Positions 1 to 64,000 of a DNA stretch of 64,000 bases are shown piece after piece. Under the pieces are notes generated by a model, which was given only the letters and a program-made list of their open reading frames with translations, was not told the origin of the DNA and ran no database searches. The translations under genes and the position numbers were made by a program. The stretch's first letter is position 1, and each line of letters begins with the position of its first letter. The stretch comes from Rhodoplanes sp. Z2-YC6860 (GTDB taxonomy: Bacteria; Pseudomonadota; Alphaproteobacteria; Rhizobiales; Xanthobacteraceae), in the NCBI RefSeq assembly GCF_001579845.1, contig NZ_CP007440.1, positions 1,802,001-1,866,000 on the forward strand, written 5' to 3'.

Positions 1-609
1 GATGCGGTTGTTGCTGGCGCTGACCACGCCGCCGATCGACTGCGAGCCGTAGCGCAGCGTCGCCGGCCCGCGGATCACCTCGACGCGTTCGGCCGACAGC
101 GGATCGATCGGCACGAAGTGGTCTTCGCCGAGGTCCGAGACGCCGCCACCCCCGACACCGTTCTCGACGATGCCGACGCGGTTGACGTCGAGACCGCGGA
201 TGATCGGCCGGCTCGACGAGCCCGGCGCGAAGCTCGATCCGGTGATGCCGGGCTTGCTGAACAGCAGGTCGCCGATGCTCGTGCCGGCGTTGCGCGTGAT
301 CTCTTCCTTGGGCACCACCGTGACGGTGGCGAACTGGTCGCTGACGATCGGCACCGAGCCAAGGAGTTGCGCAGGAGGCGCTGCTGGCGCGGGCGCCGGC
401 GGTGCGGTGCCGGCTTGCTGAGCGGGGGCGGGCTGGCGGACTGGCCTCGCTGGCCTTCGATGCACGATCGGGCTCGGCGCCGTGACGTTGATCTGAGGCA
501 ACGTCACCGCGCCTTGGTTCTGGTCTTGAGCAAGGGCGGCGTCACGCAACAGCAGCGCGGCCGAAATGGCGGAAGACGCGAGCGCAAGAGCTCGTAGCGA
601 TAGCTTCAT
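1..609 (-). CDS. TonB-dependent receptor, N-terminal part (cut by window edge)
   Basis: This is the 5' part (203 codons) of an outer-membrane TonB-dependent receptor; the beta-barrel lies beyond the left edge. The product opens with a signal peptide (MKLSLRALALASSAISAALL), followed by a Pro/Ala-rich linker and a plug domain. Recognisable plug segments are ITRNAGTSIGDLL (TonB-box-proximal region), RPIIRGLD and VEVIRGPATLRYGS. The following GGVVSASNNRI stretch resembles the zinc receptor ZnuD and its relatives. The gene lies 79 bp downstream of the DUF2946 gene on the same strand, so the two are probably co-transcribed. Zinc as the substrate is an inference from this similarity and from a Zur-like site upstream of the pair. 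Confidence 0.9.
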   Translation of the reverse strand, partial: MKLSLRALALASSAISAALLLRDAALAQDQNQGAVTLPQINVTAPSPIVHRRPARPVRQPAPAQQAGTAPPAPAPAAPPAQLLGSVPIVSDQFATVTVVPKEEITRNAGTSIGDLLFSKPGITGSSFAPGSSSRPIIRGLDVNRVGIVENGVGGGGVSDLGEDHFVPIDPLSAERVEVIRGPATLRYGSQSIGGVVSASNNRI

Positions 610-688
610 GGGTGGCATTCCTGAACGGACGGTGAGACGCGAACACTGCGGACGGCAGTCCGCAGGCAACGGCTTCGACAGCGCTTGT

Positions 689-1069
689 TCAGGCGAGAGG
701 TGGGGCGCGGGACCGGAATGCTGGACGGAGAGCTGCGGCGTGGACCGTCCCGGGCTCCGCGGTGAGGGCGACAGCGGCGGTGATCGCGGGCAGCGGTAGA
801 GCAGGGGGCGCCGCGCCCTGCGCGCCCGAAAGCAGACCCAAGACCGCACAGATCGCGCAAAAGTCCTGGTCGCCCGGTATGCCCGGATGATGGGGCCGGC
901 TGCCATGGGAGCCGTCCGCGGTCTGGATCGCGATGTCCGGGGTGTGGCCTAAAGCTCCGGTATGGACATGGCCGAAGGCCAGGACGAGCTGGAGGGCGAG
1001 CGCGAGCAGCGCCACCCAACCGCCGAGCCGGCTATGCCCCCGAAACCAGCGCATTGGCTGAAAACCCAC
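689..1069 (-). CDS. DUF2946 family small membrane protein
   Basis: A 126-residue protein with one hydrophobic segment near the N terminus (about residues 15-33, LGGWVALLALALQLVLAFGH), followed by a His-rich region (HVHTG, HPGIP), a paired-cysteine motif FCAICAVLG and a C-terminal FRSRAPP motif. This layout matches the DUF2946 family, which often sits beside TonB-dependent receptors or metal genes and has no settled function. The His and Cys residues would fit metal handling, but that is inference. An internal Met at residue 6 (position 1054) is an alternative start. It precedes the receptor gene in a likely two-gene transcript. Confidence 0.75.
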   Translation of the reverse strand: MGFQPMRWFRGHSRLGGWVALLALALQLVLAFGHVHTGALGHTPDIAIQTADGSHGSRPHHPGIPGDQDFCAICAVLGLLSGAQGAAPPALPLPAITAAVALTAEPGTVHAAALRPAFRSRAPPLA

Positions 1070-1093
1070 GCCCCGACTGCATTCCCGGAGATA

Positions 1094-1108
1094 TGTAACA
1101 TTATAACA
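1094..1108. promoter_or_regulatory. Zur-like palindromic operator upstream of DUF2946-receptor pair
   Basis: The 15-mer TGTAACATTATAACA is a near-palindrome (half sites TGTAACA and TGTTATA when read inward). It lies 25 bp before the DUF2946 start, in an AT-rich island within GC-rich DNA. Its shape resembles alphaproteobacterial Zur boxes, which are built on TGTTATA/TATAACA halves. Zinc-dependent repression of the downstream receptor is inferred; Fur- or Mur-type recognition cannot be excluded. Confidence 0.45.
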
Positions 1109-1257
1109 ATTGCTGCCGTCAAGGTGCCCCTCTGCGGCGGCTGTTAACCGTGCAAACGTTCGATGAGCCCCCGAACGGGTTGTCGTCGAAACCTTAAACG
1201 TGCCGTGCTAAAGCCCCGGCCAAACGCGGAAAACACGCGTCGCGGGATGGCCGGAGA

Positions 1258-2400
1258 ATGACGGACAGGACTTCATCGCAGCCCGACGGACGGGCCGAAG
1301 CGCTGGTCGGCGCCTATGAGCGGGCCGGCTATCGCCGCGTCGCGCCTCCGATCCTGCAACTGGCTGAGCCGTTTCTCGACCTGTCGGGCGAGGACATCCG
1401 CAAGCGCATGTATCTGACCGCGGACGCGGACGGCCGCGAACTCTGCCTGCGGCCCGACCTGACCATTCCGGTGTCCTGCGATTATCTTGCCTCTCCCGAG
1501 GCCGGCTCGGCCCAGGGCTTCTGCTATCTGGGTCCGGTCTATCGCGATCGTGGCGCGCTACCGGCGGAGATCACCCAGGCCGGCATCGAGTCCTTCGGCC
1601 GGCCCGACAAGGCCGCGGCCGATGCCGAGATGCTGGCGCTCGGCCTCGATGCCACCGCGCATTACGGCATGGCCAAGCCGGAAATCCGCATGGGCGACGT
1701 TGGATTGTTCGCGGCGCTGGTCGCAGTGCTCGATCTTGCGCCAGCTTGGAAGCGCCGTCTGGTGAAAGACTTCAACCGCAAGACTTCGCTTGCCCATGAC
1801 CTCGACGTGCTCTCGCTCGGCGAGGTCGAGAAGCGTCCTGAATATCAGGGCGTGCTCGCGGCCCTCGACAGCTCGAATCCCAAAGCCGCGCACGCGCTGG
1901 TTACGGATCTGCTGTCGATCGCCGGCATCAGCACGGTCGGCGGCCGCACCGTCGGCGAGATCGCCGAGCGTTTCCTGGAGCAGGCTGCGATCGGCGCCGC
2001 AACCACGCTACCAACCGAGACCAGAAAATTGATCGAGAAATTCCTATCGGTGACCGGCGATCCCGACGAAGCCGCGACCGAGCTTCGCGCGCTGGCATCA
2101 GGCGCGGGCGTCGGCCTTGAACCCGCGCTCGATCTGTTCGAGCGCCGCACCGGTTTCCTTGCGGCGCGCGGCATCGACGTCGGCAGCATCAAGTTCTCGA
2201 CCGCGTTCGGCCGCGGCTTCGACTATTACACCGGCTTTGTGTTCGAGCTGCACGATCCGGCGGGACCCCCCAACGGCCCGCTGGTCGCGGGCGGCCGTTA
2301 TGACGAACTGCTGACGCGGCTCGGCGCCAAGCAGCCGATCCCGGCCGTGGGCTTTGCGGTCTGGGTCGAACGCGTCGCTTCGAGCGGAGGCGCCGCATGA
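1258..2400 (+). CDS. hisZ: ATP phosphoribosyltransferase regulatory subunit HisZ
   Basis: HisZ is a histidyl-tRNA-synthetase-like protein without aminoacylation activity. It joins HisG to form the ATP phosphoribosyltransferase that starts histidine synthesis. The 380-residue product has the class II synthetase-like core: [13 protein letters not shown] near residues 69-81 corresponds to motif 2, and a late [13 protein letters not shown] segment is typical of the family. The Gly-rich [15 protein letters not shown] segment follows near the C terminus. The ATG is preceded by GGAGA. Its stop codon overlaps the start of hisG by four bases (ATGA), which points to translational coupling of the two subunits. 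Confidence 0.95.
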
Positions 2401-3374
2401 GCGCGCCATTGATTCTGGGCGTACCGGCCAAGGGCCGCTTGCAGGAGAACACCGAGAGGTTCTTCGCGCTGGCCGGCATGCAACTCGTCAAGCCGCGTGG
2501 CGCGCGCGATTATCGCGGCGAGGTTGCCGGCATGCCTGACATCGAGGTCGCCTACCTCTCGGCTTCGGAGATCGCCGACGCGCTGAAACAAGGCGGAATC
2601 CACCTCGGCGTCACCGGCGAGGACCTGCTGCGCGAGAATATCCCCGACATGGACAAGCGCGTGGTGATGATCGAGGCGCTCGGCTTCGGCTTCGCCAATG
2701 TGGTGGTCGCAGTGCCGCAGGCCTGGATCGACGTGCGCAGCATGGCTGATCTCGATGACGTCGCGACCGCGTTCCGGCTGCGCCACGACCGCAAGATGCG
2801 GGTCGCGACCAAGTACATCAATCTGACCCGTGATTTCTTCTCGCATCTCGGCATCGTCGACTACCGCATCGTCGAAAGCTCCGGTGCGACCGAAGGTGCG
2901 CCGGCGGCGGGCTCGGCCGAGCTCATCGTCGACATCACGACCACCGGCACCACGCTGGCCGCCAACAGCCTCAAGGTGATCGAGGACGGCACCATCCTGC
3001 GCTCGCAGGCCAATCTCGTCGCCTCGCGCGGCGCGTCCTGGGGCGAGACCGAGCGGGAGCAGGCGCGGCGCATGCTCGACCGCATCGCTGCGCAGGCGCG
3101 CGCACGCGCGTTCCGCGAGGTGCGCACGCGCTTCTCCGGCTGCGACGACGCGATGCTATCGCAGGCGCAGGAGCGTTTCGGCGTGGTAGCGCCGTTCGGC
3201 GGGCCGACCTCGTCCGGCATGCTGACGCTGCACTGTCCGCCCAAAGCGGTCTACGATCTCGCCTGCTTCCTGCGCGAGCGCGGCGCCCAGAGCATCACCG
3301 TCGCCGAGATCGAATACGTGTTCGCGCAAGACAATCCGCTCTACGCGAGGCTTGTCGACGGCCTGTCAGGCTAA
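2397..3374 (+). CDS. hisG: ATP phosphoribosyltransferase catalytic subunit HisG
   Basis: HisG catalyses the condensation of ATP and PRPP, the first step of histidine biosynthesis, in the cytoplasm. The protein begins with [19 protein letters not shown], typical of the family, and carries the PRPP-binding region [16 protein letters not shown] around residues 175-190. At 325 residues it is longer than the roughly 210-residue short HisG that normally partners HisZ. The extra C-terminal part (from about residue 230, through [20 protein letters not shown]) resembles a small alpha/beta regulatory-type domain, as I recall for HisG of the Bradyrhizobium group. It overlaps hisZ by four bases and ends two bases from the convergent GtrA gene. 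Confidence 0.95.
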
Positions 3375-3376
3375 TT

Positions 3377-3841
3377 CTATCGTTCGTTTCGCGCCGCGCC
3401 CGGCCCCTTGCGAAACACGACAAAGTGCGAGAGCGAGAAATTGACCAGGAAGCTCGCGCCGATCGCGAGCACCTTGCCCATCCACACTTCCATGAAGAAC
3501 GACGCGATATAGACCGTCGCGGTATTTGCGATGAGGCCTGCGAACTGCGAGGCCGCGAATCCCACGTAGGCCTTTAGACTCAGCGCGCGGCCGGATTCGC
3601 GGGCGAAGGTCGTCAGCGAATTCATCACATAGGAGCCCGTGACCGCGACGCTCCACGCCAGCACATTGGCGACGATGATCCGCAAGCCCAGGTAGTAGTA
3701 GGCAAACGAGAACACGCCGAAATCGACGGCCGAGTTCACCAGGCCGACGACGGCAAAGCTCGCCGCTTTGAGCGCGATCGCGCGCTCATGCCAGGCGTTG
3801 AGCAACCGTTGGCTCAGATCGGACAGCGGTGACATGGCCAC
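3377..3841 (-). CDS. GtrA family membrane protein
   Basis: A 154-residue integral membrane protein with four predicted helices (about residues 25-45, 50-72, 88-112 and 118-140), as in the GtrA/DPMS-type family. The AVVGLVNSAVDFGVF segment and NFSLSHFVVFRKG near the C terminus are family hallmarks. GtrA proteins are thought to help move or present undecaprenyl-linked sugars at the inner membrane. The gene is divergent from a GT2 glycosyltransferase 140 bp away, a common pairing. The start could be the first ATG (3841) or the second two codons later. It is convergent with hisG, leaving almost no terminator space. Confidence 0.85.
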   Translation of the reverse strand: MAMSPLSDLSQRLLNAWHERAIALKAASFAVVGLVNSAVDFGVFSFAYYYLGLRIIVANVLAWSVAVTGSYVMNSLTTFARESGRALSLKAYVGFAASQFAGLIANTATVYIASFFMEVWMGKVLAIGASFLVNFSLSHFVVFRKGPGAARNER

Positions 3842-3981
3842 CGCTTAGCCCGTTTCGGCGGTGCGGCATAGCCGGAACTGGATGAAATGCCCACCAACCC
3901 TGCGGCACCGGCGCGAAGGGCGCGGCGGCGACATCCGCCGAAGGTTGCGGTATAGGTCGCCCAGCATAGGTAAAAGCCAAG

Positions 3982-5040
3982 ATGACCGCCGCTTCGCCGA
4001 CCTCGATTGGACCTGCAACCAGCCCCGCGCAGCGGGCCGCTGCGGGTCTGTCGATCGTGGTGCCGGTCTACAACGAGGGCGCGGGGCTCGCGCGTTTTCA
4101 CGACCACCTCGTTGCGATCGCCCGGCAGCTTCGCGCCCAGCGCGGCCTTGCGACCGAAGTGGTCTATGTCGATGACGGCAGCCGCGACGACAGCCTGGCG
4201 GTCGCAAGCGGTCTGCCGGCGGAGGCACTCGACGTCCAGGTGGTGTCGCTGTCGCGCAATTTCGGCAAGGAGGCGGCGCTGCTCGCCGGCCTCGATCACG
4301 CGCGCTTTGGCGCCGTGCTGTTCATGGACGGCGACGGCCAGCATCCGCCGGCGCTGGTGCCGAAGCTCGTCGGGCATTGGCTCGATGACGGTTACGACGT
4401 AGTCTATACGGCCAAGGCGCATCGTGCCAACGAGTCCTGGTCGAAACGCTTTGCGGTTCGCCAATTCTACAAGCTGATCAATTACAGCTCCCGCCATCCG
4501 ATTCCGGAGGATGCGGGAGATTTCCGTCTGCTCTCGCCACGCGCCGCAGACGCGCTGCGCAAGCTCCCCGAGCGCAATCGCTTCTTCAAGGGATTGGCGA
4601 GCTGGATCGGCTTCCGCCAGCTCCGCATCGACTACGAGCCGGCGCCGCGCGCCCATGGCACGACGACCTGGAGCCTGTGGGGATTGATCGGACTTTCGGT
4701 CGAGGGCCTGACATCGTTCTCGGTCGCGCCGCTGCGTCTCGCCGCCCTGCTCGGTCTGATGCTTGCGCTGGCGGCGCTGCTGTTCGGCGCCTCGATCCTC
4801 TGGGAGACGTTCTTCAACGGCAAGTCCGTACCGGGCTATCCCTCGCTGGTGGTGGGCCTGATGGTGCTCGGCGGCGTGCAGCTCATCATGATCGGCATCA
4901 TGGGCGAGTACATCGGCAAGATTCTCTCGGAGATCAAAGCGCGTCCGGTGTATTTTGTCGCCGAGCACAGCATCCGCAACGCGCAGGGCATGCAGACGCC
5001 GCAAACCGACGGCGAGGCGCCGCGCGCTGCCGCGGAATGA
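3982..5040 (+). CDS. GT2 family polyprenyl-phosphate glycosyltransferase (GtrB/ArnC-like)
   Basis: A 352-residue glycosyltransferase with an N-terminal GT-A domain: LSIVVPVYNEG at about residues 23-33, VYVDDGSRDDS at about 60-70, and the metal-binding DGDGQHPP segment at about 117-124. Two C-terminal membrane helices (about 245-275 and 285-310) and the ending EYIGKILSEIKARP are typical of enzymes that load a sugar onto a polyprenyl phosphate at the inner membrane. Together with the divergent GtrA gene and the downstream ChbG/HpnK-like deacetylase it suggests a lipid-linked sugar made and then deacetylated. The actual sugar cannot be read from sequence. Confidence 0.9.
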   Translation: MTAASPTSIGPATSPAQRAAAGLSIVVPVYNEGAGLARFHDHLVAIARQLRAQRGLATEVVYVDDGSRDDSLAVASGLPAEALDVQVVSLSRNFGKEAALLAGLDHARFGAVLFMDGDGQHPPALVPKLVGHWLDDGYDVVYTAKAHRANESWSKRFAVRQFYKLINYSSRHPIPEDAGDFRLLSPRAADALRKLPERNRFFKGLASWIGFRQLRIDYEPAPRAHGTTTWSLWGLIGLSVEGLTSFSVAPLRLAALLGLMLALAALLFGASILWETFFNGKSVPGYPSLVVGLMVLGGVQLIMIGIMGEYIGKILSEIKARPVYFVAEHSIRNAQGMQTPQTDGEAPRAAAE

Positions 5041-5125
5041 TTTTGGCCAGCGGACCTTGGTCGGTGCGGTTTCGTGTGCTCTCTCAAAACGCTACGGTGG
5101 GCCATTGCGGCCCGGGGGTGAGGCG

Positions 5126-6016
5126 TTGGCCGAACAGCACGCGACACTGAGCGACGCTTCGACCGCGGATGCCGATCGCGCGCTCCGGCCGATCTGGCTG
5201 TGCGCCGACGACTACGGCATTTCCGAATCGGTCGACAAGGCGATCCGCGATCTCCTGATGAACGGCCGCATCAATGCGACCTCGGTGATGGTCGTGTCGC
5301 CGTCCTTCCAGCCTGCGGAAGCTGCTTCGTTGAAGATGCTGAGCGCCGGCTCCCGCCGTTTCGCCGTCGGCCTCCACGTCACATTGACCGAGCCGTTCAC
5401 GCCGCTCACTCCGGGCTTTCGCCCAACGCGCCGGCGATCGTTTCTGCCGTTGTCGGAGATGCTCGTGCGCGGCACGCTGCGGCTGTTGTCCCGCGACCGG
5501 ATCGCCATCGAGATCGCGACGCAGCTCAAGTCCTTCGTCACGGCCTTCGGCCGCCCGCCGGATTTCGTCGACGGCCATCAGCATGTGCATCTGTTTCCGC
5601 AGGTGCGCGAGCCGCTCCTCGAAATGGTCAAGGACATCGCGCCGGGCGCCTGGGTGCGCCAGTGCGGGCGTGCGCCGTCGGCGCCGCGGCGCTTCGGCGA
5701 TCGCAAGGCGATGCTGCTCGATGCGCTGAGCCGCGAATTTCGGGCGCGCGCGCAAGCCTTCGGCGTGCCGACCAATCCGGCCTTTGCCGGCGCCTATGAT
5801 TTCACCCGCACGGGCAATCAGGATTTCGGCAGGCTCTTTCCGGATTTCCTGCAAGGCCTGCCGCCGCAGAGCGTGGTGATGTGCCATCCGGGCTTTGTCG
5901 ATGCCGAACTCGAGCGACTCGATCCGCTGACCCGGCAGCGCGAACGCGAATACGCCTACTTCGCCGGCGGGGATTTCCCTGACACGCTGCGCCGGAACGG
6001 CGTGGCGCTCGCCTGA
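5126..6016 (+). CDS. ChbG/HpnK-like carbohydrate deacetylase (TTG start)
   Basis: A 296-residue YdjC/ChbG-type metal-dependent deacetylase. The N-terminal IWLCADDYGISESVDKAIRDL carries the Asp pair that binds metal. FVDGHQHVHLFPQVREPLLE gives the second metal-binding histidines, and VVMCHPGFVD supplies the C-terminal His. The open frame extends upstream into the glycosyltransferase gene, but the family begins just before IWLCADDYG. The likely start is TTG at 5126, preceded by a GGGGGTGAGG ribosome-binding site. Enzymes of this family remove N-acetyl groups from sugars, including hopanoid-linked glucosamine (HpnK). The neighbouring GT2 gene supports a lipid-linked sugar substrate, which remains an inference. 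Confidence 0.85.
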   Translation: MAEQHATLSDASTADADRALRPIWLCADDYGISESVDKAIRDLLMNGRINATSVMVVSPSFQPAEAASLKMLSAGSRRFAVGLHVTLTEPFTPLTPGFRPTRRRSFLPLSEMLVRGTLRLLSRDRIAIEIATQLKSFVTAFGRPPDFVDGHQHVHLFPQVREPLLEMVKDIAPGAWVRQCGRAPSAPRRFGDRKAMLLDALSREFRARAQAFGVPTNPAFAGAYDFTRTGNQDFGRLFPDFLQGLPPQSVVMCHPGFVDAELERLDPLTRQREREYAYFAGGDFPDTLRRNGVALA

Positions 6017-6145
6017 AAAGCGCAAGAGGACAAGGGCTTAGCCGGACGCGGCATAGCGGCGCAGGATTATTCGGCGCCCGCCATTTCGCCGTCACCATGC
6101 GCGACCTACATAGGGCGCGAAGTTAGGGGGACCAGGGAGAACCTC

Positions 6146-7012
6146 ATGACGCCCCAGGAACGTCAACTGGTTGAAGAGTTGTTTGATCGCCTCGCGTCGA
6201 TCGAGAACGCGCCGCGCGATCCCGATGCGGTGGCCGCCATGAATGAAGGCCTGCGCCGCGCGCCCAACGCGCTCTATGCGTTGACGCAGACGGCGCTGGT
6301 GCAGGACGAGGCGCTGAAGCGCGCCGATGCCCGCATCCGCGAGCTCGAGGCCGAGTTGGGCATCGGTGAGCCGCAACAGCCGCAGCAGGGCGGGTTCCTC
6401 GACAGCATGCGCGATGCGCTCATCGGCAAGCGCGAACAGCCGCGCGGTTCGGTGCCGCCCGTGCGGCCGGGCGCCGCCGTTGGCGCTGCTCCCGGCGCGC
6501 CGGGAAGCCCATGGCGCAACACCACCGGCCGGCAAGACGAGCAAGGAGGCTACGCGCCCCAGCCGGGTTACAACGCGGGCCCGCAGCCCGGCTACGGCCA
6601 AGGCTATGGTCAGGCCATGCCGGGCTCGTCCGGCGGCTCGTTCCTCGGCACGGCAGCCGCGACGGCGGCCGGTGTGATCGGCGGCGGGCTTCTGATGAAC
6701 AGCTTCCGCGGCATGTTCGGCGGTGGCGGCGGCGGGCAGAGCCACTCCGCCTTCGATACGGGCAGCAGCGGTGGCGGCAGCCCGTGGTCCGGCAATCTCA
6801 GCGGCACGGATCTCGCGCGTGACGCCGGCGTCAACGATATCGGACGCGGCGGTGGCAGCCGTGCGGCGGCCTATGACGATCAGAATTCTGATCGCCAAGG
6901 CGATCGGCAGGGTATGTTCGACACAGCGCAGAACGACAGCGACGACGATAACGACGATTACGATGATGACGGCGGTTACGACGACGGCGGCAGCGACACC
7001 GACAACGCGTAA
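6146..7012 (+). CDS. DUF2076 family protein with Gly-rich and acidic tail
   Basis: The N terminus (MTPQERQLVEELFDRLASIE, then EGLRRAPNALYALTQTALVQ) is typical of DUF2076 proteins. A short coiled coil lies near residues 60-75 (QDEALKRADARIRELEAEL). The middle is Pro/Gln/Gly-rich, with a hydrophobic Gly-rich segment at about residues 165-195 (FLGTAAATAAGVIGGGLLMN). The tail is very acidic, dominated by Asp, Asn and Tyr from about residue 250 on (DDDNDDYDDDGGYDDGG). Members are annotated as periplasmic or surface-associated proteins of unknown role. A clear AGGGAG ribosome-binding site precedes the ATG. A strong terminator follows 21 bp after the stop codon. Confidence 0.85.
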   Translation: MTPQERQLVEELFDRLASIENAPRDPDAVAAMNEGLRRAPNALYALTQTALVQDEALKRADARIRELEAELGIGEPQQPQQGGFLDSMRDALIGKREQPRGSVPPVRPGAAVGAAPGAPGSPWRNTTGRQDEQGGYAPQPGYNAGPQPGYGQGYGQAMPGSSGGSFLGTAAATAAGVIGGGLLMNSFRGMFGGGGGGQSHSAFDTGSSGGGSPWSGNLSGTDLARDAGVNDIGRGGGSRAAAYDDQNSDRQGDRQGMFDTAQNDSDDDNDDYDDDGGYDDGGSDTDNA

Positions 7013-7033
7013 AACGCCGCAGGGTTGAAAATG

Positions 7034-7063
7034 AAAAGGCCGCCGTGTCCGGCGGCCTTTTTT
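7034..7063. terminator. Bidirectional intrinsic terminator
   Basis: An AAAAGGCCGCC arm pairs perfectly with GGCGGCCTTTT across a six-base loop, with a T run on each strand. It sits between two convergent genes (DUF2076 on plus, L,D-transpeptidase on minus) and can serve both. Confidence 0.9.
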
Positions 7064-7082
7064 GTTTTGGATGATGACGCGG

Positions 7083-7877
7083 TCAGATCACAATGACTCT
7101 GGTGCCGACCTTGACGCGCTCGTAGAGGTCGGTGACGTCCTCGTTGCGCATGCGGATGCAACCCGACGACACCGCGTGTCCGATCGTCCAGGGCTCGTTC
7201 GAGCCATGGATGCGATAGAGCGAGGTGCCGAGATACATCGCGCGTGCGCCGAGCGGATTGTCCGGGCCGCCCGCCATGAAGTGCGGCAGGTCCGGGCGGC
7301 GCTGCAGCATCTCGGCCGGCGGCGTCCAATCCGGCCATTCTTTCTTCGCGGTGATCTTCTTCTCGCCGGCCCAGGAGAAGCCCGGCTTGCCGACGCCGAT
7401 GCCGTAGCGCAGCGCCTTGCCGTTGCCTTGCACCAGGAACAGGAAGCGCTGCGGCGTGTCGATGACGATGGTGCCGGCCGGCTCGGAGCCGGCGTAATCG
7501 ACGAGCTGTCTCTCGAACTTCGGATCGATCGGACGGTTCTGCGCCTCGAGCTCCTGCTGCTGCATCATCGCAGGCTCGCCGCGCGCGGCCATCATGTTCG
7601 ACGGCGGGCGCGGCGGTGGGACCTGGCCGCCGCTGAACAGGAATTCGATGAAGCCGCCGCCCATGTTGGGCTCGGCTTCGTTGTTCACATAGCGCGCCGG
7701 AGCGGGGCGCTCGCGCCGACCCACGATCTCGTCGCTCTGCCTGTAGACATAAACGGGCGAGGCGGGGCGGTTGATGCTTTGCTGCGGGCGCTGGGGTTCG
7801 ATCGACAGCGGCTCGGCCCCGGCCGCAACGACACCGATGGCGCTCATGGCGAGCGCCGCAAACATATGACGATACAT
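7083..7877 (-). CDS. L,D-transpeptidase (YkuD family)
   Basis: A 264-residue secreted L,D-transpeptidase, which would form 3-3 cross-links in peptidoglycan or attach proteins to it in the periplasm. An N-terminal signal peptide (MFAALAMSAIGVVAAGAEPL) is followed by a variable region and the YkuD domain from about residue 145 (GTIVIDTPQRFLFLV). The catalytic motif is SSGCIRMRN with Cys at residue 240, preceded by the conserved YRIHGSNEP. A second copy lies at 58531-59124 with the same core but only a short N-terminal region. The gene is convergent with the DUF2076 gene across a shared terminator. Confidence 0.93.
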   Translation of the reverse strand: MYRHMFAALAMSAIGVVAAGAEPLSIEPQRPQQSINRPASPVYVYRQSDEIVGRRERPAPARYVNNEAEPNMGGGFIEFLFSGGQVPPPRPPSNMMAARGEPAMMQQQELEAQNRPIDPKFERQLVDYAGSEPAGTIVIDTPQRFLFLVQGNGKALRYGIGVGKPGFSWAGEKKITAKKEWPDWTPPAEMLQRRPDLPHFMAGGPDNPLGARAMYLGTSLYRIHGSNEPWTIGHAVSSGCIRMRNEDVTDLYERVKVGTRVIVI

Positions 7878-8155
7878 CGACGTACTCTGTACTGGTTTCG
7901 CCGGACGGGAACGCTCTCCCGTCAGCCCGCATTACATGGTGAAAAATGTACTGATCGGTAAAAGCCGGAGGTGTCGCACCTTGGGACAGCGCTCGGGAGG
8001 CGTTGTTCGTGGGGTTACGGTTTATTTTTCCTGAATGCGGCGCATCATGGTTAATCGCGGGTTTCACGTGATGGGACTGGTTGCCGAAATCATAACCCGG
8101 TGAACGCGATTTTAAGCGTCGGTCCATAGAGAATGACACGCAGTCAGAGGCGTGC

Positions 8156-8872
8156 ATGCCCCCAGTTCAACGCAAGGTCTTCCGCATCGAGGAGCACATG
8201 CGTCCGCGCTTGCGCGGCTTCGCATCCGTCGAACGGGCGCTGCCGCAGACTGGCGAATTCGCAACGATCCCGGCGAAGCCGGACGTTGCCGAGCGTCCGC
8301 CCGGCCCGCGCGTCCGGGCCGATGTTGCTGACGCGCAAGCTTACAAGGCCGAACTCGTCGCCATTCACGATGCCATCGGCCGCACCGCCGCCGACATGGC
8401 GGCGCTGATGGCCGGCGCCGAGGACGGTGGCCAGGCCTCGCGCGTGAGCCGCGAGCTCGCCGCAATTGTCACCGGCACCGAACGCGCGACGCAGGCGATC
8501 CTGCAAGCCGCCGAGGAGATCGATCAGTCGGCGCATGCGCTGGCAGGCGCGTTGAAAGCCGGGCACCAGCAGGGGCTGGCTCACGACATTCAGGAGCGTG
8601 TCGTGAGGATTTTCGAGGTCTGCAATTTCCAGGACCTCACCGGCCAGCGTGTTTCCAACGTCGTGACCACGCTGAAGTCTGTCGAAGAGCGGATCGCTCG
8701 CTTGTTCGAAATCTGGCAGCGCATCGAGCACTTCAAGCCCGCCGCCGCCGTCTGCGACGACAAGGATGACAGCCGCTTCCTCAACGGACCAAAGCTCGCC
8801 GGCGAGGGTGGCCACGTCACGCAGAGCGAGATCGACGAGATCTTCTTCGGCATCGGTGACACGCTGATCTAG
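8156..8872 (+). CDS. cheZ: CheZ-family chemotaxis phosphatase (orphan)
   Basis: A 238-residue, largely helical protein with the CheZ signature FQDLTGQ at residues 158-164. In the family the Gln in this motif activates the water that attacks phospho-CheY. The C-terminal VTQSEIDEIFFGIG resembles the CheY-binding helix at the end of CheZ. The long central helices (about residues 60-145) fit the four-helix-bundle dimer. No cheY, cheA or receptor gene lies nearby, so its partner must be elsewhere. It may act on a response regulator other than CheY. Confidence 0.85.
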   Translation: MPPVQRKVFRIEEHMRPRLRGFASVERALPQTGEFATIPAKPDVAERPPGPRVRADVADAQAYKAELVAIHDAIGRTAADMAALMAGAEDGGQASRVSRELAAIVTGTERATQAILQAAEEIDQSAHALAGALKAGHQQGLAHDIQERVVRIFEVCNFQDLTGQRVSNVVTTLKSVEERIARLFEIWQRIEHFKPAAAVCDDKDDSRFLNGPKLAGEGGHVTQSEIDEIFFGIGDTLI

Positions 8873-8943
8873 ATCGCGCGTGTCCTTTTGTAAAAGCAGT
8901 GTCCACCGATAAAGTCTGTGGCAGGCTCTTTCCGGGCGGTGCG

Positions 8944-10170
8944 TTAGGACCTGCGGATCGCCGCAAAGCATCCGAGAGCGGCCACGGTAAATCCGGCCGC
9001 CAGCGCCAGCGCAGCGGTGTCGGAGGCGCGTTCGATGACGAACGCCATCACCAGCGGCGCCGCCGATTGCATCGCGAGCCAGAAGCCGCCGATCCGCCCC
9101 ATGGTGCGGCCGTAGCCGTCGGCGCCGAACAGGGCGAGCGGCAGCGCGCCGCGCGTGATGGTGATGAGGCCGTTGGCGCCGCCGAACATCACCGCGAAGA
9201 TCGCGGCGCGCAGCGGCGCGACGCCGAACAGCAGGAGCAGCAGAAACGCCGCGACCAGCAGCAGCACCGCAGCGCGCGCGACGAGAAGCGGATGGATGTC
9301 ACGGCCGAACATCAGTTCAGCGACACGGGCCGCGACCTGGGCGGGCCCGAACAGCGCACCGATCGCGACCGCCGTTGCCGCATCGATGCCGTTGCGCCCA
9401 AAGATCGCGAGCAGATGCGCCGACAGCGCCGACGGCACGAAGGCGTAGGCCGTGAAGGCCGCGGTCACCAGCGCGAACACCATCCCTCGGGCGGGTATCA
9501 GCGGCGCGGGCGATTTGGCTCCGCTGGGGGCCGGCTTCGGCGCTTCACCAGCGGCACGAAGGCGCGGCAGCGCAAAGGCGTAAAGCGGCGCGCAGACTGC
9601 GGCCATCAGCACCGCAAAGACCACATAAGTGCCGCGCCAGCCGACCGCGCCGATCAGGACGTGCGTTGCGGGCCAGCCGGCCGTCGAGGCAAAACCGCCG
9701 GCCAGTGTGAGCAGCGTGATCGGCCGCCTGGCGCCCGCGCCGAAGATGCGGCCGAGCGTGGCGAAGGCCGGATCGTAAAGCGAAGCGCCGAGACCCGCGC
9801 CGAGCACCACCCAGGCCGCAAGATAGGCCGGCGCATTGGGTGTCAACGCGAGCCCGAGCAGTCCCAAGGCGCTCACCAGCGCGCCTGCCGCCATCACCAC
9901 GTGGCCGCCGCGGTTGTCGATCGAGCGGCCGACGGCGGGAGACACGAGGCCCGCCGTCAGAAGCCCGAGCGAGAAGCCGCCCATGGCGAAGGACAGCGAC
10001 CAGCCGTGCTCGGCCGCAATCAGCGGCGCGAGCAGGACCGGGGAATAGAAGATCGTGCCCCAGGCGATGATCTGGGTGATGCCCAGCACGAGCACCGCGC
10101 GCCAAGGACCAGTGATCCAGGGGCCGGCCATGATGTCGCGAAGCGCGGGCATTGCCCCCGCAGTATTCAC
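8944..10170 (-). CDS. MFS transporter
   Basis: A 408-residue major facilitator superfamily protein with about twelve hydrophobic helices. Helix 1 is WRAVLVLGITQIIAWGTIF, and the loop between helices 2 and 3 has the family's GRSIDNRGGH motif. The N terminus has several candidate starts: GTG at 10170 or ATG at 10152 and 10131. The substrate cannot be inferred. Neighbours are the orphan CheZ gene and a glutathione transferase, giving no functional hint. The complementary strand carries a long open frame that I regard as a codon-bias shadow. Confidence 0.85.
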   Translation of the reverse strand: MNTAGAMPALRDIMAGPWITGPWRAVLVLGITQIIAWGTIFYSPVLLAPLIAAEHGWSLSFAMGGFSLGLLTAGLVSPAVGRSIDNRGGHVVMAAGALVSALGLLGLALTPNAPAYLAAWVVLGAGLGASLYDPAFATLGRIFGAGARRPITLLTLAGGFASTAGWPATHVLIGAVGWRGTYVVFAVLMAAVCAPLYAFALPRLRAAGEAPKPAPSGAKSPAPLIPARGMVFALVTAAFTAYAFVPSALSAHLLAIFGRNGIDAATAVAIGALFGPAQVAARVAELMFGRDIHPLLVARAAVLLLVAAFLLLLLFGVAPLRAAIFAVMFGGANGLITITRGALPLALFGADGYGRTMGRIGGFWLAMQSAAPLVMAFVIERASDTAALALAAGFTVAALGCFAAIRRS

Positions 10171-10265
10171 GCTTCATGCGGCCGAGGCGAGATCGACGGC
10201 GTTTCGAAACCGCGAAGTTGCGCGCTTATTCGGCAGACACCTTCGTGAATTTCCGAACCGCGGCT

Positions 10266-10874
10266 CTAGGCGGCGACCTTGGTGGACGCAAAAGCCGGCA
10301 CCTGCGCGGCGAAGCGATCGAGCCAGGCCACGAGTTTCGGATGCTTCGCGCGCCAGTCGCCGGCGAAGCGCAGATCGCGATGGCCGAGGAAGCAGGCCAC
10401 GGCAATCTGGCCGACGTTCGGCATAGCATCGAGCGATGGAGGAGTGGTTTCGAGCGCGGCGAGCGCGCGGGCGATCTTGTCGTTCTGATAATCCAGCCAC
10501 TTCGCAGAATGATGCTCGGGTGAACGCCAGCGGCCTTCATAGAGCACCAGGATCTGGGCGTCGGTCGCGCCGTCGGCGAGCGCCTGCAAGCGCAAGGCTG
10601 CGAAACGCGCCGCCGCTTCCTTCGGAATGATCTTGCCGCCGCCGGCGCGATGGTCGAGGTATTCGAGGATCACGCGCGAGTCGAACAGCGTCGTGCCGTC
10701 TTCCAGCACCAGCACGGGAATCTTGCCGACCGGATTTTGCTGTCGCAGCGAATCCTTGTCGTCGTTGGTGTCGGCCGCCTCGATTTTGATCTCACCGGAG
10801 AGACCGAGCACGCTGGCGGCAAGCTTGACCTTCCGGCCGAATGGCGAAGGCGGCGTCGAACGCAGGATCATCAT
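10266..10874 (-). CDS. Glutathione S-transferase family protein
   Basis: The product has a thioredoxin-like N-terminal domain: LRSTPPSPFGRKVKLAASVL, with the active-site Ser in the usual place, then NPVGKIPVLVLEDG with the cis-Pro, and LFDSRVILEYLD, which supplies the Glu/Asp-Ser glutathione contacts. An all-helical C-terminal domain follows, with NVGQIAVACFLGHRDLRF. About 202 residues is normal for the family. I chose the ATG at 10874 because the fold starts there; an in-frame ATG at 10901 adds nine residues. Glutathione conjugation or peroxide reduction of a hydrophobic compound is the likely activity; the substrate is unknown. Confidence 0.88.
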   Translation of the reverse strand: MMILRSTPPSPFGRKVKLAASVLGLSGEIKIEAADTNDDKDSLRQQNPVGKIPVLVLEDGTTLFDSRVILEYLDHRAGGGKIIPKEAAARFAALRLQALADGATDAQILVLYEGRWRSPEHHSAKWLDYQNDKIARALAALETTPPSLDAMPNVGQIAVACFLGHRDLRFAGDWRAKHPKLVAWLDRFAAQVPAFASTKVAA

Positions 10875-11103
10875 GGGGCGGATCTTTGAAGCTGGCTTCA
10901 CAAAATGAGCACGGTCAAACGCAGACGAAGACCGCGCGTGGTGTGGAGGTCAATTCATCCTTCCGCAAGCTGGAAGTCTTGAAGACTGGCTTCGCGAAAA
11001 GAGAAAATGTTGGCGCGGCGCGCGAACGGCCGCGATAGGCACGCAAGACCATCTTAACGCAAGCCAGCCGAATGTGGACTTGCGTATCAGGCAGTGCTGA
11101 CCG

Positions 11104-11319
11104 TCAGCCTGTGACGACCAGGTTCACGGCCTTCGGGCCTTTGCCCTTCTTGTCAGGCTCGACTTCGAATTGAATTCGTTGTCCCTCGGCCAACGACTTC
11201 AGGCCGGCGTGCTCGACAGCGGTGATGTGCACGAACACATCGCGTCCGCCGTCGTCCGGCTTGATGAAGCCGTAACCGCGCTCGCCGTTGAAGAATTTGA
11301 CCGTACCACTCATGGCCAT
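11104..11319 (-). CDS. Cold-shock domain protein (CspA-like)
   Basis: A 71-residue single cold-shock domain that binds single-stranded RNA or DNA. Both RNP motifs are present: GYGFIKPDD (RNP1) and DVFVHITAVE (RNP2). The start ATG is preceded by AAGGAG at good spacing. The roughly 210 bp upstream, up to rlmJ, hold no gene and several GC-rich inverted segments. That would suit the long, structured 5' leader that cold-shock mRNAs often carry, though no defined thermosensor can be shown by eye. Confidence 0.95.
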   Translation of the reverse strand: MAMSGTVKFFNGERGYGFIKPDDGGRDVFVHITAVEHAGLKSLAEGQRIQFEVEPDKKGKGPKAVNLVVTG

Positions 11320-11531
11320 TTACAGACTCCTTCCCCCCAAATGCTTCGCCACCGATCCCCCACGGGTGGTGGCTCGGCCCAACGTTCGCGATCGGAAGAA
11401 AGCGTCAGCTTCAACAGCCTCGGGCACTCCGCCGATCCCCCCAACTTGGAGGCGGAACGTCTAAGCCAGCGGGTTCAGGCTAAACCCAATTCCATCGGCG
11501 TGGAAAGGGGCGAAAGGTATAAGAAAAGGTA

Positions 11532-12389
11532 TTAGGTGGTTATTTCGCCGGTGAGCCAGGAAAGTGTCGTCCGACACGCTGCACCGCGGGATAGGATGTT
11601 TCCGAGCGCGGGCAAAAGGCTTTCGAGCTCCTCATAAAGGCGCCATGGCGGATTGACCGCGATCAGGCCTGTGCCGCGCAAACCCTTGTCTTCTGTTGAG
11701 GTTGCAAGGATCAGTTCTATTCGCAACGTTTTCGCGATCGCGAGCCGCGAAAGCTTTCGGACGAAACTTGCAACCTCGGTTGTATCCTTGATCGGATACC
11801 AAAGCAGGTAACAGCCGGTCGGCCATTTGCGATGGGCTGCGGCCAGGGCCTGGGTCAAACGGGACAGTTCCCCGGGCTGCTCGAAGGGCGGATCGACCAG
11901 CACCAAGCCGCGCCGCTCCTTGGGCGGCACGTAAGCGGTGAGCGCCGTCCAGCCGTCGATGGCGACCGCTTTGGCGCGGGCATCGCCGCGCAGCCGGTTG
12001 GACAGAGCGGCTGCAGCCTGCGGCTCGAGCTCGCAGGCGATCAGCCGGTCCTGCGGACGCAGCAGCGCCTGCGTCAGCGCCGGCGAACCGGGATAGGCGG
12101 TGAGCGCGCCTGCCGGATTGAGCGCTGCAACGGCATCGAGATAAGGCGCCAGCAACGCGCGCGCCGGCTGATCGAGGTCGGCGCCGATCAGCCGGTCGAT
12201 GCCGTCGCGCCATTCCAGCGTCTTGCCGGCCTCGATGCCGGAGAGATCGTAAACGCCGGCGCCGGCATGGGTGTCGATGACGCGAAACGCTGCGGGCTTG
12301 TCGCGCAGATGCGTGAGCACGCGCGCGAGCACGGCATGTTTCACGACATCGGCGAAGTTGCCGGCGTGATAGGCGTGGCGATAGTTCAT
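11532..12389 (-). CDS. rlmJ: 23S rRNA (adenine-2030-N6)-methyltransferase RlmJ
   Basis: RlmJ methylates A2030 of 23S rRNA using S-adenosylmethionine. The N-terminal MNYRHAYHAGNFADVVKHAV is diagnostic. FRVIDTHAGAGVYDL forms the SAM-binding loop, and VLVDPPFEQPGEL carries the DPPF-type catalytic motif of N6-adenine methyltransferases. The length of 285 residues is normal. The gene stands alone on the minus strand between the cold-shock gene and a small open frame on the other strand. Confidence 0.93.
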   Translation of the reverse strand: MNYRHAYHAGNFADVVKHAVLARVLTHLRDKPAAFRVIDTHAGAGVYDLSGIEAGKTLEWRDGIDRLIGADLDQPARALLAPYLDAVAALNPAGALTAYPGSPALTQALLRPQDRLIACELEPQAAAALSNRLRGDARAKAVAIDGWTALTAYVPPKERRGLVLVDPPFEQPGELSRLTQALAAAHRKWPTGCYLLWYPIKDTTEVASFVRKLSRLAIAKTLRIELILATSTEDKGLRGTGLIAVNPPWRLYEELESLLPALGNILSRGAACRTTLSWLTGEITT

Positions 12390-12519
12390 CGGCGCGCGGC
12401 CATTAAGGTTAGAACCGGTTCTGTCTATCAGAGCCTGCGTCGCTGAATAGAATGATCTGGCGTCGCTGACGTAACTGTACGCGGCTCAAGGGGAAGCCGT
12501 TTGCTCCCTTCGGCAACGG

Positions 12520-12765
12520 ATGAGAGCCGTCGAAGGGGCGGGACGCGTGGGACGAATTCTGGCGTTGGCGATCGTGGCCTACGTCTATGGCGGACCGTCA
12601 TTCGACGGTCAGCGTCCTGCGGCGCTCGATCGGTCGCTGCGGGAATTCAGGCGCAGTGTCGATGCAATCGAACGCGATGGGCCGCGCGTCGTCGCCGCGG
12701 TGGATCGGCTGCGCGGCCAATACGAACTTGAAAAAGTGCTGCGTGCTTTGAATCGCTCGCTCTGA
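12520..12765 (+). CDS. Small hypothetical protein (uncertain)
   Basis: An 81-codon frame whose product has one hydrophobic stretch near residues 10-22 (GRILALAIVAYVYGG) and then a charged, helical region rich in Arg, Asp and Glu (about residues 38-78). I do not recognise a family. It is the only reasonable frame in this gap. The charged helical tail looks more like protein than a shadow, but there is no strong ribosome-binding site. It could be chance. Confidence 0.4.
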   Translation: MRAVEGAGRVGRILALAIVAYVYGGPSFDGQRPAALDRSLREFRRSVDAIERDGPRVVAAVDRLRGQYELEKVLRALNRSL

Positions 12766-12858
12766 AAAGCGCAGCCTCGGCTCTTCATCGACGCGTCTTT
12801 TGCGGCGAACCGGTACCCGCCCGGATCACGTCCGGGGCAGGCTTTTGTCGCGAGCGCT

Positions 12859-13647
12859 TTAGCGGCCGCGCACCGGCGGCATGATCAGCTTGTCACGCCG
12901 GCAGGCGCGGCGGTCGAGCTCGGCGCAGTCGCGGAAGCGCAGATCCTTGCTCATGCAGATACGGACCTCGCCGAGCCGCGGACTGCCGCAGGTGACCGAG
13001 ATCGCGGCGCGCGACAAGCCTGGATTGGCTTTGACGAAGGCCTCCTCGACCTCGGCGGGCGAGACGCTCAGCGTCGACTTCGGTGACGCATAGACCTCGG
13101 GAATTTTGACGGTCTCGCGCGCCTTGCGCACCAGATCGAAATAGGCCCGCTGGTCGAGGCCCGAGCAGGTGCCGTGAGCGTCCCACTCATGAAACACCAG
13201 CCGCGGCGCCGGCATCAGATCGAGCATGGAGGTCATCAGCTCGCGGTTGAGCCGCGGCGCGGGCTGTTCGCAGTTTTGCGGAAAGCCGCGCTCGTACTGC
13301 GGCCAAAGCCCATGCACCACAAAGGAGTAGGGCCGGGAAGTTGAGCACTGCTCGCCGCCATTGCGGCCGCGCTCTTCGCTGTCCTGACAGAATGACGGCG
13401 ACCACGACAGCGACAGCACGTAGAAGTCGAATTTCCCGGGCTGACGTCCGTCGTTGTCACGCCGGCCTTGCGCCACGGTTTCCTGAGCCAGGGTCTCTGG
13501 CGTCGTGGCCGCTGGGGTTGCGGCGCTTCCGGCACTGTCTTGTGAGATTTGGTCCTGTGAGATTTGCGATTGGGATCGTGCCGGCTGCAGCGCGACGCCT
13601 ACGAGCAGAATGGCGAACGCGACGGCGCGAAATCCGATACCGATCAT
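12859..13647 (-). CDS. Secreted ribonuclease T2 family protein
   Basis: A 262-residue exported RNase T2. A signal peptide (about residues 1-25, with FRAVAFAILLVGVALQPARS) leads into a low-complexity Gln/Ser/Thr linker and the catalytic domain. Both conserved active-site segments are present: CAS I as FVVHGLWPQ with His112, and CAS II as HEWDAHGTC with His153, Glu154 and His158. Several cysteines suit disulphides in the periplasm. The family cleaves single-stranded RNA to 2',3'-cyclic phosphates. The start is the ATG at 13647, since the frame upstream of it lacks a signal sequence. Confidence 0.93.
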   Translation of the reverse strand: MIGIGFRAVAFAILLVGVALQPARSQSQISQDQISQDSAGSAATPAATTPETLAQETVAQGRRDNDGRQPGKFDFYVLSLSWSPSFCQDSEERGRNGGEQCSTSRPYSFVVHGLWPQYERGFPQNCEQPAPRLNRELMTSMLDLMPAPRLVFHEWDAHGTCSGLDQRAYFDLVRKARETVKIPEVYASPKSTLSVSPAEVEEAFVKANPGLSRAAISVTCGSPRLGEVRICMSKDLRFRDCAELDRRACRRDKLIMPPVRGR

Positions 13648-13800
13648 GAGACGCCCCTCACTCACACGCTGGAACCGATGGAACAACCATTCTCTATGGC
13701 CAAGAACAAGTCAAGAACAAAATGGAAACGGGCCGCGACCGTACGGCCTGTGATATGGCCTTACGTTATGGACAAGCCATGAATGCGGGAGCAGCCGAGA

Positions 13801-14292
13801 TCAGGGAGCGGCAGCCTTGCAGGCGGGGCTGTTGGACCAGTTGCGATCCAGCCCGACAACGCACCAGTTCACGCCCCAGCTCGCACCGATCATGCCGCCG
13901 TCCTCGACGATCGAGTAGCGGACCGTCCGCCATATGCCATCCGAGATCAGCGCGCGGCCCGAACAGAACCGACGCGGGATGGTCCCGTCGGCCCAAGGCC
14001 GGAGCGCTACCTCCTGGACTTTTTCGATGCTCTGAATGCTCAGGTCGGAATTCCAGAACCGGCCTTCCTTGGTCGAGAAGCGGTGCCGGATGGTCTCGAT
14101 GGCCCAATTGTCGTCGCAGGCCGGCAGCTTGGAATCGAACTTCGGCCCCCACAGATAGATGGTTTTTTCCAGCCAGTTCGCCGCCGCAGCCGGCGCGCAC
14201 AGTGCGCTCATCAACAGGGTCGCCGCTGCAGCGACGCCAACGCTACGCCGGCCCAAACCTTCGAGACGCGTTGCCAAGGCACGAACGCTCAC
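13801..14292 (-). CDS. Secreted hypothetical protein, Cys/Trp-rich
   Basis: A protein of 163 residues starting at GTG 14292, which has GGGGAGG a few bases upstream; a TTG five codons earlier is less likely. The signal peptide is SVGVAAAATLLMSALCAPAAAA. The mature part contains four cysteines (in PACDDNW, RRFCSG, NWCVVG and PACKAA) and many tryptophans, suggesting a small disulphide-bonded periplasmic domain. I do not recognise a characterised family. Neighbours are RNase T2 on the same strand, 150 bp downstream, and a divergent thioesterase. Confidence 0.7.
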   Translation of the reverse strand: MSVRALATRLEGLGRRSVGVAAAATLLMSALCAPAAAANWLEKTIYLWGPKFDSKLPACDDNWAIETIRHRFSTKEGRFWNSDLSIQSIEKVQEVALRPWADGTIPRRFCSGRALISDGIWRTVRYSIVEDGGMIGASWGVNWCVVGLDRNWSNSPACKAAAP

Positions 14293-14525
14293 AGGAAACC
14301 TCCCCAACGCAAGTCACCCCACGGCCGCCCAGCAAACCACGCCGCAGCCCTCAATGTCGCCACGTTATCACAGCTTTTGCCCTTGAGGCACCGCATTAGC
14401 CACAGTTTTAGCGCCGGAAAAGCCCTTGGAAATACTGGCAAACTTCGAATCCGCCTCATAGGCTCAAAAAAAGTGATTCGCGCGAAGACGTAGCTGCGCA
14501 CGCGCCGGAGAGGCGGAGACGAAGA

Positions 14526-14999
14526 ATGGCCGTGGAAGCGCGCCGGCTTGAGCCGGTCGACGGCGTATTCGGAATTGCGGCAGCCAGTCGCGTTCTGATC
14601 GAGACGCTCCCGTCTTGGATGCAGGAACTCGGACTGCTGGTCGAGGCCGTTGAAGCCGGCCGGCCAGCCAGCGCGCCGCCGGACTGGCAACCCGGCGCGA
14701 TCGTCCGGCTGCCGTTTTCGGTGCGCCTCGCGCGCGGCGGCATCGTCTGTTCGCAGGCGTTGATGGCCGCGGCCGACACCGCGATGGCACTCGCATGCGC
14801 AGCGGTCTGGAACGGGCAACGGCCGACGAGCGCGGTCGATCAGACCATCCATTTCCTGCGTCCGGCCAACGTCGATATCCTGGCGGATGCCCGCATCGTG
14901 CGGATCGGCCGCAATACGGTGTTCGGCCGGGTGTCGCTGTCGAGCGCGGTCGACGGTCGTGAGATCGGCATGGTGTCGACGGCCTACGCAATCCTGTAG
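14526..14999 (+). CDS. PaaI-type hotdog-fold thioesterase
   Basis: A 157-residue hotdog-fold protein of the acyl-CoA thioesterase group. The segment RGGIVCSQALMAAADTAMALAC corresponds to the long central helix. TSAVDQTIHFLRPANVDILAD is the typical strand after it, and GREIGMVSTAYAIL closes the domain. Such enzymes hydrolyse acyl- or phenylacetyl-type CoA esters in the cytoplasm. There is no clear pathway context, since the neighbours are unrelated small genes. A GGCGGAG ribosome-binding site lies just upstream. Confidence 0.82.
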   Translation: MAVEARRLEPVDGVFGIAAASRVLIETLPSWMQELGLLVEAVEAGRPASAPPDWQPGAIVRLPFSVRLARGGIVCSQALMAAADTAMALACAAVWNGQRPTSAVDQTIHFLRPANVDILADARIVRIGRNTVFGRVSLSSAVDGREIGMVSTAYAIL

Positions 15000-15170
15000 C
15001 GCGGCCTTACGGCCCAAAACAGCCGTGAGCTTCGTCTTCGGCTTTTTTTCGCTGGCGCGCTTCGCCGTTAAGCCCTTGTCCAGAAATTTGAGATTTTTGT
15101 CTCGAGCATTGAACCTTCGCGGCTGCTTGCGCGTCTAAGCCTGCAGGAAAGCGAATTTCAGGGGCGTCTG

Positions 15171-15332
15171 ATGACGGTCGACCGTGCCGGCCTTGGGTTT
15201 CTTGGATTGATCTTCGGCGGTGTCACCGCCGCCGTGATGCTGGTGGCTTGCACCGTTGTGGTCGGCCATCTCGATGGGCATTTGCAGATCGAGAGCCAGA
15301 CTGCTGCGGTCAGCTCGAGCGTCCTGCGCTAG
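15171..15332 (+). CDS. 53-residue single-pass membrane protein
   Basis: A short gene (53 codons plus stop). After MTVDRAGLG comes one strong membrane helix, FLGLIFGGVTAAVMLVACTV, and then a short polar tail ending VSSSVLR. It is followed 20 bp after the stop by a strong stem-loop terminator. That fits a real, independently expressed gene. The function is unknown, and I base the call on the membrane helix and the terminator. Confidence 0.6.
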   Translation: MTVDRAGLGFLGLIFGGVTAAVMLVACTVVVGHLDGHLQIESQTAAVSSSVLR

Positions 15333-15352
15333 ACAGATTCCGATCGGATAGA

Positions 15353-15378
15353 ACAATGGCCCCGTTCGGGGCCATTGT
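15353..15378. terminator. Stem-loop terminator between convergent genes
   Basis: The arm ACAATGGCCCCG pairs perfectly with CGGGGCCATTGT around a two-base loop. It lies between the plus-strand small membrane gene and a minus-strand gene. T-richness after it is weak on both strands, so it may need help or act mainly as an mRNA-end stabiliser. Confidence 0.75.
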
Positions 15379-15404
15379 CGTTACCAACCACTGTCGCCGC
15401 GGTC

Positions 15405-15812
15405 TCAAAGAGGCGCGGGCGTTTCCGCATTAGGCTGCGGGTTTTGCGATTTCCACTTGGTGACGCTTTCGGCGATGATCTTCATCGAGGTCATCGCCGC
15501 CTGGCTCAGGTTGGCGTAGCCCGCGATCTCGCGCTGCACCCGCTCGGCCTCGCTCCGCAGCATCTCGCGCACGCGCGAAAGCTCGGCAATCACACGATCG
15601 ATTTCGGCGACCGAGGCGCCCGACACCCGCTCGATCACCGAGCTGATGTTGTCGACACCGGCGTCGCCGGCATCGTTCCGCGGCCTTCGAAACGACGAGA
15701 CGTCGCGCCGCACGAACGCGCGGATCTCGCCTTCGACCTGCTCGACCGCGGCGGTCGCCGCCGCCACAGCCGGATCGTTATCGGTCGTCCGTTCAGGCTT
15801 GATGACACTCAT
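15405..15812 (-). CDS. Hypothetical helical protein
   Basis: A product of 135 residues from the ATG at 15812 (MSVIKPERT); the frame continues upstream but without family-like sequence. It is almost entirely helical and rich in Ala, Glu, Arg and Val. VAAATAAVEQVEGEIRAFV and VIAELSRVREMLRSEAERVQ look like coiled-coil segments. No membrane segment or signal peptide is seen. The family is not recognised. The coiled-coil content hints at a structural or phasin-like role, which is a guess. Confidence 0.65.
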   Translation of the reverse strand: MSVIKPERTTDNDPAVAAATAAVEQVEGEIRAFVRRDVSSFRRPRNDAGDAGVDNISSVIERVSGASVAEIDRVIAELSRVREMLRSEAERVQREIAGYANLSQAAMTSMKIIAESVTKWKSQNPQPNAETPAPL

Positions 15813-15960
15813 GCTCGCTCCCTTCACTCGCAGTGTTGCGATCATGCTCCCCATGAACATGGCCCGTCGATGCATAGTCGACGCGCTGGGGCGATTGCGT
15901 CACCGCACTGAGGCGGGATAGTGACGATTTCGCGGCGATGCCCAGAAACCGCGCCGCCGG

Positions 15961-16710
15961 CTACCAGACCTTCTTGAAGCCCGCGGTGATGCTCTTGATG
16001 GGCACGGCCGATCCCGGATCCTCGACCGAGGTCGTGATCTTCAGCGGCCCCGCCACCGTCTGCTCAATGCTGAGCTTGTTGTGCCACTGATTGTCGGTGT
16101 TCGAGGAGCTCGCGTCGGCCGAGAACGTGGTGCCCCACGGCGCGACGTTGAATTTCAGCGTCTGATCGAGGGTGCGGGCCTGCATGGGCTGGGTGATTGT
16201 GCCTATCACCGAAGCCGGAGCATTGCTGGCGAGCGGCAGCGACTCGGGCGTTGTTTGTGCCAGCGTCTGGGTCACCGAATAGCCGTTCTGCCAGGTCATC
16301 GACAGGCTTTCCCCAAGCGGAACCGTCCGGCTCATCGTCGCGCCGACCTTGCCTTCGTCCTTGCCGCCGTCGACGCGGGCCTCGAGAGAGGTCTTGTCGA
16401 AGCCGAGCGGTTGAAAGCCCGGCATGTTGATGCTGCCCCAGACCGACCCGGTGGATCGATCGCCAAAGGTGCCGGTTGCGAAGTTTTCCGACGGCAGCGT
16501 GCTCGGCTGCGCGGCGAGGCTGACGTCGGTGCCGATCTTGGTTTCCCATTCGGTCGGCAGCCTGCGGCCGACCGAAAGCGTCGACGAGCCGTCCGGCAGG
16601 TCGGTGCGGCTGCCGAAGTTCGGATCGTTGGATGATTTGTCGGCATCGCCGGCGAAGGCGACGCCACTGCCGAATGCCACGATCACAAGCATCGCGAGAG
16701 CTGCACGCAT
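15961..16710 (-). CDS. Secreted beta-rich hypothetical protein
   Basis: The product of 249 residues from ATG 16710 has a clear signal peptide (MRAALAMLVIVAFGSGVAFA). The mature part is rich in Thr, Ser and Gly with alternating polar and hydrophobic residues, for example TWQNGYSVTQTLAQTTPESL and TLKFNVAPWGTTFSADAS. It ends with SITAGFKKVW, so it closes on an aromatic residue. This pattern suggests a beta-barrel or beta-helix envelope protein. I do not recognise a named family. Outer-membrane location is an inference. Confidence 0.7.
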   Translation of the reverse strand: MRAALAMLVIVAFGSGVAFAGDADKSSNDPNFGSRTDLPDGSSTLSVGRRLPTEWETKIGTDVSLAAQPSTLPSENFATGTFGDRSTGSVWGSINMPGFQPLGFDKTSLEARVDGGKDEGKVGATMSRTVPLGESLSMTWQNGYSVTQTLAQTTPESLPLASNAPASVIGTITQPMQARTLDQTLKFNVAPWGTTFSADASSSNTDNQWHNKLSIEQTVAGPLKITTSVEDPGSAVPIKSITAGFKKVW

Positions 16711-16851
16711 GATCAAGCTATTTGGGAGTTGCTCGGTTAAGCAATGCTTGCTGCATCGCAAAACAATGCGGCGGTGTTTGGGAATCATTGTGGCGAGTCT
16801 CGCGTTGCGCGCGAAATCCGCCGAACGTGAAAGGGAACGGGTTCGCTTTGC

Positions 16852-17670
16852 CTAATAGCCGATCAGGATCTCGGCCACGGATGGTTTCGCCGCGAGCACG
16901 TTCGGATCATTCGAAGACAATTCCTTGTCGCCGCTGACCGCGCTCCGCGCGTCGGGTGACGCTTTGCTGTCGACGCTCAATCGAATGCCGACCTTGCAGC
17001 CGCCGGGCAGCGAGCTCAGCGCGCCGCCATCCCAGCCTGTCACTGAACTCGAGCCGTCGGCGGTGAAGCCGCCGAGCTTGAACGGCTTGCCGTTGAGCTT
17101 CTGCAGCGCCGCGATCGGAAGTCCGAGCTTCAGACCCTTGGGCGCGGTCCATTGCGATTTGCCGTTGATCGAGATCACCGAGACGTCGGTGCGCGCCGCG
17201 TCATTGTTCCACACCACTTCGAGGCGGCGCTTCGGATCGCCGGGGTAGAGCACCGACGCTTTGATCTTGCTGCCATCGGGACCGTCGACGTCGTCGAACG
17301 CGACGTTGCGCGAGTCGAATTTTATCGCGAGCTTGAGATGCGTCGAGTCCTTGCTGAACACGCCGTTGCACGCCACGACGTTGGCGGGCGTCCTCGGCGC
17401 GGCAGGCTTGGATGGCGCAGCTTTGGCCGGCGCAGATGCGTCGTCGCCGGCACTGGTATTGGCGGGGGCGGCTTGCCGCTTGGACGGGCCCGCCGTGGGC
17501 GCTGCCCCTCGAGGCGAGGGCTTCGGCGGATCGGGCCAGCGATCCTGCACCGAGGAAGAAGACGAATTCGCGGGCGGGGCAGGCGGTGGGAATTGCGCGG
17601 CGGCGATGCCAGGCAGCCCGATGAACAATGCCCCGGCCAAGCTCGCGCGAACTCCAAGCGAAACCACCAT
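16852..17670 (-). CDS. Secreted hypothetical protein with Pro/Ala-rich linker
   Basis: A 272-residue exported protein. The start ATG at 17670 has AGAGG five bases upstream; an ATG one codon earlier is possible. A signal peptide (LGVRASLAGALFIGLPGIAA) is followed by a long Pro/Ala/Ser linker to about residue 95. A folded domain of about 170 residues comes next, containing CNGVFSKDSTHLKLAIKF and later GGCKVGIRLS; the two cysteines could form a disulphide. The function is unknown. The linker suggests the domain is held away from the membrane or cell wall. Confidence 0.68.
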   Translation of the reverse strand: MVVSLGVRASLAGALFIGLPGIAAAQFPPPAPPANSSSSSVQDRWPDPPKPSPRGAAPTAGPSKRQAAPANTSAGDDASAPAKAAPSKPAAPRTPANVVACNGVFSKDSTHLKLAIKFDSRNVAFDDVDGPDGSKIKASVLYPGDPKRRLEVVWNNDAARTDVSVISINGKSQWTAPKGLKLGLPIAALQKLNGKPFKLGGFTADGSSSVTGWDGGALSSLPGGCKVGIRLSVDSKASPDARSAVSGDKELSSNDPNVLAAKPSVAEILIGY

Positions 17671-17785
17671 CATATCCTCTTCCCGCACCCGGCGGGGTCT
17701 TCGCACCACAGGGTCGAGGCAACAATATGCAATTTCGCCGGTTCCAATCCAGCGCGTTCGAGACACCGGGTAAAGTTTGTGGCGC

Positions 17786-18052
17786 TCAATAGTAAGAGCG
17801 CGTGCGCCGCCGCGGCCGATCGTCGCCGGTATAGAATGTATTGGGCCGGCAGAATCCGCCCAATCCGGAGATCGCGGCGCGGCATTGGCCCAGGGTCATG
17901 AAATAGCAGTTGGTGCCGCCGCCGCGGCCGCCGCCATATTCGGCGCACCAGCGATAAGGGTCGGCCTTGGCGCCATCGGCGTAGGTCAGCACGCCGATGG
18001 CCAGCAAACCGGCAAAGGCCGCGGTCAAAGCAAGTCTCGCTCTCCGGCTCAT
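17786..18052 (-). CDS. DUF3551 family secreted small protein
   Basis: An 88-residue secreted protein with a signal peptide (ARLALTAAFAGLLAIGVLTY), then the DUF3551 pattern: YRWCAEYGGG, NCYFMTLGQCRAAISG and GGFCRPN. The four conserved cysteines are all present. DUF3551 proteins are abundant in Bradyrhizobium-type genomes and have no known function. The gene starts at ATG 18052 (MSRRARL), preceded by AAGGAGG. Confidence 0.88.
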   Translation of the reverse strand: MSRRARLALTAAFAGLLAIGVLTYADGAKADPYRWCAEYGGGRGGGTNCYFMTLGQCRAAISGLGGFCRPNTFYTGDDRPRRRTRSYY

Positions 18053-18163
18053 GACGACCTCCTTTGAAAGGGTGTGTTGCCTCCGACCAGAGGAACAACC
18101 GCCAAGCAGATCTATTCCCGGGGAAGCCGTTCCGCCAGACGTATTGGCGGTGACGATGGCCAA

Positions 18164-18460
18164 TTACAACGCGGACTGCGCCACGCACCTGTCGACATAG
18201 GCGACGCGTTGCTCGATGCCGCGAAGGTTCTTCTCGTGCTCGACCTTTGCCCAGCACTGGGCGCGGGCTTTCATGGTCCGGTCGGCAGGCGAGCCTTCGG
18301 GCGGATCGAGCGCGGCCTGATTGTCTGCCCCTGAGAGGCTCGATGGCATGAAGGACGAGATCGACGATGTCGAGTCGCCGCCCGGCATCTTGCCTCCGGC
18401 GCAGGCCGCAAGCATGAGGCACACCAGAAGCGTTGCGATCCGTGTCGTTGCGCGCAGCAT
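18164..18460 (-). CDS. Small lipoprotein
   Basis: A 98-residue predicted lipoprotein. The signal peptide ends in the lipobox LAAC (Cys20), and the mature part is polar and carries two further cysteines (QCWAKV and DRCVAQ). The C-terminal region MKARAQCWAKVEHEKNLRGI to YVDRCVAQS looks like a small helical domain closed by a disulphide. A similar arrangement is seen in the lipoprotein at 19592-19987 (MCWMKYESGRKD to NQCVIDTLK), so the two may be distant relatives. The function is unknown. Confidence 0.75.
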   Translation of the reverse strand: MLRATTRIATLLVCLMLAACAGGKMPGGDSTSSISSFMPSSLSGADNQAALDPPEGSPADRTMKARAQCWAKVEHEKNLRGIEQRVAYVDRCVAQSAL

Positions 18461-18656
18461 GAGGTCTCGTCGATGCGAAGGCCGAAACGGTAGTGCAGGC
18501 TCGAGACTCTACGGTCGACTGGTAAACGAGACCTTGCCTGGCCGTTAACGGCGAACGGCGCATTTTATTTCTGCGAGCCATCCTTGAGGCGCTGGGCGGG
18601 CTTTGCGAAACGCGATATCCATCGAAGCGACAATTCGACACACGAAAGGCACCGAC

Positions 18657-19388
18657 GTGGCTCAAGTCTCTCCCGACGTTTTGAAAGAGTTCGCGCCGAC
18701 CGGCACCCTGCGCGCCGCGATCAATCAGGGCAACACCGTGCTTGCGCAGAAGGGTCCGAACGGTGAGGCGCTCGGCATCACGGTCGAGCTCGCACGCGAA
18801 CTCGCCAGACGGCTCGGCCTGCCGATCGAACTCGTGATCTTCGACGCCGCCGGCAAGGTGTTCGAGGCGCTGAAGCGCGGCCAGTGGGACATCGCATTTC
18901 TGGCGATCGAGCCGGTGCGCGCCGCCGAGATCGATTTCAGCGCGGCTTACGTGCTGATCGAGGGCACCTACATGGTGCCCAAGGCTTCGCCTCTCAAAGT
19001 GATCGAGGACGTCGACAAGGCGGGCATCCGCATCGCGGTCGCGAGCGGCTCGGCCTATGACCTCTATCTCACCCGCACCATCAAGAACGCCACGCTGGTT
19101 CGGGCGCCGACCGGTCCTGCCGCGGTGGATATGTTCGTGCGCGACAAGCTCGACGCCGCGGGCGGCGTGCGTCAGCCGCTGGTCGAGTTCGCAGCCGCCA
19201 ATCCGGTGATGCGCGTGATGGACGGCCGCTTCATGGCGATCCAACAGGCCATGGGCATGCCCAAAGGCCGCAGCAAGGCCCACGCCTACTTGAAGACTTT
19301 CGTCGAGGAGATGAAGGCGTCGGGCTTCTGTGCCGATGCGCTCAAGCGCAGCAATCAGCCCGACGCGCAGGTCGCGCCGCCGGCGTAG
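18657..19388 (+). CDS. Family 3 solute-binding protein homologue without signal peptide
   Basis: A 243-residue protein of the SBP_bac_3 type that binds amino acids or related solutes. It matches the SBP at 31624-32433 closely throughout: LRAAINQGNTVLAQK, AGKVFEALKRGQWDIAFLAI, GTYMVPKASPLK, and GSAYDLYLTRTIKNA. The GTG at 18657, with GAAAGG upstream, is the likely start. Neither it nor the upstream frame to 18603 shows a hydrophobic export signal, whereas the paralogue has one. The protein may therefore stay in the cytoplasm as a sensor or enzyme-like binder. No permease or ATPase gene is nearby. Confidence 0.85.
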   Translation: MAQVSPDVLKEFAPTGTLRAAINQGNTVLAQKGPNGEALGITVELARELARRLGLPIELVIFDAAGKVFEALKRGQWDIAFLAIEPVRAAEIDFSAAYVLIEGTYMVPKASPLKVIEDVDKAGIRIAVASGSAYDLYLTRTIKNATLVRAPTGPAAVDMFVRDKLDAAGGVRQPLVEFAAANPVMRVMDGRFMAIQQAMGMPKGRSKAHAYLKTFVEEMKASGFCADALKRSNQPDAQVAPPA

Positions 19389-19408
19389 GTGCGCCGGCGC
19401 GCAGGGGC

Positions 19409-19522
19409 TTACTTCTTGCCGGGGCTGTAGCTCGCCTTGTAGCCCGAGACCGACTTCTGCTTGTTCGCGTCGGCCTTGGGCTTCTTCTTTTCCTTCGGCT
19501 GACGCTGCTGACCTTTTGCCAT
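19409..19522 (-). CDS. 37-residue basic protein
   Basis: A short gene encoding MAKGQQRQPKEKKKPKADA and then a Ser/Tyr/Lys-rich tail ending SYSPGKK. GGAGG sits nine bases before the ATG. About one third of the residues are Lys or Arg, which suggests nucleic-acid or ribosome association. I believe similar basic mini-proteins occur in related bacteria without assigned function, but could not search. Confidence 0.6.
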   Translation of the reverse strand: MAKGQQRQPKEKKKPKADANKQKSVSGYKASYSPGKK

Positions 19523-19591
19523 GGCTTGATCCTCCAAGGTTGAATCGGCGCGCGATGTTAGCACCGCCGGGGAAGATGCCCAATCGGCGGA

Positions 19592-19987
19592 TCAGTTGAC
19601 CGGATATTCCTTCAGGGTGTCGATCACGCATTGATTGACCAGATCGGCGCGCTTCTCGACCGGCAGATCCTTGCGGCCGCTCTCGTACTTCATCCAGCAC
19701 ATGCCGTTGATCTTCTCGCGGGTGACGCCGCCCTCCTTCCACCACTCCTCTTTTTCTGTCTTGTCTTTGTCGGCGGCGGCGGAGCGCTTCGGCGGCTTCG
19801 GCGCGGTGGCGCCGCGGCCGGCCGGCATGGCGGGCGCCGAGGGTTCGGGGTCGGGAGCAGGGGCGGCCGCGGGCGCGGCGGTCAGTCCCGGCGTCACGTC
19901 GCCGGTCGCAGCGGCTTGAAAACATCCCGCCAGCGGAAGCGCGAGACCCAGACAGAGAAGCGCAGTCGGAAGCCGCATCAGATTCAT
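19592..19987 (-). CDS. Lipoprotein with Ala/Pro-rich linker
   Basis: A 131-residue protein from ATG 19987. The signal peptide MNLMRLPTALLCLGLALPLA ends at the lipobox LAGC. A disordered Ala/Pro linker (about residues 30-70) leads to a short helical domain with EEWWKEGGVTREKINGMCW and LVNQCVIDTLKEYPVN. The two cysteines in the domain may pair. This small domain resembles that of the lipoprotein at 18164-18460. The role is unknown. Confidence 0.75.
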   Translation of the reverse strand: MNLMRLPTALLCLGLALPLAGCFQAAATGDVTPGLTAAPAAAPAPDPEPSAPAMPAGRGATAPKPPKRSAAADKDKTEKEEWWKEGGVTREKINGMCWMKYESGRKDLPVEKRADLVNQCVIDTLKEYPVN

Positions 19988-20224
19988 CCTCGCTCCGGGC
20001 GAATTCCTGTGTGACGCGACTTCGCCAGTCGAATCGCAACGTGTCGTCCCGTTTTGCCTTGGCGGCACGGCTTGTCAAACCGGCATCCGCGCTGCGGCAT
20101 TTTTGGTTCGGCGCTGCTGCAATTCCGACACGGACGGCTGCGGTTGCAGCCTGTCCCGGGTGTCCCATTCGGTCCGGACACAGACACCCGCATTGCGATT
20201 TTTCGCGGGCAGGCGATTTTACCG

Positions 20225-20268
20225 TTGACACATACCAACTAGTCGGTATACTACCGACTAGTTGGTAT
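20225..20268 (+). promoter_or_regulatory. TetR promoter with perfect inverted-repeat operator
   Basis: A -35 box TTGACA (20225-20230) and a -10 box TATACT (20247-20252) are separated by 16 bp. They are covered by the perfect inverted repeat ATACCAACTAGTCGGTA (20232-20248), spacer TAC, and its complement (20252-20268). The position 30 bp before the TetR start points to autoregulation by the encoded repressor. The rest of the gap back to 19988 shows nothing else. Confidence 0.85.
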
Positions 20269-20297
20269 GGAAACGCCCACGAGCTGCCGAGACCCGC

Positions 20298-20915
20298 ATG
20301 AACGCCCAGGTGCTGAACTCCTCGAAGACCAGGCTGCTGGATGCGGCGCTGACCGTGATCCGGACCCAGGGTTACGCGGCCACCACGGTGGACGACATCT
20401 GCCACGCCGCCGGCGTCACCAAGGGCAGCTTCTTCCACCACTTCAAAAGCAAGGACGAGCTGGCGTTGGCCGCGGCGGACCATTTCTCGCAGATGGCCGA
20501 CGGCATCTTCTCGAACGCGCCCTATCAGGCGGCGAGCGATCCGGCGCAGCGCGTGCTCGGCTACATCGACTTCCGCGCCGCGATGCTCGCGCGCCAAATT
20601 CCTGAATACACCTGCCTCCTCGGCACCATGGTGCAGGAGGCCTACATGACGCATCCCGCGATCCGCGAAGCCTGCGACCGTCACATCAGCGCGCACGCGG
20701 GCGAGGTTGCCAAAGACATCGCCGAGGCCAAGCGCCTCTACGCGCCGAAAGCGAAATGGAGCCCGGAGAGCCTCGCCTTCTACACGCAGGCGGTGCTGCA
20801 GGGCGCCTTCATTCTTGCCAAGGCGAAGCAGGATTCCAAAGTCGCCGCGGAGTCGGTCGCGCATCTGCGCGACCACATCGAAACGCTTCTGACCCCGACC
20901 ACCAAGACCAAGTAA
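20298..20915 (+). CDS. TetR family transcriptional regulator
   Basis: A 205-residue repressor. The N-terminal helix-turn-helix region is RLLDAALTVIRTQGYAATTV followed by DDICHAAGVTKGSFFHHFKS, the classic TetR motif. The C-terminal ligand domain includes YTCLLGTMVQEAYMTHPAIR. The start ATG at 20298 (MNAQVLNSS) fits the family; the frame extends 12 codons upstream into the operator. Its own promoter carries a perfect inverted repeat. Two SRPBCC genes follow, so the regulator probably controls the three-gene unit in response to a small hydrophobic ligand, which is an inference. Confidence 0.93.
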   Translation: MNAQVLNSSKTRLLDAALTVIRTQGYAATTVDDICHAAGVTKGSFFHHFKSKDELALAAADHFSQMADGIFSNAPYQAASDPAQRVLGYIDFRAAMLARQIPEYTCLLGTMVQEAYMTHPAIREACDRHISAHAGEVAKDIAEAKRLYAPKAKWSPESLAFYTQAVLQGAFILAKAKQDSKVAAESVAHLRDHIETLLTPTTKTK

Positions 20916-20948
20916 GCCCCCCAACAAACCCAAGCAGGAGACGACCCA

Positions 20949-21440
20949 ATGAGCGACAACGGCACCACCACGGGCAAAACCAAGACGACCACCCGCGGCC
21001 GCGAGCTCGTGCTCGAACGCATCATCGATGCGCCGCGCGAGAAGGTGTTCAAGGCCTGGACCGATCCCGAGATGATGAAGCAGTGGTTCGTCCCGAAGCC
21101 CTGGACCACATCGCACATCGAGACCGATGTCCGCCCGGGCGGCTCGAGCGTCGTCGTGATGCGCAGCCCCGAAGGCCAGGAGTTTCCGAACCGCGGCGTC
21201 TATCTCGAAGTGGTGCCGAACGAGCGGCTCGTCTTCACCGACGCCTACACGCAGGCGTGGGAGCCATCCGATAAGCCGTTCATGACCGTGGTGCTGACCT
21301 TCGAGGATCTTGGTGGTCGCACCAAATACACCGCCGTTTGCAAGCACTGGAACGAAGCCGACCGCGCCCAGCACGAGCAGATGGGCTTTCACCAGGGCTG
21401 GGGCACCGTGGCCGAACAGCTCGCGGCGCTGGTCGAATGA
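20949..21440 (+). CDS. SRPBCC family protein (AHSA1-like)
   Basis: A 163-residue START/Bet v1-like protein of the AHSA1 type. VLERIIDAPREKVFKAWTDP followed by MMKQWFVPKPW is the usual opening, and VVLTFEDLGGRTKYTAV and HEQMGFHQGWGTVAEQLAAL complete the fold. Such proteins have a deep hydrophobic pocket. The gene starts 33 bp after the TetR stop with GCAGGAG upstream, so co-transcription is likely. The ligand is unknown. Confidence 0.9.
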   Translation: MSDNGTTTGKTKTTTRGRELVLERIIDAPREKVFKAWTDPEMMKQWFVPKPWTTSHIETDVRPGGSSVVVMRSPEGQEFPNRGVYLEVVPNERLVFTDAYTQAWEPSDKPFMTVVLTFEDLGGRTKYTAVCKHWNEADRAQHEQMGFHQGWGTVAEQLAALVE

Positions 21441-21482
21441 CCGCGCTTTGATCATCGCAACCGAACAGGGGAGTGACGTGCC

Positions 21483-22022
21483 ATGAGGATGCGAACGCTG
21501 AAGCGGCTCGGGACCATCGCGACGACGGCGGTCGGCGCGATGCTGATCCTGGCCTCGATGCGCCAGGACACCTTTCACGTGGAGCGCAGCGCCAGGATCG
21601 CGGCGCCGCCCGAATGGGTGTTCCAGCAGATCAACGATCTCCAGCGCATGAAGTACTGGAATCCCTACGAGCAGAAGGACGCAGGTCTGACGGGCCGGTT
21701 CGGCCCGACCACGCGCGGCCTCGGCGCCTCCTATTCGTTCGACAGCGACGAGGTCGCGACCGGGCGGATGACGATCGTGGGCTCGAAGCCGCTCCGACAG
21801 GTGACGCTGCGGCTCGATTTCGAAAAGCCGTTCGCGTCGACGGTGACCACCGAGTACACGCTCACGCCGGACCGCGGCGGCACCAAGGTGACGTGGACCA
21901 TGGAGGGGCCGGCGAACTTCGTGCACAAGCTGATGGAGACGGCCTTCGTGCTCGATCCGCTGATCGGCCGCGATCTCGACCGAGGCTTGAGCAATCTCAA
22001 GGTCGCGTCGGAGTCGTATTAG
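21483..22022 (+). CDS. SRPBCC family protein with N-terminal membrane anchor
   Basis: A 179-residue polyketide-cyclase/dehydrase-like SRPBCC protein. VERSARIAAPPEWVFQQIND starts the domain and VTWTMEGPANFVHKLMETAF precedes the C-terminal helix. The N terminus has a hydrophobic stretch (LGTIATTAVGAMLILASM) that may be a signal or anchor, so this copy could work at or outside the inner membrane, unlike the preceding SRPBCC protein. It is the third gene of the TetR unit, 42 bp downstream of the second. The substrate is unknown. Confidence 0.85.
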   Translation: MRMRTLKRLGTIATTAVGAMLILASMRQDTFHVERSARIAAPPEWVFQQINDLQRMKYWNPYEQKDAGLTGRFGPTTRGLGASYSFDSDEVATGRMTIVGSKPLRQVTLRLDFEKPFASTVTTEYTLTPDRGGTKVTWTMEGPANFVHKLMETAFVLDPLIGRDLDRGLSNLKVASESY

Positions 22023-22088
22023 GCGGCGCGCAAGGTGTCGTGTTCGGATTGTCGACGCGGCGGTGGATTGATCCGCAACGGCATCGAT

Positions 22089-22205
22089 AGAGGTGGTCAT
22101 CGCATCTGGGCACGTGCGGGTTATAGCGTCTCCATCAACAAAGGTGGTTGTCGCATCCGCGCAGGTGCGGCCTGTGGCGCCTCGATCAACAAAGGCGGTC
22201 GTCAC
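22089..22205. repeat. 51-bp tandem repeat, about 2.3 copies
   Basis: Two full units (22089-22139 and 22140-22190) and the first 15 bp of a third share the frame AGGTGGT..CGCATC..GTGCGG..ATCAAC. The copies differ at roughly a quarter of positions, so the array is not recent. Confidence 0.65.
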
Positions 22206-22285
22206 CCCCGCGCTCGACGCGGGGGTCCATACGGTGACGCAACGACGCATGCTCTTACGGCTGCTTTTGCTGCAGCCGCTCATGG

Positions 22286-22344
22286 ATTGCCGGGTCATAG
22301 GCGAGCGAAGCGACGCCGTCCTTCGGACGGCTATGCCCGGCAAT
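22286..22344. repeat. Palindromic intergenic repeat (ATTGCCGGG type)
   Basis: ATTGCCGGG and CCCGGCAAT form the outer arms, with an inner GCCGTCC-TTC-GGACGGC hairpin. This is the familiar dispersed palindrome found between genes in many alphaproteobacteria. Confidence 0.7.
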
Positions 22345-23000
22345 GACCCCGCCTGGGGGCCAGCGGTGATGATCATCGATTCAAATGTCAAACAGCCGGC
22401 GTTCCTCAACGCGTCTTCTCAATATCCATGCAGGCGTGATTCATCGGCCCCTTCAGATCAGGCGCGGGGCCAGCGCCTCTCTCTTTTTCCTTCCCCTCAC
22501 AGAGTGAGGGAGCGGAGCGCCGAGACGGCGCAGATATCTGGGCGCTTTGCGAGGGCGCCCGCGGACCTTTGCGATCAGGTCCGCTCGCCTCCCGGCGCTC
22601 CACTTGTGGCGATTTGTTGCGAGGCCACCGTTCGAGATTCGATCGGACCGGCTGGGCTTTCACCCACCATGCTCCAGGGGGCATTTGCTTCCGCTTTCAC
22701 CCGACCGCGCCCTGCCACTGAAGGCGGCCCCCTCATCGGGGACGGACGATGACCTCGCACCCTGGGACGTGGTCACGAGCCACGCCTGCAGGCGCCACAC
22801 CCCGCTCCGCCAATTAGACGTCTCTAGATGACGCCCTCAACGAACGAGGCAAATTCGCGTCTACACGTGATTTGCGAAAATGCAAAGCGTGCCGGGCTGC
22901 TTGTCAGTTCGATCGATATTGCATATTGCCGAGGCGCGACTCTCGAATATGTTTCCGGCGCACTAAGCCGGCTGGAAGCGGCCATAGCACGCTGCCGCCG

Positions 23001-23426
23001 CTACGGCGCCACCCCCGCGCCGAGCATTCCCGTATCCAGCGCATCCAGCACCGGGCACTCGCTCGTCGTATCGCCGGGACACTGCGCCAAAAGCCCGGCG
23101 AGGCTCGCTTCCATCTCGGCGAGGTTGCGAAGCTTGGTTCGCACCGTCTGCAGATGCCGCTCGGCGATCGACTTCACGTTGCTGCAGCACGGCTGCGCCT
23201 TGCGCAGCGCAAGAAGCGCGCGGACGTCCTCGAGGCCGAAGCCGAGCTCGCGGCAGCGCCGGATGAAATTCAGCGTGGAGAGGCTTTCGACGCCGAATGC
23301 ACGGCGGCCGCCGCCGGTCCTTGGCGGTCGCGGCATCAGCCCGATGCGCTCGTAGTAGCGGATGGTCTCGATGCTCGCACCGGTCAGTTGTGCGAGTTCC
23401 CCGATGGTGAACGGTCCGTGCTTCAC
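23001..23426 (-). CDS. MerR family metal-responsive regulator
   Basis: A 141-residue MerR-type activator/repressor. The N-terminal winged helix is FTIGELAQLTGASIETIRYY and ERIGLMPRPPR. A long dimerisation helix follows, then a metal-binding-like C terminus. Cysteines at 80, 81, 116 and 124 lie where MerR of Tn501 has its three mercury ligands (82, 117, 126), though the last spacing is one shorter. The start is GTG 23426 with AAGGAG upstream. No mer or efflux gene is adjacent, so its target is elsewhere or unlinked. Confidence 0.9.
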   Translation of the reverse strand: MKHGPFTIGELAQLTGASIETIRYYERIGLMPRPPRTGGGRRAFGVESLSTLNFIRRCRELGFGLEDVRALLALRKAQPCCSNVKSIAERHLQTVRTKLRNLAEMEASLAGLLAQCPGDTTSECPVLDALDTGMLGAGVAP

Positions 23427-23578
23427 GTGAACTCCTTCACGTCAGTTGTGGCCCCCGCGCACTAAGCGCTTACGCTCTTTATCCTTGCTCCTGGAGCCAC
23501 TCCAGGATGCATCGTCGGCACCACAACAACAATCAAGCCGCCTTTCAAGACGGCGATAACAAAATAGGAATTGGTGCC

Positions 23579-24082
23579 GTGACTGATTTGGTTGCGCGCG
23601 AGACTTCTTTGCTCGAGCTCGAAAAGTTTTTGCCACATCAGTTGTCATTGCTATCGAGCCTGGCCGGCCAGGCGCTTGCGTCCATCCATGGACCGCACGG
23701 CCTGAACCGCAGCGAATGGATGGTGCTCAGCAGCATCGCCGAAAGCGGACAGACCACGGCAAAAGACATCGGCGCGCTGTTTCACATGCAGAAGGCGAAG
23801 GTGTCGCGCGCCGTCGCGGGCCTGCTGGAACGCGAGTTGATCTCGCGACGCCCCAATCCGCGCGATCATCGTCTGGCCTTGCTCGCGCTCACGCCGCGCG
23901 GGCATGAGCTGTACCGCCAGTGCGCGCCGGCCGCGGCCGCCGTGGGCTATCAGCTCGAACAGGCGTTGGAAATGACGGACCGCGAGGTATTGCTGCGCTG
24001 TCTGGCGAAGCTTGCGCACACGGCGCAGCTTCTGATCGCCCAAATGCCCAGCGCGGATGAGACCGGCGTGCCGCAGACCTGA
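23579..24082 (+). CDS. MarR family transcriptional regulator
   Basis: A regulator of about 167 residues from GTG 23579, with AGGAA nearby; the frame extends to an ATG at 23507, but that part is low-complexity. The winged helix-turn-helix is clear: LNRSEWMVLSSIAESGQTTA, IGALFHMQKAKVSRAVAGLL and the wing ISRRPNPRDHRLALLALTPR. It is divergent from the MerR gene 152 bp away. No effector or target can be read from the sequence. Confidence 0.88.
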   Translation: MTDLVARETSLLELEKFLPHQLSLLSSLAGQALASIHGPHGLNRSEWMVLSSIAESGQTTAKDIGALFHMQKAKVSRAVAGLLERELISRRPNPRDHRLALLALTPRGHELYRQCAPAAAAVGYQLEQALEMTDREVLLRCLAKLAHTAQLLIAQMPSADETGVPQT

Positions 24083-24120
24083 AGCACGCCGGACTCGCTC
24101 CCTCTGGTCTTCAGTTCCGC

Positions 24121-24438
24121 CTATTCGACGATGCGCACCACCTTGCGGCTGGAGGGATCGACCAGCACGACATGGTCGTCGGCATAGACGTAGCGATAGC
24201 GCGTACCCCACGGACCCCAATCCGCCGGGACTGTGCGCAACTCGACATCGGCCGGCAGCACCGCGCCAACGGTGACGCGCTCTTTCACGCGGACCGGCGC
24301 GACGCGCTCTTTGACGACGTATTCCTTGATCCGAGTCCGCTGTTCGGGCGCGATCTCGACCTCGACGCTCTGGGCGAGAGCTTGTCCCGCAAACATCACC
24401 GCAAGCGCGGCGGCGCCGGCCATGAGTGGTCGCTTCAT
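24121..24438 (-). CDS. DUF1236 family secreted protein
   Basis: A 105-residue secreted protein from ATG 24438 with a signal peptide (MKRPLMAGAAALAVMFAGQA). The mature domain matches DUF1236: IAPEQRTRIKEYVVKERV, VGAVLPADVELRTVP, and the end YRYVYADDHVVLVDPSSRKV. The family is common in Bradyrhizobium-like genomes and its function is unknown. It is convergent with the MarR gene. Confidence 0.88.
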   Translation of the reverse strand: MKRPLMAGAAALAVMFAGQALAQSVEVEIAPEQRTRIKEYVVKERVAPVRVKERVTVGAVLPADVELRTVPADWGPWGTRYRYVYADDHVVLVDPSSRKVVRIVE

Positions 24439-24681
24439 CTCAGTTCTCCATGTCGCCTCCGCCCGCCGCATTGCAATCGGCTCGTGACGGCAACGTTCCG
24501 AGCCGGCTTGACGCAGGGGAGATGTTTTGGTTTCGCGCGCAACCATGCCGGCGCGCGTGCATGCCTCGGAGCGCAGGCATGACGCCGCCGCTCTTCTTGC
24601 TTTGTTTGTGCGCTTTCAGGAACGCCAACCGGGCTCTGTGGTTACGCACCTGTCGGGAGGCGATTGGGTGCGAACAGACCG

Positions 24682-25104
24682 ATGACTTCGACAGGGCGTC
24701 CACTGCTGCTCACCACGTTGCTTTATTTCTCAGCCCTCGGTGCGGTTGCGGCGGGACTGTACGTCTCGCTGTCGCTGATGGTGCCCGCCGTGCAGGCGCA
24801 TTTCCTGCGGAGTGACGAGCGGCCGCAGTCGCGGCTTGATGTTCTGGTCGCCGACGCGCGTGCGATACGGCAGGCTTTGGCGACGCCGATCCAGCCCGCG
24901 GAGCCGCTGCCGCCGATCACGGCGCGGCCGCTGCGCCCGCCGGTTGCGGCGAAGCCGGAACATGAGCGCAAGGTTTTGAGCCGGCGGCCGAGCGCCGAGG
25001 CGCGCACCGCGTATGCGATGTGGGAGCGTCCAGGCGAGCGCCCAAGTGAGCACTCAGGCGGCGGCGCCACGACGATGAGCGCGGATCGTTACCGGCCGCA
25101 GTAA
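24682..25104 (+). CDS. Hypothetical single-pass membrane protein
   Basis: A 140-residue product with one N-terminal membrane helix (LLLTTLLYFSALGAVAAGLY) and a Pro/Arg-rich tail containing PAEPLPPITARPLRPPVAA, then a polar end. The ribosome-binding site is ambiguous: GGGAGG lies closer to a TTG at 24664 than to the ATG. No family is recognised. The disordered, basic tail could face the cytoplasm or periplasm. Confidence 0.55.
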   Translation: MTSTGRPLLLTTLLYFSALGAVAAGLYVSLSLMVPAVQAHFLRSDERPQSRLDVLVADARAIRQALATPIQPAEPLPPITARPLRPPVAAKPEHERKVLSRRPSAEARTAYAMWERPGERPSEHSGGGATTMSADRYRPQ

Positions 25105-25122
25105 GCCGCTTGCACCGAACCC

Positions 25123-26307
25123 TTACGCCAACGCTGCAGCGGCGGCCTTCGCGGCCGGGACCACGTCATAGGCATAGAGATGCTTCCGGAAGTCGGCGTG
25201 CGCCACGAGCTCGGCGTCGCGCTGCTTGAGATCCGTATAGGCCGAGTCGACGCGCAGCCCGTTCTGCCGCGCGCCAAGCTGCACTTCGGCGACGCGCTCG
25301 CGGCGCAGCCGCTCATAGACCTTCAGCGCCTCCGGCACCGCAGCGTTGTCCGTCTGCGACAGGATGGTCGCCAGCGCCATGCCGTCCTCGATCGACTGGT
25401 TGGCGCCCTGGCCGAGATGCGGCAGCATCGGATGCGCGGCATCGCCGAGCAGCGTGAGGCGGCTCTTGGTCCAGGTCGGCAGCGGCTCGCGGTCGTAGAG
25501 CGCCCAGCGGAAGCAGTGATCGACCTGCGCCAGCACCTTGGTGATGCGCGGGTCCCAGCCTTCGAACTCGGCGCGCAGCGTGTCGGGATTGCCGGGCGCC
25601 GACCACGACTCTTTCATCTCCTCGTCGGTCGGCACGAAACCTACGTAGTTCACCATGGTGCCGTGGCGCACCGGGAACACCAGGAAGTGCTTCGAGGGGC
25701 CGGCCCACATCTGCCAGCGGTCCATCGGCCAGTCGGGCAGCCGCTCGCGCGGCACCAGGCCGCGATACGAGATGGTGCCGTGGAAGACCGGCTTCGACGG
25801 CGGGAAAACGTAAGGCCGGAGCTCCGAATGGATGCCGTCGCAACCGACCACCACGTCGGCCTCGACGGTGCTGCCGTTGGCGAATTTGACGCGGGCCTTG
25901 CCTGAGCTTTCCTCGAAGCTGACGGCGCGATGGCCGGTGTGAACGATGCCCTGCGGCAGGTTCGCGGCCAGGAAATCGACGATGTCGGCGCGATGCATGC
26001 CGTAGGTCGCATTCCAGCCCGAGGCGTCGGCGACCTGCACCGGCGCGATCGGCGAGCCGTCATAACGGAAGTATTGCGAATTCGGTCCGACCAGCGCGCC
26101 CCATTTCGCGACCGCATCGCCGAGGCCGACGCGCTGCAGATGCCGCACGCTGTTCGGCGTGATGTAGACCCCGGCGCCGATCTCACCGAGCGCCGGGGCC
26201 TGCTCGTAGACCGCGACGCTGACGCCCTGAGAAACGAGCGCGTTGGCGGCAAACAAGCCGCCGATGCCGCCGCCGATCACCGCCACATGAGGTTTGCTCT
26301 GAGCCAT
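25123..26307 (-). CDS. FAD-dependent aromatic monooxygenase (salicylate hydroxylase-like)
   Basis: A 394-residue class A flavoprotein monooxygenase. The N-terminal dinucleotide-binding motif is VAVIGGGIGGLFAANALVSQ. VVVGCDGIHSELR is the NAD(P)H/FAD-binding DG motif, and LTLLGDAAHPMLPHLGQGAN is the FAD-binding GD motif. All three are in family positions, so the protein looks complete. Salicylate, 3-hydroxybenzoate or 6-hydroxynicotinate-type substrates are typical, and I cannot choose between them. The start at 26307 (MAQSKPHVAV) is set by the fold. A fumarylacetoacetase-family gene lies 4 kb away but is not linked in one operon. Confidence 0.9.
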   Translation of the reverse strand: MAQSKPHVAVIGGGIGGLFAANALVSQGVSVAVYEQAPALGEIGAGVYITPNSVRHLQRVGLGDAVAKWGALVGPNSQYFRYDGSPIAPVQVADASGWNATYGMHRADIVDFLAANLPQGIVHTGHRAVSFEESSGKARVKFANGSTVEADVVVGCDGIHSELRPYVFPPSKPVFHGTISYRGLVPRERLPDWPMDRWQMWAGPSKHFLVFPVRHGTMVNYVGFVPTDEEMKESWSAPGNPDTLRAEFEGWDPRITKVLAQVDHCFRWALYDREPLPTWTKSRLTLLGDAAHPMLPHLGQGANQSIEDGMALATILSQTDNAAVPEALKVYERLRRERVAEVQLGARQNGLRVDSAYTDLKQRDAELVAHADFRKHLYAYDVVPAAKAAAAALA

Positions 26308-26569
26308 CGTCGCACCTTCTCGAACTGTTTTCTTGCTCGAACCGTTTTCTTGCGAGGCCGCCTCACCGGCGGCGTCCTTTGCGGTGGATATTACTTCGGC
26401 CTTCTGTCGCATGACAAACAATGTTGCGCCGCCGAAATCGGCCCCTGCAGAGTTAAATCGGCACCTGCAAAGCAGCTGTTTACCCGCGGACCCCTGGAAC
26501 ATTGAAGGCTCCGCTCCGTTTTAAATTTTGCATACGGGCATTCGTCGGGGCGGCGAACAGGAGTGACGA

Positions 26570-26644
26570 ATGAACGGGCTTATCTATCTCATCGGATTGA
26601 TTGTCGTGATCATGGCGATTCTTTCCTTCCTTGGTTTGCGCTGA
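26570..26644 (+). CDS. 24-residue membrane micro-protein
   Basis: A 24-codon gene encoding a nearly pure membrane helix (LIYLIGLIVVIMAILSF) with a polar start and a short basic end. AGGAG sits seven bases before the ATG. It precedes the membrane protein at 26667 by 22 bp on the same strand. Small proteins beginning with the same kind of helix are, to my recollection, common in related rhizobia. The role is unknown. Confidence 0.65.
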   Translation: MNGLIYLIGLIVVIMAILSFLGLR

Positions 26645-26666
26645 GCCATCAATCAAGGAGCGAGCC

Positions 26667-27551
26667 GTGAGCATGACAGACACCTCAACCATTGCCGTCA
26701 TCGATGACGGCCCATCGCCCGAAGTCGTGCTTCTGCCCCGCATCGAATGGGGCCCGGTGATCGGCGGCGCCATTGCGGCGGCCGCACTCGTCTCGGTGCT
26801 GCAAGGCTTTGCCGCCGCGATCGGACTGTCGGTGAGCTCGGCGTCGCCGACCTGGCGAGATGCATCCTTCTCGCTGATCCTGCTGTCAGGCCTGTATCTG
26901 CTTTTGACGGCGCTCGCGTCCTACGCGTTCGGCGCCTATGTGGCCGGGCGGATGCGCATGCGGCTCGGCACCGGCGCAACGTCCGAGATTGCATTCCGCG
27001 ACGGCATGCACGGCATCCTGGTCTGGGCGCTTGCGACACTGCTGGCCGTCATCATGGCCCTGTCCGTTGCGGCGATGACGCAGCGGCTTGCTGCGCCGGC
27101 GGGATTGAGTGCCGCTCCGTCCGCCTCGGTTGCGGGCGAGAACATCATCGCGTTCGATCTCGACCGTCTGTTTCGCGGCGAGCGGAGGCCTCCTGCCGCA
27201 GATCTCGCCCAGGCGCGATCTGAAGCTGCGCGCATTCTCATGACGTCGTCGAGCCACACCGGCATGCGCGCCGACGATCGCGCGTATCTGGTACGCTTGA
27301 CCTCGGCCTATACCGGATTGTCAGCGCCCGATGCCGAAAAGCGCGTGACCGAAGTCGCCGGCGCTGCCAGGGAGGACATCAACCGCGCGCGGCGTGCCGC
27401 GGCGATTCTGGCCTTCATGGTCGCGGCCGCGGCGTTGGTTGGCGCTGGAGCCGCCTGGTACGCGGCCTGTGCGGCGGGCCGCCATCGCGAAGGGATCGAC
27501 GTGGTGCCGAACTGGTGGAGCTGGGAGCGGCCGTTCGGCGCGAGTTACTGA
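26667..27551 (+). CDS. Hypothetical polytopic membrane protein
   Basis: A 294-residue protein with about four helices: residues 35-60 (VIGGAIAAAALVSVLQGFAA), 70-100, 115-140 and 250-275. The first loop region PRIEWGPVIGG and the YVAGRMRMR segment suggest a conserved family that I remember only as hypothetical. The GTG at 26667 has AAGGAG at ideal spacing. A central soluble domain (about residues 150-245) has the EDINRARRAAAIL end. The gene follows the 24-residue micro-protein and is followed by a terminator. Confidence 0.75.
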   Translation: MSMTDTSTIAVIDDGPSPEVVLLPRIEWGPVIGGAIAAAALVSVLQGFAAAIGLSVSSASPTWRDASFSLILLSGLYLLLTALASYAFGAYVAGRMRMRLGTGATSEIAFRDGMHGILVWALATLLAVIMALSVAAMTQRLAAPAGLSAAPSASVAGENIIAFDLDRLFRGERRPPAADLAQARSEAARILMTSSSHTGMRADDRAYLVRLTSAYTGLSAPDAEKRVTEVAGAAREDINRARRAAAILAFMVAAAALVGAGAAWYAACAAGRHREGIDVVPNWWSWERPFGASY

Positions 27552-27589
27552 AAAAGAAAACGGGGGAGGACCGCCAAGCACCTCCCCCG
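27550..27589 (-). terminator. Terminator downstream of glnII
   Basis: On the minus strand CGGGGGAGG pairs with CCTCCCCCG across an 11-base loop, and the stem is followed by TTTTCTTTTT. It lies about 135 bp after the glnII stop codon and can end its transcript. Confidence 0.75.
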
Positions 27590-27646
27590 CGACATCGACC
27601 TGAAGTGTTCACAACAAGACCGACGCCGAACCTCTCTCTGAAAAGT

Positions 27647-27682
27647 GCGGGCGCCAACTGTGACAGCGGGCGCCCGCGTTTT
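27647..27682 (+). terminator. Terminator downstream of the membrane protein gene
   Basis: GCGGGCGCC pairs with GGCGCCCGC, followed by GTTTTG. It is about 95 bp beyond the membrane protein stop. The T run is short. Confidence 0.55.
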
Positions 27683-27723
27683 GCGTGTTCGGTCGCTGGC
27701 GGCAGCAACCGGGGCTTTGAACC

Positions 27724-28758
27724 TTACGCCGCAGCCGACTTGCTGGTCGGGACCGACGAGATGGTCTTCAGGATCTGCGAGGCGATGGCGTAGGGGTCGC
27801 CTTGCGAGTTCGGGCGGCGGTCTTCGAGGTAGCCCTTGTAGCCGTTGTTGACGAAGCTGTGCGGCACGCGGATCGAGGCGCCACGATCAGCCACGCCGTA
27901 GCTGAACTTGTTCCACGGCGCCGTCTCGTGCTTGCCGGTCAGACGCTTGTCGTTGTCCGGGCCATAGACCGCGATGTGGTCCATGAGGTTGGTCTCGAAG
28001 GCCTTCATCAGCGACTCGAAGTACTCCTTGCCGCCGGTCTCGCGCATGTACTTAGTCGAGAAGTTGGAGTGCATGCCCGAGCCGTTCCAGTCGGTGTCGC
28101 CGAGCGGCTTGCAGTGCCACTCGATGTCCACGCCGTACTTCTCGGTCAGTCTCATCATCAGGTAGCGGGCCATCCACATCTGGTCGGCGGCGGTCTTCGA
28201 GCCCTTGCCGAAAATCTGGAATTCCCACTGGCCCTTCGCCACCTCGGCGTTGATGCCTTCGTGGTTGATGCCGGCCGCGAGGCAGAGATCGAGATGCTCT
28301 TCGACCATCTTGCGGGCGAGGTCGCCAACGTTGCTGTAGCCGACGCCGGTGTAGTAGGGGCCCTGCGGCGCCGGATAGCCCGAAGCCGGGAAGCCGAGCG
28401 GGCGGCCATCCTTGTAGAAGAAGTACTCCTGCTCGAAGCCGAACCAGGCGCCCTCGTCGTCGAGGATGGTGGCGCGCTTGTTCGACGCGTGCGGCGTCTT
28501 GCCGTCCGGCATCATCACTTCGCACATCACCAGCACGCCGTTGGTGCGGGCGGCGTCCGGAAACACGGCGACCGGCTTCAGCACGCAATCGGAGCTGTGG
28601 CCTTCGGCCTGCATGGTCGAAGAGCCGTCGAAGCCCCACAGCGGAAGCTGCTCAAGCGTCGGGAAGCTTCCAAATTCCTTGATCTGGGTTTTGCCCCGAA
28701 GGTTCGGGACCGGCGTGTAGCCGTCGAGCCAGATGTACTCGAGACGATACTTTGTCAT
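27724..28758 (-). CDS. glnII: Glutamine synthetase type II (GlnII)
   Basis: A 344-residue eukaryotic-type glutamine synthetase, which joins ammonia to glutamate using ATP. It shows LEYIWLDGYTP at the start, LPLWGFDGSSTMQAEGHSSD, the metal-binding WFGFEQEYFFYKDGRP, and the C-terminal ADRGASIRVPHSF. About 340 residues is right for GSII and much shorter than GSI (470), which is presumably encoded elsewhere. A sigma-54-like promoter lies 111 bp upstream, so nitrogen control by NtrC is likely. GlnII is typical of rhizobia and their relatives. Two terminators follow. Confidence 0.96.
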   Translation of the reverse strand: MTKYRLEYIWLDGYTPVPNLRGKTQIKEFGSFPTLEQLPLWGFDGSSTMQAEGHSSDCVLKPVAVFPDAARTNGVLVMCEVMMPDGKTPHASNKRATILDDEGAWFGFEQEYFFYKDGRPLGFPASGYPAPQGPYYTGVGYSNVGDLARKMVEEHLDLCLAAGINHEGINAEVAKGQWEFQIFGKGSKTAADQMWMARYLMMRLTEKYGVDIEWHCKPLGDTDWNGSGMHSNFSTKYMRETGGKEYFESLMKAFETNLMDHIAVYGPDNDKRLTGKHETAPWNKFSYGVADRGASIRVPHSFVNNGYKGYLEDRRPNSQGDPYAIASQILKTISSVPTSKSAAA

Positions 28759-28868
28759 GAGTTGTTCTCTTGGCGGTTTCTCTTGATGGTGAGTCTGGAA
28801 GGTGAGGGGCGAGAGCTCGCCCCAGCCGCCGGAACCATGTGAGGGGACCGGCTGCCGCCGCCTTTAAA

Positions 28869-28884
28869 AGCATTTTGCGTGCCA
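28869..28884 (-). promoter_or_regulatory. Sigma-54-type promoter of glnII
   Basis: On the minus strand TGGCACGCAAAATGCT matches the sigma-54 pattern TGGCACG-N4-TTGCW with one difference (ATGC for TTGC). A dyad TGCTT-N7-AAGCA lies about 70 bp further upstream and could be an activator site, with only weak similarity to NtrC sites. The rest of the 28759-29101 gap shows nothing else that I can name. Confidence 0.75.
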
Positions 28885-29101
28885 TGCCCGCAAATGAGGC
28901 GATGGGCGTGCCAGGCGGCGTCGCAGCAACGCGATTCGATGCCCGATGGCTGCTTGCAGCGAAAGCAAAACCGAAAATGCTCAAATCATAGCCATGCGAC
29001 GATTTGCTAAGAGGCATTCTGAGCAATCGTTGAGCGTCAACACTATATTGGAACGGACTCAACGATGATGCTTTGAGTCGAGCGACTGCAAGGAGCCGAA
29101 C

Positions 29102-29272
29102 ATGACTGAAAGGTCTGATCGCGTGTCGGCCGAAATTATCCCGTTTCCAGCTCGGGGCCGTTTCGCCGCCACGCCACGTGATGAGACGTTGGCACGTGCC
29201 AGGGTTGCGATCGGCAGCGGCTGGTATCACGACGAGGCGATCAAGGAAGAAGAGCAGAACCGCAAGCACTGA
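29102..29272 (+). CDS. Small hypothetical protein (56 residues)
   Basis: The 56-codon gene starts at an ATG with CAAGGAG upstream. Its product has the motif EIIPFPARGRF near the N terminus, then a charged helix ending EEEQNRKH. The stop codon is inside a perfect 11-bp stem-loop, so gene and terminator are closely linked. The function is unknown; the clear signals at both ends support expression. Confidence 0.65.
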   Translation: MTERSDRVSAEIIPFPARGRFAATPRDETLARARVAIGSGWYHDEAIKEEEQNRKH

Positions 29273-29290
29273 GAGTGCTTGCGGTCTCTT
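29260..29290 (+). terminator. Stem-loop overlapping the small gene's stop codon
   Basis: CCGCAAGCACT pairs perfectly with AGTGCTTGCGG around GAG; the tail TCTCTTCT is moderately T-rich. The first arm includes the last three codons of the small gene. Confidence 0.75.
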
Positions 29291-29345
29291 CTCTTTGGCG
29301 CATGTCCTTTTCGGAAAACCGGTGCCCACTTTTCCGGGACATGCG

Positions 29346-30275
29346 TCAGGCTCCGAATATCGACCAGCCCAGCCGCTTGGTCAGCGCTTCGAGCGCAATG
29401 CGGCCGAGATGCGAGTTGCCGTTCTGATCGAGGCCCGGTGACCACACCGCGATCGAGGCCCTGCCCGGTGCGATGGCGAGAATGCCACCGCCGACGCCGC
29501 TCTTCCCCGGCAAACCCACCCGATAAGCGAACTCGCCTGAGCCGTCGTAGTGACCGCAGGTCAGCATGATGGCGTTGATGCGGCGTGCGCGCTCGGCGTT
29601 CACGACCGAGAGGCCGGTCTTGGGATTGCGGCCGTTGTGGGCGAGAAAGCGCGCCGCGGTCGCGAGCTGGCGGCACGACATGGCGATGGCGCATTGGTGG
29701 AAATAGACGCCGAGCGCGAGGTCGACCGGGTTCTCGATCACGCCGAACGACTTCATGTAATTGGCGAGCGCGGCGTTGCGGAAGCCGGTGCGCTGCTCGG
29801 ACGCCGCGACCTTCTCGTCAATGGCGATCGATGGATCGTCGGCGAGAAAGCGCACGAAGCGGAGGATTTCGCCGAGCGCCTCGCGCGGCTGATGGCCGGA
29901 AAGGATCAGGTCGGTAACCGCAATCGCGCCGGCGTTGATGAAGGGATTGCGTGGGATGCCCTTCTCGAATTCGAGCTGCACAACGGAGTTGAACGGGCTG
30001 CCGGACGGCTCGCGTCCGACGCGCCGCCACAGCCGGTCGCCGGCCATGCCGAGCGCGAGCGTCAGCGTGAAGACCTTCGAGATGCTCTGGATCGAGAAGG
30101 GGGTGTCGGCGTCGCCGCCGGTGAAGACGCGGCCGTCGTTGTCGACGATCGCGATGCCGAATTGCCCGGCATCGACATTGGCGAGCTCGGGAATGTAGGT
30201 CGCGACCGTGCCGCGGTCCGGCCGCTCCGCCATCTCGGCGGCGATGTCTTTGACGATGTGATCCAGGTCGTGCAC
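29346..30275 (-). CDS. glsA: Glutaminase GlsA
   Basis: A 309-residue serine-dependent glutaminase, which hydrolyses glutamine to glutamate and ammonia. The catalytic SIQSISKVF motif carries the Ser-x-x-Lys pair, and [11 protein letters not shown] and [14 protein letters not shown] are strongly conserved. The length is normal. Its proximity to glnII, with the opposite reaction, suggests a local nitrogen-balance pair, but each gene has its own upstream region. The sequence upstream (30276-30522) is a palindromic repeat region with no gene. Confidence 0.94.
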
Positions 30276-30351
30276 GGGATTACTTGTTCACGCGTGAGTA
30301 CGCCAAACTTTTGCAAGAAACATGCAACACGCGCAAATCTCTCCCCGTCGC

Positions 30352-30482
30352 CCTGAGGTGCGAGCCCTAAGCGCATTTACGCGCGTCTTCGACGCGCTAT
30401 GGCGAGCCTCGAAGGGCGACGGCCCGGCTGATGCAGCGGGGGCCGCATCCTTCGAGGCCCGCCTTTCGGCGGGCACCTCAGG
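30352..30482. repeat. Composite palindromic repeat (CCTGAGGTGC type)
   Basis: Outer arms are CCTGAGGTGC (30352-30361) and GCACCTCAGG (30473-30482). Inside is the module TACGCGCGTCTTCGACGCGC plus TATGG, which also occurs with one change at 38656-38680 within a different repeat type. CATCCTTCGAGG is also present. Confidence 0.75.
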
Positions 30483-30522
30483 ATGACGGGGAGAGCGAAG
30501 CGCCAGCCGAAGCAGTGAACGC

Positions 30523-31479
30523 TCAAGCCTCCGCAACGAACTTGTTGCGCATCTTGCCCAATCCTTCCACCTCGGTCTCCATCACGTCGCCGACCTTGAT
30601 GAATGTGTTGGTGCCCTGGCCGACGCCGCCGCAGGTGCCGCAGACGAAAATGTCGGCGGTGTTCAGCGTCAGGATGTTGGAGGCGTATTCGATCTGCTCC
30701 TCCGGCGTGAAGATGAACTGCGAGGTGTTGCCGTTCTGCTTGATCTCGCCGTTGATGCTGAGCCGGATGAACAGCTTCATGTGATCGGCGACGAACGCCT
30801 TCGGCACCAGATACGGTCCCATCGGCGCGAACTTGTCGTGGCTTTTGCCATTGAGCCAGTCGGAGCGCAGCCCCGGCCGGTCGGTGCGGATCTGGAAGTC
30901 GCGCGCCGAGACGTCGTTGGTGGTCATCCAGCCGGCGACGTGGTCCATCGCACGCTCGGCCTTCACGCGCTTGGCCGGCTTGGTGATGACGCAGGCGATC
31001 TCGGCCTCCCAGTCGATCTTCTTGACGTCCTTCGGCGCCGGGATGTCGTCATAGGCGCCGGCGAGGCAGCTCGGCGCCTTCAGGAACAGGTACGGGTCCG
31101 AGGTGGACTTCTCGCCGGTGAACTTCGGGCCATCCTTCGGCGACATGCCGGCGCGGATCATCTCGTCGACATGCTCCTGGAAATTCTGCGCGGCATAGAA
31201 CATCTTGCCCGGATGGGCGACCGGCGGCAGCGCGGTGAGGCTCGACACGCTCGTGCCCTTGGCCTTGTCGAGACCGGCGACGATCTCCTGGAGGGTCGCG
31301 AAATTCCGGTCCCAATCGCCGAGCAGGTCGCGGATGCTCGCGGTGCTGGTCAGCCCGGACTTGCCGGACGCCTTGGCGGCTTCATCGAGCGGTATCGCGG
31401 CATCGTCCAGCACGATGGCGGCGAACGGCTTGCCGTCCGATTTGGCGAAGGTCCCAAGCTTGAATGCGCGGCCGTTCAT
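30523..31479 (-). CDS. Fumarylacetoacetate hydrolase family protein
   Basis: A 318-residue FAH-superfamily protein, which usually cleaves C-C bonds or isomerises products of aromatic ring cleavage. IDWEAEIACVITKPAKRVKA carries the conserved Glu ligands, NDVSARDFQ the Asp, and DKFAPMGPYLVP is typical. The start ATG at 31479 (MNGRAFKLG) has a good family fit; the frame upstream has no similarity. It lies about 4 kb from the FAD monooxygenase on the same strand and divergent from a solute-binding protein gene. The substrate is not known. Confidence 0.88.
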   Translation of the reverse strand: MNGRAFKLGTFAKSDGKPFAAIVLDDAAIPLDEAAKASGKSGLTSTASIRDLLGDWDRNFATLQEIVAGLDKAKGTSVSSLTALPPVAHPGKMFYAAQNFQEHVDEMIRAGMSPKDGPKFTGEKSTSDPYLFLKAPSCLAGAYDDIPAPKDVKKIDWEAEIACVITKPAKRVKAERAMDHVAGWMTTNDVSARDFQIRTDRPGLRSDWLNGKSHDKFAPMGPYLVPKAFVADHMKLFIRLSINGEIKQNGNTSQFIFTPEEQIEYASNILTLNTADIFVCGTCGGVGQGTNTFIKVGDVMETEVEGLGKMRNKFVAEA

Positions 31480-31623
31480 ATGTCTCACTCCCGTGATGTT
31501 GGCGGCGAAACCTAGCGGCGTTTGCCGCCCGCGGCCAGCGCCCCGGCTTGCGCCGGGCGCGCATTTCGCGTTCCCTTCTTGCATAAGCGGCGGGGCGAAC
31601 TCGGCCGCGCCGGGAGGACTGCC

Positions 31624-32433
31624 ATGCTGAAAGCGCTCACCGCCGTTTCCATGCTGCTCGCCGCAACGCTTGCGGCTGCGGCGCAGCCGGCACCATCGGC
31701 CGAGGCCGTGAAGGACCTCGCGCCGACCGGCAAGCTTCGCGCCGCGATCAACTTCGGCAATTCGGTGCTGGCGCAGAAGGCGCAGGACGGCTCACCGGCC
31801 GGCATCAGCGCCGATCTGGCGTTCGCGCTGGCGAAGCGCCTCGATGTGCCGGTGGAGTTCGTGCCGTTCGAGGCGGCCGGCAAGGTGTTCGAAGCCGCGG
31901 CGGAAGGGCTGTGGGACGTGGGCTTCGTCGCGATCGAGCCCGCGCGCGCCAAGGCGATCGACTTCACCGCGCCCTACGTGATCATCGAGGGCACCTACAT
32001 GGTGAAAAAGGATTCACCGTTGAAGGAGGTCGCCGACGTCGACAAGCCGGGCATCCGCATCGCGGTCGGTCTCGGCTCGGCTTACGACCTTTATCTGACG
32101 CGCACCATCAAGAACGCCAGCGTCGTCCGCGCCCCGCTCGGCGGCGGCAAGGCGATGATCGAGATGTGGCTCAAGGACAAGCTCGACGCCGCGGCCGGCG
32201 TGCGCCAGCAGCTTGAAGCCTATGCCAAGGATCATGCGGATGTGCGGATCATGAGCGGCGCGTTCCAGCAGATCCAGCAGGCCATGGGCATGCCGAAGAA
32301 GGACGGCGAGCCGAAAGCCGCGGGCTCGGCTTATCTCAAGGCCTTCGTCGAGGAGATGAAGGCCTCGGGCTTCGTCGCCGATGCACTGAAGCGCAGCAAC
32401 CAGGTCGCTGTGGTCGCGCCGGCGGCGAAGTAA
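31624..32433 (+). CDS. Family 3 solute-binding protein (periplasmic)
   Basis: A 269-residue SBP_bac_3 protein with an N-terminal signal peptide (MLKALTAVSMLLAATLAAAA). LRAAINFGNSVLAQKAQ, AGKVFEAAAEGLWDVGFVAI and GTYMVKKDSPLKEV mark the amino-acid-binding fold. It is a close paralogue of the protein at 18657-19388, which lacks the export signal. GGGAGG precedes the ATG. No permease or ATPase genes are beside it, so it is an orphan binding protein. A long palindromic repeat follows the stop. Confidence 0.92.
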   Translation: MLKALTAVSMLLAATLAAAAQPAPSAEAVKDLAPTGKLRAAINFGNSVLAQKAQDGSPAGISADLAFALAKRLDVPVEFVPFEAAGKVFEAAAEGLWDVGFVAIEPARAKAIDFTAPYVIIEGTYMVKKDSPLKEVADVDKPGIRIAVGLGSAYDLYLTRTIKNASVVRAPLGGGKAMIEMWLKDKLDAAAGVRQQLEAYAKDHADVRIMSGAFQQIQQAMGMPKKDGEPKAAGSAYLKAFVEEMKASGFVADALKRSNQVAVVAPAAK

Positions 32434-32444
32434 ATCTCTCCGCG

Positions 32445-32552
32445 GTCATTCCGGGGCGCGAGCGTCAGCGAGCGAACCCGGAATCCAGATGCATATTCGG
32501 TATCTGTAACTGGATTCCGGGTTCACGCGCTTTGCGCGTGCCCCGGAATGAC
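32445..32552. repeat. Long palindromic repeat (GTCATTCCGGGGC type)
   Basis: Outer arms GTCATTCCGGGGC and GCCCCGGAATGAC, and inner arms AACCCGGAATCCAG and CTGGATTCCGGGTT, form one long hairpin of about 108 bp. This type of repeat is dispersed in alphaproteobacterial genomes. It lies between the binding-protein gene and the nuclease gene. Confidence 0.8.
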
Positions 32553-32560
32553 AGGGTGCC

Positions 32561-33121
32561 TTACCGCCCGTGCTCGTGCCGCCATTGCGACGGCTGCTCG
32601 AAGTCGCCGGCCCATAGGCCGCGGCGGGCGTCGCGCGCTTCGCGCTCGGCGTCGGCGTAGCGGCCGCGGCTATACTGGCGCAATTCGAGCGCTTGGCCTG
32701 CGCGCACCATCGCTTCGCTGAGATCCTGGCCGCCGGCCGTGCACATCGACACCTCGCGGCCGTAACTCTCGCCGACCGGCTTGCACGACACGCTCTGCCG
32801 GCCGATCGCGCCGGCCAGCGCATCGCGCGCGTCGCTGCCGCACGGGTAAAACTTGCCGCGCGCGTCGCGGCAGTCCTGCAGGCTTTCCGGCGCGTCGATG
32901 CCGAACAGCCGGACGCGGTGGCCCGCCACCTCGAGCGAGTCGCCGTCGACCACGCGCGGCCGGCCGCTGATCATCGCACCGGTCTGGCGTGGGGCGAGAA
33001 TCGGCCGCGAATGCCATTCCTGAATGCCGCCGCCGATCGCGGCGACGATGGCGATGATCAGAAGTCCAACAAGGAACGGCGGCCGCCGCGGCAAGAGGGT
33101 CAGCGCCCCCGCGGCTTCCAC
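32561..33121 (-). CDS. Thermonuclease (SNase-like) family protein
   Basis: A 186-residue staphylococcal-nuclease-like protein. An N-terminal membrane anchor ([20 protein letters not shown]) leads to the nuclease fold: [20 protein letters not shown], with APES, then [19 protein letters not shown]. Arg/Asp residues of the catalytic loop are in place, but VDGDSL lacks the usual Thr. The anchor and the cysteines suggest a periplasmic or membrane-attached form. It overlaps the 3' end of uvrB by 22 bp, so the two may be translationally linked. Confidence 0.85.
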
Positions 33122-36090
33122 CCGCCGCGCATGCCGGGCTTGCCGGACGTCGAGCGCGGGCCGGGCCGGTAGGGCTTGCTCTCCGGGCCGGGACCCATCT
33201 CGTCGAGCGACGGCTTGCGCGGTCCGTCCCGGCGCGGCGCACCCGCCGGCTTCACCTCGTGATAGGTCGCAATGCCCATCTCATCGAGATGCGGCTTGTG
33301 CGGCCGCGAGCGCCCCTCACCCCGACCCTCTCCCCGCAAGCGGGGAGAGGGAGAAGAAGAGGCCGGCAGCTTTACGACTTTCGCGGTTGGATCGTCGACC
33401 ACGGCCAGTTCGGTGGCGCGCAGGCGCTTGAGCTCGTCGCGCAGCCGCGCCGCCTCCTCGAAGTCGAGATCGGCGGCGGCCTCGCGCATCCGGGTTTCGA
33501 GATCGGCCAGCACGGCCTCGAAGTTGTGGCCGATGGTGATCTGCTCCTCGCCGACGCCCGACAGCCCGCCCTCGGTCGAGACCAGCACGTGGTCGCGCTC
33601 GTAGACCGAGCCGAGAATGTCGCCGATCGACTTCTTCACGCTCTCCGGCGTGATGCCGTTGGCCTTGTTGTAGCTTTCCTGCTTCTCGCGCCGCCGCGAG
33701 GTTTCGTCCATGGCGCGCTGCATCGAGCCGGTGACCTGATCGGCGTAGAGGATCACCCGGCCGTCGACATTGCGCGCCGCGCGGCCGATGGTCTGAATGA
33801 GCGACGTCTCGCTGCGCAGGAAGCCTTCCTTGTCGGCATCGAGGATCGCGACCAGCGCGCATTCCGGGATGTCGAGGCCCTCGCGCAGCAGGTTGATGCC
33901 GACCAGCGCGTCGAACGCGCCGAGCCGCAAATCGCGGATGATCTCGATGCGCTCGATGGTGTCGATGTCGGAGTGCATGTAGCGCACGCGGATGCCCTGC
34001 TCGTGCAGGTATTCGGTCAGGTCCTCGGCCATGCGCTTGGTCAGCACGGTGACCAGCGCGCGATAGCCTTTGCGCGCCACCTCGCGGACCTCGCCCACGA
34101 GGTCGTCGACCTGGGTGCGCGCGGGACGGATGTCGACCGGCGGATCGATCAGGCCGGTCGGGCGGATCACCTGCTCGGCGAACACGCCGTTCGCCTCTTC
34201 GAGGTCCCAGGCTCCGGGCGTCGCCGAAACGCAGACGGTCTGCGGCCGCATCGCGTCCCATTCCTCGAAACGCAGCGGCCTGTTGTCCATGCAGGAGGGT
34301 AGCCGGAAGCCGTATTCGGCGAGGGTGGCCTTCCTTCGGAAGTCGCCGCGATACATGCCGCCGATCTGCGGCACCGTGACGTGGCTCTCGTCGACGAACA
34401 CCAACGCGTTGTCCGGCACATATTCGAACAGCGTCGGCGGCGGCTCGCCGGGCTTGCGGCCGGTGAGATAGCGCGAATAATTCTCGATGCCGGCGCAGAC
34501 GCCGGTCGCCTCCAGCATCTCCAGATCGAACAGCGTGCGCTGCTCGAGCCGCTGGGCTTCGAGCAGACGCCCCTTGTTGTGCAGGTCGTCGAGCCGCCAT
34601 TTCAGCTCAGCCTTGATGCCCTGGATCGCCTGGATCAGCGTCGGCCGCGGCGTCACATAGTGCGAGTTGGCGTAGATCTTCACGAACTCCAGCTCGTCGG
34701 TCTTCTGGCCGGTGAGCGGATCGAACTCGTGGATCGATTCCACCTCGTCGCCGAACAGATTCACGCGCCAGGCGCGATCTTCATAGTGGGCCGGGAAGAT
34801 GTCGATGCAGTCGCCGCGCACCCGGAAGGTGCCGCGGGAGAAATCGCCCGCAATGCGTTTGTATTGCGTGGCGACCAAGTCGGCGATCAGCTGGCGCTGG
34901 TTGATGCGATCCTTCTGCTTGATCGTGAAGGTCATCGCCGAATAGGTCTCGACCGAGCCGATACCGTAGATGCACGACACCGACGCCACGATGATCACGT
35001 CGTCGCGTTCCAGCAGCGCACGCGTCGCCGAGTGCCGCATGCGGTCGATCTGCTCGTTGATCGACGAATCCTTCTCGATGTAGGTGTCGGTGCGCGGAAC
35101 ATAGGCTTCCGGCTGGTAGTAGTCGTAATACGAGACGAAATACTCGACCGCGTTGTCGGGGAAGAAGCTCTTGAACTCGCCATAGAGCTGCGCCGCCAGC
35201 GTCTTGTTCGGCGCGAGAATCAGCGCCGGCCGCTGCGTCGCCTCGATCACCTTGGCCATGGTGAAGGTTTTGCCCGAGCCGGTGACGCCGAGCAGCACCT
35301 GGGTGCGGTCGCTGCGGTTGGCGCCCTCGACCAGGTCCTTAATCGCCGAGGGCTGGTCGCCCTTCGGCTGCATCTCGGACTTCAGCTCGATCCTGACGCC
35401 GCCTTCAGACTTCTCCGGCCGCGGCGGGCGGTGCGGCGTCCACACCGCGGTGCCGCCGTTCTCGGCGAATTCCGGCCGGCCTTCGCGCAGCAGCTTCTCC
35501 AGCGCCTTCATCGACTCGGTCACGCCAAGCGTGACCGGCTGCGGCGAGGGGCGGTGCATCACACGCTTTTCGCGCCGCGGCTCAGAGATGTCCGAAATCT
35601 CGTCGCGGTCGGGTGGGAGTGAACCTTGCTGGCCGCTCACCTCACCCTGCGCGCCTTCGGCGCGCGACCCTCCCCCTCCAGGGGAGGGTGAAGCGGAGCC
35701 CGTGACTTCCTCTTCACTCTGATCGATTCCGATGAGCGATTTGCTCGAATCGCTATCGTAGCCAAGCGCCTTGCGGAGCTCCGCATTGATGTCGAGTGGC
35801 GCACGCGCCACGTAGCCGCGCTGCGGCGCCTCGTCGAAGCCTTTGACCACGGACTTGCGCGCCGTGTGCTCGCCGCGCCGGTCGGCACGGCGCTCGAATG
35901 AATTGTCCGGCGGTTGCTGCAGGCCCGTTCCCGAACCCATCCCGGCGGTGCCGCGCTCGATGCCGGGATTGAGCAGCCGCTCCAGCGCAGGGTCGGCCGG
36001 CGGCGCGTCGGGCCGATGCGCCTTGGCACGCGTCGGCCGCGCCGGGTCCTTCTTGCTGTGCTTGGCCGGGTCGCGGGGGGATTTTGGCAT
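33100..36090 (-). CDS. uvrB: UvrABC excinuclease subunit B, long form
   Basis: UvrB scans DNA for bulky lesions with UvrA and recruits UvrC. At 996 residues it is far longer than the roughly 670-760 usual. The core is intact: Walker [12 protein letters not shown] at about residues 268-278, the beta-hairpin region [24 protein letters not shown]-like VFVDESHV, helicase motif [15 protein letters not shown] and a UVR motif [20 protein letters not shown] near residue 870. The extra length is an N-terminal extension of about 230 residues and a C-terminal tail of about 90 with two LDEMG segments. Each contains an in-frame palindromic element. The core should still work; the tails look disordered. 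Confidence 0.96.
33310..33360. repeat. REP-like palindrome inside the uvrB 3' end
   Basis: CCCTCTCCCCGC-AA-GCGGGGAGAGGG is a perfect 12-bp stem (33326-33351) preceded by CTCACCCCGA. It encodes part of the C-terminal tail ([14 protein letters not shown], about residues 912-925) without breaking the frame. The same module flanks the IS110 element at 39854-39891. Confidence 0.85.
35641..35691. repeat. REP-like double hairpin inside the uvrB 5' end
   Basis: Two hairpins lie in tandem: GCGCGCC-TTC-GGCGCGC (35649-35665) and ACCCTCCCC-N5-GGGGAGGGT (35667-35689). They encode [17 protein letters not shown] in the N-terminal extension (about residues 132-150) and keep the frame. Confidence 0.85.
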
Positions 36091-36210
36091 CGGAGAAATA
36101 TGGGAGGAGTTGAAGGGCGAGGGAAGGGCGGACGGGTACCCATTTTGAACCTGCTGCCAGTCTGGAGCGACTTATTCACCAGCTGGTTCTGTGGCTGGGG
36201 ATTTTCCACA

Positions 36211-38022
36211 ATGCGATTGGTTTCATGCCTTGCCGCTGCGGTTCTGGCGCTGCTCGTCGCGCCGGCTTTGGCGGCCTCGCCGAAGGACACGGCGGATTGT
36301 GAGCAGATGACCAACCCGGCGCTGAAGATCAGCGCCTGCTCGCGCATCCTGCAGTCCGGAAATCCCGCGAAGGACGCCAAGGTCGCGGCCCTTCACCATC
36401 GTGCCGTCGGCTACCTCCTGAAGCAGGACTTCGATCGCGCCATTCTCGAATTCAACGAGGCGCTGAAGCTCGACCCCGCGTACAAACGCTCGCTGAACAG
36501 CCGCGGCAACGCCTGGAAGGGCAAGGGCGAGCTCGACCTCGCGCTCGCCGACTACAATGAGGCGATCCGCGTCGATCCGGCGTTCTCGTTTCCGTACAAC
36601 GGTCGCGCCAGCGTCTGGTACAACAAAGGCGAGTGGGATCGCGCCATCGCCGACTACAGCGAGGTCATCCGCCTCGATCCGGGGCTGGCCGCGCCCTACG
36701 CCAACCGCGGCAACGCCTGGAAAGCCAAAGGCGAACTCGACCGCGCGCTCGAAGACCAGAACGAGGCGTTGCGCCGCGATCCGAAGAACGTCGTGGTCTA
36801 TGCCAACCGCGGCGAAATCTGGCGTCTGAAGGGCGACCTTGAGCGTGCGCTGATCGAACAGGATCAGTCGGTCCGGCTCGACCCGTTGAGCCCGCTGCCG
36901 TTCGCGGCGCGGGGCGACACCTATCGCTACAAAGGAGAGCTCAACCGCGCGCTGGCCGACTACGACCAGGCGCTGCGGCTCACGCCCGACTACATCCCGG
37001 CCTATGTCGGCCGCGGTCTTACTTTTGAGAAGGCCGGCGACATCGCGCGCGCCCGCGTCGAGTTCAACAAGGCGCTGACCTCGAAGAGCCAGTTCCGCGG
37101 CGACAACGCCGGTTCGGCGCTGGCGACCGCGCGGGCACGCCTCGCCGCGTTCGATTCAGGCGCGGTGCAGCCGGTGATTCCGGCGGCGCCCGCGAAGGTG
37201 ACCTCGCCGACCTCGATCCCGACGCCGGAGGTTACGGCTCCCTCAACAGTGCCGGTCGACCCCGGCAAGATCGGCCGTCGCGTCGCACTGGTGATCGGCA
37301 ACGCCGATTACCGGAACGCCGGCAAGCTGAAGAATCCGCAACATGATGCCGAAGTCATCGCCGCGACGTTGCGCGCCATCGGCTTCGAGACCGTGCTGAT
37401 CGGCATCGACGCCACGCGCGAGGAGATACTGGACGGGCTGCGCAAGTTCTCGGTCGAGGCGGCGAAGGCAGACTGGGCGGTGGTCTACTATTCGGGCCAT
37501 GGCATGGAGGTGAACGGCACGAACTACCTGGTGCCGGTCGATGCGAATTTCTCCGCCGGCCGCGACGGGCGGTCCCAGGTGGTCTCGCTCGATGATGTGA
37601 TGGCGGCGACGCAGGGTGCCCGCAAGCTCCGGCTCATTCTGCTCGATGCCTGCCGCAACAATCCGTTCTTGAAGCGGACGCCGCCGGCTGAAGCATCGCG
37701 CACCACGGTCGCGATGGGGCCGACCTCTGTCGGCTTGGTCGGCGAGCGTGCGGCCGGGGGCGGACTCAGTCCGGTGAACGTGTCCGGTGCGATGCTCGTG
37801 GTCTATGCCACCAAGCACGGCCAGACCGCGCTCGACGGTCAGGGCACCAACAGCCCGTTCGCGGTGGCGATGGTGCAGCGGCTCGCGACGCCGAACGTCG
37901 AGATCAACAAGCTGTTCCGATTGGTGCGCGACGACGTGATGGAGGCGACGGCCGGCCGGCAGGAGCCCTACACCTATGGCTCGCTGCCTGGGAAAGAGGA
38001 TTTTTTCTTCGTGCAGAAGTAA
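36211..38022 (+). CDS. Secreted TPR-caspase (metacaspase-like) protein
   Basis: A 603-residue protein from ATG 36211, which starts with a signal peptide (MRLVSCLAAAVLALLVAPAL). Residues about 60-300 are tetratricopeptide repeats, for example YNEAIRVDPAFSFPYNGRAS. A Pro/Thr linker leads to a caspase-like peptidase C14 domain from about residue 350 (RVALVIGNADYRNAGKLKNP). The catalytic dyad is visible: VVYYSGHGMEV with His430 and LILLDACRNN with Cys481. Such proteins are abundant in Bradyrhizobium-like bacteria; substrates are unknown, and Arg/Lys specificity is only guessed from orthocaspases. It is divergent from uvrB across about 120 bp. Confidence 0.92.
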   Translation: MRLVSCLAAAVLALLVAPALAASPKDTADCEQMTNPALKISACSRILQSGNPAKDAKVAALHHRAVGYLLKQDFDRAILEFNEALKLDPAYKRSLNSRGNAWKGKGELDLALADYNEAIRVDPAFSFPYNGRASVWYNKGEWDRAIADYSEVIRLDPGLAAPYANRGNAWKAKGELDRALEDQNEALRRDPKNVVVYANRGEIWRLKGDLERALIEQDQSVRLDPLSPLPFAARGDTYRYKGELNRALADYDQALRLTPDYIPAYVGRGLTFEKAGDIARARVEFNKALTSKSQFRGDNAGSALATARARLAAFDSGAVQPVIPAAPAKVTSPTSIPTPEVTAPSTVPVDPGKIGRRVALVIGNADYRNAGKLKNPQHDAEVIAATLRAIGFETVLIGIDATREEILDGLRKFSVEAAKADWAVVYYSGHGMEVNGTNYLVPVDANFSAGRDGRSQVVSLDDVMAATQGARKLRLILLDACRNNPFLKRTPPAEASRTTVAMGPTSVGLVGERAAGGGLSPVNVSGAMLVVYATKHGQTALDGQGTNSPFAVAMVQRLATPNVEINKLFRLVRDDVMEATAGRQEPYTYGSLPGKEDFFFVQK

Positions 38023-38132
38023 GCGGCAACCACCGAGGCTATCTTCTCGTTTGCGTCTAGCAGCGCACTGTTGCTGCAGCGGCCGGCATCTTATTTATCC
38101 GCCGCCAATTCCGCGAAGGGGGGTAGCCTTCT

Positions 38133-38573
38133 GTGATGCGAAACTCAGCCGCTCTCACGGTTCTGTTGTTTTGGCTGTCTGCTTTCAGTGCGCAACCGGC
38201 GGCGGCCGAGGTGCGCATCCTGTCGAGTCCCGGCGGCCCGGTTTTGCCTTATGTCCAGGTTTTCGAGGCGGTGCGGGATTCCGGCGAGCGCGTGGCGATC
38301 GATGGGCCGTGTCTGTCCGCCTGCACGCTGGTGCTCAGCATCGTGCCGCCCGAACGCATCTGCATCACGCGCCGCGCCGTGCTGGGTTTCCACGCAGCGC
38401 GCTCCATCGACGATCGCGGCCGCACCCGCGCCGAGCCTGGCGCGAGCCGGGTCGTGCTGGAAACCTATCCGCCGGCCGTGCAGCAATGGATCCGGGCCCG
38501 CGGCGGTCTCACCTCGCGCGTCTTGCTGTTGCGCGGCCGCGCGCTCGCCGAGATGTATCCGAGGTGCCGGTAG
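38133..38573 (+). CDS. Secreted ClpP/crotonase-like small protein
   Basis: A 146-residue product starting at GTG 38133 or ATG 38136 with GAAGGGGGG upstream. A signal peptide (AALTVLLFWLSAFSAQPAAA) precedes a short domain with GPCLSACTLVLSIVP and AVLGFHAARS. This matches the periplasmic group of ClpP-fold proteins, where the Ser in SACT and the following His are the likely nucleophile and base. Only a partial active site can be seen, so protease activity is unproven. It lies 110 bp downstream of the TPR-caspase gene on the same strand, which may be accidental or functional. Confidence 0.7.
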   Translation: MMRNSAALTVLLFWLSAFSAQPAAAEVRILSSPGGPVLPYVQVFEAVRDSGERVAIDGPCLSACTLVLSIVPPERICITRRAVLGFHAARSIDDRGRTRAEPGASRVVLETYPPAVQQWIRARGGLTSRVLLLRGRALAEMYPRCR

Positions 38574-38588
38574 TGCTGCGCCGTTTGA

Positions 38589-39839
<1,251 letters not shown>

Positions 39840-39853
39840 CACGCGAGACAGTC

Positions 39854-39891
39854 GCTCACCCCGACCCTCTCTCCGCTGGGGAGAGGGAGCG
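39854..39891. repeat. REP-like palindrome right of the IS110 element
   Basis: CTCACCCCGACCCTCTC followed by TCCGCTGGGGAGAGGGAG is nearly identical to the palindrome in the uvrB 3' end. It starts 15 bp after the transposase stop codon. Confidence 0.8.
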
Positions 39892-39920
39892 CAACGCCGT
39901 TTTGGCAGCAGACGGCTCTG

Positions 39921-40997
39921 TTATCCGCCGAGCGTCGGATAATCGACGTACCCCTTCGGGCCCGGCGAATAGAACGACGTGGGATCGGGCGTGTTGAGAT
40001 TCGCGGTCTTGCTCCAGCGCGTCACCAGATCGGGATTGGCGAGGAACGGCTTGCCGACAGCGATGAGATCGGCGCGGCCCGCGGCGAGGTCGCTCTCCGC
40101 GCGCTTGGCGTCATAGCCGCCCGCGAGGATCAGCGTGCGTTTGAACACCTTGCGGAACGTCGCTTTGATCGAATCCGGCACGGGCGGTGCGCCGCCGGCC
40201 GAGTGATCGAGCAGATGCACATACGCCAGGCCGGCGGCGTTCAGCTTCTCGGCAAGATAGCCGTAGTCGGCTTCCATCTCCGGATAGAGCGGCATGTCGT
40301 TGAACACCCCGAACGGCGACACCCGGATGCCCACCTTGTCCTTGCCGATCGCCGCGATCGTGGCGTCGATCACCTCGAACACGAAGCGCGCGCGGTTTTC
40401 GATCGAGCCGCCATAGCTGTCGGTGCGCTGATTGGAGGTCGGGCGGATGAACTGCTCCAGCAGATAGCCGTTGGCGCCATGCAGCTCGACGCCGTCGAAG
40501 CCCGCTGCAACTGCGTTCTTCGCGGCCGTGACATATTCGCCGAGCGCGGTCTTGAGGTCGGCGTCGGTCATGGCTTCGGGCGTGGGCAGCGGCTTCATGC
40601 CGCCGTCGGTGAACATCTGGCCCTTCGCGGCGATCGCGGACGGCGCCACCACGCGGGCTCCGGCCGGCAGGTTGTCGGGATGCGCGATGCGCCCGCAATG
40701 CATGAACTGAATGAAGATCTTGGCGCCCTTGGCGTGCACCGCCTCGGTGACGAGCTTCCAGCCCGCCACCTGCTCGGCGGAAAAGATACCCGGGATGCGG
40801 ACATAGCCGAGCCCGTTGGGCGAGGGCGAGGTGCCTTCGGTGATGATCAGGCCGGCCGAACTGCGCTGGCCGTAATATTGCGCCATCAGCTCGTTGGGGA
40901 CGTTGCCGGGCGCGCGGCTGCGCGTCATCGGCGACATCACGAGGTGGTTTTGCAGCGCGAGCGGCCCGAGCTTGGCCGGCGAATAGAGCAACGACAT
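39921..40997 (-). CDS. Old Yellow Enzyme family ene-reductase
   Basis: A 358-residue NADH:flavin oxidoreductase of the NemA/XenB type, an FMN beta/alpha barrel that reduces activated alkenes, nitro compounds or N-ethylmaleimide. LYSPAKLGPLALQNHLVMSP is the usual start. GFDGVELHGANGYLLEQF carries the His-x-x-Asn substrate-binding pair, and RPTSNQRTDSYGGS follows. ADLIAVGKPFLANPDL closes the FMN phosphate site. All motifs are complete. No regulator of the NemR type is adjacent; the TetR gene at 20.3 kb is too far to be linked. Confidence 0.94.
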   Translation of the reverse strand: MSLLYSPAKLGPLALQNHLVMSPMTRSRAPGNVPNELMAQYYGQRSSAGLIITEGTSPSPNGLGYVRIPGIFSAEQVAGWKLVTEAVHAKGAKIFIQFMHCGRIAHPDNLPAGARVVAPSAIAAKGQMFTDGGMKPLPTPEAMTDADLKTALGEYVTAAKNAVAAGFDGVELHGANGYLLEQFIRPTSNQRTDSYGGSIENRARFVFEVIDATIAAIGKDKVGIRVSPFGVFNDMPLYPEMEADYGYLAEKLNAAGLAYVHLLDHSAGGAPPVPDSIKATFRKVFKRTLILAGGYDAKRAESDLAAGRADLIAVGKPFLANPDLVTRWSKTANLNTPDPTSFYSPGPKGYVDYPTLGG

Positions 40998-41100
40998 GAT
41001 GTGAGGATCCCGATTTGAATTCAGCCCTGCGGCATATAGGGAACCGCCGCGGCCGCGCTATGGCGCCGGCCACCGCGATGTATGCGTTTCCGGAATGCGG

Positions 41101-41358
41101 CTAGTGCCGGGTCGTGGAGACCTCGGGATGGGTGACCAGCGCCTCCGAGAACGGAAACTCCAGCACCACGTCGCCATCGGCGTCAGTGACCACAATGGAG
41201 GCGGTCAACAGACTCGGATGGCTGCCCTCGTCCTCGAGCAGCTCCTCGATCATGGCCTTGGCGACCTCCCAGGCCTGATCGGGATCGCGAAGGTCCTCGC
41301 CTTCCTCGTCGCGGATGGTTTCTTCGCCGATGTGCGTGTTGAAAAAATAACGAGGCAT
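41101..41358 (-). CDS. DUF6894 family small protein
   Basis: An 85-residue protein opening with MPRYFFNTHIGEETIRDEEG and continuing with the helix AWEVAKAMIEELLEDE, typical of DUF6894. The family is widespread in rhizobia and functionally unknown. It is alone on the minus strand between the Old Yellow Enzyme gene and the Crp-type regulator. Confidence 0.85.
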   Translation of the reverse strand: MPRYFFNTHIGEETIRDEEGEDLRDPDQAWEVAKAMIEELLEDEGSHPSLLTASIVVTDADGDVVLEFPFSEALVTHPEVSTTRH

Positions 41359-41464
41359 GGTTTCTGTCCGGTCGTACCCGAGTTTGACTCTAAATATGGG
41401 CCATTCGGAGTCGCGGCGGAAGATGGTAGCGGGGGGCCGCGACGATCTTGTTACAGCCGTCCTG

Positions 41465-42196
41465 TCACAATCGCGACGGTCGCTTCAGGTGCAGATAGGT
41501 CGGATCGAAGTCGCCCAATTCGACGAGTTGCTTCCAATCAAACACCATGAGTTCGCCGTTGCGGAATTCCATCGCCCCGGTGCTGCGCAACGTCTGCAGT
41601 GTCCGATTTACGGTCACAATCGACATGCCGAGCGTCTCGCCGATCTGGCCCTGATGGACCGGAAAGCGGCACGAGCCGGGCTTTGCCAGGGCCGAGGCCC
41701 GCGCGCGGTAATAGATTTCACAAAACAGATGCGCCATTCGCGTCTCCACTGGCCGGCTGCTGTTGTTGGTGATTGCCTCGCGAAAGATCGCGGCGTCGAT
41801 CAGCGTCTCGCGCCAGATCGCGAAGCCGACGGCCGGCCGCTGCTCGAACAGCCGGCAGATCTCTTCGTGCGGTACCATCGCGACATGGGCTTCGCCCAGG
41901 GCGCAGACCGCATGATCCATCCGCTCGATGAACAGCGTCTGTGCGTCGGGCCAGTCGCCGGTAATATGAAACGACAGATACTGCCGCTGCCCGCTGCTGA
42001 GCACGTGATAACGCGCTACCATTCCTTTGGTCACGATGGCCGACACGACAGGCTTGTCGCCCTGACGAATGAAATCTTCGTTGGGGCCGAGGTTCCGGCT
42101 GTAGCTGGTGAGCGTTCTCAGCGCTGCGAGATCGTCGTCATCGAGCGAAGAGTGCTCCGCCAGTTTGCGGATGATGATGTCGTGGTGCGGCTGCAT
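41465..42196 (-). CDS. Crp/Fnr family transcriptional regulator
   Basis: A product of about 243 residues from ATG 42196 (MQPHHDIII); the frame extends 37 codons further but without family similarity. A cyclic-nucleotide-like sensor domain (EDFIRQGDKPVVSAIVTKGM) is followed by the long helix and an HTH with GQIGETLGMSIVTVNRTLQT. There is no N-terminal Cys cluster, so it is not an oxygen-sensing FNR. It is divergent from the DUF892 gene, 240 bp away, which it could control. Confidence 0.9.
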   Translation of the reverse strand: MQPHHDIIIRKLAEHSSLDDDDLAALRTLTSYSRNLGPNEDFIRQGDKPVVSAIVTKGMVARYHVLSSGQRQYLSFHITGDWPDAQTLFIERMDHAVCALGEAHVAMVPHEEICRLFEQRPAVGFAIWRETLIDAAIFREAITNNSSRPVETRMAHLFCEIYYRARASALAKPGSCRFPVHQGQIGETLGMSIVTVNRTLQTLRSTGAMEFRNGELMVFDWKQLVELGDFDPTYLHLKRPSRL

Positions 42197-42438
42197 CGGT
42201 TCATCGCCTTCAACCGTCAACGTTTCGATGCAGCGAAAGTTCGGCCGTGTTCTGTCAAATGACAGGAGCTCGACAGTAGCCCTCAGCGGGCTCGAAGAGA
42301 CCTTCATCTGGTTCGCCTATCAAACGATAAGTCTCCGCAGAAACAGGAGAATTTTCATCGTTGTGGGTGTGGGACTCGGAACGTGATCCCCGGCCTCCGG
42401 TTGTCCCGGCAATCCCATCACACACATGGAGGCGATTG

Positions 42439-42948
42439 ATGGCCAAGGAACCCAAGATGCTCGACGCGCTGTTCCACGACACGCTGAAAGACATCTATTA
42501 CGCGGAGAAGAAAATCCTGAGCGCGCTGCCGAAGATGGCCAAGGCTGCAGAAAGCGAAGATCTGCGCGCGGCCTTCGAAAAGCATCATGAGGAAACCGAG
42601 GGGCAGATTGCCCGTCTCGAGCAGGTATTCGAAGCCATCGACGCCAAACCGCAGGGAAAAAAGTGCGCCGCGATCGAGGGCATCCTCGACGAGGGTCAGG
42701 AGATCATCAAGGAATACAAGGGCTCGCCCGCGCTCGACGCCGGCATGCTCGCCGCGGCGCAGGCGGTCGAGCACTACGAGATTTCACGCTATGGCACGCT
42801 GCGGACCTGGGCGAAGGAACTCGGTCTGGAAGATGTGGTGAAGCTCCTCGAAGAGACCTTGGAGGAAGAAGAGGCCACCGATCAGGCACTCACAGAGCTG
42901 GCCGAAAGCGCGGTGAATGCGGCGGCCGAGCACGCCGAGGCGGCATAG
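42439..42948 (+). CDS. DUF892 (YciF-like) ferritin-like protein
   Basis: A 169-residue four-helix protein of the DUF892/YciE-YciF family: MLDALFHDTLKDIYYAEKKI, LRAAFEKHHEETEGQIARL and VEHYEISRYGTLRTWAKEL supply the Glu/His pattern of a di-metal site. Family members are linked to stress responses. The ATG is preceded by GGAGG. The region upstream contains no other gene and is shared with the divergent Crp-type regulator. Confidence 0.9.
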   Translation: MAKEPKMLDALFHDTLKDIYYAEKKILSALPKMAKAAESEDLRAAFEKHHEETEGQIARLEQVFEAIDAKPQGKKCAAIEGILDEGQEIIKEYKGSPALDAGMLAAAQAVEHYEISRYGTLRTWAKELGLEDVVKLLEETLEEEEATDQALTELAESAVNAAAEHAEAA

Positions 42949-43023
42949 AGGCTTCTGCCCTTGAAGGAGAACGCGCCGAACGCCCCTGCTCGATCCTCAG
43001 GAGGCGTTCGGCGACATCCTTGT

Positions 43024-44301
43024 TCAGTGCAAAGCAAGCTCTCGCCGTTTTTTTGGCGCGGATATTTCGAACACCGGCCGGTCGAATGCGGGCTCGTCGC
43101 CGAGAAATCGGGCCCGTTGCACAGCGCGATCCCGCTCTTCCGCGGAGATGACGCCGTCGGTGTAGAGCGCGTCGATCTGTTCGACCCGCTCAACGACGGT
43201 CAACAGCGGGTCGGGCTCGCAGAGCGTCCGTCGCGTCGCGAGCCGCCGCTCTTCGATCGCAGCCCGGATGTGGTCGCCCGTCTGATCCTGCTGCAGCACG
43301 ATGCGGGGATAAGGTGTCGTGTGACGAAGCACGATCAGCCGCGGCACGATCGCCGCCGCGGCGCCGATCAGCAGGAGGATGGGACCGAAATCGGTCAGCG
43401 CGTTCTTCAAATCTTCGCCGCCCACATAATATTCGGCATGATGTCCTTCGCTGATCCAGGCGCCGCAGGCGAGCCCCGCGATCGAAAGCCAGCAGAAAAT
43501 GAAAGCCGTCAGCTCGTGCTGAGGATTCTTCGATGAGAACTGCTGCGGCTCCTGCAGGTGGGCGTAGGGCAGGCTGAAGGTTTCCGCGCCGTTGAAGAGC
43601 GTGCTGCGCGAATGGGTCAGCCGGTCGGCTTCGAGCCTCACCTCGATCGTCTCGCCGAGCTTGCGCTGGCGGAACTGCTGGTCAGGCAATGGCGCAGCCT
43701 TCGGCGCGAGCAGCAGAGACATCGTGTCCGGCAGCACGAGCTTTTGCCGCTGGGCGAACTCCTGGGCGGAGAGCACGCCGGCATCCACCAGCCAGCGCAG
43801 GCGGCGCAGATAAAGCCGGATCGACATGCCCGGGGCGGGCTCGGCGGCTTTGAGCAGCGTCTCGGCGCGCGCCTGCTCGATCGCCGCGATGATGGCGTCG
43901 TGCTTCTCGTCTTCGAGCACCACGATGCTGGCGTTGGAAGCCGGCAGCGCCGTGAACGAGACGCGCCGCCATCCGGCGGTGAGCCAGACGGCCAGGAAGA
44001 AAACCGGCGTGACGGCGAGATAGAGCATCGTGGGCTGCGACCCGCCGCGCAGGACGGAGACGATGGCGAGCGCCGAGAGCACGAAGGCCACCCAGCGCAA
44101 TTCACGATCAGGTTCGACAAGGGTCGAGTAGGACGTGCGCGGCGCGATGGTGTCCCACGCGACCGCGCGCTGAACCGCCGCGTCGTTCTTGCTCTCCAGC
44201 GCGTAGTTGAGATTCTTGGACGTGAAACCGAATGATGTTTTCAGCCAGCGGCGGCGTTGGGCGTACTGTTTGGCTTCAGGAGATTGGGACGTTTGCGGCA
44301 T
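43024..44301 (-). CDS. Membrane protein with internally duplicated SHOCT-like module
   Basis: A 425-residue protein from ATG 44301 (GAGGG upstream). It contains two similar halves, each a membrane segment pair followed by the same short domain. Half one has IVVLEDEKHDAIIAAIEQAR and LRWLVDAGVLSAQEFAQRQK. Half two has RIVLQQDQTGDHIRAAIEER and IDALYTDGVISAEERDRAVQ. The second element in each half has the SHOCT-type pattern (helix-G-x-I/L-S-x-x-E). Helices are near residues 70-115 and 265-330. I know no characterised member, and the role is open. Confidence 0.7.
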   Translation of the reverse strand: MPQTSQSPEAKQYAQRRRWLKTSFGFTSKNLNYALESKNDAAVQRAVAWDTIAPRTSYSTLVEPDRELRWVAFVLSALAIVSVLRGGSQPTMLYLAVTPVFFLAVWLTAGWRRVSFTALPASNASIVVLEDEKHDAIIAAIEQARAETLLKAAEPAPGMSIRLYLRRLRWLVDAGVLSAQEFAQRQKLVLPDTMSLLLAPKAAPLPDQQFRQRKLGETIEVRLEADRLTHSRSTLFNGAETFSLPYAHLQEPQQFSSKNPQHELTAFIFCWLSIAGLACGAWISEGHHAEYYVGGEDLKNALTDFGPILLLIGAAAAIVPRLIVLRHTTPYPRIVLQQDQTGDHIRAAIEERRLATRRTLCEPDPLLTVVERVEQIDALYTDGVISAEERDRAVQRARFLGDEPAFDRPVFEISAPKKRRELALH

Positions 44302-44446
44302 GGTCTGGCCCTCGGACATGCGAGGCGACCGTAGCCGGGCGTTCCGTTGCAAAAGGTTGCGGACGCGGACGTTTCGGCTGGAACGGTGCAGGAAGCGTAA
44401 AGACGCTGCCGCATCTTTTTCACATCGAAAACCTGGCTAAATTCGC

Positions 44447-45340
44447 TCAGGCCGACTTCGCCGTTCGCGCTGCCGTGGTGATCTTCACGGACTCATCGAA
44501 GGATTGTACCGACTTCATCAGGCCCAACCGGACGAGCTGCCCGCTGCCTTCGAATTTCATCGAGGCTTCGGTCGACAGATTGGTTGATTCGTCGATGGCG
44601 AGCTCGCCTCCGACACGGCCGCGGAAGTCGCTGAGGAAATCGAAGCGCAGCAGCGCGCCCATCATGTTGGCGATGACCACCGGCGTGATGTGTCCCGTGC
44701 CGCGCAGATACTGCATGCCGTTCTGCCAGCGCACCAACGGCACGCGGCTCAGCACCGGCGAGCGGTCGCCGCTCATCAGCCGGCCGCGCAGGCCGCCGTA
44801 GATCTCGAAATGCGGGCAGACGTCGGTGCGCAGCAGCTGATACGGCGCGCTGTCGAAATATCCGCAGGTGGCGGTGAGCGGCATGCCCGGACGATGCACC
44901 GCATCGCGGAGCGGGCCCGTCGCGTACATGTCGAGCGAGACGCAGGCCAGCGCCTGCGCGCCGATATGATTGAGGTAGCGGCAGAACAGCGGCAGCTCGA
45001 GCTCTTCGTAATGCGGATAGACAAGCAGCTCGCTGCTGTCGACCGTGACCGTCCAATGCCCCGCGCCATGGGCGTCCAGCAGCGTGTTGAGCCAGGCGAG
45101 GCTGTCGTCGCCGGTCGCCTTGAAGACGTGCACGTCGGACGCCGCCGTGAGGTGCTCGAGCGTGCCGTCGGTCGAGCCCAAGTCCGCGACGAAGAAGCGG
45201 CTGACGCCGATCTGACGATAATGGTCCAGCACCGACTGCAGCCGCAGCGCGTCGTTCCAGGTGACCAGAAAGGCCCTGACCTCGTCGCGGTTGTCCGGGA
45301 TCGGACGCCCATCAATGCGAGTCAATTCCCCGTCAGCCAT
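44447..45340 (-). CDS. GT2-like glycosyltransferase
   Basis: A 297-residue protein of the GT-A fold. EVRAFLVTWNDALRLQSVLD followed by HYRQIGVSRFFVADLGSTDG is the typical Glyco_tranf_2_4-like start, and WTVTVDSSELLVYPHYEEL takes the place of the DxD loop (DSSE). A middle segment ALACVSLDMYATGPLRDA and a C-terminal RFDFLSDFRGRVGGELAIDE follow. The acceptor and sugar are unknown. There are no membrane helices, so it is cytosolic or peripheral. Confidence 0.8.
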   Translation of the reverse strand: MADGELTRIDGRPIPDNRDEVRAFLVTWNDALRLQSVLDHYRQIGVSRFFVADLGSTDGTLEHLTAASDVHVFKATGDDSLAWLNTLLDAHGAGHWTVTVDSSELLVYPHYEELELPLFCRYLNHIGAQALACVSLDMYATGPLRDAVHRPGMPLTATCGYFDSAPYQLLRTDVCPHFEIYGGLRGRLMSGDRSPVLSRVPLVRWQNGMQYLRGTGHITPVVIANMMGALLRFDFLSDFRGRVGGELAIDESTNLSTEASMKFEGSGQLVRLGLMKSVQSFDESVKITTAARTAKSA

Positions 45341-45432
45341 CGAAGCTCCTTGCCGCTGCGCGCGTCTTGATCCATGGAGTCTACGTGATTCGCGGCCTTT
45401 GCAGGCGCGACGGCAAACAAAAGAGGCGATCC

Positions 45433-45837
45433 GTGGAGCTCGAGAAACTCAAAGCCGGCCTCGAAGGCCATGCCGAGATCGTGGTCGGCGACGAGCACAC
45501 CGCGCCGCGCATCGGCTCGGGGCGGGTTCGCGTGCTGGCGACGCCGGTGATGATCAACCTCATGGAGGCCGCGGCGCTCGACGCCTGCGAGAACCTCATC
45601 CCCGAGGGCCATCAGAGTCTCGGCACCCGACTCGACGTGCGCCACATCGCGGCGACGCCGGTCGGCATGCGGGTGCGCGCCACCGCGCGGCTTCTGTCGG
45701 TCGACGGCCGCACGCTGGAGTTTCACGTCGAGGCGCACGACGAGAAGGACCTGATCGGCGACGGCACGCACACGCGTCTCGTGGTCAATGTGGCGCGCTT
45801 CGATCAGCGCGTGCAGGCCAAGCTCACGCGAAGCTGA
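45433..45837 (+). CDS. FlK-like thioesterase family protein
   Basis: A 134-residue hotdog thioesterase from GTG 45433 with AAGAGG at good spacing. The motif TAPRIGSGRVRVLATPVMIN is characteristic of the fluoroacetyl-CoA thioesterase (FlK) family. MEAAALDACEN and LDVRHIAATPVGMRVRATAR follow, and THTRLVVNVARF ends the domain. FlK itself protects against fluoroacetate; most relatives act on other acyl-CoAs. Nothing nearby points to fluorinated compounds. Confidence 0.85.
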   Translation: MELEKLKAGLEGHAEIVVGDEHTAPRIGSGRVRVLATPVMINLMEAAALDACENLIPEGHQSLGTRLDVRHIAATPVGMRVRATARLLSVDGRTLEFHVEAHDEKDLIGDGTHTRLVVNVARFDQRVQAKLTRS

Positions 45838-45943
45838 GACCAGCTGCGGCGGTGCGCCCGGTGTCCCGGGCCTGGCGGATTGGGCATAATGCGTCCGGAT
45901 AAGATGCCGGATGCGCAACATCCGGCCGAGGGAGGAGAGGGCG

Positions 45944-46918
45944 ATGATGGGCCGTACCGCGCTGGCGATTCTCTGCGCTTGCAGTTTGATGGCGTCTGCG
46001 ACAGGTGACGCGCTTGCGGCATTCCCGGATCGGCCGATCCGCTTCATCCTCTCGCATCCGCCGGGCGGCAGCGCCGACGTGATCGCGCGGCTGATGCAGC
46101 CCAAGCTCGAAAAGCTGCTCGGCCAGCCGCTGATCATCGAGAACCGCGCCGGCGCCGGCGGTGTGATCGCCATGGATGCGCTGTCGAAGTCCAAGCCCGA
46201 CGGCTACACCATCGGGCTCGGCGCCTCCGGCGCGCTCGCGACCTCGATCGCGCTGGGCGATCCGGTGTCCTACGACCCGGTGAAGGACTTCACGCCGATC
46301 GCCGCGGTCTCGGCGCAGCCGTTCATCCTGGCGGCGCCGGACAGCTTCGCCGGCAAGACCGTCGCCGACGTGATCGCGATGGAGAAGCGTGGCGAGCCGA
46401 AGCTCACCATGGGTCATGGCGGCGCGATCATGCATCTCACCGCGGCGCTCTTTAACTATGCGGCGAAGCTCAACATCACGCTCGTCACCTACAAGGGCAC
46501 CGGGCCTGTGGTGACTGATCTTTTGGGTGCGCACATTCCGCTCGGCATCATCGACATGCCGTCCGGCGAATCCGCGCTCAACGCCGGCAAGATCAAGCCG
46601 ATCGCAATCTCGTCGCTGGAGCGCTACGATGTGTTGCCGAACGTGCCGACCTTCGCGGAGTCCGGTCTCAAGGATTTCGAGGCGGTCGGCTGGCTCGGCG
46701 TGGTGGCGCCGGCAGGTCTTGCGCCGGATGTGCTCGCCACGCTGAACAAGGCGTTCGCCACGGTGCTGCGCGATCCGGAGGTGCTGGCGCGCTTCCGCTC
46801 GTTCAGCAGCCGGCCGATGACCACCGATCCCAAGGAGTTCGGCGCCTTCATCACGAGCGAGATCAGGAAGTGGACCGCAGTGGTCGAGGCGGCGAACCTG
46901 CGGCAGAAGAGTCAGTAA
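45944..46918 (+). CDS. Tripartite tricarboxylate transporter substrate-binding protein (TctC/Bug)
   Basis: A 324-residue periplasmic binding protein with a signal peptide (MGRTALAILCACSLMASATG). FPDRPIRFILSHPPGGSADV and IENRAGAGGVIAMDALSKSK are the Bug-family hallmarks, and the ligand-binding segment PFILAAPDSFAGKTVADVI follows. The ATG at 45944 has GGGAGGAGA upstream. No TctA/TctB membrane genes are adjacent; a cupin gene follows 16 bp later and an MFS transporter lies on the other strand. The substrate is probably an organic or aromatic acid, an inference from the catabolic neighbours. Confidence 0.93.
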   Translation: MMGRTALAILCACSLMASATGDALAAFPDRPIRFILSHPPGGSADVIARLMQPKLEKLLGQPLIIENRAGAGGVIAMDALSKSKPDGYTIGLGASGALATSIALGDPVSYDPVKDFTPIAAVSAQPFILAAPDSFAGKTVADVIAMEKRGEPKLTMGHGGAIMHLTAALFNYAAKLNITLVTYKGTGPVVTDLLGAHIPLGIIDMPSGESALNAGKIKPIAISSLERYDVLPNVPTFAESGLKDFEAVGWLGVVAPAGLAPDVLATLNKAFATVLRDPEVLARFRSFSSRPMTTDPKEFGAFITSEIRKWTAVVEAANLRQKSQ

Positions 46919-46934
46919 CAGGCGGAGTTTAACC

Positions 46935-47291
46935 GTGCCCGTGGTTGTTCACGACGACGTATCGTTCGATCCGTTCAACGCCGGCGCGACCTATCAGACC
47001 GTGGTGGGGGACGCCGCAGGCTCGACGCCGTTCCGCCTCGGCATCCAGACCTCGTCGCCGGGCTATCGCACGCCGCTGCACTCGCATCCCTACATGGAGG
47101 CGCTCACCGTCGTCGAAGGCGAGGGCGAGGCCTGGATGGAGGGAGTCGAGGTGTTTCCGATCAAGCCGGGCATGACCTTGGTGTTTCCGGCACACGTGCG
47201 GCACTGGTTCCGCGCGCTCGGCACGCGGCCGCTCAAGACCTACGGCATCCACGCCTCGCCGCACCGCGTCGTGATCGAGCACGAGGAGTGA
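46935..47291 (+). CDS. Cupin domain protein
   Basis: A 118-residue single-cupin protein. SSPGYRTPLHSHPYMEALTV and VEGEGEAWMEG are cupin motif 1, and GMTLVFPAHVRHWFRALG is motif 2. Two His residues of motif 1, the Glu, and the motif-2 His are all present, so a metal site is likely. It begins 16 bp after the TctC-type gene, in the same transcript, and may be an enzyme or sensor for the imported compound. Confidence 0.9.
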   Translation: MPVVVHDDVSFDPFNAGATYQTVVGDAAGSTPFRLGIQTSSPGYRTPLHSHPYMEALTVVEGEGEAWMEGVEVFPIKPGMTLVFPAHVRHWFRALGTRPLKTYGIHASPHRVVIEHEE

Positions 47292-47302
47292 CGCGTCGGT
47301 TC

Positions 47303-48577
47303 TCAGAACCGGCGCGCCAGCGGAAGCATCACGAATGAGCCGAGGGTCGTTGCGCCGACGAGCACCATGAGGCCGGCATCGAAAGAGCCGGTGCGGGCGA
47401 TCAAGGCCCCCATGACGAGCGGCGAGAACGCCCCGACGATGTTTCCGATGCCGTTGAAGACGCCGACCCCGGACGCGACAGCGCGCGCCGGAAGGATTTG
47501 CAGCGACAGTGCAAACAACGGCGGCAGCGAACAGCCCCAGAAAAAGGCGCTGACGGCGATCAACATCGCTGCGGTGCGGGCATCAGGAACGGCCGAAACC
47601 GCGAACATGCACGCGCCGGCCAGGAACAATCCGCCGAAGCAGATCAGTGCGCGACGGCCGAGCTTGTCCGATAGAATGGCAGCGAGGACTTCGCCCAGGA
47701 ACATCGCGAAGAACGGCAGGAAGGAGAACAGGCTGGTCTGACGCGGATCGAAGCCTCTCGCCTTGATCAGATAGGTCGGCAGCCAGCTGTTCAGACCCCA
47801 GAGGTAAACCAGCGCGGCTGAGTTGAAGATGACGAGCATCCAGAAGCGCCAGTCCCGGCAGAACAGTCCGACCTGGGACAGATAGGAGGATTGCTTGCCG
47901 GCATCGGCTTGAACGGAAACGGGCCCGCCGGGCGGCTGGTCACGGACGAACAGCAGAACCAGTGGAAGAATGACGATCAGATTCAGCACGGCCAGAAAAA
48001 CGAAGGCCGAGCGCCATCCGTAGGTCGTCTCCAGGTAGATCATCAGCGGAAAGCCGATGGCCGACCCCAGCGGGCTGCCGACCATCCAGATCGAGCTGGC
48101 GCGGGCCTGCTCCCGGCGGGGAAACCAGCGCTTCACCAGCGAATTCGTGATCGAGAACTGCGGGCCTTCCGCGATCCCTAGGAAAATACGGCAGCCCAGC
48201 ATCAAGGGAAACGACGAGACCGCGGCCATCACGGCCATGACCACGCCCCAGGCCGCGCTCCCCGCCGCCAGCGTGCGCCGCAGGCCGTAGACGTCGCCGA
48301 TAAAACTCAAGAGCAAGCCCGAACAGCCGTAAGCGAACACGAACGCGGTCATCAGCAGACCGAGCAGAGTCGGATTGAAGCCGGTCCCCATCGCATTCTG
48401 GAAGTCGGTGTTGGTGAACAGCACGGCCACGCTGATGCGATCGAAGAACGCCGACAGCACCGCGAGGAACAGGACGAAAGCGATCGCCCAACGGAGCCGC
48501 GTTGCCGGCCGCTCCGTTTCATCCGAAGCCGCTGGGGCGGTAGCCGGTGCGTTTGCTGCCAGATCTTGTGTGGCCAT
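47303..48577 (-). CDS. MFS transporter (anion:cation symporter type)
   Basis: A 424-residue transporter with twelve helices. The start RLRWAIAFVLFLAVLSAFFD and RISVAVLF, the SPLGSAIGFPLMIYL segment and GIAEGPQFSITNSLVKRWF are typical of the ACS group, which imports organic and aromatic acids such as phthalate or hydroxyphenylacetate. It is followed on the same strand by the HpaB-type gene at 48654 (HpaB is upstream in transcription), so the two are probably co-transcribed. The cargo is inferred to be the monooxygenase substrate. Confidence 0.88.
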   Translation of the reverse strand: MATQDLAANAPATAPAASDETERPATRLRWAIAFVLFLAVLSAFFDRISVAVLFTNTDFQNAMGTGFNPTLLGLLMTAFVFAYGCSGLLLSFIGDVYGLRRTLAAGSAAWGVVMAVMAAVSSFPLMLGCRIFLGIAEGPQFSITNSLVKRWFPRREQARASSIWMVGSPLGSAIGFPLMIYLETTYGWRSAFVFLAVLNLIVILPLVLLFVRDQPPGGPVSVQADAGKQSSYLSQVGLFCRDWRFWMLVIFNSAALVYLWGLNSWLPTYLIKARGFDPRQTSLFSFLPFFAMFLGEVLAAILSDKLGRRALICFGGLFLAGACMFAVSAVPDARTAAMLIAVSAFFWGCSLPPLFALSLQILPARAVASGVGVFNGIGNIVGAFSPLVMGALIARTGSFDAGLMVLVGATTLGSFVMLPLARRF

Positions 48578-48653
48578 GTGCTCTCTCCATCGAAGATGGA
48601 CGCGAGACAGGAGCCGCCGCCTGCTCTTGTCTCGCGCGCCGGTCCGGGTTGCG

Positions 48654-50135
48654 TCAGTCGGTCGGAAGCGCGAGCGCGGTATCGACCAGCGCGCTGGCGC
48701 GGGCGAAGTCGTACGAGCGGTACATGTTGGTTTTCACCAGATACGAGGCGCCGCCGTAGAACTTTTCATATTGCTGGTGACGGTTCGCGAATTCCGTCCC
48801 GATGAAGTCCCAGGCGAGCCGCATCAGGCGGACGCGATCGCGGGCGTTCATCTTTCCGGACACGAAGTAGCGGTTGATGATCGGCGCCGCCTCCGGATTT
48901 TCGAAGTCCTTCTTGGACGACGGCAGCGTGATCATGCCCGCGCCCGTCAGCTCGCGCACGATATCGATCATGTGCGGGTTGATCTGCGATTGCAGCGCCA
49001 TGACGGCGTAAAGCGCCGCCCTCGAGGGCCACATGATGCCATCTTCGTCGACCGGCCCGATCGCCTCGTGCGAGTACAGCATGTTCTCGACGAGCGACGC
49101 ATAGGCGGCGAGCTCGCCCATCTCGACCTGCACGGGAGGAGCCGCATCGTTGCCGGTGGCCTCGTTCATGCGCTTGGCGAGACCCAGCAGGAACCGCAGC
49201 TTGGTGGCGAAGCGGGACTGCGCCTGGTGATTGCCGTACAAATGCGACGGCGTCTGCCACCACTGGCCGAAGCACAGTTCGGGATTGCGGTAGATGAACA
49301 CGTGCTCCCACGGCACATGAACGTCATCGAGCACGACGAAGCAGTCGGTCTCGTCGAAGCGGCTGGTCAGCGGATAGTCTTCGGCGTTGGTCGCCAGCAT
49401 CGGGAAAGCGCGGCGTGAAAAAAGCTTCAGCCCCGGCGCGTCGATCGGGATCACGCAACTGATGGCGTAGGCCTCATCGCCGGCGCGCAACGGCGTGATG
49501 CAGCTGATCTGAACATAATCCGCGAAGACGGCGCCGGTCGCGAGCTGCTGTCCGCCTTTGACGACGATGCCGGAGTCGGTCTCCTTGACCACGCCCGCAT
49601 ACAGCGTCGGATCGCTCTGTTGGTGGGCGGGTTTGCTGCGGTCGATCTGCGGCGGCACGATCGCGTACACGACGTATTTGTGATTGTCGCGGATGTGCTT
49701 GTAGAAATTCACCACGTTCTCGGCATAACCGGCGCCGCCGCGCGCGAAGAATTGCGGCTTGGCCGCGAAGCCTGCGAAGAAATTCGAGACGTGATCGGGT
49801 GTGCGGCCCATGAGCCCGTAGGTCTGCTCGGCCCAGCCCTCCGCCGCGATGCGCTTGGCGCGAAGATCGGCATGGGTGTGCGGGATCTGGAAGCACCGCC
49901 ACACCGGGCCGCCGGTGTCGGGCGACGTGTAGGTCATCCGCTCGCGGTTCTCCGGCGCGGCGGCATAGTCGAACAGCCGCGCATAGGTGCGCGCGCTGCC
50001 GGCGAAAGCCGGATGCGACGTCGGATCGCTGACGCGTTCGCCATCGACGAAGATGGTTCGCTTGCTGCGCTTCAGATCGGCCAGGAAACTTTCCCCGCTG
50101 CGCAGGGGCGTCGCTTTCGTTGCCGCGGTGCTCAT
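48654..50135 (-). CDS. HpaB-type FADH2-dependent monooxygenase, large subunit
   Basis: A 493-residue protein of the 4-hydroxyphenylacetate 3-monooxygenase/4-hydroxybutyryl-CoA dehydratase fold. VWRCFQIPHTHADLRAKRIA and KPQFFARGGAGYAENVVNFY are in the N-terminal part. TGAVFADYVQISCITPLRAG and LDDVHVPWEHVFIYRNPELC are conserved core segments. It needs reduced flavin, which the HpaC-type gene at 50923-51447 can supply. A MarR regulator is divergent, 204 bp away, with a matching operator. The true phenolic substrate is not readable. Confidence 0.92.
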   Translation of the reverse strand: MSTAATKATPLRSGESFLADLKRSKRTIFVDGERVSDPTSHPAFAGSARTYARLFDYAAAPENRERMTYTSPDTGGPVWRCFQIPHTHADLRAKRIAAEGWAEQTYGLMGRTPDHVSNFFAGFAAKPQFFARGGAGYAENVVNFYKHIRDNHKYVVYAIVPPQIDRSKPAHQQSDPTLYAGVVKETDSGIVVKGGQQLATGAVFADYVQISCITPLRAGDEAYAISCVIPIDAPGLKLFSRRAFPMLATNAEDYPLTSRFDETDCFVVLDDVHVPWEHVFIYRNPELCFGQWWQTPSHLYGNHQAQSRFATKLRFLLGLAKRMNEATGNDAAPPVQVEMGELAAYASLVENMLYSHEAIGPVDEDGIMWPSRAALYAVMALQSQINPHMIDIVRELTGAGMITLPSSKKDFENPEAAPIINRYFVSGKMNARDRVRLMRLAWDFIGTEFANRHQQYEKFYGGASYLVKTNMYRSYDFARASALVDTALALPTD

Positions 50136-50188
50136 GGCGTTTCTCCCTTTGAGCTGACTGCACTGAACTTGTGTCGGTCGGATCAGAT

Positions 50189-50216
50189 AATTACGTAATT
50201 TACGTACAAGATGTAC
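50189..50216. promoter_or_regulatory. MarR operator region between hpaB-type gene and marR
   Basis: GTACA-AGA-TGTAC (50204-50216) is a perfect 5-3-5 inverted repeat. The 12-bp palindrome AATTACGTAATT lies just before it (50189-50200). The first motif recurs upstream of the flavin reductase gene at 51523. Confidence 0.75.
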
Positions 50217-50339
50217 CTATATGATGAACGTGTCAACGGGATAGAACTGTGGTAATTTCAGCAGGGTGCGCTGCAAAAATCGGCAGTGGCGGGTGTTGCG
50301 GCGCGGCCGCGTGTGCGCTTCAAAAGGAAGAAAGCACCA

Positions 50340-51038
50340 ATGAATTCGAAGGTTTACCGGCCCCCTTCATCGATCAGCCGCAAGGAATTCGTCGTGGACG
50401 GTTCTGACGCCGCCTTTCGACGAAGCATTTATGCGCTGGTGCACTCCGTGAGCCGGCTGCTGTTATGCCGCGATGCCTTCGGGCGCGAACTCGACCTCAC
50501 TCCGAGCCAGTTTGCGGTGCTCATGGGCGTCGCGCACGGCCAGGGCGAAGACGGCATCACGATCCGCGAACTCGCCGAGGACGTCGGGCTGGCGCGAACT
50601 CATGTCACGACGGAAGTCGGCCGCCTCGAGGGCGAAGGCCTGTTGACCAAAAATCCGAGCACCATCGACCGGCGGAGCGTTCACGTGACACTGACGCCGA
50701 AGGCGGAGGCCGAAATCGCGCGGGTGACGCCGTTCGTCCGGCTGGTGAACGATGCCCTGTTTCGCGACATCGATTCGAAGTCGCTTGACGTCGCCCAGCG
50801 CGTGGCGCGGCAGCTCATTCTGAATTCGGAAATGGCGTTCGCCGAAATCCGCCGTCACAATCTTCAATCCGCAACGGCTGACGAGCAGTCCCTTGGACAG
50901 GGGCGCCAGGAGCGCACCGCGTCTACCAGCCGTGCAGCCAGGGATCGCTCTCGGGCGGCGCCGCGATCGAACGATCAGCGTGCAGCTGCCGGTAACGGCC
51001 GCCGTGAAAAACCAGCGGATGGGCGTCGTTCTCGGTGA
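50340..51038 (+). CDS. MarR family regulator with an extended basic tail
   Basis: A 232-residue MarR protein from ATG 50340. The HTH is LTPSQFAVLMGVAHGQGEDG, then GLARTHVTTEVGRLEGEGLL and the wing RRSVHVTLTPKAEAEI. The usual MarR length is 140-170; the extra 55 or so residues form a basic low-complexity tail rich in Arg, Ala and Ser (for example SRAARDRSRAAPRSN). This tail overlaps the 3' end of the convergent flavin-reductase gene by 116 bp. The tail is probably read-through of a lost stop codon. The regulator likely controls the HpaB/HpaC pair via the repeated GTACA motif. Confidence 0.88.
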   Translation: MNSKVYRPPSSISRKEFVVDGSDAAFRRSIYALVHSVSRLLLCRDAFGRELDLTPSQFAVLMGVAHGQGEDGITIRELAEDVGLARTHVTTEVGRLEGEGLLTKNPSTIDRRSVHVTLTPKAEAEIARVTPFVRLVNDALFRDIDSKSLDVAQRVARQLILNSEMAFAEIRRHNLQSATADEQSLGQGRQERTASTSRAARDRSRAAPRSNDQRAAAGNGRREKPADGRRSR

Positions 51039-51447
51039 AGGCGGTGACACGGCCGACGATGATCTCGTGATCGCCACCCTCGTGACGCGCATAAGTCTCG
51101 CACTCGAACGTGCATAGTCCGCCGCGCAGAAGCGGCACGCCGTGGGCATTGCGTTGCGGAGCGAGGCCGGTCCACTTCTCGGCGCCGCCCTTCGCAAAGC
51201 GATTGGACAGTTCGGTCTCGTGCTCGGCGAGAATGGTCACGCCGAAATGCGTCGCCTTCTGCCAGAGCGCGAAAGTCTGCGCATTGTTGGCCAGGCTGAA
51301 CAGGACCAGCGGCGGCGCGAGCGATACCGAGTTGAACGAGCTCACGGTCGAACCAAGCAACGTGTCGTCGACGTTGGCGGTCACGACCGCAACCCCGGTC
51401 GCGAACTTGCCCAAGGCATTGCGAAATTGGCGGTCGGTGAAGCTCAT
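50923..51447 (-). CDS. Flavin reductase (HpaC-like), small subunit
   Basis: A 174-residue NAD(P)H:flavin reductase from ATG 51447 (MSFTDRQ). FRNALGKFATGVAVVTAN and STVSSFNSVSLAPPLVLFSL are the hallmark FMN-binding segments, and LRGGLCTFECETYARHEGGD and HEIIVGRV follow. It supplies reduced flavin to the HpaB-type monooxygenase, though it is separated from it by the MarR gene. The MarR motif (51523-51535) lies 75 bp upstream, between a TTGACA and an ACATAA box on the minus strand. Its 3' end overlaps the tail of the MarR gene. Confidence 0.92.
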   Translation of the reverse strand: MSFTDRQFRNALGKFATGVAVVTANVDDTLLGSTVSSFNSVSLAPPLVLFSLANNAQTFALWQKATHFGVTILAEHETELSNRFAKGGAEKWTGLAPQRNAHGVPLLRGGLCTFECETYARHEGGDHEIIVGRVTAFTENDAHPLVFHGGRYRQLHADRSIAAPPESDPWLHGW

Positions 51448-51518
51448 TCTTTCCTCCTGGTAGTCCGCTGGCCGAAGCGAGGTATCATCAAACAGGTCCG
51501 GACGAAAAGATACAGTTT

Positions 51519-51547
51519 TTATGTACAAAATGTATATACTTTGTCAA
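51519..51547 (-). promoter_or_regulatory. Promoter/operator of the flavin reductase gene
   Basis: On the minus strand TTGACA (51542-51547) is 17 bp from ACATAA (51519-51524). The spacer contains GTACA-AAA-TGTAT (51523-51535, plus strand), an imperfect copy of the GTACA-N3-TGTAC repeat found before marR. Confidence 0.75.
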
Positions 51548-51710
51548 CCGGTCCGGCGATGACATGACGCGAACGCGGTCTGGAGGCCCGCCGGCTCTTG
51601 TGGCACTCAACCGACGTGTCTGCTGGAGTCTCGCAGGTCAGCTTTTGATCCATAGATGAAAGCGAAGCGGCAGGCGATATGGCGCTGCAACGTCCTCGAT
51701 AAGGGCAAAA

Positions 51711-52391
51711 ATGACATTCCGCGTCTTGATTATCGGTGGCACGGGACAGGTCGGAGACGCGGTCGTGCGTGCGCTGGTAGCAGAACCGTCCTGTGCTGAA
51801 GTCGTGATGGTCAATCGCCGGACGGTTCCTTCGAACGCCAATTCTTGCGTGCGACAGGTGATCTTGGATACGGCAGATGCCCAGTTTTCAACCGAAGTGG
51901 CCAAGGTTGCGCTGAGCCTGGTCGCGCAAGGCGATCCCGTCTACGGGGCATCCTGCGTTGGCGTCGGCCAAGGCAGCATGAAGTGGGAGGAGCTGAAGGC
52001 TCTCGAAATCGGCGTCGTCGGAGGTTTTGCCCGCGGCTGTCACGCCGGCGGCGTCCGGCGATTTTCCCTGCTCTCCGCAGTGGGGAGTAGTGCCGGCAGC
52101 AGGATCCGTTATGTGCGGGTCATGGGAATGAAAGAAGAAGCGGTCTCTGGGATCGGATTCCAACGCCTCGCGATTTTTCGTCCGGGAATTATCGCAGGCA
52201 ATGCTCACACTCCGGCCTATGTGGCCTGGCTGGGCCGGCTTGTTCCCGGACGTTTTGGCGCGATCGAGCAGGACGATATCGGGCGCGCCTTTGCCGCTGA
52301 ATTCATGAACAGCGGCGCCCCGAACGGGACGTTCTATCTCGAAAATGATGCGATGAGGCAGATGTCTCGCGCCTTGAGCAACCGCGTCTGA
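51711..52391 (+). CDS. NAD(P)-binding Rossmann-fold protein
   Basis: A 226-residue atypical short-chain-dehydrogenase-like protein. RVLIIGGTGQVGDAVVRALV is the dinucleotide-binding motif. FSLLSAVGSSAGSRIRYVRV is the later strand and active-site region, which lacks a clear Tyr-x-x-x-Lys, though YVRVMGMKEE could supply one. GFQRLAIFRPGIIAG is typical of NAD(P)H-binding epimerase-like proteins. The role is unclear; it follows the flavin reductase promoter region in divergent orientation. Confidence 0.8.
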   Translation: MTFRVLIIGGTGQVGDAVVRALVAEPSCAEVVMVNRRTVPSNANSCVRQVILDTADAQFSTEVAKVALSLVAQGDPVYGASCVGVGQGSMKWEELKALEIGVVGGFARGCHAGGVRRFSLLSAVGSSAGSRIRYVRVMGMKEEAVSGIGFQRLAIFRPGIIAGNAHTPAYVAWLGRLVPGRFGAIEQDDIGRAFAAEFMNSGAPNGTFYLENDAMRQMSRALSNRV

Positions 52392-52430
52392 TCTTGCGGC
52401 TGCGTTGCAGGCGACGTCCTTTTGCGCCGG

Positions 52431-52898
52431 TCAGCGCCGCGCTCGCAACCAATGGTCGAGGCTGAGACGCCCTGCGGCTCTGACAAACAAGACAATGATG
52501 CCGCCCATGATCGAGACGTTCTTCCAGAAGTGAATTTCCTGGTTGACGCGTTGCGCCGCGGGCGAACTCCAATAGGCGTGGGAACTGAACGCAGCGACGA
52601 TCGTGAAGATCAGCATGACGATCGTGGTGTATCGCGTCGCGAAACCCAGAATCAGAAAGAGCCCTCCGAAAAATTCGCTCGGGACGGAGATGTAGGCCAT
52701 CCATTCCGGCAGCCCTTTCGGCGGAAAGGTTTTGCCAACTCCGGCAATATTGAAAATCTTGCCCCAGCCGGACTGGAAAAAGATCCAGCCGATCAACACC
52801 CGCCCGACCAGCAGCAGGAAGTCCTGCCAGAGCACGGCCACGCCGTCCGCATAAGACAAAAGGCGATGCGAAGAAGGCGCGCTATCCTGCGAGGTCAT
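52431..52898 (-). CDS. DoxX family membrane protein
   Basis: A 155-residue protein with four helices. LLLVGRVLIGWIFFQSGWGK begins the family, then FGGLFLILGFATRYTTIVML and FSSHAYWSSPAAQRVNQEIH. VSIMGGIIVLFVRAAGRLSL is the final helix and DHW is the conserved end. DoxX-type proteins are linked to redox stress or quinone reactions. It is convergent with the Rossmann-fold gene. Confidence 0.88.
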   Translation of the reverse strand: MTSQDSAPSSHRLLSYADGVAVLWQDFLLLVGRVLIGWIFFQSGWGKIFNIAGVGKTFPPKGLPEWMAYISVPSEFFGGLFLILGFATRYTTIVMLIFTIVAAFSSHAYWSSPAAQRVNQEIHFWKNVSIMGGIIVLFVRAAGRLSLDHWLRARR

Positions 52899-53010
52899 CG
52901 TTCGTCGATCCTGTGTGCGCCGCCCGCGGGGGTCATGTCACAAGATGGACGCGCGCTGTGTCACGATTGAGTGACCATCATCGCGATACCGTCACGGTTG
53001 TTCGCAGCAC

Positions 53011-54363
53011 TTAACGTGGCGCGACCGTGGCGACAGTGCGCTCCAACATTCCGCGCACGCATCGGGCGGTGTCCGACCATCGGGTCGCCCGATATTTTGC
53101 GCGGATCGCGTCCTCTCTTTGCGTCAGCGACTCCGGGCGGTCGATATAGCTGGCGAGTTTGCCGGCCAGCATCTCCGGATCGTGAGCGTCGATGACGTCA
53201 ACCAGATCGGGCGCGATTTCGGCGAGCCCGCCGCAGGTTGTCGCGAGACAGACCTTGCCGCGCGCCAAGGCCTCCGCCACAGGCAGGCCGTAACCCTCGC
53301 CGAGGCTCGGGTAAACAGTGAGCCAGGCATGGCGATACAGCACCTCGAGATCACCGTCGCTGACGCCGGTGAGCCGCATCACCCGATGACCGAAGCTCTG
53401 CGGCTGCGCCAGCAACTGCGCCGTCGCGGCATCGGGCGCGCCATCGCCGGCCAGCAGCAACCATGGGGTTCGCTCGCCGAACCGCGACCACAGCCGCTGC
53501 CACGCAAGCAGCAGCAGGCGATGATTTTTGCGCGGGATGAGGGTCGAAACGAACAGCGCATAGGTCCGCTTCACCAAGTCATGGATATCCTCGCGTTCAG
53601 AGACCGTGGCGGCGGCGATACCCGTGTCGGGCACATCGGCCAGCCGGCACACGGATGTCGCGCCTCGCACGGCCCAGCCCGCATGAGCACGCAACTCCTG
53701 GAGCGTGTTTTCGGAATTGCAGACGACGGCGCTGCAGAGCGGCAGGAAGCCTTCAATGCCGCGGCGGAACTGCTCGCTATGATACGGCGCCGTCCACCGC
53801 GGATGCGACAACAGCATCACGTCGTGGACGAACGCCGCGACGATTGCTCCCCCTGACCGCGCCATCGCCGCCATCTGTGGCGCATAGCCGCCGAGCCAGA
53901 ACGAACCCGGTGCGAACAGACAATCACCCGGACTGAATTGAGCCGGCTTGAGTTGCAGGCCGGCGCGACGCGCCCAACCCAGGAAAAGCGTCACGCCGTT
54001 CAATCGGGGGAACATCGCAAAGCGCAGCGGCCGCGGCAGCGAACTGATCATTCCTTTCCTCAGTCCGGAGCGCAACGACTGCGCCTGCCATACGCTGTTC
54101 TCGTAGTGACGCTTCAGCGCCGGGAAGAACGCGGACAGGGTGCTGCCGAATGCCTCCGGCCCGGCCCAGAGGGGCCGCCGCCAAACCGGGTCCCAGAGCA
54201 GAAGCCGCACCTCGGCAAAGCTCTCGCCTCGTTCGCGGATCAGGGCGTCAGCAAGCCCCAGGATCACGCGGCTGATTCCGATCGGATGGTTGACCAGGTT
54301 GAATTGACCAAACAGCTCATTGATGTCGATCCAGAGCACACCCGGTTTGGTCGTTGGCGGCAT
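53011..54363 (-). CDS. Group 1 (GT4-like) glycosyltransferase
   Basis: A 450-residue GT-B glycosyltransferase from ATG 54363 (MPPTTKPGVLW), chosen because the fold begins with VLWIDINELFGQFNLVNHPI. The C-terminal donor domain has LFVSTLIPRKNHRLLLLAWQ and the nucleotide-sugar motif VYPSLGEGYGLPVAEALARG, with the paired Glu. It would add a sugar from a nucleotide donor to a polysaccharide or lipid. It lies 125 bp downstream of the LysR-GAF regulator on the same strand. Confidence 0.88.
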   Translation of the reverse strand: MPPTTKPGVLWIDINELFGQFNLVNHPIGISRVILGLADALIRERGESFAEVRLLLWDPVWRRPLWAGPEAFGSTLSAFFPALKRHYENSVWQAQSLRSGLRKGMISSLPRPLRFAMFPRLNGVTLFLGWARRAGLQLKPAQFSPGDCLFAPGSFWLGGYAPQMAAMARSGGAIVAAFVHDVMLLSHPRWTAPYHSEQFRRGIEGFLPLCSAVVCNSENTLQELRAHAGWAVRGATSVCRLADVPDTGIAAATVSEREDIHDLVKRTYALFVSTLIPRKNHRLLLLAWQRLWSRFGERTPWLLLAGDGAPDAATAQLLAQPQSFGHRVMRLTGVSDGDLEVLYRHAWLTVYPSLGEGYGLPVAEALARGKVCLATTCGGLAEIAPDLVDVIDAHDPEMLAGKLASYIDRPESLTQREDAIRAKYRATRWSDTARCVRGMLERTVATVAPR

Positions 54364-54488
54364 CGGTCGGAATGGCGTTGCGGGTGACGGGATCTCGATC
54401 ACACGATCAGCACGATGCAGGTGGAGATGGTCAAGGCCATTCACGGCACGGACCAAGCCGCCGTCAAGCGCAGCGCAGACAGCGCCTG

Positions 54489-55844
54489 CTAAGTGCCGGT
54501 ATCCGACAAGGGGACGCTGTCGTCGGATAGCGGACGCAGCATCATGATGGCAGCCGTGCTGGCGATGGTTGAGGCAATGTCGACATCGTGCGGCGTCGCT
54601 TTGCGCGGATTCTTGAAATAGAGCGAAAAGGCGCCGAGGACACGTCCATCCGTGGCCGTGATTGGAAACGACCAGCAGGCCCGATAATCAAACTCCCTGG
54701 CCAATCCAAGCCAGGGCTTCCAGCCTGGCTCCTCGAGCACATCGGGCGTGAGAACGGGGTGTCGCATCGCCGCGGCCAAGCCGCAGGCCAACGATGTTGG
54801 GCCGATCGGGAAGTTGTCGACCTGTATGGCATAGGCCTCAGGCATTCCAATGATGTGGTGCAGCCCGGCATCGTCGGCGTTGTAAAACGCCGCCCTGGTG
54901 TCCCCTCCGAGGTGCTCAACCGCGGTGCGGACCAGTATGCCGAGCGAGTCGGCCAGTGTCGGGTTCGGAGCCGACGGAGGCCGCGCTGGTTTCGCGGAGC
55001 CTCCTCGTGCGCTGCGCTCGATGCACGACACGAGTTTCGCGATGATTTCGCCATCGAACTCGCGGGACGCGCGGACACAAACATGGATGGGCGAGAGCTT
55101 CGGCAGGAACGTGTCGCGGCACACTTTCAGATCCGGCGGAACGTCCCGCGCCACCAGAGCGAAATAGCCGAGCTTGGCGTGGATCGCTTCCATCACGGAA
55201 TTCAAATCGCTGGCCACGACCTTGACGGCATAACCGATATTCGCGCGGTCAAAAGCCGTCCGTGCAACCTCGTCGCCGACCGAGCCGGGGCAGCTCAGCC
55301 ACGGCACCTTCGCGCCGGCAGGTATCGCAAGGTCGGGAGCGGACACCCACTCCATAGGCTCCGTCCACGACTTCACCGCATCTGGCACGGGATGAGTCGC
55401 CAGCTGGACGATCACATCAAGATGACCCGCGTCGTAGCGCTTTTCGATATTCTCTGAACGATCGAAACAGAATTGGACGTCGGACAAGCCCTCGTCACGG
55501 CAGCAGGACACCAGCTCTCTCAACAAGCTGCTGCCATACATGGAAGACAGACCCAGGCGGGGGCCGCGGCCGTCCGTTGCGAGGATCTGGTCATTGATTG
55601 CGATCAGTCTGCGAGCCTGCTCACTGACCGTCTGACCGCGTTCGGTCAACGTGATGTGGGCCACGCCCTTCACGAACAGATTGTCGCCCAGGATGGACTC
55701 GAGCCGCTTCACCTGAGCGCTGATGGCCGATTGCGTGAGGCCGAGCGCCGCCGCAGCCTTGGTGAAGCTTCCCGTTTCCAGGATTGTCACGAAGGCGCGC
55801 AGCGCCTCGATGGGCAGATTTAGCGCTTCATGCCGCCGCTGCAT
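54489..55844 (-). CDS. LysR-type regulator with C-terminal GAF domain
   Basis: A 451-residue protein, about 150 longer than a usual LysR. Residues about 8-70 are the winged HTH (LRAFVTILETGSFTKAAAAL, then GLTQSAISAQVKRLE). Residues about 90-290 are the periplasmic-binding-like ligand domain. From about 305 to 440 comes a GAF domain of the sensor-kinase type: FYNADDAGLHHIIGMPEAYA, LEEPGWKPWLGLAREFDYRA and CWSFPITATDGRVLGAFSLY. It is a single frame with no internal stop. I know no described LysR of this layout. It is upstream of a glycosyltransferase gene. Confidence 0.9.
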   Translation of the reverse strand: MQRRHEALNLPIEALRAFVTILETGSFTKAAAALGLTQSAISAQVKRLESILGDNLFVKGVAHITLTERGQTVSEQARRLIAINDQILATDGRGPRLGLSSMYGSSLLRELVSCCRDEGLSDVQFCFDRSENIEKRYDAGHLDVIVQLATHPVPDAVKSWTEPMEWVSAPDLAIPAGAKVPWLSCPGSVGDEVARTAFDRANIGYAVKVVASDLNSVMEAIHAKLGYFALVARDVPPDLKVCRDTFLPKLSPIHVCVRASREFDGEIIAKLVSCIERSARGGSAKPARPPSAPNPTLADSLGILVRTAVEHLGGDTRAAFYNADDAGLHHIIGMPEAYAIQVDNFPIGPTSLACGLAAAMRHPVLTPDVLEEPGWKPWLGLAREFDYRACWSFPITATDGRVLGAFSLYFKNPRKATPHDVDIASTIASTAAIMMLRPLSDDSVPLSDTGT

Positions 55845-56016
55845 CGGTAGCCCATCTTTCCAGATGGAACTTTATACGATCGCCCCGCTTTGGCTTTTTT
55901 TAATCGCTTATCAAAATCATTTATTGTCGATATTGATGGATCACAAAATTTATATGTAATGATGCGAACAGAACGCAAACGGCGTTGCGCCGAACAGTGG
56001 GCGACAGGGCAGTGGC

Positions 56017-58329
56017 TCAGCCGGCTTTCGCGGCCTGAAGCAGCTCCCGCACCTTTGTTGCCAGCGTCTCGACCGCGTAGGGCTTGATGATCACGTGCAC
56101 GTCGGGGTCCAGCACGCCGTGATGCACGATGGCATTGCGCGTGTAGCCGGTGGTGAACAGCACGGGGAGGCCGGGCCGGCGCGCCTTGACCTCACCCGCG
56201 AGCACCCGCCCGTTCATCCCGGGCATCACCACGTCGGTGATCATCAGCGCGATGTCCGGGCGGGCGTCGATCTGGCCGAGTGCCTGGATGCCGTTTTCGG
56301 CTTCGATCGTCGTGTAGCCGAGCTCGGCCAGCATTTCGATCACGACCTTGCGCACTTCGGCGTCGTCCTCGACCACCAGGAGAGTTTCGTTATTGCCGAC
56401 GACCGCGGCATCGCCGCCGCGCACCGTCCGCCGCTGCGCGAGGTCGGCATCGCCGAAATGGCGCGGTAGGTAGAGCTTCACCGTGGTGCCCTGGCCGGGT
56501 TCGCTGTAGATCGCGATGTGCCCTCCTGACTGCTTGATGAAGCCGTGAACCTGGCTGAGCCCGAGGCCCGTGCCCTGGCCGGCCGGCTTGGTGGTGAAGA
56601 ACGGATCGATGGCCCGCGCGATGACGTCGGCGGTCATGCCCGAGCCGGTGTCGGCGACCGCGACCATCACATATTGGCCGGCGCTGACGTCGGGGCGGGT
56701 CGCCGCATAAGCGTCGTCGAGCGCTGCGTTTGCGGTCTCGATGGTGAGCTTGCCGCCGCCGGGCATGGCGTCGCGGGCATTGACCGCGAGATTGATGATT
56801 GCGTTTTCGAGGCCCGAATTGTCCGCGAAGCAGCGCCACAGCCCGCCCGCCAGCACGGTCTCGATGTGGATGCTTTCCGGGATCGTGCGGCGCAGGATCT
56901 CGCCCATGCCGGCAATCAGCTTGTTGCCGTCCATCACCTCCGGCGCGAGCGGCTGCTGCCGGGAGAACGCCAGTAGCCGCGACGTCAGATTGGCAGCGCG
57001 CTCGGCGCCGTCGATCGCGGCGTTGACGAATTTGTCGACGTCGGTGTCGCCGCGCTGCAGCCGCCGCTGCAACAGGCGAAGCGCGCCGAGCACCACCGAC
57101 AACATGTTGTTGAAGTCGTGGGCGATGCCGCCGGTGAGCTGGCCGATCGCCTCGATCTTCTGCATCTGCACGAGCTGCGCCTCGGTCTCCATGCGCCGTT
57201 TGACTTCGGCGGTGAGCTTGGTGTTGCTCTGCGACAGCTCAAAGGTGCGCTCGGCGACCTGGGTCTCCAGGCTCGAGGTGAGGCTCCGCAGCGTCATCGA
57301 GGTGCGCGCCAGGATGTCGCCGATGACGTTGAACTCCTTGACGTTGGATTGCAGCGGCTCGATCACGGCGCCGCGACCGAGCGCGCTTGCCGCGCTGGAG
57401 AGTTCGCCGATCGACAGATCGAGCGAGCGGGCGACCAGAAAGGCCAGGAAGAACGACAGCGCCGCGAGCACGATGGCGATGATCAGGAGCTGCGTCAGCG
57501 TCTCCCACAAAGGAGTCGCAAGCATGCTCACCGGCAGTCCGACGGCGACGGCCCATTGGCTCTTCGGCGCGTATTGCACTGTCGTGATCAGCGGAATGCC
57601 TTCGAGCGACGTGTTGCGCAGCACCCCGGTGCCGCCGCTTTTCATGTGCTCGATCAGCCTGGGCACCAGCGGCTTGCCCGCATACTGCTCGTTGCCATGC
57701 GAGCGCGCCATGTGGACGCCGTTGCGGTCGACGATGGAGATGATCCAGTCGTCGGGCACGCCGGGCTCCTGCATCACCGGCGCGAAGTCCTTGGCGTACA
57801 GCGTGGCGGAGAGCGCATAGCGCACCGCGCCATCGACGATGACCGGCACGCCGATCGCGGCCAGCAGGCGGTTGCTGGATTTGCCTTGGAACACTTCCGT
57901 GATGACGGTTCGGCGTTCGGAAAACACCTTGGCCAGCAAATTCGGAAAGTTGGTGCCGAGCGGCGTGCCTTCCGGCACGAGCGTGTTCATGAGCTGGCGG
58001 CCGCCCGATCCGACAAGCACGAAATCGCGGCCGGTGTCCGCCGCCGTGCGTCGCGCCCGCTTCTCGAAGTCCGCAAGGTTACCGGTTTGCAGGAATGCGG
58101 AGCCCGACAGCGCCAGCACCGCAGCCTCGGCGGTGGCGAATTGGCTGTCGATGCCGCGCGCGATCGCCCGCGTGCTGTCGACCAGCCCCCGCTCGGCGCG
58201 TGCCCGTTCGTTGTCGGCAAAGCGTTTGAGCAGCAAGCCCGAAAAAACGACCGCCGGCAGCACGCCAGCAATGGCGATCAGGAACAGGATGGTCCGGAAC
58301 GAAAAGGCCGGACTGCGGAATGCTGCCAT
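56017..58329 (-). CDS. Hybrid sensor histidine kinase with dCache-like sensor and receiver
   Basis: A 770-residue membrane kinase from ATG 58329 (MAAFRSPAFS). Two helices (about residues 10-30 and 280-305) enclose an extracellular sensor of about 250 residues that resembles a double Cache domain (STRAIARGIDSQFATAEAAV to WAVAVGLPVSMLATPLW). A coiled linker leads to the H box QLTGGIAHDFNNMLSVVLGA with the phosphorylated His, then ATPase boxes (NLAVNARDAMPGGGKLTIET, GTGLGLSQVHGF). The C-terminal receiver has VVEDDAEVRK and LMITDVVMPGMNGR with the Asp. No separate response regulator is adjacent. Confidence 0.92.
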   Translation of the reverse strand: MAAFRSPAFSFRTILFLIAIAGVLPAVVFSGLLLKRFADNERARAERGLVDSTRAIARGIDSQFATAEAAVLALSGSAFLQTGNLADFEKRARRTAADTGRDFVLVGSGGRQLMNTLVPEGTPLGTNFPNLLAKVFSERRTVITEVFQGKSSNRLLAAIGVPVIVDGAVRYALSATLYAKDFAPVMQEPGVPDDWIISIVDRNGVHMARSHGNEQYAGKPLVPRLIEHMKSGGTGVLRNTSLEGIPLITTVQYAPKSQWAVAVGLPVSMLATPLWETLTQLLIIAIVLAALSFFLAFLVARSLDLSIGELSSAASALGRGAVIEPLQSNVKEFNVIGDILARTSMTLRSLTSSLETQVAERTFELSQSNTKLTAEVKRRMETEAQLVQMQKIEAIGQLTGGIAHDFNNMLSVVLGALRLLQRRLQRGDTDVDKFVNAAIDGAERAANLTSRLLAFSRQQPLAPEVMDGNKLIAGMGEILRRTIPESIHIETVLAGGLWRCFADNSGLENAIINLAVNARDAMPGGGKLTIETANAALDDAYAATRPDVSAGQYVMVAVADTGSGMTADVIARAIDPFFTTKPAGQGTGLGLSQVHGFIKQSGGHIAIYSEPGQGTTVKLYLPRHFGDADLAQRRTVRGGDAAVVGNNETLLVVEDDAEVRKVVIEMLAELGYTTIEAENGIQALGQIDARPDIALMITDVVMPGMNGRVLAGEVKARRPGLPVLFTTGYTRNAIVHHGVLDPDVHVIIKPYAVETLATKVRELLQAAKAG

Positions 58330-58530
58330 CGGGTCGGAAATTTCGTTCCGGGATTCGCGATTGATCGGAAGGATACCAAGCAGGCCGCGGTTTTGAAAAC
58401 GAAACCGGCCTGATTCCATGGGCCGTTGGCCCACTTGCCGAAGCAGCAAACTCCGTGTTTATGGTTGGCAGGGCAGGGGTTGCATTGCGTCCGGCTTACG
58501 CTTCCGGACTGTCGGCGAGGGAAATCAGCC

Positions 58531-59124
58531 ATGACACTGCTTCGGCTCCTTTTGGGCATCAAATTTGCGCTTCTTTTTGTGCTTGCGTCGCCACAGGCCT
58601 TCGCTCAGGGCCGCGATGGTGGCGATCAGCCGGGCTACGTCCCCAATTCGGCAGACGAGCAGCTCGATCCGAAATGGCAGAAGACAGTGGTGTTCTATCG
58701 CACCACGGAAGCGCCGGGCACGATCATCGTCCAGACCAGCGAGCGGTATCTGTATGTGGTGCAGCCCGGTGGCCGCGCCCTGCGCTACGGGATCGGCGTC
58801 GGCCGTGACGGCTTCCAGTGGCAGGGGCTCTTGAAGATCACCCGCAAGCAGGAATGGCCGGATTGGACGCCGCCAGAAGAGATGATCCAGCGCCAGCCCT
58901 ATCTGCCGCGCTGGATGGCCGGCGGTCCGGGCAATCCGCTCGGCGCCCGCGCGCTCTATCTGGGCACCACGGTCTACCGCATTCACGGCACCAACCAGCC
59001 GCAGACCATCGGCACCCAAGTGTCGTCCGGCTGCTTCCGTTTGACCAATCCGGACGTGACCGATCTGTTCGAGCGCATTCCGGTCGGCACCAAGGTCGTG
59101 GTCCGGCAGCGTCCGGAAGTCTGA
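58531..59124 (+). CDS. L,D-transpeptidase (YkuD family), short copy
   Basis: A 197-residue secreted L,D-transpeptidase. The signal peptide is RLLLGIKFALLFVLASPQAF. EAPGTIIVQTSERYLYVVQP begins the YkuD domain, with YRIHGTNQPQTIGTQVSSGC and Cys168. The core (GQ..EWPDWTPP.EM..RQP.LP.WMAGGP.NPLGARA) closely matches the copy at 7083-7877, but this one lacks the long variable N-terminal region. It begins 26 bp before the AapJ-like gene and may be co-transcribed with it. Confidence 0.93.
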   Translation: MTLLRLLLGIKFALLFVLASPQAFAQGRDGGDQPGYVPNSADEQLDPKWQKTVVFYRTTEAPGTIIVQTSERYLYVVQPGGRALRYGIGVGRDGFQWQGLLKITRKQEWPDWTPPEEMIQRQPYLPRWMAGGPGNPLGARALYLGTTVYRIHGTNQPQTIGTQVSSGCFRLTNPDVTDLFERIPVGTKVVVRQRPEV

Positions 59125-59149
59125 TCGTCGTTCTGCGGGGGAGGGGCCT

Positions 59150-60202
59150 ATGGCCAGATTCATCGGGCGTAATTTCACGACCGGTCTTCTGATCGGCATT
59201 ATCATCGCCATCGGTGTCGGGATCGCGGCCTATGCCTACGAGCGCTACGACACCAAGACGCTGAACCGCACGGTGCGGCGCGACGCGGTCTATTGCGGCG
59301 TCAACACCGGGCTGCCGGGCTTCTCGGCGCAGGACGACAAGGGCAACTGGACCGGCTTCGACGTCGACTTCTGCCGCGCCATTGCGGCGGCGATCTTCGA
59401 CGACCCGAAGAAGGTGAAGTTCGTGCCGCTCGACGCCAAGGAGCGGTTCGAGGAGCTCGGCAAGCGCAAGATCGACGTGCTGGCGCGCAACTCGAGCTGG
59501 ACCATGTCGCGCGAGACCGAATACTACCTGCAGTTCGCCGGTGTCTCGTATTACGACGGCCAGGGCTTCATGACGCCGCGCTCGGGCAACAAGCAGTCGG
59601 CGCTGGAGCTCGACGGCAGCAAGGTCTGCGTGCAGGACGAGACCACCACGAAGCTCAACCTCGCCGATTACTTCCGCGCCAACAACATGAAGTACGAGGA
59701 GAAGAAGTTCGGCAACATCGACGACATGTTCAAGGCTTATGCGACGGGCCAGTGCGATGTGCTGACCTCCGATGTGTCGCAGCTCTACGCGCTGCGGCTC
59801 AAGCTCGAAAAGCCCAACGAGCATGACATCCTGGCCGACGTGATCTCCAAGGAGCCGCTCGCTCCGGTGGTTCGCCAGAAGGACGACGACTGGTACCTCC
59901 TGGTGAAGTGGACGCTGTTCGCGCTGATCAACGCCGAAGAGCTGGGTATCAACTCCAAGAACATCGACGAGGCGATGAAGTCGAAGAAGCCGGACGTGAT
60001 GCGCTTCGTCGGCGCCGAAGGCGACTATGGCGAATGGCTCGGCCTCGAAAAGAACTGGGCGGCCCGCATCATCCGCCACGTCGGCAATTACGGCGAGATC
60101 TATGAGCGCAACGTCGGCTCGGGCTCCAAGCTTGGCATTCCGCGCGGCCTGAACCAGCTTTGGAGCAACGGCGGCATCCTCTACGCACCGCCGATCCGCT
60201 GA
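59150..60202 (+). CDS. AapJ-like amino-acid-binding protein with N-terminal anchor
   Basis: A 350-residue family 3 solute-binding protein of the general L-amino-acid (AapJ/BztA) type. The N-terminal TTGLLIGIIIAIGVGIAAYA looks like an uncleaved membrane helix. The binding domain contains VYCGVNTGLPGFSAQDDKGN and GFDVDFCRAIAAAIFDDPKK, later RNSSWTMSRETEYYLQFAGV. IPRGLNQLWSNGGILYAPPI closes it, as in AapJ. No AapQMP permease or ATPase genes are next to it in the window. It follows the L,D-transpeptidase gene by 25 bp and precedes a strong terminator. Confidence 0.9.
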   Translation: MARFIGRNFTTGLLIGIIIAIGVGIAAYAYERYDTKTLNRTVRRDAVYCGVNTGLPGFSAQDDKGNWTGFDVDFCRAIAAAIFDDPKKVKFVPLDAKERFEELGKRKIDVLARNSSWTMSRETEYYLQFAGVSYYDGQGFMTPRSGNKQSALELDGSKVCVQDETTTKLNLADYFRANNMKYEEKKFGNIDDMFKAYATGQCDVLTSDVSQLYALRLKLEKPNEHDILADVISKEPLAPVVRQKDDDWYLLVKWTLFALINAEELGINSKNIDEAMKSKKPDVMRFVGAEGDYGEWLGLEKNWAARIIRHVGNYGEIYERNVGSGSKLGIPRGLNQLWSNGGILYAPPIR

Positions 60203-60227
60203 CGCCTGCGCGGGGCATTTGACGCAA

Positions 60228-60263
60228 AATGAAAGGGCGGCCGCAGGGCCGCCCTTTTCATTT
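60228..60263 (+). terminator. Intrinsic terminator after the AapJ-like gene
   Basis: GAAAGGGCGGCC pairs with GGCCGCCCTTTTC across a GCAG loop, with T-rich sequence beyond. It ends about 25 bp after the stop codon and 20 bp before the convergent small gene, so it may serve both. Confidence 0.85.
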
Positions 60264-60283
60264 CAAACTCACGCCAGTCCAGA

Positions 60284-60634
60284 TCAGCCGACGCAACGTC
60301 CCGCGATATGCGCCATCGAAGGCACGGTCACCGGGCTGAACGACGACTCGCAGCCGTCCATGAGCGTGCGCTTGTCGCTCTGCTCGCGGATCGGGCGGGC
60401 CGGGTTCTTGACGGTCTCGACCGGCACCTTGCGGGCGATGCTTCGCGGCGCTGCGAACAAGTCGCCCTTTGCGGCCCGGTTGACCTGCTGGCTCGGTATC
60501 GGGCTTGGCGACACGGCGCTGATGGCCTGGGCCAGTGGGAAGGCCAGCACCAGGGCGGCCGCGATTGCGGCGCACAAGAACTTGACGTTCGACTTTCGAC
60601 TTAACCGGCTGGGGGCCAGAACACTCAGGGCCAT
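60284..60634 (-). CDS. Secreted hypothetical protein
   Basis: A 116-residue product with a signal-like segment (SNVKFLCAAIAAALVLAFPL), then a basic linker and a short conserved-looking end: KRTLMDGCESSFSPVTVPSM, AHIAGRCVG, with two cysteines that can pair. It is rich in Arg and Lys in the middle. I recall similar short proteins in Bradyrhizobium relatives, of unknown function. It is divergent from the MFS gene, 228 bp away. Confidence 0.7.
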   Translation of the reverse strand: MALSVLAPSRLSRKSNVKFLCAAIAAALVLAFPLAQAISAVSPSPIPSQQVNRAAKGDLFAAPRSIARKVPVETVKNPARPIREQSDKRTLMDGCESSFSPVTVPSMAHIAGRCVG

Positions 60635-60862
60635 GCGATCCTCCGACCACGTCGCCTGGCCCGGATCCCCGTTCCAGGCAGGATTTCAGACCCCCGCCCC
60701 ATATCGCGGTATCAACGTCCGCCGAAAAGAGCCGTTCCGGACTCACACGGAAATTTTACGGGTCCCATTTGGGAACGCCGTTTGCCCAGGATTTGCTCGA
60801 CCGAGCCAGGGTTTTGCTATGGTTCCGGGCACGACTCGTCCCAGCCGGATGTCTCCTCCGAA

Positions 60863-62158
60863 ATGCCTTTGCTCCGCCACCCTTCGGCCCATTCCTGGGG
60901 CGCGCTCGCCCCGTTCCGGGTCCGCAGCTACCGTTACCAATGGCCCGCGGACCTTGTGACGTCCTGGGCGTTCGAAATGGAGACACTCATCCTCGGTTGG
61001 TACATGCTGGTCGAGACCAACTCCGTGGTGATGCTCACGATCTTCGGCGCGCTGCTCTATGTCGGCACGCTGATCGCGCCGCTGATCGGCGTCTTGAGCG
61101 ATCGCGTCGGCCATCGCGTGATGCTGACCGGGATGCGATCGGCTTACGCGCTGGTCGCGGGCACGCTGACGACGCTCGCCTTCACCGGCACGCTCAGGCC
61201 CGCGATCGTGCTGGTGCTGGCCTTTTTCACCGGACTTCTTCGACCATCCGACATGGGGCTGCGCGGCGCGATGATCGCCGACACCATGCCGCCCGGCACG
61301 CTTACGGCCGCGATGGGCATTTCCCGCACCACCACCGACACCGCGCGCATCTTCGGCGCGCTGACCGGCGCAGGACTGTTTGCGGCGATCGGCATCGGGC
61401 CGAGTTATATCGCCATCACCGCGATCTACGTGGTCGGCGCGATCCTGACCTGGAATGCTGTGGTGCCCGACGCGGCACGGGAGGTGCATCAGTCGAAGGA
61501 CCCCGGGCCAGAGCTCTCGCCATGGCGCGAGCTCTGGGAGGGCATGGTGCTGGTCTGGAACACGCCCAGGCTGCTCGCCATCGTGTGGTACGCGTTCCTG
61601 TTCAACTTCGCGGTGTTCCCGCTGACCAACGGCCTCATGCCTTATGCCGCCAAGGACATATTCCTCACCGACCAGAAGGGCCTCGGCTATCTGGTGGCGA
61701 GCGTCGCGCTCGGCGCTTTCATCGGCTCGCTCGGCATGACGCGCTCCGGCATGCGGACCGAGCTCGCCCAGATCATGATCGTCGCCGCGGTGATCTGGCA
61801 CATTCTGGTGCTGGTCTTCGCGCAGACGCACACGCTCGAAGCCGGCGCCGCCATGCTGGTGCTGTGCGGCTTCGCGCAAAGCCTCACGATGGTGAGCCAC
61901 ACCGTGATCCTGCTCAGCGCTTCGGATCACCGCTACCGCGGCCGCATCATGGGCGTGCGGATGCTGGCGATCTACAGCTTGCCGCTCGGCCTGCTCGTCG
62001 CCGGCGGCCTGATCAATCTCATCGGCTACCGTGCCACGGCTTCGTGCTATGCGATCGTGGGACTTGCCTTCACGGTGCTGATCGCGGTGCGCTGGCGCGC
62101 GTCGCTGTGGCAGGCGCGCACCTTCGCCGAGGCGCCGGCGGCCGGCGTGGGGGGCTGA
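60863..62158 (+). CDS. MFS transporter of the peptidase/ATP-grasp operon
   Basis: A 431-residue transporter from ATG 60863 (MPLLRHPSAH). About twelve helices are visible: MLTIFGALLYVGTLIAPLIG with LSDRVGHRVML (the loop 2-3 motif), and FFTGLLRPSDMGLRGAMIAD. The EnterobactinS/MFS_3-like pattern is typical of exporters of peptide-like or siderophore molecules, but the cargo is not known here. Its stop is five bases before the start of the metallopeptidase gene, which in turn overlaps an ATP-grasp gene, so the three form one operon. Export of an ATP-grasp product is one possible reading. Confidence 0.85.
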   Translation: MPLLRHPSAHSWGALAPFRVRSYRYQWPADLVTSWAFEMETLILGWYMLVETNSVVMLTIFGALLYVGTLIAPLIGVLSDRVGHRVMLTGMRSAYALVAGTLTTLAFTGTLRPAIVLVLAFFTGLLRPSDMGLRGAMIADTMPPGTLTAAMGISRTTTDTARIFGALTGAGLFAAIGIGPSYIAITAIYVVGAILTWNAVVPDAAREVHQSKDPGPELSPWRELWEGMVLVWNTPRLLAIVWYAFLFNFAVFPLTNGLMPYAAKDIFLTDQKGLGYLVASVALGAFIGSLGMTRSGMRTELAQIMIVAAVIWHILVLVFAQTHTLEAGAAMLVLCGFAQSLTMVSHTVILLSASDHRYRGRIMGVRMLAIYSLPLGLLVAGGLINLIGYRATASCYAIVGLAFTVLIAVRWRASLWQARTFAEAPAAGVGG

Positions 62159-62163
62159 CGCTC

Positions 62164-63216
62164 GTGCCGGATCGCAAGAAGCTCAAGACGCAAGGGAAGC
62201 GCAAACGCTGGGCCGGCTGGTCCGACGACAAGCTGCTTCAGCTTCGCTTCAAGGATCTCAAGCTCTCAATGCGCGGCAGCTGGCTCGCCGACTGCATGCG
62301 CGAGCTCAACCGCGAGCTTGCCGGTCACGGCATTCCGGTGCGGCCGCACGCGTGGCTGTCGACCGAATGGTTCAGTCCCGAACACACGCCGGGCATCGCC
62401 ATTCCGTTCTATCTCGCGCATCCGCGCCTGATGCGGCTCGAGCGCAAGATGATCATCGATGTCGAAGGCGGCACGCATGCGGAATGCATGCGCATCCTGC
62501 GTCACGAGATGGGTCACGTGATGCAGCATTCCTATGCACTTCATCGTGATCGGCGCTGGCAGCGGCTGTTCGGACGGTCCTCAACGAGGTATCCAAATTA
62601 TTACCGTCCCGATCCCGCGAGCAGGAATTTTGTTCAACATTTGCGGCTATGGTACGCGCAAAGCCATCCCGACGAGGACTTTGCCGAGACCTTCGCCGTA
62701 TGGCTGACACCGCGATCGAACTGGCGCAAACGTTACGAAGGCTGGCCGGCCTTGAAGAAGCTGCAATACGTCGACGAACTGATGGCGGAGATCGCCGAGC
62801 GCAGGCCGGTGGTGACGCGGCGCACCGAGCTCGAGCCGTTGCGTTCGGTGCGCATGACGCTCGGCGAACACTACCGCGAGAAGCTTGAGCACTATTCGGT
62901 CGACACGCCGCGTGCCTACGACCGCGACCTGATGCGCATTTTTTCCAACAGCCCGAAGCATCGCAATTCGCCGCCGGCTGCGACCTTCATCCGCCACCAT
63001 CGTGCGGAATTCCGCCGGCTGATCTCGAAATGGACCGGCGAATATCAGCTCACGCTGGACACCGTGCTCGATGAGATGATCGAGCGTTGCCGTGAGCTCA
63101 AGCTCCGCGCTGTCGGCTCCGACCGGCAGCTGCGCACCGACTTCATGGTGCTGCTCACCGCCAAGACCGTGCATTCGCTCTACAGCCCGCAGCGACGACA
63201 GTGGATCGCGCTATGA
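62164..63216 (+). CDS. Putative zinc metallopeptidase (HExxH)
   Basis: A 350-residue protein beginning at GTG 62164. The zinc motif RHEMGHVMQH has His114-Glu115 and His118, and DEDFAETFAVWL supplies the third ligand Glu175. This HExxH plus distal Glu arrangement with NYYRPDPASRNFVQHLRLWY between matches the family of putative zinc-binding metallo-peptidases (COG4307-like). No signal peptide is seen, so it is cytosolic. It lies between an MFS gene and a Ddl-like ATP-grasp gene, with the stop overlapping the latter's ATG. The substrate is unknown. Confidence 0.88.
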   Translation: MPDRKKLKTQGKRKRWAGWSDDKLLQLRFKDLKLSMRGSWLADCMRELNRELAGHGIPVRPHAWLSTEWFSPEHTPGIAIPFYLAHPRLMRLERKMIIDVEGGTHAECMRILRHEMGHVMQHSYALHRDRRWQRLFGRSSTRYPNYYRPDPASRNFVQHLRLWYAQSHPDEDFAETFAVWLTPRSNWRKRYEGWPALKKLQYVDELMAEIAERRPVVTRRTELEPLRSVRMTLGEHYREKLEHYSVDTPRAYDRDLMRIFSNSPKHRNSPPAATFIRHHRAEFRRLISKWTGEYQLTLDTVLDEMIERCRELKLRAVGSDRQLRTDFMVLLTAKTVHSLYSPQRRQWIAL

Positions 63217-64000
63217 AGAGCTGTCGCGTCCTCCTGCTCACCCATCCGGACCTGGTGCCGCCGGAATCGCTCAAGGGATTCAGCGAGGCCGAGGTCAACG
63301 TCTGGAAGACCGAATACGACGTGGTCTCGACGCTTCGCGGCGCGGGTCACGAGGTGATGCCGCTTGGCGTCGATAGCGAGCTCCGCCCGATCCGCGACGC
63401 GATCGAGAGCTTCAAGCCGAATGTGGTGTTCAATCTTCTCGAGGAATTTCACGGCGAGGCCGTCTACGACCACAGCGTGGTGAGCTATCTCGAACTGACC
63501 CGCGTGCCCTACACCGGCTGCAATCCGCGCGGCCTGGTGCTGGCGCGCGGCAAGGACCTCGCCAAGAAGCTCGTGCACTATCATCGCGTGCCGACACCGG
63601 CTTTCGCGGTGTTTCCGATGGGCCGCAAGGTCAAGCGGCCGCCGCGGCTCAGCCTGCCGCTGATCGTGAAAAGCCTCAACGAAGACGCCTCGATGGGCAT
63701 CGCCCAGGCTTCGGTGGTCGAGACCGACGAGGCCTTGGCCGAGCGCGTCACCTTCATCCATCAGCGGATCGGCACCGCGGCGATCGCCGAGCAGTACATC
63801 GAGGGCCGCGAGATCTACGTGGGCGTCCTTGGCAACGACCGCCGCCGCGTGCTGCCGATCTGGGAGCTGCAGTTCGGCGATCTCGCGTCGGGCACGCGGC
63901 CGATCGCGACCGAGAAGGTGAAGCACGACATCGAATACCAGGCGCGCCACGGCGTCGAGGAGGGCCCGGCCAAGGGGCTTACGCCTGCGATCGCGGCTCG
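63213..64000 (+). CDS. D-Ala-D-Ala ligase-like ATP-grasp enzyme (3' end beyond window)
   Basis: The first 262 codons of an ATP-grasp ligase. The N-terminal domain includes VFNLLEEFHGEAVYDHSVVS, like the Ddl pattern, then PYTGCNPRGLVLARGKDLAK. The ATP-binding part has LPLIVKSLNEDASMGIAQAS and IAEQYIEGREIYVGVLGN, both typical of the Ddl/ATP-grasp family. It is a likely C-N ligase joining two amino acids or peptides, not necessarily D-Ala-D-Ala. Its ATG overlaps the peptidase stop (ATGA). The catalytic C-terminal part lies past the right edge. Confidence 0.88.
   Translation, partial: MKSCRVLLLTHPDLVPPESLKGFSEAEVNVWKTEYDVVSTLRGAGHEVMPLGVDSELRPIRDAIESFKPNVVFNLLEEFHGEAVYDHSVVSYLELTRVPYTGCNPRGLVLARGKDLAKKLVHYHRVPTPAFAVFPMGRKVKRPPRLSLPLIVKSLNEDASMGIAQASVVETDEALAERVTFIHQRIGTAAIAEQYIEGREIYVGVLGNDRRRVLPIWELQFGDLASGTRPIATEKVKHDIEYQARHGVEEGPAKGLTPAIAA

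What the first reader, a model, noticed from the sequence alone, without database searches (positions are those of the whole stretch)
60863..64000. Operon of MFS exporter, HExxH peptidase and Ddl-like ATP-grasp ligase
The three genes are nearly fused (five-base gap, then an ATGA overlap). A peptidase beside an ATP-dependent ligase and a transporter is the outline of a system that makes, trims and exports a small peptide. Established: HExxH-x(n)-E peptidases and Ddl-type ATP-grasp enzymes exist; Iyer and Aravind described ATP-grasp amidoligase operons in general. Inferred: that these three act together, and that the product is a dipeptide or peptide tag. The right part is cut off by the window edge, so further members may follow.
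Basis: partly seen in the sequence, partly recalled or inferred. Interest (0 to 1): 0.75.

Follow-up and report, generated by a model that had tools for sequence, protein, structure and literature searches.

The report
Paired peptidase and amino-acid ligase genes
Two neighbouring bacterial genes, one for an enzyme that looks able to cut peptide bonds and one for an enzyme that looks able to make them, are kept together in distantly related bacteria, which suggests an uncharacterised cut-and-join system with a still unknown target.

Summary
In detail: MFS gene 60863-62158, five-base gap, zinc-peptidase gene (PEP) 62164-63216, ATGA overlap, Ddl-like ATP-grasp ligase gene (LIG) from 63213. LIG ends at window-equivalent 64244; an IS110 transposase gene on the other strand follows. 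The conserved unit is PEP+LIG, not the trio. Of 198 genomes of the family the same 57 carry PEP and LIG, adjacent and in order in 57 of 57. PEP is also in 60 of 247 and 59 of 246 genomes of two other phyla; 118 of these 119 carry some LIG homologue, within 2 kb in 92; in most of the rest only divergent LIGs occur. MFS is at 6 of 64 loci. No conserved third gene or precursor was found. LIG is not the housekeeping Ddl and lacks Ddl substrate motifs while keeping ATP/Mg residues. PEP has an invariant HExxH and E-D-x-x-E. In relatives without MFS a promoter-like element sits just upstream of PEP. Best reading: a cytosolic ligase-protease pair on one substrate, like RimK-RimB in logic but not in family; substrate unknown. 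A small-peptide product remains a serious rival; export is not general.

The parts
62164..63216 (+). PEP: HExxH zinc peptidase gene (350 aa, GTG start), core of the module
   Evidence: PF15887 32.5 bits (cut-off 27); H114, E115, H118, E171, D172, E175 invariant in 34 of 34; no membrane-like stretch
63213..64000 (+). LIG: Ddl-like ATP-grasp ligase gene (343 aa), core of the module; continues to window-equivalent 64244 outside the window
   Evidence: PF07478; K114, K153, E193, D284, E297, N299 invariant in 34 of 34; Ddl substrate motifs absent
63213..63216 (+). ATGA stop/start overlap of PEP and LIG
   Evidence: 45 of 57 family genomes show the same one-base overlap of the aligned coding parts
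62503..62517 (+). codons of the HExxH motif (residues 114-118) of PEP
62674..62688 (+). codons of E171-E175 (EDFAE) of PEP, candidate third zinc ligand
   Evidence: which glutamate binds zinc is inferred
60863..62158 (+). MFS transporter gene (431 aa), lineage-specific operon member, probably not part of the core
   Evidence: present at 6 of 64 loci

Best explanation
The window holds a two-gene peptidase-ligase module. LIG, an ATP-grasp enzyme of the D-Ala-D-Ala ligase fold with changed substrate pockets, activates a carboxylate as an acyl phosphate and joins it to an amine, adding an amino acid to a small peptide or to the end of a protein. PEP, a probably cytosolic zinc peptidase (likely an endopeptidase), cuts the same substrate, either to expose the end that LIG extends or to remove what LIG added. 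Translation of the two is probably coupled. Shown: the overlap, the co-occurrence, the intact catalytic residues, the lack of membrane-like stretches, the lack of a conserved third gene among loci examined. Inferred: the acyl-phosphate chemistry (from the family), that both act on one substrate, the direction, and the substrate itself. The nearest working analogues are RimK-RimB and RloC-RloA of Pseudomonas. The MFS gene is a local addition that may export something in this genus.
For: The same 57 of 198 family genomes carry PEP and LIG, adjacent and in order in 57 of 57 (two weak PEP hits, E 1.6e-4 and 2.3e-4, dropped). 64 of 64 loci picked by PEP similarity hold LIG next to it (some are the same organisms as the family genomes). 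In two other phyla 118 of 119 PEP genomes carry a LIG homologue at E<=1e-40, and in 44 of 60 and 48 of 59 one lies within 2 kb (counted). G585, G587, G701 and G785 each carry two PEP-LIG pairs. PEP and LIG identities correlate, r=0.97 over 561 pairs of 34 members (shared ancestry contributes). Catalytic residues invariant. Separate Ddl in the mur/fts cluster. LIGs lie apart from 8 Ddls with 100/99 support. No third neighbour recurs beyond related genomes in 64 or 40 further loci. A promoter-like element of fixed spacing lies 21-41 bases before PEP in 18 of 60 upstream regions against 0.19 expected, so there the pair is probably its own transcription unit.
Against: No substrate, activity or interaction is known. 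In divergent lineages linkage is loose: 16 of 67 PEP places in one sample and 14 of 63 in the other have no LIG on the contig, and 3 and 1 have it over 2 kb away. Of the 27 PEP genomes without a LIG within 2 kb, only 9 have a LIG at E<=1e-85; 17 have only divergent LIGs, many of the tandem sister type, so their presence there may not mean partnership; G1017 has none. Four genomes with a strong LIG show no PEP: G719 (on a 7.48 Mb contig), G671, G903, G1035, and G793 has a second strong LIG without a second PEP. G621 has three PEP places and one strong LIG. The one convergent-type LIG in the tree (L273) groups with tandem LIGs, not with the paired LIGs. Co-occurrence does not prove a common substrate.
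Confidence: 0.5

Rival explanations
1. Small-molecule route: LIG makes a free di- or tripeptide (for instance an osmolyte or storage peptide) and PEP processes a precursor or recycles the product; in this genus the MFS protein exports it. Close to the first reader's view.
For: Sister LIGs occur as tandem pairs (25 and 17 pairs in the two samples). Of 16 tandem loci that I fetched out of these 42, 10 have a lysine-2,3-aminomutase-like radical SAM gene and 6 a GNAT gene nearby (named by Pfam on one and two members, the rest by clustering). Ddl-type enzymes join free amino acids (established knowledge). MFS is in the operon at 6 close loci.
Against: No amino-acid-modifying enzyme or exporter recurs beside the PEP-LIG pair elsewhere. 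The PEP model resembles endopeptidases, though only weakly.
Confidence: 0.3
2. LIG is a secondary D-Ala-D-Ala (or D-Ala-X) ligase for the cell wall, with PEP acting like the VanX dipeptidase.
For: The best PDB relatives by sequence and fold are Ddl or VanA types. A YkuD L,D-transpeptidase gene lies 1.7 kb upstream of the MFS gene, and YkuD-like genes lie within the fetched stretch at 6 of 104 loci scanned, L033, L035, L036, L039, L040, L043; in L040 and L043 just before PEP.
Against: Ddl substrate motifs are absent; NCBIfam Ddl models score far under cut-off; a normal Ddl is present; LIGs form a clade apart from Ddls. 98 of 104 loci show no such YkuD gene (some loci are short, and the own stretch L002 does not reach its YkuD gene).
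Confidence: 0.1
3. The two genes are merely co-transcribed and act on unrelated substrates.
For: No biochemical link exists; unlinked copies occur in some lineages; LIG without PEP occurs.
Against: Identical presence in 57 of 198 family genomes, adjacency kept across phyla while other neighbours change, two pairs in four genomes.
Confidence: 0.1

Closest known systems
RimK-RimB (rim locus, Pseudomonas)
   Same: ATP-grasp ligase and a protease encoded together; RimB removes glutamates that RimK adds to RpsF and stimulates RimK (abstract and opening of PMC11957791; passages of PMC4741518).
   Different: RimB is a retropepsin-like aspartic protease and RimK a RimK-type ATP-grasp; here a HExxH zinc peptidase and a Ddl-type ATP-grasp. 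Substrate here unknown.
RloA-RloB-RloC (rlo operon, Pseudomonas aeruginosa)
   Same: Protease with a cytosolic ATP-grasp protein in one operon; deleting rloB or rloC rescues loss of the proteases (passages of PMC12239564).
   Different: RloA is secreted and aspartic; RloB has no counterpart here.
D-alanine--D-alanine ligase (Ddl/VanA)
   Same: Fold and ATP/Mg residues.
   Different: Substrate motifs absent; separate clade; a separate Ddl in the genome.
Peptidase_Mx (PF15887) and, by weak fold match, the lethal factor / PPEP-1 type of catalytic domain
   Same: HExxH with a downstream E-rich motif; profile match over the motif region; Foldseek best E 0.13 to 4l7a, lethal factor from E 0.2, PPEP-1 from E 0.54, all with TM-scores near 0.2-0.3 by query length.
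   Different: Only profile positions 90-164 of 236 match; the canonical Peptidase_Mx of this genome is another gene near 7.96 Mb (357 bits). No solved relative by sequence (one irrelevant hit at E 0.22).
Graspetide loci with zincin-type peptidases
   Same: ATP-grasp genes with zincin peptidase genes nearby are in print (passages of PMC8939145).
   Different: Those loci have precursor peptides; none was found here. Their families were not compared with PEP or LIG here.
ATP-grasp amidoligase operons (Iyer and co-workers 2009)
   Same: General idea of ATP-grasp gene neighbourhoods (recalled, and as cited in papers above).
   Different: The paper is not held, so whether this pair is in it could not be checked.

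Membership tests
D-alanine--D-alanine ligase | ATP-grasp fold with Mg-binding D/E/N and ATP lysines | tested here: met
   DdlA 8evx E 8e-25; K114, K153, D284, E297, N299 invariant in 34 of 34
D-alanine--D-alanine ligase | substrate motifs seen in the Ddl rows (GGxSxER[ED][VI]S near the N-terminus, NTxPGMT near the C-terminus; their role is recalled) | tested here: not met
   six LIGs shown against two Ddls: absent in LIG; N-P-N-P at the second place (N299 and N301 in 34, P300 in 33, P302 in 32 of 34)
D-alanine--D-alanine ligase | curated NCBIfam cut-offs | tested here: not met
   NF002378 123 bits against 243; TIGR01205 114 against 246
D-alanine--D-alanine ligase | uses D-alanine | not testable with these tools
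   needs enzyme assay
Peptidase_Mx (PF15887) | score over Pfam gathering cut-off | tested here: met
   32.5 bits against 27; 34 of 34 members match at E<=0.1
Peptidase_Mx (PF15887) | match over the whole family profile | tested here: not met
   residues 112-181 to profile positions 90-164 of 236; the genome's canonical member covers 4-235
RimB-RimK type ligase-protease pair | ATP-grasp ligase and protease encoded together, both cytosolic | tested here: met
   57 of 57 adjacent; hydropathy without membrane-like stretch (localisation itself inferred)
RimB-RimK type ligase-protease pair | retropepsin-like protease, RimK-type ligase | tested here: not met
   HExxH zinc type and Ddl type (RimK PF08443 matches only 12 of 34 members, best 3.9e-5)
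RimB-RimK type ligase-protease pair | shared target (RpsF C-terminus) | not testable with these tools
   no substrate data
Graspetide biosynthesis | conserved precursor peptide beside the ATP-grasp gene | tested here: not met
   120 flanks of up to 800 bases, frames of 25 aa or more, BLAST E<=1e-4; largest groups are MFS frames and one downstream gene (6 loci each); shorter or masked peptides would be missed
VanA-VanX | VanX-type dipeptidase beside a D-Ala-D-Lac type ligase | tested here: inconclusive
   no VanX-type family among PEP's Pfam matches; folds not compared directly

The most novel reading that the evidence does not exclude
PEP-LIG is a widespread, independently evolved ligase-protease switch: LIG adds amino acids to the end of a conserved cytosolic protein and PEP removes them or prepares the end, giving several phyla of bacteria a reversible terminal modification that has not been described.
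Probability: 0.22. Interest if true: 0.85.

Novelty: new variant of a known kind. Interest (0 to 1): 0.6.

Why it matters
Ligase-protease pairs such as RimK-RimB tune the ribosome by adding and removing residues. A second pair built from other families and kept in several phyla would point to an unknown peptide or protein modification. The pair is small (two genes, about 2 kb), occurs in at least one named strain (Dongia deserti SYSU D60009, L046), and offers a clear genetic test. Family names alone (D-alanine--D-alanine ligase, putative metallopeptidase) would hide it.

Tried and rejected
Housekeeping Ddl: rejected. Anti-phage defence: no PADLOC hit for the three proteins. Mobile carriage: no tblastn match at E<=1e-5 in the plasmid or phage records (records very near the own genome may be left out). 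RiPP with a local precursor: none found; that call did show a 56-aa frame before PEP shared by L077, L079, L086, L089, which lies over a conserved promoter-like DNA element. Larger operon past the edge: not seen. Constant third partner: none beyond related genomes in 64 loci or 40; recurrent neighbours are ABC-transporter-like, lytic-transglycosylase-like (named by eye), TauE-like and YkuD-like genes in subsets. A sample of 398 genomes of the window's own phylum gave only 9 with PEP, all of the own family, so the wide spread rests. PDB: profile A1 gave only one irrelevant hit, E 0.22. Viral fold library: nothing at E<=0.001. Literature: no paper on the pair in the listings (20 of 54 listed; open-licence PMC only); one search lists one paper naming Peptidase_Mx (PMC2701414), which I did not open. 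Iyer 2009 not held. Papers seen: PMC11957791 abstract and opening text; PMC4741518, PMC12239564, PMC8939145 passages; PMC4431377 a term search without hits; all others listing only.
Full report
What is there. The window is G000:C1:1802001-1866000 of an 8.19 Mb single-contig genome; its nearest named relatives by PEP are MAGs labelled Xanthobacteraceae, Rhodoplanes piscinae and Alphaproteobacteria. In the whole genome LIG is complete (343 aa, window-equivalent 63213-64244) and is followed by an IS110 transposase gene on the minus strand and a TauE-like gene (named by eye). In L034 and L036 the TauE-like gene lies after LIG without the IS.

What the conserved unit is. Of 64 loci compared (own locus, 43 loci, 20 family loci; all picked by PEP, some from the same organisms), LIG lies directly after PEP in 64, while MFS is found in 6: the own locus and L033-L037, with PEP at 77% identity or more. 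Four of the 64 begin inside PEP (L054, L066, L074, L075) and L048, L051 and L060 have under 400 bases upstream, so an upstream gene cannot be seen well there. Among 30 short family loci MFS is again in 6, the same lineage. Of 9 same-genus genomes with PEP, 6 have MFS, L019 and L027 do not, G163 starts inside PEP.

Co-occurrence in the family. Of 198 family genomes PEP was found in 59 at E<=0.001; two weak ones (1.6e-4, 2.3e-4) were dropped. LIG at E<=1e-40 was found in 57. The two sets of 57 are identical, and the genes are adjacent, same strand, in this order in 57 of 57; 45 show the one-base overlap of aligned coding parts that ATGA gives. There are about 10^50 ways to draw 57 of 198, but the genomes are related and not independent.

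Wider spread. Of 398 genomes of the window's phylum 9 have PEP, all of the own family. In the phylum of G587 (the genome of L061, titled Acidobacteria) PEP is in 60 of 247, in that of G590 (L065, titled Pirellulales) in 59 of 246. Other loci carry titles Gemmatimonadetes, Myxococcota and Deltaproteobacteria. LIG homologues at E<=1e-40 are in 87 and 89 of the same genomes; 60 of 60 and 58 of 59 PEP genomes have one, G1017 not. Of 67 PEP places in the first sample LIG is within 2 kb downstream on the same strand in 41, convergent in 7, farther on the contig in 3, on no shared contig in 16; of 63 in the second 46, 2, 1 and 14. Counted by genome from these lists, 44 of 60 and 48 of 59 have a LIG within 2 kb of a PEP. 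Of the other 27 genomes, 9 have a LIG at E<=1e-85 elsewhere (G609, G745, G728, G623, G725, G1079, G921, G971, G843), 17 have only more divergent LIGs, many in tandem, and G1017 has none; for these 17 the presence of a LIG may not mean partnership. Of the 60 best loci 55 have LIG directly downstream, one convergent, four none within 1.5 kb; those four genomes have LIG elsewhere. Against the pairing: strong LIGs without PEP in the genome in G719 (7.48 Mb contig), G671, G903, G1035 (three of these neighbourhoods), a second strong LIG without a second PEP in G793, and three PEP places with one strong LIG in G621.

Two pairs in one genome. G585 and G587 carry, besides the main pair, a second pair at about 37-39% identity to the window's proteins, whose LIGs group with the Acidobacteriaceae type (100/99). 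G701 and G785 also have two pairs. Identities of PEP and LIG across 34 matched loci correlate, r=0.97 over 561 pairs; common descent gives part of this.

The ligase. Best solved relatives are Ddl, VanA and kin; the AlphaFold2 model (pLDDT 90.4, pTM 0.88) matches P. aeruginosa DdlA with E 8e-25, TM 0.76/0.85. K114, K153, E193, E200, D284, E297 and N299 are invariant in 34 of 34. The N-terminal GGxSxER[ED][VI]S block and the C-terminal NTxPGMT block of the two Ddls aligned with it are absent, with N-P-N-P at the second place; NCBIfam Ddl models score far under their cut-offs. The genome's own Ddl lies elsewhere (PF07478), in a cluster whose other genes I recognise by eye as murG, murC, murB, ftsQ, ftsA, ftsZ and lpxC. 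In a tree of 66 rows (64 different) 8 Ddls lie on one side of a 100/99 branch; 36 PEP-linked LIGs plus the G719 singleton form a 37-row group with 100/99; the one LIG of the convergent type (L273) falls with tandem LIGs at 88/85 (long branches warned of).

Sister ligases. More divergent LIGs occur as tandem pairs, 25 in the first sample and 17 in the second. Of 16 such loci that I fetched (L257-L272), 10 have a gene of one cluster identified as lysine-2,3-aminomutase-like radical SAM and 6 a gene of one cluster identified as GNAT. This suggests small modified amino acids or peptides in that branch (inference) and keeps the small-peptide rival serious.

The peptidase. No solved relative by sequence. 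The model (pLDDT 86.1, pTM 0.77) has no PDB match at E<=0.001; the best are 4l7a, a putative zinc peptidase (E 0.13), anthrax lethal factor (from E 0.2) and PPEP-1 (from E 0.54), all weak, and phage proteins titled lethal factor in the viral library (from E 0.058). These only hint at a gluzincin endopeptidase. H114, E115, H118, Y143, Y147, H159, Y164, H168, E171, D172, E175, R188, R190, Y191 and Y237 are invariant in 34 of 34. The highest 19-residue hydropathy over 34 members is 1.37 for PEP and 1.29 for LIG, against 2.56 for the MFS protein, so both are probably cytosolic.

Own promoter in relatives. In the 300 bases before PEP, GTTGT[TC]G - 14 bases - TGA[CG]A occurs in 18 of 60 loci with enough upstream sequence, always with 14 bases between (8-16 were allowed) and 21-41 bases before PEP; the whole of these loci holds 20 matches in 1.86 Mb counted on both strands, and 0.19 would be expected in the 60 regions. 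The pattern was drawn from an alignment of 11 of these loci, so the independent part is 8 loci (L040, L042, L043, L049, L051, L082, L084, L092). The window has no + strand match. So in relatives without MFS the pair seems to have its own promoter or regulator site; what binds it is unknown.

Search for partners and precursors. No neighbour family recurs beyond related genomes in 64 loci or 40 further ones. YkuD-like genes are found at 6 of 104 loci scanned. No conserved frame of 25 aa or more stood out in 120 flanks apart from neighbouring genes and the frame over the promoter-like element.

Mechanism and comparison. The simplest account is two cytosolic enzymes with opposite or sequential peptide-bond chemistry on one substrate that is encoded elsewhere or is a metabolite. 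Ligase-protease pairs of this logic are known: RimK adds glutamates to RpsF, RimB removes them and stimulates RimK (PMC11957791 abstract; PMC4741518 passages), and in the rlo operon loss of RloB or the ATP-grasp protein RloC rescues loss of the proteases (PMC12239564 passages). The present pair may work like these but is not a member: protease and ligase come from other families. I found no paper on it in the searches named under Tried and rejected. Substrate, direction and role are open.

Noticed in passing
18 loci (L040, L042, L043, L049, L051, L077, L079, L081-L084, L086, L088-L093), 21-41 bases before PEP: Promoter-like element GTTGT[TC]G - 14 bases - TGA[CG]A of constant spacing before PEP in 18 of 60 loci, 0.19 expected; no + strand match in the window, where MFS precedes PEP.
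   Followed up: partly
   Followed up: partly
G000:C1:7964541-7965284 (L144 7428-8582, minus strand): A second, canonical Peptidase_Mx gene (357 bits) with a cysteine-rich, zinc-ribbon-like start; no Dala_Dala_lig_C match near it, other ATP-grasp families not tested.
   Followed up: partly
window-equivalent 64432-65499 (L002 4433-5500, minus strand): IS110-family transposase gene directly after the ligase gene, not at this place in L034 and L036.
   Followed up: partly
58525-59124 and 59150-60202: YkuD L,D-transpeptidase gene and a family-3 solute-binding protein gene upstream; YkuD-like genes also at 6 of 104 loci scanned, in L040 and L043 just before PEP.
   Followed up: partly
L199 (G1022:C23): Both genes of the pair are interrupted here (in-frame stop in the peptidase, split ligase match): shared decay or a sequence error.
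   Followed up: no
L206-L208 (G609, G745, G728): PEP and LIG 4 to 18 kb apart; ABC-transporter-like genes lie between or beside them in these genomes.
   Followed up: partly
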